30,476 nucleotides of DNA, from IMG/VR virus record IMGVR_UViG_3300025655_000186, positions 1-30,476 of that record. One strand, 5' to 3'. This stretch comes from a virus. The translations under genes were made by a program, and so were the position numbers. Under the pieces are notes generated by a model. The model was given only the letters and a program-made list of their open reading frames with translations, searched no databases and was not told where the DNA came from. This document shows, one piece after another, positions 1-30,476 of this stretch. The first letter of the stretch is position 1. Each line of letters starts with the position of its first letter.

Positions 1-21
1 TTAATTGTAGAGAGAATGTAA

Positions 22-504
22 ATGAACTTGAAAAGCCTTAAAAGTATTATTGGTGCGGTAGCCCCTACGCTTGGTACTGCTCTCGGTGGCCCTCTCGGTG
101 GGGCTGCTGCTCAAGCAATAGCTAGTGCGTTAGGTTGCGACCCAGATACTAGGTCACTCGAAAAAGCCATTGCTCAAGCTACCCCTGAACAGCTCACAGA
201 GATAAAAAAAGCAGAGTTATCATTTCAAGCAAGAATGAAGGAGCTTGACGTTGACATCTTTGCTCTTGAAACTGCTGATATACAAAATGCCAGAGCTGTA
301 CACGGCAGCGACTGGACTCCGAGAATCATCGCCCTAGCCTGCATTATGTTCTTTGGTGGGTACATATTCATGGTGACTATACAGCCGCCAGAGCAGAACT
401 CCGAAGCCGTGATTAACCTTGTGCTGGGTTACTTGGGCGGTATTGTATCTGCAATAACTTCTTTCTATTTTGGCGCGAGTCACAAGCAAAATGAAAACAA
501 GTAA
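22..504 (+). CDS. Holin-like two-TM membrane protein
   Basis: Probable holin or holin-like protein of 160 residues. The N-terminal third (about 8-37) is Gly/Ala rich and weakly hydrophobic. A charged helix follows (about 44-95), then two strong membrane segments at about 101-121 and 130-151, and a short hydrophilic tail. The order charged helix, a DWTPR motif, then two TM helices is typical of a family of phage holin-like proteins. The gene lies directly before the endolysin and overlaps it by 14 bases, which supports a role in timed permeabilisation of the inner membrane. The endolysin has no signal peptide or SAR segment, so it would need a hole-forming holin. A purine-rich GAGAGAATG stretch precedes the ATG. 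Function is inferred from topology and position; the catalytic neighbour is the stronger evidence. Confidence 0.72.
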   Translation: MNLKSLKSIIGAVAPTLGTALGGPLGGAAAQAIASALGCDPDTRSLEKAIAQATPEQLTEIKKAELSFQARMKELDVDIFALETADIQNARAVHGSDWTPRIIALACIMFFGGYIFMVTIQPPEQNSEAVINLVLGYLGGIVSAITSFYFGASHKQNENK

Positions 505-919
505 GCGCGGCATAGACCTTATTAAGCAGTTTGAAGGCTTAGAGCTTACGGCTTACCATTGCAGTGCTGGTGTTCCTACTATCGGTTACGGACACACCCG
601 TGGGGTTTCTTTAGGTGATACCTGCACAGAAGCTCAGGCTGAAGCAATGCTGGTTAAAGACTTGGAAGATACCGAGCGTCAGGTAATCTTTTATACCAAA
701 AGCCTTTTAACTCAGAACCAGTTCGATGCCTTGGTAAGCTGGACATATAACTTGGGTGCCGGTAATTTGGCTTCGTCAACCATGCTCAAGTGTATTAACG
801 CGGGAAAGTGGGACGAAGTGCCTGACCAAATGAAGCGATGGGATAAGTGCAACGGACAGCCTTTGACTGGGCTAACCCGTAGACGAAAAGCAGAAGCAGA
901 ACTTTTTGGAGAAATATAA
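491..919 (+). CDS. Endolysin, GH24 (T4-lysozyme-type) muramidase
   Basis: Phage lysozyme of 142 residues that cleaves the MurNAc-GlcNAc bond of peptidoglycan at the end of infection. The GH24 signature is clear: the FEG motif holds the catalytic Glu15, Cys24 follows eight residues later, and Thr30 is five residues after that in PTIGYGHT. This is the Glu-Cys-Thr version of the usual Glu-Asp-Thr triad, a known subfamily. The end of the fold is also recognisable (LVSWTYNLGAGN, then GLTRRRKAEAELF). There is no signal peptide or SAR helix, so export should depend on the holin. I start at the ATG at 491, inside the end of the holin gene; an in-frame TTG at 470 would add seven residues with no family support. 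The stop overlaps the next start (TAATG). Confidence 0.93.
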   Translation: MKTSKRGIDLIKQFEGLELTAYHCSAGVPTIGYGHTRGVSLGDTCTEAQAEAMLVKDLEDTERQVIFYTKSLLTQNQFDALVSWTYNLGAGNLASSTMLKCINAGKWDEVPDQMKRWDKCNGQPLTGLTRRRKAEAELFGEI

Positions 920-1074
920 TGGCAAAAATGCCTGAGCGTAAAGTATTAATCCCTGTATCTAAAACATCATCTCAAGGAACTGGGGGGCGCGGAAGATCAA
1001 CCCCTATAGCTACTGCTCACATGAACAAAGGCAAAAAGAAAGACCACAAAGCCTACCGAGGCCAAGGGCGGTAG
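919..1074 (+). CDS. Small basic phage protein, 51 residues
   Basis: Short ORF whose ATG overlaps the endolysin stop (TAATG), so it is translationally coupled to the lysis genes. It encodes 51 residues, rich in Lys, Arg and Gly. The C-terminal part, with the motif MNKGKKKDHKAYRGQGR, resembles a recurring ending in small unannotated phage proteins (MNK-K-x-YRGQG). I see no membrane segment, cysteine pair or enzymatic motif. The charge suggests nucleic-acid or virion binding, but that is only a guess. The function is unknown. An in-frame ATG three codons later is a possible alternative start. Confidence 0.68.
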   Translation: MAKMPERKVLIPVSKTSSQGTGGRGRSTPIATAHMNKGKKKDHKAYRGQGR

Positions 1075-1085
1075 ATACTTGGCTT

Positions 1086-1128
1086 AGCATATATCCTAGA
1101 AGACATTGTTATGATATAGTCGCGGAAC
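1086..1128 (+). promoter_or_regulatory. Candidate late promoter before the membrane protein gene
   Basis: The 72-base gap between 1074 and 1147 contains TTATGATATAG (about 1109-1119), which matches a -10 element in part (TATGAT at 1110-1115). No good -35 hexamer is visible at 16-18 bases. Comparable TATAAT-type elements sit in three other gaps of the late region (2651, 7711, 10726), so a shared, possibly activator-dependent promoter is plausible. This is the weakest of the four matches. Confidence 0.25.
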
Positions 1129-1146
1129 TAAACGTATGGTGGGTGT

Positions 1147-1440
1147 ATGGATCACGAAACTAAACAAGAGCTAGATAAAATACAGGCGATGCTTGCTGAA
1201 ATATCGATTGACATGAAGACAGTTGGCAAAGCGTTCCCGCGTAATTCTCTTGGTGAAATCGACGCTGATGGCCATAGAACATACCACGAAGCTCTAATTA
1301 GGGGAGCGCGGGAACAAGAACAATTTTGGGCTTCTCTAAAAGCTGACTTAACAACTAAAGGACTAGCCGCAGTTTTTTTCGTTGTCATTGGGTTACTTAT
1401 AACTGGCGTTAGTACTAAGCTGGGCTTACCCCCACAATAG
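1147..1440 (+). CDS. Single-pass membrane protein, unknown function
   Basis: A 97-residue protein. The first 75 residues are hydrophilic and helical, with a short conserved-looking stretch (LGEIDADGHRTYHEAL, about 35-50). A single strong membrane helix follows at about 71-89, then a short tail ending in PPQ. Many phages carry similar small proteins with a C-terminal membrane helix near the lysis genes; their function is not established. It could be a second holin-like or antiholin protein, since it lies just after the holin-endolysin pair. It has no spanin features: no lipobox, no N-terminal TM with a long periplasmic coil. GGTGGGTGT just before the ATG is a plausible ribosome binding site. 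A minus-strand ORF covering the same bases is an antisense shadow. Confidence 0.72.
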   Translation: MDHETKQELDKIQAMLAEISIDMKTVGKAFPRNSLGEIDADGHRTYHEALIRGAREQEQFWASLKADLTTKGLAAVFFVVIGLLITGVSTKLGLPPQ

Positions 1441-1469
1441 TTTTCTAGTTGCCCACACAAGGTATATCT

Positions 1470-2627
1470 ATGGAGCACCTACTCGATTACTGTGCGACTA
1501 AATTACAAGAAGCTACAGTCGCTGCGTACATAAAGCACGGATCATACAGCAAAACAGCCGCTGCGTTGGGAACTAGCGCCGACACGATTAAGAAGAGAAT
1601 CCGCACGGTTAAAGCCACAGCCGCCAAAGCAGGTATAGCTCCAGAAGCAGGGCTTACCCACCAGACCGCTACTGGGTTTGCCACAAAGCGCGTGTCCACG
1701 CTTTACAAAGAAGATGGCTCTATTGGAGTGCAATGGCACATACAGGAGCAAGATAAATCCCAGCAGCTAGACTCGCTTATAAAAGCGCTTGATGAGTACA
1801 GTTGGAAACCTGCTCCGGTTATCCCGCACAGTGGGCTAAAAGACGCCGACCTCTTAACGCTTTATACCCTTACGGACTACCACCTAGGCATGTACGCCTA
1901 CGCCCAAGAAAGCGGCGAGCCGTGGGATCACGTTATAGCTTCCCAAATGGCTATAGCAGCGGTGCAGAAAATGATTAACGGATCACCCGATTCTGCGCTA
2001 GGTGTGCTTAATATACAGGGCGACTTCCTACACTGGGACGGCCTAGACGCCGTCACCCCAGCTTCCAAGCACGTACTCGATGCTTCTACTAGATTTGGCC
2101 ATCTAGTTGATCTAGCACTAGACTTCATCATGGGGGCCGTAGAGTTACTGCTTAAAAAGCACGACAGCGTACGGGTGATTATATGCGAGGGGAACCACGA
2201 CTTAGTTTCTAGCTTATGGATTCGCAAGGCTGTGTCTAAGATATTTAGAGACAACGACCGTATAGAAGTAGATCAGACAGAGTTCCCATTTTATGCGTAT
2301 CTACACGGCGACATAATGTTGGGCTTCCACCACGGGCACAAAGTAAAGAACCGCAGTCTTCCCGCGCTGTTTGCTAGCGAGCCTAGGTACCGGCACATGT
2401 GGGGCAGCGCTAAGTATACGTACATCCACACTGGGCATTACCACCACTCCGAGCAAGACATGGCGGAAGGCGGCGGTGCTATTGTTGAACGTCACCCGAC
2501 GCTAAGTTCTAGAGACGCTTACAGCGCAAGGGGCGGATACACCTCATGGCGAGCGGCCCACGCTATCACTTACCACAACAAAACTGGGGAATGCCTACGC
2601 GTAACTGTTACGCCCAACGCACTCTAG
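1470..2627 (+). CDS. HTH domain fused to calcineurin-like metallophosphoesterase
   Basis: Protein of 385 residues. Residues about 14-55 form a helix-turn-helix-like segment (YIKHGSYSKTAAALGTSADT) followed by a Lys/Arg-rich helix, so DNA binding is likely. Residues about 125-330 carry the complete dimetal phosphoesterase motif series: D136-x-H138 (TDYHLG), GD at 184-185, GNHD at 241-244, HHGH at 287-290 and GHYHH at 322-326. It should hydrolyse phosphate esters, perhaps in nucleic acids; the substrate is unknown. I chose the ATG at 1470, with AAGG about seven bases upstream, over a TTG at 1449. It stands alone between the lysis and tail genes, with a candidate promoter after it. Comparable HTH-phosphoesterase proteins are known from aquatic phages, where their role is not settled. 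Confidence 0.85.
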   Translation: MEHLLDYCATKLQEATVAAYIKHGSYSKTAAALGTSADTIKKRIRTVKATAAKAGIAPEAGLTHQTATGFATKRVSTLYKEDGSIGVQWHIQEQDKSQQLDSLIKALDEYSWKPAPVIPHSGLKDADLLTLYTLTDYHLGMYAYAQESGEPWDHVIASQMAIAAVQKMINGSPDSALGVLNIQGDFLHWDGLDAVTPASKHVLDASTRFGHLVDLALDFIMGAVELLLKKHDSVRVIICEGNHDLVSSLWIRKAVSKIFRDNDRIEVDQTEFPFYAYLHGDIMLGFHHGHKVKNRSLPALFASEPRYRHMWGSAKYTYIHTGHYHHSEQDMAEGGGAIVERHPTLSSRDAYSARGGYTSWRAAHAITYHNKTGECLRVTVTPNAL

Positions 2628-2644
2628 TAGATACAAAGTCGCTG

Positions 2645-2662
2645 CTGTAATATAATTGGGCA
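2645..2662 (+). promoter_or_regulatory. Candidate late promoter before the tail genes
   Basis: The 58-base gap 2628-2685 contains a perfect TATAAT at 2651-2656 inside TAATATAATTGGG, about 30 bases before the ATG at 2686. No TTGACA-like -35 is seen at normal spacing; the bases there read TAGATA. The element resembles those at 7711 and 10726. Confidence 0.42.
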
Positions 2663-2685
2663 ATTAATGACCTAGGGCTACGGCT

Positions 2686-4287
2686 ATGGCTGGAATAAAA
2701 ATTGTCGGGTTCGGCGGTATATCGCCGAAAACGCCACCGCGCATGTTGCGTGAAGTACAAGCACAACAATCTTTTAACGCTGGTGTGTTTAACGGCGCGC
2801 TAACACCCATAAAAGACCTAGGCACTTCAGTAAAGTCTATTGTAGGCACCGCGCTTAGCATTTACAAGTTCGGGCAAGACTCTACAGATGAAACATCTGG
2901 GTGGCTAAGCTGGAGCACAGACGTAGATGTGGCGCGTGGGCAGATTAACGGCGACACAGAAGAGTGGACTTTCTATACTGGTGACGGATATCCCAAAGCT
3001 ATACGTGCTGGGTACTTAAATAGCCCAATTCCCATGGGTTTGCTGCCCCCTACATTAGCGTTAAGTTTATCGTTAGGCCCAAATCCTCCTGACGCTGCCA
3101 GCCTGACACAAGAAACTAGAGTGTATACATACACTTACGTAAACAAAGTAGGCGCTAGAGAAGTAGAGTCTTCACCGGCTCCGGCCACGCTGTCTAGTGA
3201 TGTTTATCCGTCGCAAACAGTTACGCTAACTGGTTTCTCCGCGCCAAGCAGCGGTTACGCAGCTACGCACGTAAGAATCTATAGATCGACCGCCGGTTTA
3301 TACTTGTTTGTTGCAGAAATAACATTAGCAGTTGCCATCGGCTCTGGACTCATAGATGACGTCGATCCTGAGAACTTAGCGGAAGAGCTGCCCTCTTTGT
3401 CGTGGTTAGCACCGCCTGATAATTTGGCGGGGCTTACTAACCTACCAAACGGCAACATGGCGGGCTTCGCGGGGCGCGACGTTTATTTTTGTGAGCCTTA
3501 CGTTCCTCACGCGTGGCCAGACGCATACAGGCAAACGCTAGACCACCCAGTAGTTGGGCTTGGTCGCATGGACACCACACTTGCCGTACTAACTAAGGGA
3601 ACACCATACCTTATCCAAGGCGCGCACCCTGACTCAGTGGTAGTCGTTAAGTCTGACATAGAGCAAGCGTGCGTTTCTAAGCGCAGTATTGTTAGCCTTA
3701 ATAACTTAGTTTTCTATTGTAGCCCAGACGGCCTTGTTGCGCTTACCCCCGGCGGGTCGCAGATGATAACTGAGAATATGTTCACGTACGAGCAGTGGCA
3801 AACTCAGATAAACCCAGAGTCAGTACACGCCTACCATCAAGACAACAAGTACGTAGCGTTCTACGACAACGGCGTTACACAAGGGTCTTTTGTATTCGAC
3901 CTAACTAGTCGCGAGTTTACGCTGTCGCAAGTAACAGCCACAGCAGGGTATCAGTCACTGCGCAACGACAAGTTGTACCTGCACCTTAGCGGAGCTATAC
4001 GACCATGGAGCGAAGGGGCTAATATACCTTACATCTGGAGATCTAAAATCTTTACTATGCCTAGGCCGTTGGGCATGTCTTGCGCACAAGTAGAGGCTGA
4101 GACTTACCCACTAACAGCTAAAATATATGCTGATGGCGTACTGTTACATACACAAGTAGTGCAGAACAGGTTTCCTTTTAGGCTTCCTGTTGCTACAGCC
4201 AGAGACTGGGAGTTAGAGGTTACTGGCACGAGTGAAGTGTTCGCTGCTGCGCTAGCGCAGTCTATGGAGGAGCTAGCCAATGCCTAA
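2686..4287 (+). CDS. Tail nozzle/tube-like virion structural protein
   Basis: A 533-residue structural protein. The N-terminus (GFGGISPKTPPRML, then QAQQSFNAGVFNGALTPIKD) matches the usual opening of a class of podovirus tail-tube or nozzle-like proteins (pattern GFGG..P...RLL...QA..A.N....G.L.P...). The middle has a fibronectin-III-like segment (about 140-220; YVNKVGAREVESSPAPA, HVRIYRS). After it comes beta-rich repeat sequence resembling a beta-propeller (about 240-430), with blocks such as NGNMAGFAGRDVYFCEP and FYCSPDGLVALTPGG. The next gene, the fibre, overlaps its last eight bases, so the two are coupled and probably neighbours in the virion. No enzyme motif is seen. The exact structural role is inferred from pattern and position. 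Confidence 0.6.
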   Translation: MAGIKIVGFGGISPKTPPRMLREVQAQQSFNAGVFNGALTPIKDLGTSVKSIVGTALSIYKFGQDSTDETSGWLSWSTDVDVARGQINGDTEEWTFYTGDGYPKAIRAGYLNSPIPMGLLPPTLALSLSLGPNPPDAASLTQETRVYTYTYVNKVGAREVESSPAPATLSSDVYPSQTVTLTGFSAPSSGYAATHVRIYRSTAGLYLFVAEITLAVAIGSGLIDDVDPENLAEELPSLSWLAPPDNLAGLTNLPNGNMAGFAGRDVYFCEPYVPHAWPDAYRQTLDHPVVGLGRMDTTLAVLTKGTPYLIQGAHPDSVVVVKSDIEQACVSKRSIVSLNNLVFYCSPDGLVALTPGGSQMITENMFTYEQWQTQINPESVHAYHQDNKYVAFYDNGVTQGSFVFDLTSREFTLSQVTATAGYQSLRNDKLYLHLSGAIRPWSEGANIPYIWRSKIFTMPRPLGMSCAQVEAETYPLTAKIYADGVLLHTQVVQNRFPFRLPVATARDWELEVTGTSEVFAAALAQSMEELANA

Positions 4288-7200
4288 TGTCGGCCAGTCG
4301 TTACCTACAGTAGTCTCCAATATACCTCGTGACGTGCGCATGTTCTTAGACCGCGTTAGAGAGCTTTTGTCGGAGTCTGGTGACAACGCCCTAGTGACTG
4401 AGAAGTCGCTAGTAGGCTATGGCCTAATAACTACTCAAGGCAAAGCAGTAAGCCAAGAAGGCGAAGTTTACGCTACGCCACCAGCTATAACAGGATTAGC
4501 TGCTTTAGGCGCGTTTCAGAACGTTATAATAACGTGGGACACTCCTACGTACGCTAACCACGCTTACACAGAGGTGTGGGCTTCTCCAACGTTTGATACT
4601 TTACTTCCGGTTTCTGACCCAGCCTATGTAGATCCAGCTACGCTGAACGACTTGTCGTTAGCCACCCCCATAGCTACAGCGCCGGGCGGGATAACATCAG
4701 ATCAGCTAGGTGGGGCCAAGGGCAGATACTATTGGGTGCGCGGTGTTAACACACAAGACACTGTTGGGCCGTTTAATGCGGTATCAGGCGTTTTGGCTAC
4801 AACCGCCCCAGACGTAGCGTTCTTACTTACTACTTTAACTGACTCTATTACGCAGGGGCAATTAGCCACTGCTTTGTCCGAAGAGATAGACTTAATAGCG
4901 CAACTCGAAACGTTTACTGGATATGTTGACTCGTACTCTGGCGACAATTTGGTAACAAGGTTAAGCGTTGTAGATACTTCCGTAGTAAACATAAACGCGT
5001 CTGTAAGCGCGATAAACAGTACTGTAGCTACGATAGACGCGGAAGTTGCTACACTGAATACCAATGTGGCCAATATCCAAACTGCTATTGCGGACATCGT
5101 GTCTGGGTCAACAGCAGTCTTTGTGCAGGCTTCTGAGCCTACGGGCACCATTGCTGAGTTTAGCCGATGGTACGACAGCGACGACAACAATAAGGCCTAC
5201 GTATATATCGACCAAGGTAGCGGCCTTGTTTGGGTGCCGCTTGATGACCCCCGTATCTCTGCTAATGAGGCGCATGTTGCTTCGCTAAACGCGGAAGTAT
5301 TTAACATTGACGGCACAAGTCGCCTAGCTACAGGAACTGCCTTAAGCGCGTTAGACACAACTGTTATAGCTTTAGACGACACTGTAGTTTCTATACAGGC
5401 TGATGTGACTGAGCTTGAAGGATCAGTGTTCACACTAAGCGGGCAGCAGGCTGCCACGGGTTCAGCAGTAGCAACTCTTACTAACACAGTCGCTACGCAA
5501 GGTTCTACTATAGGCTCGATACAGGCTGACGTCGTTGCGTTAGAGGGGCAGGTGTTTAACCCTGACGGTTCCGCAAGACTCGCCACTGGCGCGGCGCTAA
5601 GTACGCTTTCTAATACTGTCGCTAGCGACGGGCTTACTATTACGTCTATACAGGCGGATGTCACTACGCTAGAAGGTGAGGTGTTTAACCCTGACGGTTC
5701 CGCAAGACTCGCCACTGGCGCTGCACTGGCTTCACTAACAAATACAGTTGTTACTAACGGTGATAGTATAGGCTCAATACAGGCTGACGTCGTTGCATTA
5801 GAGGGGCAGGTGTTTAACCCTGACGGATCAGCACGTTTAGCTACTGGCGCAGCGTTGGCGTCCTTAACAAACACAGTTGTTACTAACGGTAATAGTATAG
5901 GTTCGATACAGGCTGACGTCGTTGCGCTCGAAGGTGAGGTGTTTAACCCTGATGGATCTGCGCGACTAGCTACTGGGTCTGCGGTTAGCACGCTTTCTAA
6001 TACTGTTGTATCGCAAGGCACTGAAATTGATACCCTAGAAGGAACTACTGCGTCACAAGGCTTACTTATAGGTTCGATACAGGCTGACGTGACCGCGCTC
6101 GAAGGTGAGGTGTTTAACCCTGATGGATCTGCGCGCCTTGCCACTGGGTCTGCCGTAGCAAGCCTTACCAACACTGTGACTACACAAGGGCAAACAATAG
6201 GCACCGCGCAGCAAGATATCACGGCGCTCGAAGGTGAGGTGTTTAACCCTGATGGGTCTGCACGTCTAGCTACTGGTGCAGCTGTGGCTACACTAACAAA
6301 CACAGTTACTACTAACGGCGAAAATATAGGCACCGCGCAGCAAGACATTACTTCGCTAGAAGGCTCAGTAAACACGTTGAACGGACAACAAGCAGCTACT
6401 GGCGCAGCGCTGGCGCAGCTAACAAACGTAGTTACTACCAACGGCGAAAATATAAGCACTGTCCAGCAAGACATTACTGCACTAGAAGGGCAGGTGTTTA
6501 ACCCCGATGGATCTGCACGTCTAGCTACTGGCGCAGCTGTAGCTTCACTAACTAATGCCGTAGGAGTTAACGCGGGCAACATAACCGCTGCGCAACAGTC
6601 TATAGTCGCGCTAAACAATAGTGTCGAGACTATAGATGGGCGGTCTATCGCCAATGCCAATGCCGTAAGTTCGCTTAGCCAACGTACAACCGCAGCAGAA
6701 GGTTCTTTAACAAGCATTGGCGAAAGTGTTACGTTACTACAAAACTCTTTGGAAGACGCGGAAGGAAACATCGCGGCTACCAGCCAAGCTTTAACCGCTA
6801 CTACTAACCGTGTTTCAACTGCGGAAGGCACTATAAGCTCGCAAGGTCAATCCATAGTAGCGCTAGTAAACAACCTAGCTGATACTGACGGTCTTGTCGC
6901 TGGAAATTCACAGAACATAGCTACGCTAAACTCCACAGTTGAAAATATAGATGGAATAGTAACCGCCACTTCCGAAAGTATTGCCCTGCTGTCTACTACA
7001 GTTGGGGAAAACACTGCCGCCGTAGAGACAGCGGCGGAGTCTATAAATGGGTTGTCTGCGCAGTACACAGTTAAAGTAGACAACAACGGATACGTGTCGG
7101 GTTTCGGCTTAGCGAGTACGTTGGTTAACGGCACGCCGTTCTCTGAGTTTATTGTATCGGCAGACAGGTTTGCTATTGCATCTTCTTCTGGCAGCGAGGT

Positions 7201-7669
7201 AATACCATTCGTTGTTACTACCGCGACTACTACACTCAACGGTGTTAGCGTGCCCGCTGGTGTTTACATCGACCAAGCGTTTATTAAGAACGGCGCTATC
7301 GGCACTGCGCAGATCGGCTTAGCCGCTATCGACACTGCTAAGATTGCAGACGCTGCGATCACTAATGCGAAGGTAGGAGCGCTAGACGCGTCCAAAATAA
7401 CCACTGGTTTCATAGACGCAGGCCGCATAAGCGTTGGCTCTATAGACGCTAAGATAGCGAATATTACTAGCGCGCAGATACAAGATCTTGGTGCGGACAA
7501 GATAACCGCAGGCACAATAGATGCTAGTCAAGTAACGCTCGCTGGCGTTTCGCCTTCGTTTGCTATTAAGAGCGCGACCACCGGAGAGCGGATGGAAATA
7601 ACTGCTGGAGTTATTAAGGTGTACGACGCCAGTAACGTGCTCAGAGTTAAACTTGGGAACCTTGCGTAA
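4280..7669 (+). CDS. Large tail fibre / host-specificity protein with tandem repeats
   Basis: An 1129-residue fibre. Residues about 1-200 are globular, with fibronectin-III-like sequence (AITGLAALGAFQNVIITWDTPTYANH is split here as ITGLAALGAF and NVIITWDTP; then GRYYWVRGVNT). From about 200 the chain is heptad-like and rich in Ser, Thr, Asn and Gln. Residues about 337-767 hold tandem repeats of 43 residues built on SIQADV..LEG.VFNPDGSA, RLATGAA and LTNTV. The C-terminal quarter (about 915-1129) looks like the central-fibre module of lambda gpJ-type proteins (DUF1983-like; YTVKVDNNGYVSGFGL, then DRFAIASSSG), followed by short repeats (AKIADAAITNAKVGALDASK) and a final beta strand. It should form a trimeric fibre that contacts the host surface. 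The start overlaps the upstream gene. Confidence 0.8.
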   Translation: MPNVGQSLPTVVSNIPRDVRMFLDRVRELLSESGDNALVTEKSLVGYGLITTQGKAVSQEGEVYATPPAITGLAALGAFQNVIITWDTPTYANHAYTEVWASPTFDTLLPVSDPAYVDPATLNDLSLATPIATAPGGITSDQLGGAKGRYYWVRGVNTQDTVGPFNAVSGVLATTAPDVAFLLTTLTDSITQGQLATALSEEIDLIAQLETFTGYVDSYSGDNLVTRLSVVDTSVVNINASVSAINSTVATIDAEVATLNTNVANIQTAIADIVSGSTAVFVQASEPTGTIAEFSRWYDSDDNNKAYVYIDQGSGLVWVPLDDPRISANEAHVASLNAEVFNIDGTSRLATGTALSALDTTVIALDDTVVSIQADVTELEGSVFTLSGQQAATGSAVATLTNTVATQGSTIGSIQADVVALEGQVFNPDGSARLATGAALSTLSNTVASDGLTITSIQADVTTLEGEVFNPDGSARLATGAALASLTNTVVTNGDSIGSIQADVVALEGQVFNPDGSARLATGAALASLTNTVVTNGNSIGSIQADVVALEGEVFNPDGSARLATGSAVSTLSNTVVSQGTEIDTLEGTTASQGLLIGSIQADVTALEGEVFNPDGSARLATGSAVASLTNTVTTQGQTIGTAQQDITALEGEVFNPDGSARLATGAAVATLTNTVTTNGENIGTAQQDITSLEGSVNTLNGQQAATGAALAQLTNVVTTNGENISTVQQDITALEGQVFNPDGSARLATGAAVASLTNAVGVNAGNITAAQQSIVALNNSVETIDGRSIANANAVSSLSQRTTAAEGSLTSIGESVTLLQNSLEDAEGNIAATSQALTATTNRVSTAEGTISSQGQSIVALVNNLADTDGLVAGNSQNIATLNSTVENIDGIVTATSESIALLSTTVGENTAAVETAAESINGLSAQYTVKVDNNGYVSGFGLASTLVNGTPFSEFIVSADRFAIASSSGSEVIPFVVTTATTTLNGVSVPAGVYIDQAFIKNGAIGTAQIGLAAIDTAKIADAAITNAKVGALDASKITTGFIDAGRISVGSIDAKIANITSAQIQDLGADKITAGTIDASQVTLAGVSPSFAIKSATTGERMEITAGVIKVYDASNVLRVKLGNLA
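5290..6590 (+). repeat. 129-bp in-frame tandem repeats in the fibre gene
   Basis: Phase-locked repeats of 129 bases (43 codons). The marker GTGTTTAACCCTGA, or a one-base variant, starts at 5552, 5681, 5810, 5939, 6110, 6239 and 6494. Intervals are 129, 129, 129, 171 (one unit plus a 14-codon insert), 129 and 255. The last interval contains a variant unit near 6368 that is one codon short and reads LNGQQAATG in place of FNPDGSARLATG. A similar variant unit lies near 5430 and a degenerate one near 5300. Several neighbouring copies are almost identical at DNA level, so slippage or unequal recombination could change fibre length. Confidence 0.9.
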
Positions 7670-7681
7670 TGACTGCCTGCA

Positions 7682-7699
7682 AACAACTCGGAAGTTGTT
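7682..7699 (+). other. Short hairpin after the fibre gene
   Basis: Perfect 7-bp inverted repeat, AACAACT then loop CGGA then AGTTGTT, starting 13 bases after the fibre stop. No U-tract follows, so it is not a standard terminator; it may trim or stabilise the 3' end of the long fibre message. The candidate promoter at 7711 follows at once. Confidence 0.4.
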
Positions 7700-7703
7700 G
7701 ATC

Positions 7704-7722
7704 TAGCTGATATAATCTGGCC
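7704..7722 (+). promoter_or_regulatory. Candidate late promoter before the GNAT-like gene
   Basis: The 84-base gap 7670-7753 holds a perfect TATAAT at 7711-7716 (GATATAATCTGG). A second similar stretch, CATAATTGG, lies at 7741-7749 next to the ATG. No convincing -35 hexamer is present at 17 bases. It shares the TATAAT core followed by a G-containing stretch with the elements at 2651 and 10726. Confidence 0.4.
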
Positions 7723-7753
7723 AACATCTCCAATATAAGGCATAATTGGCACC

Positions 7754-8182
7754 ATGAGCTTGGATTACGGCAAAGTAGTATACGACGATAAGGAGAGATT
7801 CGGCAAATGGGTCGCTTCTCAGGTATCGCAAGACGGCAGCTGGGGCGACTATTACGCACTTGGCGTTGTAAAAGAAGGGCGAGTAACCGCAGGGGTTGTG
7901 ATAAATAACTACAACGGCGCTAACGCTACAGTGCACATTGCCATAACAGAGCCAAACCGTATGCTAATACCGCTTTTTAAATCAGTTTGCGACTATGCGT
8001 TTAACGTATGCAAGCTGAAAAGAATAACAGGTCTTGTTCCAACTAACGAGCCTGACACAATTAAGTTCGATAAGCACCTAGGCTTCGTAGAAGAGTACAT
8101 TATGAAAGACGGTGCCCCTAACGCAGATATGATGGTACTAGTATTATGGCCAAAAAATTGTCGCTGGCTTCAGGAGTCATAA
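7754..8182 (+). CDS. GNAT-like acetyltransferase-fold protein
   Basis: A 142-residue protein with the layout of a small GNAT fold: strands around ALGVVKEGRVTAGVVINNY (35-53) and ATVHIAITEP (57-66), a helix MLIPLFKSVCDYAFNVCK, strand RITGLVPTNEPD, and a C-terminal KFDKHLGFVEEYIMKDG like the closing helix and strand of RimJ/RimL-type enzymes. The usual acetyl-CoA loop (Q/R-x-x-G-x-G/A) is not obvious, so activity is uncertain. Phages of this type often encode such a protein between the tail and ejection genes, where it may be a minor virion protein or modify one. No strong ribosome binding site precedes the ATG. The next gene starts three bases after the stop. Confidence 0.58.
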   Translation: MSLDYGKVVYDDKERFGKWVASQVSQDGSWGDYYALGVVKEGRVTAGVVINNYNGANATVHIAITEPNRMLIPLFKSVCDYAFNVCKLKRITGLVPTNEPDTIKFDKHLGFVEEYIMKDGAPNADMMVLVLWPKNCRWLQES

Positions 8183-8185
8183 ATT

Positions 8186-9142
8186 ATGGGTGGTAAAAGT
8201 CAACCGGCTCCCGACTATTCGGGAATGGAATCAGTAGCACGCGAGCAGCTACGATTCTCCAAACAACAGTACGCAGACATGCGGCCCATTGTTGAGCAAA
8301 TCTCACAAAGCCAGATCGCTGCGCAAGAACAACAAATGCAGCAAGCTGGCGATTACTACCAGTACCAGCAAGAAACGTTCCGACCGCTGGAGCAGGGCTT
8401 AGTCGCGCAGGCACAGGAGTTTAATACCGACGCGTACCGTCAAGCACAAGCACAAGAAGCTAGCGCTGCCGCTGCAAGAGCCTTCGGCACTGCCAGAGAT
8501 TCTACGGCTAGATACCAAGCGGCTCGTGGTGTTAACCCAGCGTCTGGCGCGGCTCGTGGGGCTGGCTTACAAACGCAACTACAAGAAGCCGCTATGCGCG
8601 CTCAGGGCATGACTGGCGCACGTAACCAAGCACAACAGTTAGGCTACGCCCGTCAGCTAGACGCCGCAGGTCTTGGCCGTGGTTTGGCTGGTGCGTCTAC
8701 CGCTGCGTATAGCGGCGCTGTTGGTGCGGGTTCACAAGCATCTAACGTTGCCCAGTCGGCTGGTAACAACTACCAAGCAGGTCTAGCAGGCGCAGGACAA
8801 ACTTACGGCAACTTGGCAAGTACTCAGGCAAGTGTTTTCTCTGCTGGGCTACAAGCGCAAGGCGAGATGATGGGCGCTGCGTTAGGGGCCGGTGCGACTA
8901 TATACGCTTCCGATATGCGCCTCAAAGAAAACGTCTCTGAGATTGGAAAAGACGCTTACACAGGACTTAACCTATACCACTTCAGCTACATTAACGATCC
9001 TGACAGCACTATGTATGAAGGTGTTATGGCTCAGGAAGTTCTTAACTTTATGCCGGAAGCAGTTGTACTTACTGAAGACGGCTTCTATGCGGTGGACTAC
9101 AACATGCTCGGCTTAGAAATGAAACAAGTGGAGGTGGCGTAA
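8186..9142 (+). CDS. Internal virion/ejection-type protein with C-terminal S74-like chaperone domain
   Basis: A 318-residue protein in two parts. Residues 1-240 are helical and very rich in Gln, Ala and Gly (QQQMQQAGDYYQYQQ; AGLAGAGQTYGNLAST), as in small podovirus internal core proteins of the gp14 kind. Residues about 241-312 match the short intramolecular chaperone (peptidase S74) domain of tail spikes: SDMRLKENV (Ser242), then GLNLYHFSY, GVMAQEVL, PEAVV and YAVDYNMLGLEM. In spikes this domain assists trimer folding and may be cleaved off. Here it sits on a putative ejection protein. AGGAG about 13 bases before the ATG fits an SD. The stop overlaps the next ATG (TAATG). Role inferred from order and composition; the domain call is firm. 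Confidence 0.72.
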   Translation: MGGKSQPAPDYSGMESVAREQLRFSKQQYADMRPIVEQISQSQIAAQEQQMQQAGDYYQYQQETFRPLEQGLVAQAQEFNTDAYRQAQAQEASAAAARAFGTARDSTARYQAARGVNPASGAARGAGLQTQLQEAAMRAQGMTGARNQAQQLGYARQLDAAGLGRGLAGASTAAYSGAVGAGSQASNVAQSAGNNYQAGLAGAGQTYGNLASTQASVFSAGLQAQGEMMGAALGAGATIYASDMRLKENVSEIGKDAYTGLNLYHFSYINDPDSTMYEGVMAQEVLNFMPEAVVLTEDGFYAVDYNMLGLEMKQVEVA

Positions 9143-10710
9143 TGGGTTGGGCATCTGGAATGGCAGCAGGCGTTAGGCTCGGTGAAGCTGTAAACGCCGC
9201 GAGAGCGAAGAAAAAAGAAGGTTTGGTCGCAGAGGAAATCTCTGCGTTCGACGCCGCGCAGGCTGAGCAAGCTGCGGCGTTCAAGAAACAACAGGAAAGC
9301 GATCAGACCACCGCTAGCATACAAGCTGCGTTTAACAACGGTGGTATAGGCGCTGGCCCATCCCAAAACATGAGCGCGGTGCCACAAGCGCCGAATACTC
9401 TTGCGGGTATGGGATTAGCTACACCACCGACAGATACTGCTCCACAACAAAGCCCTATGCCAGCTCCGACAAGAGTTGAAGCGCCAATGAGCGTCCTAGA
9501 CCAGATTCGGGCTAGAGAAAGAATATACCGTGGTGCGGGGCTTACAGACCAAGCAGACAGGCTTTCGCAACAAGCTACAGAACAACAACGCTTTGATATA
9601 CAGCAGCAACAGTTTGATACAACAACAGGTCTGGCAAGAGATCAGCTCGCGATTGCTACCCGTGCGGCAAATACCGCAGACCAAAGAAGCCAATTTGAAT
9701 TTACGCAAGCCCAAGCGCAAGCAGAGCGCGAGGCTAAGCAGCAACAAGGCGTTCTTTTGCTTCAAGAGATGTTAGCTACTAATCAAGCAGACGCAGAAAG
9801 CATAGGTAAGCTGTACTCCAAGTACGGGGTAGACCCCAAACTTGGCAACGAAATAGTCACAGGATTCTACAACATCTCAGAGCAAGATGTCGCGCGCAAA
9901 CAAAAACAGCTAGCCCAGAAAACTGCGGAGCTAAACTTAGGTGGGCTGCTTGAACTCCACAAAGAAGACGCCACTATAACCCCCGGCAGGCACTTTGATT
10001 ACGAGCAAAAAAACGGCAAAATAATTCTTTCTGAGATCGACACTGCGACCGGCGAAAAAGTTAGGGAGTTATCAGAGTTCGGATCTACGGCGGAGCTTGA
10101 ATCAGGTCTACGTAGTTTAGCTACGGGGTACGGCACTGCCATAGAGTCACTAGCCAACACGGCTAAAGTCCAGCGCGCAGCGGCGGGGGAGGCGGCTATA
10201 GAGTACGCCAAAATTAACGCCGATCTTGCAGCAGTGGATGGGGGCGTGCGAGAAAAACTCATTGCCGAAATTGGTGATTTACAAACAGATCTTGACTTCT
10301 TAGGTAAGACTCGCGATAAGCAGGAGCAACGAATTTCTGAAATATACAAGGCAGCGGGCGTGCCCTACAGCGGCGCAATGACCCCCGGTGGAGATTATCG
10401 CGTTAACGGTGGCGGTGGCGGTGGCGATGGCACGACCCCTCCTCCTGCGGGTAGCGCAGAGGATGTTAGAAAAGGGCTTAAACGCCAAGCTGAAGTAGAT
10501 GCAGCGACGGCAGCCAAAAAGCAAGCGCTGTTAAAAGAGGCGGAAGCTCTGATTACCGAGTTTACCCCAGAGCAGCTTGACAAGATCAAAGTTAGTGATG
10601 ATCTTAAAGCGGCTGTAAAAGAAGCATACAAAGCGAAAAAAGCTAGAGACGTTCAGAACATATATCAAAGTAATCCCGCTTTTCGCATGAAGGGTTTAGG
10701 CAGTCTCTAG
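9142..10710 (+). CDS. Putative internal virion (ejection) protein
   Basis: A 522-residue, mostly helical protein with long Gln/Ala-rich stretches (about 35-220), a more globular centre (GLLELHKEDATITPGRHFDY), a coiled-coil-like region (about 300-400), a flexible Gly/Pro linker (GGGGGGDGTTPPP, about 425-437) and a Lys/Ala-rich C-terminal helix. I recognise no enzyme motif. Position is the main clue: it is the middle of three adjacent genes whose sizes rise (318, 522, 1938 residues) as in the gp14-gp15-gp16 ejection set of T7-like phages. These proteins leave the capsid and form the channel for DNA entry. It is translationally coupled to the upstream gene through a TAATG overlap. Function is inference from synteny. 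Confidence 0.6.
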   Translation: MGWASGMAAGVRLGEAVNAARAKKKEGLVAEEISAFDAAQAEQAAAFKKQQESDQTTASIQAAFNNGGIGAGPSQNMSAVPQAPNTLAGMGLATPPTDTAPQQSPMPAPTRVEAPMSVLDQIRARERIYRGAGLTDQADRLSQQATEQQRFDIQQQQFDTTTGLARDQLAIATRAANTADQRSQFEFTQAQAQAEREAKQQQGVLLLQEMLATNQADAESIGKLYSKYGVDPKLGNEIVTGFYNISEQDVARKQKQLAQKTAELNLGGLLELHKEDATITPGRHFDYEQKNGKIILSEIDTATGEKVRELSEFGSTAELESGLRSLATGYGTAIESLANTAKVQRAAAGEAAIEYAKINADLAAVDGGVREKLIAEIGDLQTDLDFLGKTRDKQEQRISEIYKAAGVPYSGAMTPGGDYRVNGGGGGGDGTTPPPAGSAEDVRKGLKRQAEVDAATAAKKQALLKEAEALITEFTPEQLDKIKVSDDLKAAVKEAYKAKKARDVQNIYQSNPAFRMKGLGSL

Positions 10711-10719
10711 CAATGTTGC

Positions 10720-10736
10720 TACACTTATAATTAGGG
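10720..10736 (+). promoter_or_regulatory. Candidate late promoter before the giant ejection protein
   Basis: The 32-base gap 10711-10742 contains TATAAT at 10726-10731 (CTTATAATTAGGG). The AGGGTG that follows also serves as the ribosome binding site for the ATG at 10743. TTGCT lies only about five bases upstream, so there is no standard -35. Confidence 0.38.
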
Positions 10737-10742
10737 TGAACA

Positions 10743-13700
10743 ATGTCTATATTTAGTTTAGAACAGCTGCGGGCTATAGCTCCTGAGAGAATGAAAGGCG
10801 CCTCCGATGCGGAGCTAATAGTAGACTACAGCCAGCAGGTAGGCAAAGACGCGCAGGAAGTCGCGGAATACTTTGGCGTACGTACAGGCCGCGACAGCGG
10901 TGAGCTGGCTGCTGGTATTTCTTCAGGCGTTGACGTATTGCAGATGCTTGGTACAAGTGCTGCCGCTGGTGTAGCAGACATTGTAGGCGCGGAAGGCGCT
11001 TCTGAGTATTTGCGGGGCCAAGCGAAGCGCCAAGGCTACGAGTCGTACCTAGCAGGTAAACCCGCACTAGACCGCGTCGAAGACTTACAAGGCGTTGGTG
11101 ACTATATAGACTACGCGCAGTACCAGCTAGGCAAGCAGTTGCCTATTATGGGCGGCGTCGCCGCAGCACAGTTTGTACCGGGGCTTGGACAAGCCGCTAG
11201 CGCTGCTGGCCTCACAAGACTAGGCGCTGTTGCTCCTAGGATGTTAGGTGGTGGTGGCGCAGGCCAAGCCGCTGGTTTCGCAGGGCGCAGGCAGGCTCTG
11301 GCGCAAGGCGAAGCTCTGGCTAAATCTACCATGGTGGGCACTGGGCTTGGCTTCGGCTCTCTATATCAGGCGTCCGCTGAAGACGGCGATCCTGATCCTT
11401 TCTTGGCGCTTCTTGGCGCTATTCCTTACGGCTTAGCTGAAGCAGTAGTACCGGCTGCGCTTACTGGCGCGGCTAGAATTAAAACCGGCGCATTCACTGG
11501 TAGAATGCCTACGCGGATTGCTAAAGCTGGCGCTACCGGCGGCGCGACAGAAGCCGCAACTGAACTATTCCAGACTGAATTAGAGATCGGCATAGATGGC
11601 ACTATGACTCCAGAAGAGGCAGCTTCTCAGCGCCTCAACGCCGCTGTCGCTGGCGGATTAGTGGGTGGTTCCTTAAGCACTGTTGGTGGTATTAGAAAAG
11701 CTCCGCCGAAAATACAAAACAACGAGCTGGGAGAAACTGATTTAGCTGCTTCGCCTTCTTCTGCTATGCAGGATGTAGGCGCCTCAATCGCACAGCGTAT
11801 GCAAGCTGGGGCTAAAAAAGACGCCCCCCAAGCTGCGCCAATGACGGAAGAGCAGAAAATAGCTGAGATTCTTAAGCCTGAGTTTATGGAAGGGGCGGCA
11901 GATAAAATGTCTCGTGGCGACCGCATAAAGTTGACCAACGAGCGCAAAGATTTGCAAGCTAGGCTAGACGCTGTAGTAGAAGACTCTCCGACCGCTGGCA
12001 AGCGCGCCGCTGCCGGTAAGAACGTTACAGGAAGAAAAGCGAAAGAAGCTGCTAGGCAGCAAGCTGCCAAAGAAGCGCAGGACGAGCGAGAGATATATAC
12101 AGATAGACTTTCTCGCATCGACCAACTGCTTGCAGCCGACCAAGTAGCTACGCAAGCGGAAGCCAACCTTTCTCGTGCGGAACAAGGCATTGTAAAGCCA
12201 GAGCAACTACCCGAAGATATGCGCGAAGATGTGCGCGCTATGCCTAAGTTTGAGCAAGTTGAAGATGGCGGCATGGATCTAACTAGCGCAACCGCTGCTA
12301 CTCCAGAAGAAGCTGCGGCCCCAGCACCGATAGAAGCAGTAACCGCTCCCGCTGTTAAAGAACTAACAGACGAGGGACTGTTCAATCTAGAACAAATAGA
12401 CCCTGAGCTTATTAGCAAAGAAGAAGTAGCGATTATGGCTTCTGAGCTAGATAAGCAACGAGCGCTAAACGCAGAAGTATCATCTATCCAAGGCGCGGCA
12501 CCAAAAGGCCCGCTGCTAGATAATGGCTTTTTCTTGGGCTTGGTTGAGATGTTTCGTTCTTCTGCGGTTAATCCTGCGCCCAGATTTTACAAGGGAACTA
12601 CTGCAACTGCGCAAGATATAGAAGCCCGTGACGCAAACGCTGAGCAGATAAAAAATATCTATGATGCGGCTATTAACGTTATAACAAAGAACCAGCTAAG
12701 ATTTAATCAGTCAGACAACGCAGCTAAACGCGGCGGCAAAGCTCTGCAAAAATATAAGTCTTTATCCGCAGAAGTTGAAACAGCTATGCAAAGGCTTATT
12801 GGCGCGGCTGGTGGTGAAGCAAACGTAAACGCCCTTATAGCTGTACTTAAAAAACGCACGGCGCGCAAAAACGCTAACACGGAAAACCCTGCGCGATTCC
12901 AAAGTATGGCGAGGCGCATAGGCAAAACGGAAATAAAAACACAAGCGCAGCTCGACGAAGTTTTGGATGTGCAGCTGTCATCTGCGTTTAAAGAGTACAA
13001 GAATGGTACGCTAGGGCAGCTCGACGTCGTGCGCGGCGCGGAGACTAGACTAAACCGTGACCAGAAAGGTAAAGGGCTTGCGTCACCACTCCAAGGCATC
13101 GTTGCAACCGCAGAAACTGGTGGCTTGCGGGCGATAATAACTCGAGTAGCTAGTTGGAAAGGTACGGCTTCTCCTTATGCTGTGGCTATTGGAGGACGTA
13201 TAAAAGCCGCGCTAGACGCGCAGATGAAGGAAGGTTCTCAACCGTCCGTTGTGTTTATTGAAGACACAGACGGCCAAGTTACTACGCCAAGTTACAACCC
13301 AATGAACAACACAGTGTACATACACAAAGAAGCTTCTCAGGAAGAAATCCTGCACGAGTCTCTACACGCTGTTCTCCAGAAGTTTGTGTACGACAATCCA
13401 GACAACGCCCGTGTAACTGCGCTTAAAACCTCTTTGGCTGATTTGTTCGCGGCTGTGGACAACGGCATTTTGGACGCGGTCAATATGCCACAGGCATATA
13501 AAGACAACGCCATTAAAGTAGTAAGTCTACTTCGTGAGCTTAACGATTCTGGTCGCGAACTGGATGCTGTTTTAGAATTAGTTTCCTACGGCACTACAAT
13601 GCTTGAATTCCGCGACTTGCTTAAGAGCATTAAGAGCAACCCATCACCGGAAACAAGTGCGTGGCTAGCTGTCGCAGAGGAAGTATGGCGCAAAGTAGTA

Positions 13701-16559
13701 GACATTCTGTCGCAGCTTATTGGTGTTGAGAACACTCTTGCTAATGACGTGCTGAACAACTCTATATCGCTTATTGAATTCGTATCGGATGCAGAGCCTA
13801 CGAGTTTTGTTGCGTCCGAAGCCAAGGGGCAGACGCTTTTCATGGCAGACATGACTGATATGGCTGATACAGACAGCGATGGCAGACCTCTGGGCAACAT
13901 GTTCGAGCGCGAAGCTAAGCAGAAAGCGCTGTTTGATTCTATCTCGACTAAGTTTTTATTCGGTCAAAACTGGGAAGGCAAAGTTGCAGCTTTTGATGCC
14001 AAGCGCACCGAGTGGGCGGACAAAATTCGCAATGAATACCCCCGACTAGCTGCTTACACTTCTCTTATTGCGTCTCATTTTCAGTTGTCGCCGGATGTGC
14101 GGCGGGTGTTTAAGACCGCGAAAGAGCAGCGCAACATCGCCTACATGAACCTTAATAAATTAGCGGAAGCACTTGAGTATTATGACGTTGCTACTGCTAA
14201 GGCTATTTTGGCGTACTTGGATGGTGACGTTACAGCGTTAGACAACATAGCGCACGGGCCTAGGCTAAAAAATATGTCAGACCAGTTGTTGGCTGATATT
14301 GCTGGCTATGTAACTTCGCTGCCCGTAGAGTTACAAAAACAGTTCGCTAACCGGAAGTTCACAGAGTACCTGATCTACGTTAACGATGAGTCTACAATTT
14401 CAAGTCATAGTATGGCAATGGGAAGCCTTGCGACGCAGTTAAAAAAGCAAGGGTTCGGCGTGGATAAAGATATTATCGATAGCAACCCAGACCTGTTTGA
14501 TACTGACCCAACTACTGGCGATATAATAATAGATGGGCCTATGTACCGTGCGACGGTTACGCCATCCAATGGCGACAAACCATATACAGTATTGGTCAGC
14601 AAAGCAAAATATGAGCGCGAGGGCGGTCGTTTGCCTTCTCCTAGTGGTGTAATGGAAGTTGATACTAAACGCGAGCACGAGATCGCTCGATACGCCAGTA
14701 ACAATCAGTATCGTGTTACCTCTAAGATGGACTACAAAGATGCGTTTGACGCAAAGCAAGTGCGAGAAGTAGCCAACGCCATGCGTAACACTATGGGCGG
14801 AATTGCTTCTTACTACGCGGCGAAAAACTTCTACACGTCTATGGCCGTGGTTGGAAAGCAACAAGGCTTTGTGTTTGACAACGTAGATGAGATTAACGAA
14901 CTGTTCGCCGGAGCAGCCATTGGACAACAGTTCCAAGTGAAAACGCCAGCTACTTTAGAACAAGCCCAGCAAAAAGGTGTTGCTGATAGACTACGTTACC
15001 GTGGTAACTTCGTGCAGTATCCAAATAACCCAGATCAGTATGGTGATCTCGCTGGTAAAATTGTGCATGGCCCGGTGTACACAGCTATGCACGACATGTC
15101 CGATAGAAGCCCTATCGTGCAGTCCGAGGCTTATATATCGTCGTTGCGTACGTTTAAAAAAGCTAAAACTATATACAACCCCGGCACGCACATTACCAAC
15201 GTCTTATCCAACGTCTCGTTGATGATAATGCACGACATACCTATGAGTACGCTAGTGCGTGCCTCTAAGCTCATGTGGTTGTACGAGACCAACTCCGCAG
15301 CGCTTAGTAAGCAAGAGCTAGCGATGATGCGGGCTTTCTCCGAGTCAGGAGCGATGCTTGGCAACTTCTCAAGCGTCGAAATTAAAAAAGAGCTTTATAA
15401 GAACCTCGAAGAAAATATTCTTACTAAAGAAAGCGAGACAGTAATGTCACGCGTCACTGACATGCTGAACGCGGAAGCAGACAAAGGTAGTCGTTTCGGC
15501 AAGCTTGTTCGCTTTGGTAAAACATTAGATAAAATCGGTACAGAACTGTACGCCGCAGAAGATAACGCGTTCCGCCTTGCTGCGTTTATGAAGCAAGTTG
15601 GCGATGAAATGTCTGTGAATAATGTTTCTGAGGCGTCGCCAGAGATGCTGTCTAACGCTGGCCGTAACGCCCGTGAGATGTTCTTGGACTACGACATTGA
15701 CTCCGTCGCAGTTAAGACACTGCGTCAGACCGCGTTGCCGTTTATATCTTGGACTTACGCGATCATACCTACGCTTGGAAGAATTGCCGTTACTAAGCCT
15801 TGGCAGATGGCTAACCTTCTGGCGTCGTACGCGATGATAGACATGGCTGCCTCAGCACTTTCTGGGGACGACGACGACGAGATCCGCAAGCGCGGCCCAG
15901 AGAAACTACAAGATAGATTGTTTGGTATCGGCCCTAGGACAAACATCCGCATACCGTTTATGGGCGATTCAGAAAACCCAGTATACTACCGACTTGGCGA
16001 CTACATACCGTTAGCGTCAACCGTTAAGGGGTTGCCTACTAATAACGGCTTCATGGGTATGGACTGGTGGCCTAGTGGACTAACTCCTTCTAGCCCACTT
16101 ATAAGCGGAGTAGTGGCGCTCTTAGGCGGCGTAGACCCTTACACAGGGAATAAGCTGCATGAAATAACTGACGACTCAGTGGATCGTGCACTAAACCTAG
16201 CGGTGTTCGGCTACAACATATTCTCTCCGCCAGCCGTTAGATCAGCAAATTGGGATAAGACTGTAAAAGCTCTGTCTGGAGATGTTAACTTCGCTGGGCG
16301 TAAGGTCGATGTAACTCACCTATTATTCGCTAATATTCTTGGCTTGCGGGTAGAAACATTTAACGCTGACCAAGAAGCGCTTAGCAAGATGTTCCAAAAG
16401 AAGCAGCTTACTAGAGATTACGCGGCGGCTATTGCTAAGTACAAGCGCGAAGAGATGCGCAGTGGCAACCCGAACTACGCCGCTATGGACGAAGAGATTC
16501 AAAGCCTGCGCGCCGAACTGCAAGATGAATTGAATAAACTTTATAACCTAGGGGAATAG
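10743..16559 (+). CDS. Giant ejection-type polyvalent protein with HExxH zincin
   Basis: A 1938-residue protein in the place of T7 gp16. Residues about 50-330 are Gly/Ala rich with several hydrophobic stretches (LPIMGGVAAAQFVPGLGQAA near 133; FLALLGAIPYGLAEAVVPAA near 222) that could insert into a membrane. Residues about 365-500 are charged coiled coil. A zinc metallopeptidase signature, HESLH, is at 871-875 (ILHESLHAVL) after a strand NTVYIHKEAS, as in zincin domains of phage polyvalent proteins. The rest is mainly helical, with another hydrophobic region at about 1665-1705 (ALPFISWTYAIIPTLGRIAV) and an acidic DDDDE after it. I see no lytic transglycosylase motif. The likely role is internal virion protein ejected with the DNA, with protease activity as the enzymatic part. 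The protease call rests on a short motif and context. Confidence 0.75.
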   Translation: MSIFSLEQLRAIAPERMKGASDAELIVDYSQQVGKDAQEVAEYFGVRTGRDSGELAAGISSGVDVLQMLGTSAAAGVADIVGAEGASEYLRGQAKRQGYESYLAGKPALDRVEDLQGVGDYIDYAQYQLGKQLPIMGGVAAAQFVPGLGQAASAAGLTRLGAVAPRMLGGGGAGQAAGFAGRRQALAQGEALAKSTMVGTGLGFGSLYQASAEDGDPDPFLALLGAIPYGLAEAVVPAALTGAARIKTGAFTGRMPTRIAKAGATGGATEAATELFQTELEIGIDGTMTPEEAASQRLNAAVAGGLVGGSLSTVGGIRKAPPKIQNNELGETDLAASPSSAMQDVGASIAQRMQAGAKKDAPQAAPMTEEQKIAEILKPEFMEGAADKMSRGDRIKLTNERKDLQARLDAVVEDSPTAGKRAAAGKNVTGRKAKEAARQQAAKEAQDEREIYTDRLSRIDQLLAADQVATQAEANLSRAEQGIVKPEQLPEDMREDVRAMPKFEQVEDGGMDLTSATAATPEEAAAPAPIEAVTAPAVKELTDEGLFNLEQIDPELISKEEVAIMASELDKQRALNAEVSSIQGAAPKGPLLDNGFFLGLVEMFRSSAVNPAPRFYKGTTATAQDIEARDANAEQIKNIYDAAINVITKNQLRFNQSDNAAKRGGKALQKYKSLSAEVETAMQRLIGAAGGEANVNALIAVLKKRTARKNANTENPARFQSMARRIGKTEIKTQAQLDEVLDVQLSSAFKEYKNGTLGQLDVVRGAETRLNRDQKGKGLASPLQGIVATAETGGLRAIITRVASWKGTASPYAVAIGGRIKAALDAQMKEGSQPSVVFIEDTDGQVTTPSYNPMNNTVYIHKEASQEEILHESLHAVLQKFVYDNPDNARVTALKTSLADLFAAVDNGILDAVNMPQAYKDNAIKVVSLLRELNDSGRELDAVLELVSYGTTMLEFRDLLKSIKSNPSPETSAWLAVAEEVWRKVVDILSQLIGVENTLANDVLNNSISLIEFVSDAEPTSFVASEAKGQTLFMADMTDMADTDSDGRPLGNMFEREAKQKALFDSISTKFLFGQNWEGKVAAFDAKRTEWADKIRNEYPRLAAYTSLIASHFQLSPDVRRVFKTAKEQRNIAYMNLNKLAEALEYYDVATAKAILAYLDGDVTALDNIAHGPRLKNMSDQLLADIAGYVTSLPVELQKQFANRKFTEYLIYVNDESTISSHSMAMGSLATQLKKQGFGVDKDIIDSNPDLFDTDPTTGDIIIDGPMYRATVTPSNGDKPYTVLVSKAKYEREGGRLPSPSGVMEVDTKREHEIARYASNNQYRVTSKMDYKDAFDAKQVREVANAMRNTMGGIASYYAAKNFYTSMAVVGKQQGFVFDNVDEINELFAGAAIGQQFQVKTPATLEQAQQKGVADRLRYRGNFVQYPNNPDQYGDLAGKIVHGPVYTAMHDMSDRSPIVQSEAYISSLRTFKKAKTIYNPGTHITNVLSNVSLMIMHDIPMSTLVRASKLMWLYETNSAALSKQELAMMRAFSESGAMLGNFSSVEIKKELYKNLEENILTKESETVMSRVTDMLNAEADKGSRFGKLVRFGKTLDKIGTELYAAEDNAFRLAAFMKQVGDEMSVNNVSEASPEMLSNAGRNAREMFLDYDIDSVAVKTLRQTALPFISWTYAIIPTLGRIAVTKPWQMANLLASYAMIDMAASALSGDDDDEIRKRGPEKLQDRLFGIGPRTNIRIPFMGDSENPVYYRLGDYIPLASTVKGLPTNNGFMGMDWWPSGLTPSSPLISGVVALLGGVDPYTGNKLHEITDDSVDRALNLAVFGYNIFSPPAVRSANWDKTVKALSGDVNFAGRKVDVTHLLFANILGLRVETFNADQEALSKMFQKKQLTRDYAAAIAKYKREEMRSGNPNYAAMDEEIQSLRAELQDELNKLYNLGE

Positions 16560-16561
16560 TT

Positions 16562-16822
16562 ATGCCGACTAGTAAGCCTGCCAAGGGCAAAGCGAGCGTT
16601 AAGATCACAGCTAGTGGCAAGAAAGTTAGCTACGGCCAAGCTGGTCAAGCGAAAGACGGCGGCCCAAGAATTAGGCCCGGAACTTCTAAGGGCGATAGCT
16701 ACTGTGCTAGAAGCCTTGGCATCAAGAAGGGCTTGCCGAAAGAAAAGCAGAACGACCCCAACACGCCAAACAACTTATCGCGCAAGAAGTGGAAATGCTC
16801 TGGCGCTAAATCGAGGAAATAA
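16562..16822 (+). CDS. Small basic phage protein (DUF6321-like)
   Basis: An 86-residue, strongly basic protein beginning two bases after the stop of the giant gene. The motifs KKVSYGQAGQAKDGG, RIRPGTSKGDSYCARS and PNNLSRKKWKCSGAKS match a widespread family of small phage proteins of unknown function. Two cysteines, in YCARS and WKCSG, are typical. Lys/Arg richness and the late position suggest a DNA-associated or minor virion protein, which is unproven. A second reading frame here (16614-16952) is open but is only a read-through of the frame used by the next small gene; its N-terminal part lacks family features. Confidence 0.75.
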   Translation: MPTSKPAKGKASVKITASGKKVSYGQAGQAKDGGPRIRPGTSKGDSYCARSLGIKKGLPKEKQNDPNTPNNLSRKKWKCSGAKSRK

Positions 16823-16823
16823 C

Positions 16824-16952
16824 ATGACACCATGCAAAGGTTGCCCACACCCCACTAAGTGCAAGAAAGCTGGTAAATGCTTGAAGAAAAGTTTGCCTAT
16901 ACGCGGACAGCGGACAGCGAAAAATAAGAAGGTAAGAAAAAGCCCCAATTAA
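16824..16952 (+). CDS. Cys-rich 42-residue protein
   Basis: A 42-residue ORF that starts one base after the preceding stop, with GAGGAAAT as ribosome binding site. The N-terminal half has five cysteines, CKGCPHPTKCKKAGKC with CKKA and CLKK spacing, which could bind one zinc or iron centre; the C-terminal half is basic. Similar short Cys-rich proteins end late operons in other phages, without known function. The stop codon lies in the loop of the operon terminator, which supports this as the last gene of the rightward unit. The frame is open further upstream to 16614, but the ATG at 16824 has the best initiation site and removes a long overlap. Confidence 0.62.
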   Translation: MTPCKGCPHPTKCKKAGKCLKKSLPIRGQRTAKNKKVRKSPN

Positions 16953-16964
16953 GGGGCTGTTTTA
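16939..16964. terminator. Bidirectional intrinsic terminator between converging operons
   Basis: Hairpin AGCCCC (16941-16946), loop AATTAA, GGGGCT (16953-16958), then GTTTTAA on the plus strand. On the minus strand the same stem is followed by TTTTTCTT. It can end both the late rightward and the early leftward transcripts. The loop contains the stop codon of the 42-residue gene, and the minus-strand TAA of the tiny ORF at 16949-17026 also lies in it. Confidence 0.8.
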
Positions 16965-17026
16965 ATGTCGTCCTTTGCTATTGCCAGAAGGCCAACGATT
17001 GTCACTACTATGCCGTACAGTATCAC
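16949..17026 (-). CDS. Possible 25-residue membrane micropeptide
   Basis: Minus-strand ORF from a GTG at 17026. It encodes 25 residues, MILYGIVVTIVGLLAIAKDD and a short tail, which is one hydrophobic helix with a charged end. GAGG lies about eight bases before the GTG. It would be the last gene of the leftward operon, and its stop falls in the terminator loop. The preceding gene (54 residues) is also a small membrane protein. An ORF this short can arise by chance, so the call is tentative. Together with the inverted repeat at 17057-17078 it fills the space between the last firm genes of the two strands (16952 and 17122). Confidence 0.3.
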   Translation of the reverse strand: MILYGIVVTIVGLLAIAKDDIKTAP

Positions 17027-17056
17027 CTTACACCTCGCTCTAAATTGAGGCGGCAT

Positions 17057-17078
17057 ATTAGGGCACATTGGCCCTAAT
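17057..17078. repeat. 8-bp perfect inverted repeat near the convergence point
   Basis: ATTAGGGC (17057-17064), loop ACATTG, GCCCTAAT (17071-17078). No T-run follows on either strand, so it is not a full intrinsic terminator. On the minus strand it lies after the 54-residue gene and could act as a 3' stem-loop or protein site. Confidence 0.45.
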
Positions 17079-17121
17079 TGCTAATGAAATTAACGCATAA
17101 GCAACATACCAGCTTCGGTAT

Positions 17122-17286
17122 TTACTTCACCTTTTTGTTTATTTGTTTAATGAAACGATCTGCCATCTTGTTGGCTTCCCGTATCTTCTTTTTTAATTCC
17201 CACTCTACCTGCTTATCTTCCACAATCAAGTAAGCGCCATACAGTAAGAAACCACCAATTACTAACGTCAAAATAAAACTAAGCAT
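17122..17286 (-). CDS. Small single-pass membrane protein, 54 residues
   Basis: Minus-strand ORF of 54 residues. An N-terminal membrane helix (MLSFILTLVIGGFLLYGAYL) is followed by a charged, Lys-rich helix (EWELKKKIREANKMADRFIK). This gives an N-anchored protein with a probably cytoplasmic basic tail. The ATG overlaps the stop of the DUF3310 gene by one base (TGATG), and GAGGAGAA lies just upstream, so translation is well supported. It has no signal cleavage site, lipobox or known motif. Roles such as superinfection exclusion are possible for such proteins but nothing here shows it. Confidence 0.62.
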   Translation of the reverse strand: MLSFILTLVIGGFLLYGAYLIVEDKQVEWELKKKIREANKMADRFIKQINKKVK

Positions 17287-17624
17287 CAGCTATTCTCCTC
17301 TATAACTATCTCTGTTAACTTGTTTAAGTACCAACCAGCTTTCTTTAAGTCTTCTACCTGCTTGCCTTTGTAGTCATAGCGCCACAGGTACTTCATGCAG
17401 TTGCCTTTGAGATAGCCTTTGAATGCAATACTGGACATGGACTCCTCTATTGCATCAATACACTCTATGTTACCTGTGTTGTAATGGCGCGGTGCTGTCA
17501 CCATGTCTTCCGCTTCTTTCTCTGCTTCTGCTGCGTAGTTGTTTAGTGCATTTGTTAGTTCAATAGGCGAATGCTTCTTACGTAGTGCGTCCCACATTTC
17601 TGCTGTTGTGTTGTTAATGCCCAT
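17286..17624 (-). CDS. DUF3310 family protein
   Basis: A 112-residue protein with the DUF3310 pattern in its second half: PRHYNTGNIECIDAIEE, then FKGYLKGNCMKYLWRYDYKG and EDLKKAGWYLNKLTE. The family is common in phage early regions and is sometimes labelled nucleotide-kinase-like, without firm proof of activity; the conserved HY, GN-KY-R and KA-WYL residues define it. The first 40 residues are variable and helical. GAGGAAAG precedes the ATG. The gene sits downstream of the small HNH gene and is coupled to the small membrane protein through TGATG. Confidence 0.85.
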   Translation of the reverse strand: MGINNTTAEMWDALRKKHSPIELTNALNNYAAEAEKEAEDMVTAPRHYNTGNIECIDAIEESMSSIAFKGYLKGNCMKYLWRYDYKGKQVEDLKKAGWYLNKLTEIVIEENS

Positions 17625-17638
17625 AGTTACTTTCCTCT

Positions 17639-17890
17639 TTATTTCATTTTAGCTTTTGTCGTCCTAGCGAACGATCTGTTTTTTGATTTAGGTTTTACTG
17701 CCAAATTGCTCCGATCATTGGAGCCGCCTTTGGCTATAGGCGTTTTGTGGTCAACATCCTTGCCGTCACCTTTGGACACTTTACCTTCCTTAGCCATAGT
17801 CGCTCGCGCAGCGTTTCTTGCTGCGCGGTTCTTCTTTTGCGTATCAGTGCCTTGGTAATTGTCATATTCTTTTCTGTAATCTCTAGCCAT
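17639..17890 (-). CDS. Small HNH-type protein
   Basis: An 83-residue, strongly basic protein. Residues 45-73 carry a compact HNH-like signature: D47-H48 in DVDHKTPIAKGG, Asn62 in RSNLAVK, and Asn71 in KSKNRSF. This is the short phage HNH form that often appears without a CxxC zinc knuckle. It may nick DNA, but many such mini-HNH proteins have not been tested. The N-terminus (RDYRKEYDNYQG) is typical of the same family. A strong AGGAGG site lies upstream, and the ATG overlaps the last eight bases of the primase gene, so expression is coupled to replication genes. HNH genes more often sit near terminase; here it is in the early operon. Confidence 0.75.
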   Translation of the reverse strand: MARDYRKEYDNYQGTDTQKKNRAARNAARATMAKEGKVSKGDGKDVDHKTPIAKGGSNDRSNLAVKPKSKNRSFARTTKAKMK

Positions 17891-20837
17891 GGGAAGCCTC
17901 CTGTAGGCCGTTTAGCAAGGCCAAAGAAACAGTACTCTGGCGTTTAAGGTCTGTACCTACCAACGTCTGCGTAAATCGTGGGTGGTTAAGGTTAACAAGT
18001 ATACACCACGTCTGACTGGGGTTTCTACCGCGACACTGTGCGAACATAGTCACCCTAGTATTGGCGGCCACTAGCGCCCCCATGTTGGTAAGTTCTCTAA
18101 TTATCCTATCCTCGGCGTCGTTATTGTCGCGCACAAACTTCTTAAACGCTGCCCGATTAATCGCGAGGGTAGATCCGGGCATGATCGGGTTGTTGGAGTC
18201 ATACACAAAGTGCGCTCGCATAACAGCTTTAATCGGTGCGGGTTCCCTGACAAGGGGTTTGCCGTCTTTGCCGTACAGCTGCGTGTCTTCTATTATCTGG
18301 TCGTTGTACTGCTGCATAAACTGCCCGATAACATCAATGGCATCTACCTTAGCTTCAACGGTATCCTTGCGCAACTTAGCAACCGTGTCCAACATAAACT
18401 GTACAGTGCCTTTCACGTCGAACGGGAATAGCCCAAGCTTGTGGCCTATCTTGCCCATAGTCCACGCCGACTTTATCATAGACTCGTAAAACCTTTCCTG
18501 CGGTTCAAATTCAAAATCAAATGTCTTCTTAAAGTCCAAGTGCCCTTTGAGCGCGACTTCTTTCGGCCCCCCAAGCTGCACTACCGCACGCACTAACTCT
18601 GGCAGCGCCCAGCCGTGGTTATCTGACAGCAAGTCTGCGTAAGTCTTAGCTACCTTCTCGCCATTGCTATCAACTAAAGAAACAAATTTTCTATCGTTCT
18701 GTGCGACTTCAAAAGCACGTACGCGTAGTGGCTCTGACTCTTGCTTGACCTGATCAAACTTACTCATTAGTGACGTGTTAGTCGTCATAAAGGTAGGCCC
18801 GTTCCAAACCGCTGGGTCGCGGATATCACGACCGGGGGTCATAGTAGTTTTCTCTTGGCCTTCACTGAATGAGTACGCCATCTGAGCCAACTGAAACTCG
18901 TCGGCCATGGTCATTTCATCGATGGTCATAGGCAAGTTATTAAGCGTACCTCGCATACCATAGATCGCGTTAACTGTATCATTCCTTCCCTGTATAAGGG
19001 ATCGTGGCTCTCCAAACAGGCTGTTAACAGTAAGCAATGACAGCGTCTTACCGGTCGTAGTCTCTACCGAGTAGACTGAAACAATGCTACTGCCCATACC
19101 CATTTGCTTAGCTATAATGCCAGTGGCTGCGATTAGCGCACAGGTTCGTATGACCTGCGTACCTTCTAAGTTCAGCAGCTCCATAGCCTCTACAAACTTA
19201 TCGCGTGAGCCTGCTGTTATAATACGTTCTTTGTATCGCTCAGCGTTGCCCACGATGCGACGTGCTGTGGCGTTGTTCGGAGGGTTAATAATGTTGTCAC
19301 CGCATACAAACGCGCCGTCTTTCTGCCAGCCAAATGATTTATAGTCGTGTCCAGTAGCTACTTGGCTCTGAACCATTTGTAAATAATCCATAAGGTATCC
19401 TCTAACTTTTTCTTGCTGCCCAAGCGACTTAAGACCAAATATCTGATTGTCTAATAGGAACGCAGAGAACTCTTTGCCCGCACTAGACAGCACTGCTACT
19501 AAATGGTCGTTGCTTTCCCAGCCTATAATAGGTTTCTTCACAGCTAACGTGAACGACGTTTGCCGGTCTTGCGCGTTAAAAAAGATATGTTCTATGTACA
19601 TCGGGTAAGCTGATGTAAATTCCCAGTCTTTGATCGGGTTACCGTCTTCGTCCTGCGTAGTTACTTCGTGGTAGATACAGTTATTGCGCATAACATATCC
19701 AGCAGGCATTGGTATCTCTAATTCTTTAGTCTCGCCTGCTTCGTCTTGCACAACTACCACTTGAACAGGGCTACTGCTAAGCTGCGCTGGCGAAGTTTTA
19801 TTGCCTAAGTACGGGCAGCCGTCACAGCCGCTCGGGCAATGCTGCGCGAACGTAGCACACGTAGTAGGGCCACTAGCTTTCCAGCCGTCTAGCTTTTCCA
19901 TGTTCTTAGCTAAGCTAAAGTCTGGGTGCTGTCCGGCGATACGTATGATAGTTGTCTCTGGGTCTGGCGTAAACTTAGCCAAGCCCAACGACGCACGCCA
20001 CAATGGTTCTTCCACTGGATCGCCAGCCGCGTTAGTAACACCGCCGCTTTCTAGGATAGCTCTGACCTGCTTACAGTGCTCTGCAATAGAGTCTATATCT
20101 AGGTCATTGCTCTCGTTAAGTACAGCGTCTAGCATCGCGCTGCGCTTGCGCTCTGATCTTTCTGGGCGCTGTGGAGCCGTGTCCATCCACTCTGCTAACT
20201 TACCGGCCAGTAGTAGTATGTCGTGCTCTGCGCCGTCGTCTAACAATACCTTAACTTCTTTCCAGTCTGCGGTTTTCTTGTGGAAAGTGCCCGCTGGCCT
20301 AAGAACCATAGACGGATCGTGAATCTTAGAGTTATCAATTTCCAGCCCTTTGGAAGCCAGAGCGCCACATAGGGCCTTAGACACCCGCACCCACTGCTGC
20401 TTAGATATGCACATGGCCAATACCCAGTAAATGTGCGCGCCAATACCTGACGATACAATAAGCGGCTTCGGTAACCCCAACTGCTTAACTACTTCAGCTA
20501 ACTTAACTAGGCCGTCCCGCTGTGTCTTGTATGGCTTGTCTTCCCCGCAGTCTAGGTCAAAGCAAATGCTCCTAAAATAAGTGGCTTTATCCTGCGTACG
20601 GCGTATCTTTCTTCTGCCTTCGTCCGTAATTATGTTATCAGCGAACGCGGCGATACTAAAATATATAGTAGCCTCTGGGTTCTCATCCCAAAGCGCTATG
20701 TCCGCAGCCGCCTTATCAAGCTCCGCGTACGTATACACTTCTCGGTTCCAAAATATGTTCTTATTATTGTTATATTGAGTTACTACAATGGAGTCTTTTG
20801 TAGGGCAAACTCTCTTTAAAAAATCTATAGTATTCAC
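17883..20837 (-). CDS. AEP-type primase-helicase fusion
   Basis: A 984-residue replication protein from a GTG at 20837. The N-terminal domain resembles archaeo-eukaryotic primases: DLD at about 94-96, SSGIGAHIYW with His135, and HDPSMVLRPAGTFHKK at about 173-188. A Cys cluster follows (327, 334, 338, 341; CATFAQHCPSGCDGC), probably a zinc site. The C-terminal half is a P-loop ATPase of the DUF927/helicase kind: an unusual Walker A, VETTTGKT (about 591-598), Walker B MTIDEM (about 637-642), and a sensor-like Asn in FMTTNTS. It should prime and unwind DNA at the phage fork. An in-frame ATG at 20888 lies inside a terminator-like hairpin, while AGAGGA precedes the GTG by about seven bases, so I prefer the GTG. 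Same operon as the SSB-like gene upstream. Confidence 0.85.
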   Translation of the reverse strand: MNTIDFLKRVCPTKDSIVVTQYNNNKNIFWNREVYTYAELDKAAADIALWDENPEATIYFSIAAFADNIITDEGRRKIRRTQDKATYFRSICFDLDCGEDKPYKTQRDGLVKLAEVVKQLGLPKPLIVSSGIGAHIYWVLAMCISKQQWVRVSKALCGALASKGLEIDNSKIHDPSMVLRPAGTFHKKTADWKEVKVLLDDGAEHDILLLAGKLAEWMDTAPQRPERSERKRSAMLDAVLNESNDLDIDSIAEHCKQVRAILESGGVTNAAGDPVEEPLWRASLGLAKFTPDPETTIIRIAGQHPDFSLAKNMEKLDGWKASGPTTCATFAQHCPSGCDGCPYLGNKTSPAQLSSSPVQVVVVQDEAGETKELEIPMPAGYVMRNNCIYHEVTTQDEDGNPIKDWEFTSAYPMYIEHIFFNAQDRQTSFTLAVKKPIIGWESNDHLVAVLSSAGKEFSAFLLDNQIFGLKSLGQQEKVRGYLMDYLQMVQSQVATGHDYKSFGWQKDGAFVCGDNIINPPNNATARRIVGNAERYKERIITAGSRDKFVEAMELLNLEGTQVIRTCALIAATGIIAKQMGMGSSIVSVYSVETTTGKTLSLLTVNSLFGEPRSLIQGRNDTVNAIYGMRGTLNNLPMTIDEMTMADEFQLAQMAYSFSEGQEKTTMTPGRDIRDPAVWNGPTFMTTNTSLMSKFDQVKQESEPLRVRAFEVAQNDRKFVSLVDSNGEKVAKTYADLLSDNHGWALPELVRAVVQLGGPKEVALKGHLDFKKTFDFEFEPQERFYESMIKSAWTMGKIGHKLGLFPFDVKGTVQFMLDTVAKLRKDTVEAKVDAIDVIGQFMQQYNDQIIEDTQLYGKDGKPLVREPAPIKAVMRAHFVYDSNNPIMPGSTLAINRAAFKKFVRDNNDAEDRIIRELTNMGALVAANTRVTMFAQCRGRNPSQTWCILVNLNHPRFTQTLVGTDLKRQSTVSLALLNGLQEASHG

Positions 20838-20853
20838 TCGCTGTCCTCTAGAC

Positions 20854-20888
20854 AAAAATGAGCCGAGTAGGTTCACTAAACGGCTCAT
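20854..20888 (-). terminator. Terminator-like hairpin upstream of the primase gene
   Basis: On the minus strand ATGAGCCG (20888-20881), a 15-base loop, CGGCTCAT (20865-20858) and then TTTTG. The stem is a perfect 8 bp. It lies 26 bases after the stop of the SSB-like gene and ends about 20 bases before the GTG start of the primase. It could attenuate read-through from the SSB-like gene into the primase-helicase. Confidence 0.62.
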
Positions 20889-20914
20889 GCACTTGTTAAA
20901 TAGTTATCCAGCTT

Positions 20915-21799
20915 TTAGTCGAACAGGCTGTCTAACTTCATCTCTAATTCCGCTGACTGCTTAACCGGCGCTACTGCTGGTGGGGCTTGCTTAACCACTG
21001 GCTCGTCGTACGCTGCGGCTTCGTCATCCTGAGCAGACACTTTGGGTGCCGCTACTTGCGCGTGTACTGGCGGCGCAGACAATGCTGGCCCTGCGCTCGT
21101 AGGTGCCATGACGCGTATAGCAACCTTAGTGGCATCGGACTCTAATAAGTTGTCCACTAAGCCCAGCGCTTTTTCTGGGACATAGCCTTTCTGACGGAAC
21201 GTGAGTCTAGGATAACTCGCTTGGTCGTCAAAGCCAAGCTCTGTTATAGCTTCTTCTGGCCCAATACTGTAATTAGCTAACTCAGTAAAGTATTCACGCA
21301 GTGCGCGCATAGCACTAACTGGTACGGTCAGGCTGTAAACTTTTTGTGGGTCAGCCGCTGGAACAATAGCCAAGTGGCGCTGATCCGCACACATCTTAGA
21401 CTTAGCACCAGACGGCAAAATCTTGCTGCCCAACACATTGTGTGGGCAATTGGCGCAAGAAGCGTTTACTGGCGCTTCGACAGACACGTCAGGGCGTAGG
21501 CCATCGTTTGAATAGCAATCGGGGCGCTGGTTATCCGACGAGCTATCGAACGCGCGCCCGTAGAATACTTTACTTACACGCGGGTTAACGCCAACGATAA
21601 TCGCGTCAAGCGTAGTGCCTACTGTAGTTTCTACGCCACCTTCTACCAAGCGGAAGCGACCTGCACGAATACTAATCCGTGGGATACTAGGGCCGGAGTT
21701 CGAGACAATAGCTTCAGTAAGCGTAGACTTGCTGCCGGTTCTGTTACGTTCCGCGATACGTGCGGCGATGTGGGCTGGTACATTAATTTCATTCATCAT
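20915..21799 (-). CDS. Putative single-stranded DNA-binding protein
   Basis: A 294-residue protein. Residues about 40-230 look like a beta-rich domain with four cysteines (95, 115, 118, 137; DCYSND, CANCPHN, MCADQRH) that could hold zinc. The last 60 residues are low-complexity Ala/Pro/Val and end in the acidic, aromatic tail LEMKLDSLFD. Such a tail is the hallmark of phage and bacterial SSBs, which use it to recruit replication partners. The neighbours fit: primase-helicase downstream and helicase, nuclease and polymerase upstream. Two ATGs in tandem (21799 and 21796) follow AAGGAAA; either may be used. The binding function is inferred from the tail and operon, since I do not see a classic OB-fold motif. 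Confidence 0.62.
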   Translation of the reverse strand: MMNEINVPAHIAARIAERNRTGSKSTLTEAIVSNSGPSIPRISIRAGRFRLVEGGVETTVGTTLDAIIVGVNPRVSKVFYGRAFDSSSDNQRPDCYSNDGLRPDVSVEAPVNASCANCPHNVLGSKILPSGAKSKMCADQRHLAIVPAADPQKVYSLTVPVSAMRALREYFTELANYSIGPEEAITELGFDDQASYPRLTFRQKGYVPEKALGLVDNLLESDATKVAIRVMAPTSAGPALSAPPVHAQVAAPKVSAQDDEAAAYDEPVVKQAPPAVAPVKQSAELEMKLDSLFD

Positions 21800-21811
21800 G
21801 GTACATTTTCC

Positions 21812-22195
21812 TTATTGGTTTTTTCTAAAATTAAACACACTTACTGAGCTAAAGTTTACGCCGGGGGGCGGCTCACCTGCGGCTTCAATATAACTTTTTA
21901 CTGCTGTCTTTGACGCGCGTGACTCTATCAAATCCCAAGCGTCGTTCTCCATACAAAACTTAAACAAGTCTTCTCTGGACGCCACAGTAGCTGAATGGTG
22001 CGTTGACCAGTAAGCTGTACCTGCGTCGGTCTTAATCGATGTAAGTCCGTCTTCTTGAGACTTCACCGTAAACCAGTTTTCTAATGCAATCATCTTCTCT
22101 TTAATAACAGCTTTTCGCTGCTTATATTCCTGATCTAAAGCGTCAAGATCTTTCTTGACAGAGAGGTATCTGTCAGCTGCTACTTCGTAGTTCAT
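21812..22195 (-). CDS. Conserved phage protein with coiled-coil N-terminus
   Basis: A 127-residue protein from the ATG at 22195. The N-terminal 45 residues are a charged coiled coil (YLSVKKDLDALDQEYKQRKA). Residues about 45-105 hold a family signature (GLTSIKTDAGTAYWSTHHSA, then WDLIESRASKTAVKSYIE), followed by GEPPPGVNFSS and a final strand. This protein type is common in phage genomes next to SSB or recombination genes, with no assigned function. Its pattern recalls, without proving, Gam-like or nuclease-inhibitor proteins. GGAG lies six to seven bases before the ATG; a longer frame would begin at a TTG (22207). The upstream ORF at 22213 repeats part of this gene. Confidence 0.72.
   Translation of the reverse strand: MNYEVAADRYLSVKKDLDALDQEYKQRKAVIKEKMIALENWFTVKSQEDGLTSIKTDAGTAYWSTHHSATVASREDLFKFCMENDAWDLIESRASKTAVKSYIEAAGEPPPGVNFSSVSVFNFRKNQ
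22017..22102. repeat. 86-bp direct repeat, parental copy (partner 22325-22410)
   Basis: This segment lies inside the conserved phage gene and is repeated at 22325-22410 with six mismatches by eye. The parental copies are 308 bases further apart than in the chimera, where the spacing is 221; the 87-base difference equals the 29 codons missing from the chimera. Confidence 0.9.
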
Positions 22196-22324
22196 GTCAT
22201 TCTCCAAGTATATTAGTCACTACTATTAGTACCACGCAGCAAGTCTAAGAACTCGGCTAACGTGTTTTGCTTCGCACGCGGTCTCCTATACGGCTCTGCC
22301 TCGACGTTTGTTGCGTAGATATGC
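22190..22324. repeat. 135-bp direct repeat, copy 1 (partner 22411-22545)
   Basis: This segment and 22411-22545 are direct repeats, aligned without gaps and with six mismatches by eye. Each spans the end of the helicase coding frame, the intergenic GGAG site and the first codons of the next gene. Spacing between copies is 221 bases. Confidence 0.92.
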
Positions 22325-22416
22325 GTACCTACGTCGGTCTTAATCGAGGTAAGTCCGTCTTCTTGAGACTTCGCCGTAACCCAATTTTTTAATGCAATCA
22401 TCTTCTCTTTGTTCAT
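22213..22416 (-). pseudogene. Chimeric ORF from a tandem duplication of gene end and gene start
   Basis: A 67-residue ORF whose first half copies the downstream gene and whose second half copies the end of the upstream helicase. Residues 1-31 (MNKEKMIALKNWVTAKSQED and the KTDVGT end) match that gene, but lack 29 codons after the second residue. Residues 32-67 (HIYATNVEAEPYRRPRAKQN to the final NSSD) match the helicase C-terminus with five substitutions. The start signal is also duplicated (GGAGAATGAC before ATG). The ORF remains open and may be translated. It holds only a helicase tail and part of an unknown domain, so I treat it as a remnant. Five of six base changes in the helicase-derived half alter the protein, as expected for relaxed selection. 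Confidence 0.8.
22325..22410. repeat. 86-bp direct repeat, chimeric copy (partner 22017-22102)
   Basis: The junction to the helicase-derived part is at about 22324/22325, where GATATGC joins GTACCT. The opposite edge joins directly to the duplicated start codon region. Confidence 0.9.
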
Positions 22417-22545
22417 GTCATTCTCCAAGTATATTAGTCACTACTATTAATACCACGCACCAAGTCTAAGAACTCAGCTAACGTGTTTTGCTTCGCACGC
22501 AGTCTCCTATACAGCTCTGCCTCGAAGTTTGTTGCGTAGATATGC
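22411..22545. repeat. 135-bp direct repeat, copy 2 (partner 22190-22324)
   Basis: This copy includes the true C-terminus of the helicase gene and is therefore probably the parental one. Differences from copy 1 are concentrated at second or first codon positions. Confidence 0.92.
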
Positions 22546-23984
22546 CACACAGAAGTTTTACCTTCAGTAGTAAGTCTACGAATTCTAGCATTGGCCTGCT
22601 CGTACTGCTCAAGTGAGTAGATAGGAGCGTACCAAATAATATGTTTCGCTGCGGTCAGCGTAAGCCCGTGCGCAGCAACCTTCGGGTGCGCCAACAGTAT
22701 CTGCGGCTGGTCAGTGTGTTGGAAGTTGTGAAAGATTTCGTCGCGGTCTTTCTTGCTAACATCACCGTTAACAAGCTCAACGCTATATTTTTCTTCACGT
22801 AACCTCTTAAGCAACCACCGTTGCACGCCCTTCAGCGGAACGAAGATAATAACCTTGCCGCCTATCTCAGTAATCAATTCAGTAAGCGTATTATACCGCT
22901 CTGAGCTGTCTATGACAATTGAATCGTCCTCGCTGTAAACAACACCACAACAAATTTGTAGCAGCTTAGACAACATTACAGCAGTGTTAGCCGCAGTGAC
23001 CGACCCCTCTTTAAATATGGTAACAGCTTTTTCTTGCATGTCCTTAAATGCTTTTATTTGTTGAGGGGTTAGCTCAGTCTTTCGTCCTACGAAGTTGGTA
23101 CTTGGCAAATCTTTACACTCGTCTAGCGAGAACCGTATAGATGGCTGTAGCACTTTCTTGCAAGTCTCTAGCGCGTCGTCTCTGGGTACCCACTTAAACT
23201 GAGTTATCTTCTTCATCACCGTATCTTTAAACGCAGTAAAGCTCCTAGAGACATTCGGCGAGTCCACCAACCTAGCCAGCGTCCAAGCATCTGCTGGCGT
23301 TTGTGATATTGGTGTACCAGTCAACATCCACAGCCAAGGCCTGTTAGCGTTCATCCACTTGGCGAATATCTTGTACCGTTGTGAAGACGCAGACTTTAGC
23401 GCAGTAGCTTCGTCATAGATAACTACGTCTATGTCCGCCAGATGTTCCTGCATATTGCTAAAGCCATCATGGTTAATAATAACGTATTGAATTCCCGGCG
23501 TTGACAACAGGTCGATACGTTTTTTCTTTGATCCAGTACATATAACAAACTGCCTGTGTGGTAAGTGCGTCTTAAGTTCCGTACCCCACACTACTTTTAC
23601 CGTAGACAATGGCGCTACGATAAGTACCTTTTTCGCCACACCCTCACATAGCAGGAAGTCTGCGGCCCACAGTGAACTAATAGACTTGCCAGTTCCCGGC
23701 GCGTTAAGGCACAAAGACTTTTTATGCGTAGTAAGAAACGCAGCCGTGTCTTTCTGGTGCTCCATCGGCGTGAACTTCGCAGGCCAATCATAGTACTCAC
23801 GTATAGGCTCTGGTACGCTAAACCCCATATTACGTAGCACGATGGACTCGTCAACGCCGTAGGGTATAGCTATTAGCTCCTCGCCGTTGTGCTCCAACTG
23901 CTTAGCATGGGGTATAACCTCAGCAATAGCGCCGTTACAAGAACTGTTAATTATTATAGTTTTCTTATCCTTAAGAACTAGCAC
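22434..23984 (-). CDS. SNF2-type superfamily 2 helicase
   Basis: A 516-residue ATP-dependent helicase/translocase with the two RecA-like halves. Motifs: Q/H region FTPMEHQKDTAAFL (71-84), Walker A NAPGTGKS (94-101), DEAT box IYDEAT (189-194), motif III MLTGTPIS (220-227), and in the second half KVIIFVPLKGVQRWL, the HGLTLT stretch and motif VI QANARIRRL (about 464). It belongs with SNF2-like phage helicases and probably remodels or unwinds DNA at forks or recombination intermediates. It starts with a GTG at 23984 that overlaps the VRR-NUC stop by seven bases; no better start is near. VRR-NUC next to an SNF2 helicase is a known phage pairing, related to VRR-NUC/SNF2 fusions. Its last 37 codons are duplicated downstream. 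Confidence 0.92.
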   Translation of the reverse strand: MLVLKDKKTIIINSSCNGAIAEVIPHAKQLEHNGEELIAIPYGVDESIVLRNMGFSVPEPIREYYDWPAKFTPMEHQKDTAAFLTTHKKSLCLNAPGTGKSISSLWAADFLLCEGVAKKVLIVAPLSTVKVVWGTELKTHLPHRQFVICTGSKKKRIDLLSTPGIQYVIINHDGFSNMQEHLADIDVVIYDEATALKSASSQRYKIFAKWMNANRPWLWMLTGTPISQTPADAWTLARLVDSPNVSRSFTAFKDTVMKKITQFKWVPRDDALETCKKVLQPSIRFSLDECKDLPSTNFVGRKTELTPQQIKAFKDMQEKAVTIFKEGSVTAANTAVMLSKLLQICCGVVYSEDDSIVIDSSERYNTLTELITEIGGKVIIFVPLKGVQRWLLKRLREEKYSVELVNGDVSKKDRDEIFHNFQHTDQPQILLAHPKVAAHGLTLTAAKHIIWYAPIYSLEQYEQANARIRRLTTEGKTSVWHIYATNFEAELYRRLRAKQNTLAEFLDLVRGINSSD

Positions 23985-24283
23985 AGTGCCGCCCAGCCTC
24001 TGAAGTCGTACTCAAACTCATGTACATTGGAATCGCGTACAATCCAGCACATGGCACCGGATTGTATTATTCCTTGTATCTCGCGGAGTTGGTTGTTAGT
24101 TGGGTCATTAGTTCCGAACTTAGTCTCAATACCAAACAAGAAACCTTTATAACATCCTATAAAGTCTGGTATTCCTGATCTACCATACCCGTTGGCTGGT
24201 GGCATAAAGTACCACATATGTTCTTTGTCGTAGCAATTTAGTATTTTCTTTACTTCTTTTTTAACGTCCGCTTCATTATTCAT
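23978..24283 (-). CDS. VRR-NUC domain nuclease
   Basis: A 101-residue PD-(D/E)XK nuclease. The catalytic set is visible: Asp40 in GIPDFIG, Glu53-x-Lys55 in FGIETKFG, and Gln65 in NNQLREI, with the family stretch PPANGYGRSG in front. VRR-NUC enzymes cut branched or flap DNA structures. Here it probably works with the SNF2 helicase it overlaps by seven bases. Its ATG overlaps the stop of the Cas4-like nuclease (ATGA), with AGAGGAAGAAG directly before it, so three nuclease/helicase genes are tightly coupled. The length is normal for a stand-alone phage VRR-NUC protein. Biochemical specificity cannot be read from the sequence. Confidence 0.9.
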   Translation of the reverse strand: MNNEADVKKEVKKILNCYDKEHMWYFMPPANGYGRSGIPDFIGCYKGFLFGIETKFGTNDPTNNQLREIQGIIQSGAMCWIVRDSNVHEFEYDFRGWAALC

Positions 24284-24966
24284 CTTCTTCCTCTTAATCT
24301 AGCGTCAGGGCATATTTCTTTTGCGGGGCACCAAGGGCATAGCCCAGAGGGTTTTGTCTTAAATACCCCAAGGTCTACAACTTCCTTAACCATATCTAGT
24401 CTAGGCTGTAGCCCGTTCCACAAAGATTGTAGGTGCCTACGCTCGTATGTTGTGTTATCTAACTTGTCGTGCATTAACCAAATAAACGATGTCTTAACTG
24501 TGCTAACTTCTGGGAAGTGTTGAAATACCATCGCTGCAAACAATTGAAGCTGCGTTGGGTTGTCCTTAATTTTGCCAGTCTTGTAATCCAAACAATAAGC
24601 TGTACTGCCATCCACAATAAGCACGTCAGCAATACTACGAAAGTAAGCGTCACTACTAAACCAATCAACCGGCTCACGGTTTTTATTGATTGCCATTTGG
24701 TACTCATAGTATTTATCTCCGGCTCTGCTGTTTATCTTATCTACTAGGCCGCCCCATCGTTGTAAAGTTTGCTTAGCTTCTATTCCCAGCTCTCCAACTA
24801 GCTCATTTTTGCCATACAACTCCAACACTTCGTGCACGCGATTACCGTACGCACTTACCTCGTTGCCTTGGTCTTTTACGTTCTTGGTTACGTATAAGTA
24901 ATCGAACTTTGCTTGGCATTGTTCAAATGTTGATAGCCTGCTGTACGACAGTGCTATGTCAGACAT
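24280..24966 (-). CDS. Cas4/RecB-like PD-(D/E)XK exonuclease with Fe-S cluster
   Basis: A 228-residue nuclease. The opening YSRLSTFEQCQAKFDYLY is typical of PDDEXK_1/Cas4 proteins. Catalytic residues: His45 (GNRVHEVLE), Asp114 (IADVLIV), Asp127-x-Lys129 (LDYKTGK) and Gln139/141 (TQLQLF). Four cysteines (17, 210, 213, 219; CPWCPAKEIC at the end) match the Fe-S cluster of Cas4 and AddB-like nucleases. It should be a 5'-3' or bidirectional DNA exonuclease acting in phage recombination or end processing. No CRISPR array or other cas gene is present, so a Cas4 name would describe fold only. AAGGAAAT precedes the ATG. Downstream are the VRR-NUC and SNF2 genes. Confidence 0.88.
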   Translation of the reverse strand: MSDIALSYSRLSTFEQCQAKFDYLYVTKNVKDQGNEVSAYGNRVHEVLELYGKNELVGELGIEAKQTLQRWGGLVDKINSRAGDKYYEYQMAINKNREPVDWFSSDAYFRSIADVLIVDGSTAYCLDYKTGKIKDNPTQLQLFAAMVFQHFPEVSTVKTSFIWLMHDKLDNTTYERRHLQSLWNGLQPRLDMVKEVVDLGVFKTKPSGLCPWCPAKEICPDARLRGRR

Positions 24967-24976
24967 AGAATTTCCT

Positions 24977-25234
24977 TTATATAAGTGACTTAGATAACCA
25001 AAGCGCAGAGAGTTTTTCTGCTTTTTCTCTTATTAGCGGTAACGAACTTACTTTCTTTAACGGTGGGTATAGCATCACTGCATGATCATCGACTACTTTT
25101 TTATTCTTTAGTCTAGAGTGCATTGTCTTATCGTTAACACCTACGACCTCACTATACTCTCGCACTGTGTAGTATCTGCCAGTAATGAGTTCGTCATGCT
25201 GTCCAACAAACTTAAGTAATTTAGGCTGTCTCAT
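24977..25234 (-). CDS. Small HTH DNA-binding protein
   Basis: An 85-residue protein. Residues 18-45 (GRYYTVREYSEVVGVNDKTM, then HSRLKN) fit a helix-turn-helix of the excisionase/MerR-like or phage regulator type, with the recognition helix at about 34-44. The C-terminal half is basic and helical. It lies between the polymerase and the Cas4-like nuclease, within ten to eleven bases of each, with a strong AGGAG site before the ATG. It could regulate the operon or bind DNA during replication. The sequence gives no target. Confidence 0.6.
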   Translation of the reverse strand: MRQPKLLKFVGQHDELITGRYYTVREYSEVVGVNDKTMHSRLKNKKVVDDHAVMLYPPLKKVSSLPLIREKAEKLSALWLSKSLI

Positions 25235-25245
25235 ACTATATTCTC

Positions 25246-27081
25246 CTATTTTGCATCGCCGTAAGACGGCCCGATTTCTGTCTCACAATCCACTGGGATA
25301 AATCCTCTACACCACTGCGGTGTCATACGCAGGCTCTCTTCCATATGTAGCCTAGCGGCTACGGCGTGCTCTATGCGCGGAACGCAAACAGCTTCGTCGT
25401 GTACGGATAAGCGTACGGGGTGTAAGTGATTTATTCTAGCGGTCTGCCACATAACAATCTTCATTGCTGCGTGCTGACATAAGTTTTCTACTACTTTCGG
25501 CCCGTATATTCTAACACGCTGCCGACCCATTTGGTAAGTCCATTCATCTGCGTCGTACTTAAGATCGTGATAAACAACCCCCGGTTCCCCCGGCCTACCA
25601 AAGCCTTGGTTCTGCGTAATAAACCACCCGTTGCGATCTACGGGTATGAGCGAACAACCGCTGGCTATGTCTGGCAGTACTACTTTCTGGCAGTAGTTCC
25701 AAAAGTCTACGACCTCGTAGTGTACTTCGCGATAAAGCGCCACGATGGCTTGCGCCCGCGACAAACTTATTGGCTCGATGCCTGCCACGTTACTAGCTGC
25801 CTGTCGTACCATCTCCTGAAAGCGCTCTGCACCGGCACCATACTGTAGGCCAAGCATAGCGGTCTTACCCAAGAACCTTTCTGGTTTGTCCGCTTTGGTT
25901 ATCTCGCGTTCAAATAACTTAGACGCGAAGTCGCAGTACATATCTACGCCGCGACCTAGTTTCTCCACCACATCGTGCTGCCCCGCTAACGCCATAACCG
26001 TACGCAATTCAATATTAGATGAATCGCCCACAAGAACTACGTGACCTTCTGGTGCGCGCAGTGCTTTGCGTAGCCCAGCGGATACCCCACGGGCAGGTAA
26101 GTTCTGCCAGTTAACTTTGTTGCCTCCTGAGTAACGACCTGTAGTCTTCGCCCCCCAGAAATTTAAGTACACCGGCAGTGGGCCACGGCGAGCCATATCT
26201 AAAAACCTTAGCGCCCTAGTCTCTGCTATCGTAGTCTTGGCCCCTAGCCTAGCGGACACAAGTGCGGCCACGTCCAAGTTATCGTGCTCTTGTAAATCTA
26301 CGAACGCCTTGTCTGTCTTAGCGAACGCAAAAGCTTCTTTGCCAGTCTTAGGGCTAACCTTGGTTGGAGGCACTACACCATGCAGCTTAAGCCGCTCAGC
26401 AAACTTGTTGTTAGACATCAGGTCGGCCTTGTCTAAGTTAGCCAGCGCCATCAAACCTTCCTTCCTAGCAACTTCCTCGTCGTACAGAATCTTTATCGCC
26501 GTTTCGTCGCCGACAAGCGTAGGCTCAGTGAACATGCGTATAGTCATGTCAATCAGTCGCGCCTCTAGCTCAGGCGTAAACTCGTCCAGCTGCTCACCTA
26601 TCTGCTCGCAAAGCAGGGTATCTTGCCTACAATACTCTGCGTAGTCAGTAAGCTCTTGGGTGGTCATATCTTCTAGTCGCTTGCCCAACATGTTATGCAC
26701 CGCAGTACCCTTGTCTTCCAACCCCATGTACTTAGCTACGTTAGCTAAGCTGTGGGATGGCAGGTATGGGTACACCATGCGCGCCTGCGCCAACGTATCT
26801 AGCCACCGCTTTGGATTTATACCGTACCGGTACGACAGGATGAAGCCGTCGAATAGCGTGTTGTGGCAACGTATGCCTACCTGAGACCAATCACAGTAAC
26901 TTTGTAACTTGGCTTTAATAGTTTCTTCACTGCCTGCGAATACCTTGGACACGCCATTACTGCGAACGCACACCATGATAGTTTGATACCGTGAGTCCAT
27001 GATGTACTCGTCAGTCTGCATCTTGCTGAGCGAGAACTCTTTGTCGTAATACGTCTCGAAATCTATAGTAACTATTTGCAT
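25246..27081 (-). CDS. polA: Family A DNA polymerase with 3'-5' exonuclease
   Basis: The replicative polymerase. In numbering from an upstream GTG (27093): exonuclease motifs DFE (11-13), NTLFDGF (78-84) and YCRQD (154-158) are complete, so proofreading is expected. Polymerase motif A is GDSSNIELR (D357), motif B is RFLGKTAMLGLQYG (R406, K410, L414, Y418) and motif C is HDE (565-567). Motif A departs from the usual DYSQIELR. Leu414 occupies the position of E. coli Phe762. There is no 5'-3' exonuclease domain, as usual in phages. I start at the ATG at 27081 (611 residues); the ATG overlaps the stop of the small gene upstream by ten bases. It works with the primase-helicase and SSB-like proteins of the same operon. 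Confidence 0.96.
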   Translation of the reverse strand: MQIVTIDFETYYDKEFSLSKMQTDEYIMDSRYQTIMVCVRSNGVSKVFAGSEETIKAKLQSYCDWSQVGIRCHNTLFDGFILSYRYGINPKRWLDTLAQARMVYPYLPSHSLANVAKYMGLEDKGTAVHNMLGKRLEDMTTQELTDYAEYCRQDTLLCEQIGEQLDEFTPELEARLIDMTIRMFTEPTLVGDETAIKILYDEEVARKEGLMALANLDKADLMSNNKFAERLKLHGVVPPTKVSPKTGKEAFAFAKTDKAFVDLQEHDNLDVAALVSARLGAKTTIAETRALRFLDMARRGPLPVYLNFWGAKTTGRYSGGNKVNWQNLPARGVSAGLRKALRAPEGHVVLVGDSSNIELRTVMALAGQHDVVEKLGRGVDMYCDFASKLFEREITKADKPERFLGKTAMLGLQYGAGAERFQEMVRQAASNVAGIEPISLSRAQAIVALYREVHYEVVDFWNYCQKVVLPDIASGCSLIPVDRNGWFITQNQGFGRPGEPGVVYHDLKYDADEWTYQMGRQRVRIYGPKVVENLCQHAAMKIVMWQTARINHLHPVRLSVHDEAVCVPRIEHAVAARLHMEESLRMTPQWCRGFIPVDCETEIGPSYGDAK

Positions 27082-27299
27082 ATCACTTCGCACTCCGTCT
27101 CAACCCACACTTTAGCGCCGCATGATAGCGGGCGCTCTGGGCTGTACACAACAGTGGCTACACACACGCCGTCGTGCAGTATCTGTACATGGTTTACCTT
27201 ACGGTTTTCTTTGTAGTCTTTAACAGTTAAAACTGGCAAGTCAGCGCCCTTCGCATTCGCACGAATATTGTGCTGATTTACATGTATTTTAGTTATCAT
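27072..27299 (-). CDS. Conserved small phage protein, 75 residues
   Basis: A 75-residue protein with a recurring phage pattern: KIHVNQHNIRANAKG at the start, PVLTVK in the middle, and YSPERPLSCGAKVWVETE near the end. I recognise the family as widespread in phage early regions, next to polymerase or other replication genes, without known function. The composition suggests a small beta barrel. AGGTG precedes the ATG. The stop lies inside the beginning of the polymerase gene, so the two are translationally coupled. The 54 bases upstream (27300-27353) separate it from the 52-residue gene and hold no clear promoter. Confidence 0.75.
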   Translation of the reverse strand: MITKIHVNQHNIRANAKGADLPVLTVKDYKENRKVNHVQILHDGVCVATVVYSPERPLSCGAKVWVETECEVICK

Positions 27300-27353
27300 G
27301 TAATCACCTATTGATTAAGTTATTAAGTAGTGTTCAAATAAGAGCCAGTATTC

Positions 27354-27512
27354 CTAGTCCCGTTCTCCTCTTTTGCCCTCTTCGGAGGGCTTTTTTATTT
27401 CCGCGCTGCTTTGCGTCGGTGCTGGCTTCTTGCCGAAAATCCTGTCCCAGTTTTCTTCAAACCTAGGCCTATCTACTTTGATAGGCCTAGGTTTATCGCC
27501 TTTACCATTCAT
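27354..27512 (-). CDS. Small phage protein of 52 residues rich in inverted repeats
   Basis: Minus-strand ORF from the ATG at 27512, which overlaps the stop of the preceding gene by 11 bases; GAGGAAG lies about six bases upstream. The protein opens MNGKGDKPRP and contains FEENWDRIFGKK. This combination (KG.K.RP, then a .ENWDRIFG motif) is a pattern I know from short phage proteins of unknown function, which supports it as real. The rest is Lys/Glu/Arg rich and probably disordered. Its DNA contains two perfect inverted repeats: 27459-27494, and a terminator-type hairpin on the other strand at 27375-27396. The amino acids there (KPRPI/DRPRF and KKPSEEGKRG) are compatible with coding. Confidence 0.68.
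   Translation of the reverse strand: MNGKGDKPRPIKVDRPRFEENWDRIFGKKPAPTQSSAEIKKPSEEGKRGERD
27375..27399 (+). terminator. Perfect plus-strand intrinsic terminator, antisense to early genes
   Basis: GCCCTC (27375-27380), UUCG-type tetraloop TTCG, GAGGGC (27385-27390), then six T. This is a textbook Rho-independent terminator for plus-strand RNA. All genes here are on the minus strand, where no U-tract follows the stem. It would stop an antisense transcript, or be a chance effect of an AAAAAA stretch in the coding strand. Confidence 0.6.
27459..27494. repeat. 15-bp perfect inverted repeat inside the 52-residue gene
   Basis: AAACCTAGGCCTATC (27459-27473), six-base loop TACTTT, GATAGGCCTAGGTTT (27480-27494). 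It sits about seven codons after the start of the minus-strand gene and would form a very stable stem in its mRNA. It has no U-tract. Each arm is itself partly palindromic (CCTAGG, AGGCCT). Confidence 0.9.
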
Positions 27513-27789
27513 CTCGTTCTTCCTCTACTGGTTGTCTGCTGCCGAAGTCAATCTTAAGCATCTCTATAGCACCTAGCATCTGTACATACGGCACACTAGA
27601 AATCCACGTAGTAATTACTTGCCCATCACTATTAACAGCCACGGCAGCGAAACCTTGCGCGTCAAGCTCCACCATAAATTCTTTAAAGTTAGCTAACATA
27701 AGGTTAAAATCTTCACACAAAGCTAGCGGCGGAATTTTTGTCTTCTCAGTCTTAGGCACTGGCCTTAAAGTAATTACTTTATCAGTCAT
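27502..27789 (-). CDS. Conserved phage early protein, 95 residues, unknown function
   Basis: A 95-residue protein. An N-terminal Pro/Lys-rich segment (VITLRPVPKTEKTKIPP) is followed by a helix (FNLMLANFKEFMVELDAQGF), a strand AAVAVNSDGQVITTWISS, a helix YVQMLGAIEMLKIDFG and an acidic end. The shape, a strand pair then LLG..E.LK, resembles small phage proteins seen in other early operons, none with a known role. AAGGAAGAG precedes the ATG. The stop lies inside the start of the 52-residue gene. No catalytic or binding motif can be pointed to. Confidence 0.65.
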   Translation of the reverse strand: MTDKVITLRPVPKTEKTKIPPLALCEDFNLMLANFKEFMVELDAQGFAAVAVNSDGQVITTWISSVPYVQMLGAIEMLKIDFGSRQPVEEERDEW

Positions 27790-27791
27790 AG

Positions 27792-27956
27792 TTACTCTTC
27801 CTTATCTTCGAGGCAAATCCATGCGTCGTCCAGTGCGTAGCGCAGTGGCTTTGACATCAACTCTTCATCATAGTCGTGCTCCACTTGCACAGCTAGCGCG
27901 TAAATAACGCGGCAAAGCTCTTCTTCAAGTGTTCGTTGCTTAGTCGTTTTCTTCAT
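27792..27956 (-). CDS. Small acidic protein, 54 residues
   Basis: A 54-residue helical protein (KKTTKQRTLEEELCRVIYAL, then VEHDYDEELMSKPLRYALDD). It has no recognisable domain. I start at the ATG at 27956 with GAGGTAGAG directly before it, instead of the upstream in-frame start at 27977. It overlaps the end of the HTH/coiled-coil gene by 17 bases and ends two bases before the next gene. Tight packing and good initiation signals make it a likely real gene of unknown function. Confidence 0.6.
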   Translation of the reverse strand: MKKTTKQRTLEEELCRVIYALAVQVEHDYDEELMSKPLRYALDDAWICLEDKEE

Positions 27957-28329
27957 CTCTACCTCGCAAGTTATCAATTAATTTATCTGTCTCGTTAATT
28001 CTTTTCATTATGTCGTTGTTCTGTGAGACTAGCTCGTCGTATATCTCGCGGAAAGTATCCGCCTGTTGCTTCATCCGTATCTTAAGCGACTCGTTTTCTT
28101 CTGACAACTCCTTAATCATCGACATCGCTTTTTCTGCTGCTGGGCTGTGCTCGTTCCACATGTAAAATCCAGTTACTTTTGACATGTTATAGTAGCGCTT
28201 AACAGTCGTCGGGCCACAATTATATATGGCCCCCAGATTATCCCAACTTACGCCCTTACCTCTAAGTTCGTGCACCTCGGCCATCTGGTCAACAGTCAGC
28301 TTCGGTATAGTCACATAGTCATTTTTCAT
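27940..28329 (-). CDS. HTH protein with C-terminal coiled coil
   Basis: A 129-residue protein from the ATG at 28329. Residues about 8-50 form a helix-turn-helix (LTVDQMAEVHELRGKGVSWD, then LGAIYNCGPTTVKRYYN), like a homeodomain-like or resolvase-type DNA-binding unit. After a short linker, residues about 65-120 are a coiled coil (IKELSEENESLKIRMKQQAD). This suggests a dimeric DNA-binding protein, perhaps a regulator of the early operon. GAGGTTC lies about seven bases before the ATG; a longer frame to 28362 overlaps the upstream gene and lacks a good site. Target unknown. Confidence 0.66.
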   Translation of the reverse strand: MKNDYVTIPKLTVDQMAEVHELRGKGVSWDNLGAIYNCGPTTVKRYYNMSKVTGFYMWNEHSPAAEKAMSMIKELSEENESLKIRMKQQADTFREIYDELVSQNNDIMKRINETDKLIDNLRGRDEEND

Positions 28330-28330
28330 A

Positions 28331-28633
28331 TCAGAACCTCGGCGTAAACAACACGTGCGCAACTACATCTCCACGATGTACTACTTCATAGAACTCGCCG
28401 TGTTTGTTCGCGCCTCTGGCTTTCATCTCCTGTAATATTACAGTCAGCGACCGTCCTATTGTAGAAACATATACTGTGTTTGAGTTATTCTCAACCGTAA
28501 GCCAATCCTTCTTAACGTCTAGGCTTACCCCGATCTCTTCAAACCCGCGCACTAGTTTACTTTCTAAGCGTATAAGCCTAGTTACAAAATTTTCTTCTGT
28601 CGGCTTGTAAAATTCATCTTTAGACTTGGACAT
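28331..28633 (-). CDS. Phage early protein, 100 residues, unknown function
   Basis: A 100-residue protein. An N-terminal helix (FVTRLIRLESKLVRGFEEIG) is followed by a beta-rich part with strands at KDWLTVENNSNTVYVST, LTVILQEMKARG and EVVHRGDVVAHVLFTP. I do not recognise a family. It overlaps the end of the VWA gene by 14 bases (GGAG upstream of the ATG) and ends one base before the HTH gene, so it belongs to the same operon. Positional evidence supports expression; no function can be assigned. Confidence 0.62.
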   Translation of the reverse strand: MSKSKDEFYKPTEENFVTRLIRLESKLVRGFEEIGVSLDVKKDWLTVENNSNTVYVSTIGRSLTVILQEMKARGANKHGEFYEVVHRGDVVAHVLFTPRF

Positions 28634-29747
28634 TTGCTACTACTCCGAATGGCGCGCTGCGCACTCTATACTGTGTGTTGGCCCATATTACTGGGCATTC
28701 TGGTTCTACGCACTCGTCAAGGTTACCTTCCATATCAGTAAAGTAAACTAGTCCCTCTACTTTGTCTGTCATGTTAGCTAGGTAATCGAACACTGGCCTG
28801 AACCTAGTGCCCCCACCGCCTGTGCACTTAAGCTCCACGGTATCTTCGCGGTCAAACCGCTGGGTATTTTTTACCTGTGTGTCGCAGTAAACAACCTCTA
28901 TAAATTCCGGATTCATGTCCTCTTTAATCTGCTCTACTTCAGCTGCTATTTGTGATAACTCTTTCTGCGACATAGACCCAGACGAATCGATAGCTATTAG
29001 CAGTCCGCCTAGTGCATCGCTGTGCAAGCTAGGCATGTACAGGCCCTGCGAAATAAACCTTCTGGACGGCCTACGATATGTGTAGTCGTTCGCTGCTGCT
29101 GAAGTGAGTAACGCACGTAACTCGTCGCGCCAGTCTATTGAAGGCTTACCAGCTGACTTTAGAATACTCTCTATAAGTCCGCTCGTATGTCCGCAATCTT
29201 TAGCCATCTGCGCTGCTGCTGCAATGGTAGCCTCTAGGTCTGACTTGGTGGCTTCGTTTGGTGCGTCGGATATATCGCCTTTGCCGTCAAAACCTCCAGC
29301 GTCATACTTCGGCTTGCCTCCGCCCGCTGCTTTGTTCTCTTCTTCGTCTTTCTTAAGGCGCTTATATACAGTCTCTGAGTCCATACTCTCAGTGACCCAT
29401 CCGACGTGTACACCACCGGCTGGCAGTGAGTACCCGCGACTTAGGATGTACGCGTTGATGATGGCGTCGTTGGCGTAGTTCCACAGGCTAGGGTCACGGT
29501 CGCCACGTCGCCACATGTGCATTAGCACGACGTGCAGCGCCTCATGCAGTACTAGCCCGAACAGCTCTGCGTTGTCTAACTTCTCGACAAAGTCAGGGCC
29601 GAACTTTACAACTGTGCCATCAGTAGCGGCAGTTGGTGTTTTTGGATCTACCACGCGGGGTATGCGAGTCATAACCGCAGCGATAAATGGCTCTCGCAAG
29701 CCAAGCTTGCTGTAAGCGTCTTCAATGCGTTTTTCTATTTTGTCCAT
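28620..29747 (-). CDS. DUF2201-type zincin with VWA metallopeptidase-like protein
   Basis: A 375-residue protein. The N-terminal part carries a zinc peptidase-like HEALH at 68-72 (LVLHEALHVVLMH), followed by DPSLWNYANDAIIN, as in DUF2201. A low-complexity linker (about 134-165, Gly/Lys/Asp rich) joins it to a VWA domain with a MIDAS motif, IDSSGSMS (253-260), and the Thr/Gly turn GGGGTRF. Such proteins act with MoxR AAA+ ATPases. The end of such an ATPase lies two genes upstream, so together they may form a chaperone or protease complex that remodels a metal-dependent target. GGAG precedes the ATG. The gap before it (29748-29781) holds a 16-bp palindrome. Confidence 0.85.
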   Translation of the reverse strand: MDKIEKRIEDAYSKLGLREPFIAAVMTRIPRVVDPKTPTAATDGTVVKFGPDFVEKLDNAELFGLVLHEALHVVLMHMWRRGDRDPSLWNYANDAIINAYILSRGYSLPAGGVHVGWVTESMDSETVYKRLKKDEEENKAAGGGKPKYDAGGFDGKGDISDAPNEATKSDLEATIAAAAQMAKDCGHTSGLIESILKSAGKPSIDWRDELRALLTSAAANDYTYRRPSRRFISQGLYMPSLHSDALGGLLIAIDSSGSMSQKELSQIAAEVEQIKEDMNPEFIEVVYCDTQVKNTQRFDREDTVELKCTGGGGTRFRPVFDYLANMTDKVEGLVYFTDMEGNLDECVEPECPVIWANTQYRVRSAPFGVVANVQV

Positions 29748-29768
29748 AGTGTTCTCCAGTAATTAAGT

Positions 29769-29784
29769 TAATCCCATGGGATTA
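29769..29784. promoter_or_regulatory. 16-bp perfect palindrome, possible operator
   Basis: TAATCCCATGGGATTA, with no loop, lies in the gap between the 84-residue gene and the VWA gene and overlaps the stop codon of the former. A loop-free palindrome fits a dimeric DNA-binding protein better than a transcript hairpin. The HTH proteins encoded at 24977 and 27940 are possible binders, without direct evidence. Confidence 0.45.
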
Positions 29785-30036
29785 GGATAGCAGCGCGATG
29801 TGAGCAGATATGACTGTCTCGGCTTCTTCCTTAGTTTTATAGGGTACTCGCTCTGTGTCGAATCCTACAAGTTTCATTATGTAGCTACCATTTACATAAT
29901 CGAGTGTAGCGACCATATCTCCTACGCCAAGCGTCTCTGGCTCGAATAGTTTGGGGGTAGGCTTCTCTTTTACTTTTTTTACAAAGTAAAAAGCGCCGCG
30001 CCCCGCCGCAGGAAGTACAATAAAGTTTTTAGACAT
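29782..30036 (-). CDS. Small beta-rich protein between MoxR and VWA genes
   Basis: An 84-residue protein from the ATG at 30036, preceded by GGAG about nine bases upstream; an alternative ATG at 30054 would add six residues. It has an N-terminal strand and a Phe/Lys segment (FIVLPAAGRGAFYFVKKVKE), then GVGDMVATLDYVNGSYIMKL, which looks like a small beta-barrel. The end is helical (KTKEEAETVISAHIAL). I recognise no family. It overlaps the end of the MoxR-type gene by eight bases and precedes the VWA gene, so it may serve the same complex. Confidence 0.62.
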   Translation of the reverse strand: MSKNFIVLPAAGRGAFYFVKKVKEKPTPKLFEPETLGVGDMVATLDYVNGSYIMKLVGFDTERVPYKTKEEAETVISAHIALLS

Positions 30037-30476
30037 TGCTAAACGCTCCGGCATTGGCTATCGCCCACTTACTAAACGCTGGGCACTGGGCAATTTTGCG
30101 GTCGCGTTTGTGCGCTAACTTCATTACGAGTGTCTGAATGTCACCAGACATATTTTCTAGGAACTTCCACGCGTTATCGAAATTCTCGTTAGTGACGCGC
30201 ACGGCTAGTCCCATGGCCACACAGTATTTAACATTTAACTCGTTAGGCATTGCTACCGGCCTACCTTTGAGTATGTCGTCAATACGCGGCATCGTTTCCC
30301 AGATGCGTAGGTGCGTCTCGAACATTAGCGCAGCTTCCTCACCAACATCACCTTTGATCATCTCGATGCGGTCTTGCACTGGTACGTCTAGCTCTAAGAT
30401 GTCAGACACAGCGAACCACGACCTAGGCGATGGGAACGCTTGAATGTTATTGCCACCATCGAATTTGTGTAGCATG
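30029..30476 (-). CDS. MoxR-type AAA+ ATPase, C-terminal part only
   Basis: The gene runs off the end of the window; 148 residues are visible. They match the C-terminal lid of MoxR-family ATPases: PSPRSWFAVSDIL, then IKGDVGEEAALMFETHLRI, PRIDDILKGRP, and LNVKYCVAMGLAVRV. The Walker motifs must lie upstream, outside the window. An ATG codon falls at 30475, next to the window edge, and should not be taken as the start. The partner VWA/zincin protein is two genes downstream, which is the usual MoxR-VWA arrangement. The probable role is ATP-driven remodelling of an unknown target. Confidence 0.78.
   Translation of the reverse strand, partial: MLHKFDGGNNIQAFPSPRSWFAVSDILELDVPVQDRIEMIKGDVGEEAALMFETHLRIWETMPRIDDILKGRPVAMPNELNVKYCVAMGLAVRVTNENFDNAWKFLENMSGDIQTLVMKLAHKRDRKIAQCPAFSKWAIANAGAFSNV

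Follow-up and report, generated by a model that had tools for sequence, protein, structure and literature searches.

The locus and its repeats

The window, which here denotes the whole 30,476-nt stretch of the virus record IMGVR_UViG_3300025655_000186 and not the feature under study, carries a short chimeric open reading frame (ORF) between a helicase gene and its neighbour. All genes in this region are encoded on the minus strand, and the features of the locus are the following.

22434–23984, minus strand: SNF2-family DNA helicase, 516 aa, intact (Pfam, PHROG, sister contigs); its 3′ end (22434–22545) belongs to tail copy 1
22411–22545, minus strand: tail copy 1 (3′ end of the helicase, followed by the 17-nt spacer carrying the ribosome-binding site and by ATGAAC), direct repeat with 22190–22324
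22410–22411, minus strand: breakpoint of an 87-bp deletion, ATGAAC / AAAGAG, without microhomology (parent versus chimera sequences)
22325–22410, minus strand: truncated copy of the 5′ part of the neighbour, 86 bp, 93% identity to 22017–22102
22324–22325, minus strand: duplication breakpoint, neighbour ...GGTAC / GCATATC... helicase, without microhomology (parent versus chimera sequences)
22213–22416, minus strand: chimeric ORF, 67 aa, consisting of neighbour codons 1–2 and 32–59, one junction codon and the last 36 helicase residues plus stop (translation; codon comparison with the parents)
22190–22324, minus strand: tail copy 2 (3′ end of the helicase as part of the chimera, followed by spacer, ribosome-binding site and neighbour start), direct repeat
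21812–22195, minus strand: neighbour gene, 127 aa, intact (AlphaFold2, BFVD matches, PHROG 13900)

Two pairs of direct repeats, both far beyond chance, define this arrangement. The 135-bp pair (22190–22324 and 22411–22545) is 95.56% identical and stretches to 140 bp at 94% identity; the 86-bp pair (22017–22102 and 22325–22410) is 93.02% identical. Each pair contains six mismatches, in agreement with the lengths and positions given in a preliminary description of this DNA. Combined, the repeats form a tandem duplicate comprising the helicase gene's end and the neighbour gene's start, minus 87 bp of the latter. The bases absent from the upstream copy correspond to exactly 29 codons, namely neighbour codons 3–31. 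Read along the minus strand, the helicase (23984→22434) is followed by a 17-nt spacer with GGAG, by ATGAAC and by 86 bp of the neighbour from codon 32 onwards, after which come once more the last 36 helicase codons with the stop and the spacer, and finally the neighbour in intact form (22195→21812).

Other direct repeats of comparable size occur in the window only in one tail-fibre gene (5390–6597). There, about seven degenerate, mostly tandem copies of a 129-bp (43-codon) unit lie within the ORF 4280–7669 (plus strand), which encodes a tail-fibre-like protein of 1129 aa. A further plus-strand ORF (10743–16559, 1938 aa) is weakly matched by one virion structural protein family. Across the window and 80 relatives (81 sequences, 687 kb in total) no further repeat was found at E ≤ 1e-8 except for one 31-bp pair, and a search of the helicase surroundings in the 80 relatives yielded no similar duplicates.

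The parent genes

The helicase matches SNF2-rel_dom and Helicase_C in Pfam as well as a DNA helicase PHROG (3.7e-98), and it is approximately 99% identical to four sister contigs. The AlphaFold2 model of the neighbour (mean pLDDT 94.1) consists of a long N-terminal helix (residues 3–49) and a small alpha/beta part. In BFVD this fold is weakly similar to phage Gp157-like proteins, the nearest viral models including one named Siphovirus Gp157 and, more weakly, one named host-nuclease inhibitor. Pfam DUF7307 was matched weakly by 31 of 37 relatives of the neighbour, and searches of the PDB by sequence and by fold gave no significant match. The only PHROG match is 13900, “minor head protein”, a label that probably derives from phage Xp15. 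Given that relatives have the neighbour beside the helicase and that its model is similar to Gp157-like proteins, the head annotation of 21812–22195 is doubtful. The gene lies within a replication module with primase/helicase-like, PD-(D/E)XK exonuclease and DNA polymerase A genes. Beyond the polymerase gene, 28620–29747 (minus strand) encodes a 375-aa protein matching the HNH endonuclease PHROG 1314 (1.8e-91).

The chimeric ORF

Translation of 22213–22416 yields 67 stop-free residues, so that the in-frame, intact ORF of the preliminary description is confirmed; an alternative TTG start at 22428 would lengthen it to 71 aa. Peptides spanning TDVGTHIYATNVEAEPYR, for example, would be unique to the chimera. 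The copied start signal is likewise present, as the 24 bases 5′ of the start codon, GGAG included, are identical between chimera and neighbour. Judging from this identical start region, the chimera would be translated at a level similar to that of the neighbour. Predicted promoter and terminator sites were no commoner than in shuffled sequences and none of them lay within the insert. Neither Pfam nor PHROGs contained a known family for the chimera, and a match in NCBIfam was far under its cut-off. Most of the long helix of the neighbour is deleted in the chimera, and confidence in the single-sequence structure model of the chimera, with a pLDDT of 60 on average, is low.

The empty site in relatives

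Searches with the helicase, the neighbour and the chimera yielded 159 viral-contig loci, often several per contig. The helicase–neighbour junction was readable at 154 of them, representing 69 distinct junction sequences, and at none of the 154 was there another copy of the helicase tail or of the neighbour start. From helicase stop to neighbour start the distance is −1 to 34 bp at 151 of these loci. The remaining three, from distant relatives, have 573, 609 and 830 bp between the two genes. Two of these carry HNH endonuclease genes (PHROG 374, E below 1e-50) exactly between helicase and neighbour (L056, 5535–6143; L081, 5999–6571), and L064 carries 830 bp of other DNA, which indicates that the helicase–neighbour junction tolerates insertions. 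In the four sister contigs (L002–L005), which share 98.7–99.1% nucleotide identity with the window on both flanks, the helicase runs directly into the neighbour and there is no duplication. The gene order is also unchanged in the isolated phages Xp15, Effie and Rollin, which carry distant relatives of both genes, and nothing corresponding to the chimera was seen in them.

An exact search of the IMG/VR viral contigs found neither the duplication breakpoint nor the 87-bp deletion breakpoint, a nucleotide search of a phage collection gave no match, a search of a genome collection gave just one distant match, to the helicase tail, and protein searches recovered the separate halves but no match joining both; as these collections may omit the window's own record or very near ones, this absence is uninformative on the source sample. 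The chimera is carried by one contig only, and no retention in a second lineage was found, either at the 154 loci or in the collection scans. The preliminary description had proposed a search of related phages, and the absence of the chimera from every relative found supports the youth that it implied. An old independent gene can be rejected, as no match spans both halves and none of the relatives found has such a 67-residue ORF. Matches of 39–52% over chimera residues 6–67 were also considered as an independent gene and rejected, because where checked they correspond to the helicase C-terminus.

Substitutions in the duplicated copy

Compared codon by codon with its parent, the helicase-derived half exhibits five replacement differences and one silent difference, as described before; in the half taken from the neighbour, four differences are replacements and two are silent. 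This amounts to 12 differences in 221 bp, nine replacement and three silent. Polarisation with the relatives places 11 of the 12 as private to the chimera, including all nine replacements. The silent site at codon 54 has C in the chimera and in the sisters, and T in the helicase of the window and in the nearest outgroup (L006–L009), with L010 also having C. As the sister contigs have C, this change is unassignable to either copy.

Random changes in the chimera sequence would be approximately 68–75% replacement, 21–30% silent and 3–5% stop (about 75:20 replacement to silent per 100). In the background, strain differences are mostly silent (pS 0.034, pN 0.004), with about 23 replacement and 63 silent differences between the window and one sister; the Fisher p for chimera versus background is 0.0005–0.001 (with 22:64 entered for the latter). 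The 9:3 ratio therefore sets the chimera strongly apart from constrained genes, but not from neutrality, and replacements are not fewer than neutrally expected. Relaxed selection, as suggested in the preliminary description, fits this mix, which is that of unconstrained DNA. The replacements include F487, L491, L495 and V509 of the helicase, invariant in 42 relatives, for which the chimera has V, P, P and L, respectively, and the invariant E39 of the neighbour, which has become K.

When 11 random changes were simulated, the frame was still open in 64–75% of the trials, so that openness is no evidence of function. Moreover, the earlier reader could have spotted only an in-frame case. The changes in the chimera lower hydrophobicity beyond random expectation (P 0.03–0.04), and 6 of 11 start from T, compared with 1 of 28 in the background (p 0.0009). 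As both observations were made post hoc, they are not counted as evidence of selection.

Origin and age of the duplication

The tandem duplication from the helicase C-terminus into the next gene, minus 87 bases, which the preliminary description had proposed, is supported by features seen directly: the repeats, the intact parents, the copied ribosome-binding site, the breakpoints and the empty site of the relatives. The locus is probably explained by a real, lineage-private event through illegitimate recombination or template switching, the product of which would be useless, drift neutrally and eventually be lost. The blunt breakpoints suggest homology-independent recombination or a template switch during replication. 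The unit copied once, head to tail, would have begun within the 3′ end of the helicase, taken in the 17-nt spacer that holds the ribosome-binding site of the neighbour, and ended at neighbour codon 60; the upstream copy lacks 87 bp of the neighbour. One route would be a tandem duplication of 308 bp and a subsequent deletion of 87 bp, another a single event involving two jumps, and the order is indistinguishable. As the unit begins within the upstream and ends within the downstream gene, helicase and neighbour both stay whole. In the middle of the array a frame would result that opens with the translation signals of the neighbour and closes with the last 36 helicase codons and stop.

The synonymous divergence between the window and its sisters is approximately 0.034, and about two thirds of the polarised differences lie on the window branch. 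On this branch about five neutral changes would be predicted for 221 bp, compared with 11 private ones observed (P about 0.014), or 7.5 if the whole path is placed there (P 0.14). For the apparent age of the copy this is about double the neutral expectation, a mild oddity that leaves its age or its mutation process not fully explained. Either the duplication predates the split from the sisters, which then lost it, or the copy mutated somewhat faster. An origin before the split, with precise loss in the sisters by recombination between the tail copies and retention in the window lineage alone, is compatible with the preferred explanation, from which it differs in timing only, and appears possible but rather unlikely. 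The copies have diverged (12/221) more than the synonymous divergence to the sisters would suggest, and the C at codon 54 shared with the sisters, as an early crossover upstream of that site would leave, is a weak hint in the same direction. However, this hint is one silent transition and possibly a coincidence, as L010 also has C, and the excess of changes is modest.

It appears quite improbable that the chimera is a new functional gene, i.e., one translated from the copied start into a small protein kept or shaped by selection (e.g., one competing with the tail of the helicase or with the neighbour). The open frame, the unchanged start region, the number of changes above neutral expectation and the drop in hydrophobicity would fit such a role. 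However, the replacement/silent mix equals the neutral expectation, the frame is likely open by chance, the structure model is of low confidence, the neighbour's helix is mostly gone, the helicase tail has lost invariant residues and there is no second carrier.

An assembly or library artefact, fusing strain variants or chimeric molecules, is similarly unlikely. The contig is a single metagenome-derived one and its junctions occur in no other contig, which would fit an artefact. Yet two independent breakpoints would be required, and no sequence common to the joined ends explains the junctions: neither breakpoint has a base in common between its two sides, which leaves an assembler no repeat over which to join them. 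A second copy taken from a strain variant is rejected, as all 19 aligned relatives, in both halves, resemble the parent copy more closely than they do the chimera. The private changes fall mainly at codon positions 1 and 2, unlike the mostly silent strain differences. Still less credible is the reading that a phage fusion gene has been caught in nature on its way from birth to fixation, its translation starting at the copied signals and its changes outpacing those of neutral DNA as selection alters or disarms the peptide of helicase tail and replication-module protein.

Under the preferred explanation, the neutral substitution pattern suggests that the chimera does nothing useful and drifts unconstrained, and its loss would be expected, probably by recombination between the 135-bp repeats. 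The preliminary description had left a choice between gene birth and decay in progress. Birth is not supported in view of the neutral 9:3 mix, the lost invariant helicase residues and a frame likely open by chance, whereas decay fits the pattern better. As far as its sequence tells, the chimera is most likely a young duplicate that is decaying rather than a demonstrated new gene.

Comparison with known chimeric genes

Partial gene duplicates can decay as pseudogenes. The phage chimera resembles such cases in its neutral replacement/silent ratio, its lost invariant residues and its internal deletion, and differs from them in having kept both its reading frame and its start signal intact. A literature search on phage chimeras formed by duplication revealed no direct phage precedent. 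In Staphylococcus aureus, the chimeric genes nusG′-′sigH and rplK′-′sigH arose in the laboratory by short-junction tandem duplication and are reversible, expressed and selected; in clone B1 the duplicated unit spans 1210 bp and is bounded by an 8-bp repeat (PMC3486894). As in nusG′-′sigH, the phage locus is a head-to-tail partial duplication in which both parents remain intact around the chimera (PMC3486894). It also shares with the sigH fusions that the 3′ part of the upstream gene stands in frame behind the start signals (ribosome-binding site and start codon) and first codons of the downstream gene. Unlike clone B1, the phage insert measures 221 bp and has blunt breakpoints and an 87-bp internal deletion. 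No short direct repeat is present at the ends of the phage duplication, so that the outcome is the same as that of a short-junction duplication but the event is not strictly one. Furthermore, unlike the sigH chimeras, the phage duplicate is natural and has already diverged by approximately 5%, and nothing indicates that it is expressed or beneficial.

The phage chimera is of a known kind, real, recent and lineage-private. Together with its empty-site sister, it provides a clean natural case of a blunt tandem duplication in a tight phage operon leading to an in-frame fusion that gains ready-made translation signals while both parents stay whole. It is one roughly dated example of such a duplicate evolving unconstrained, with no evidence of a new function.
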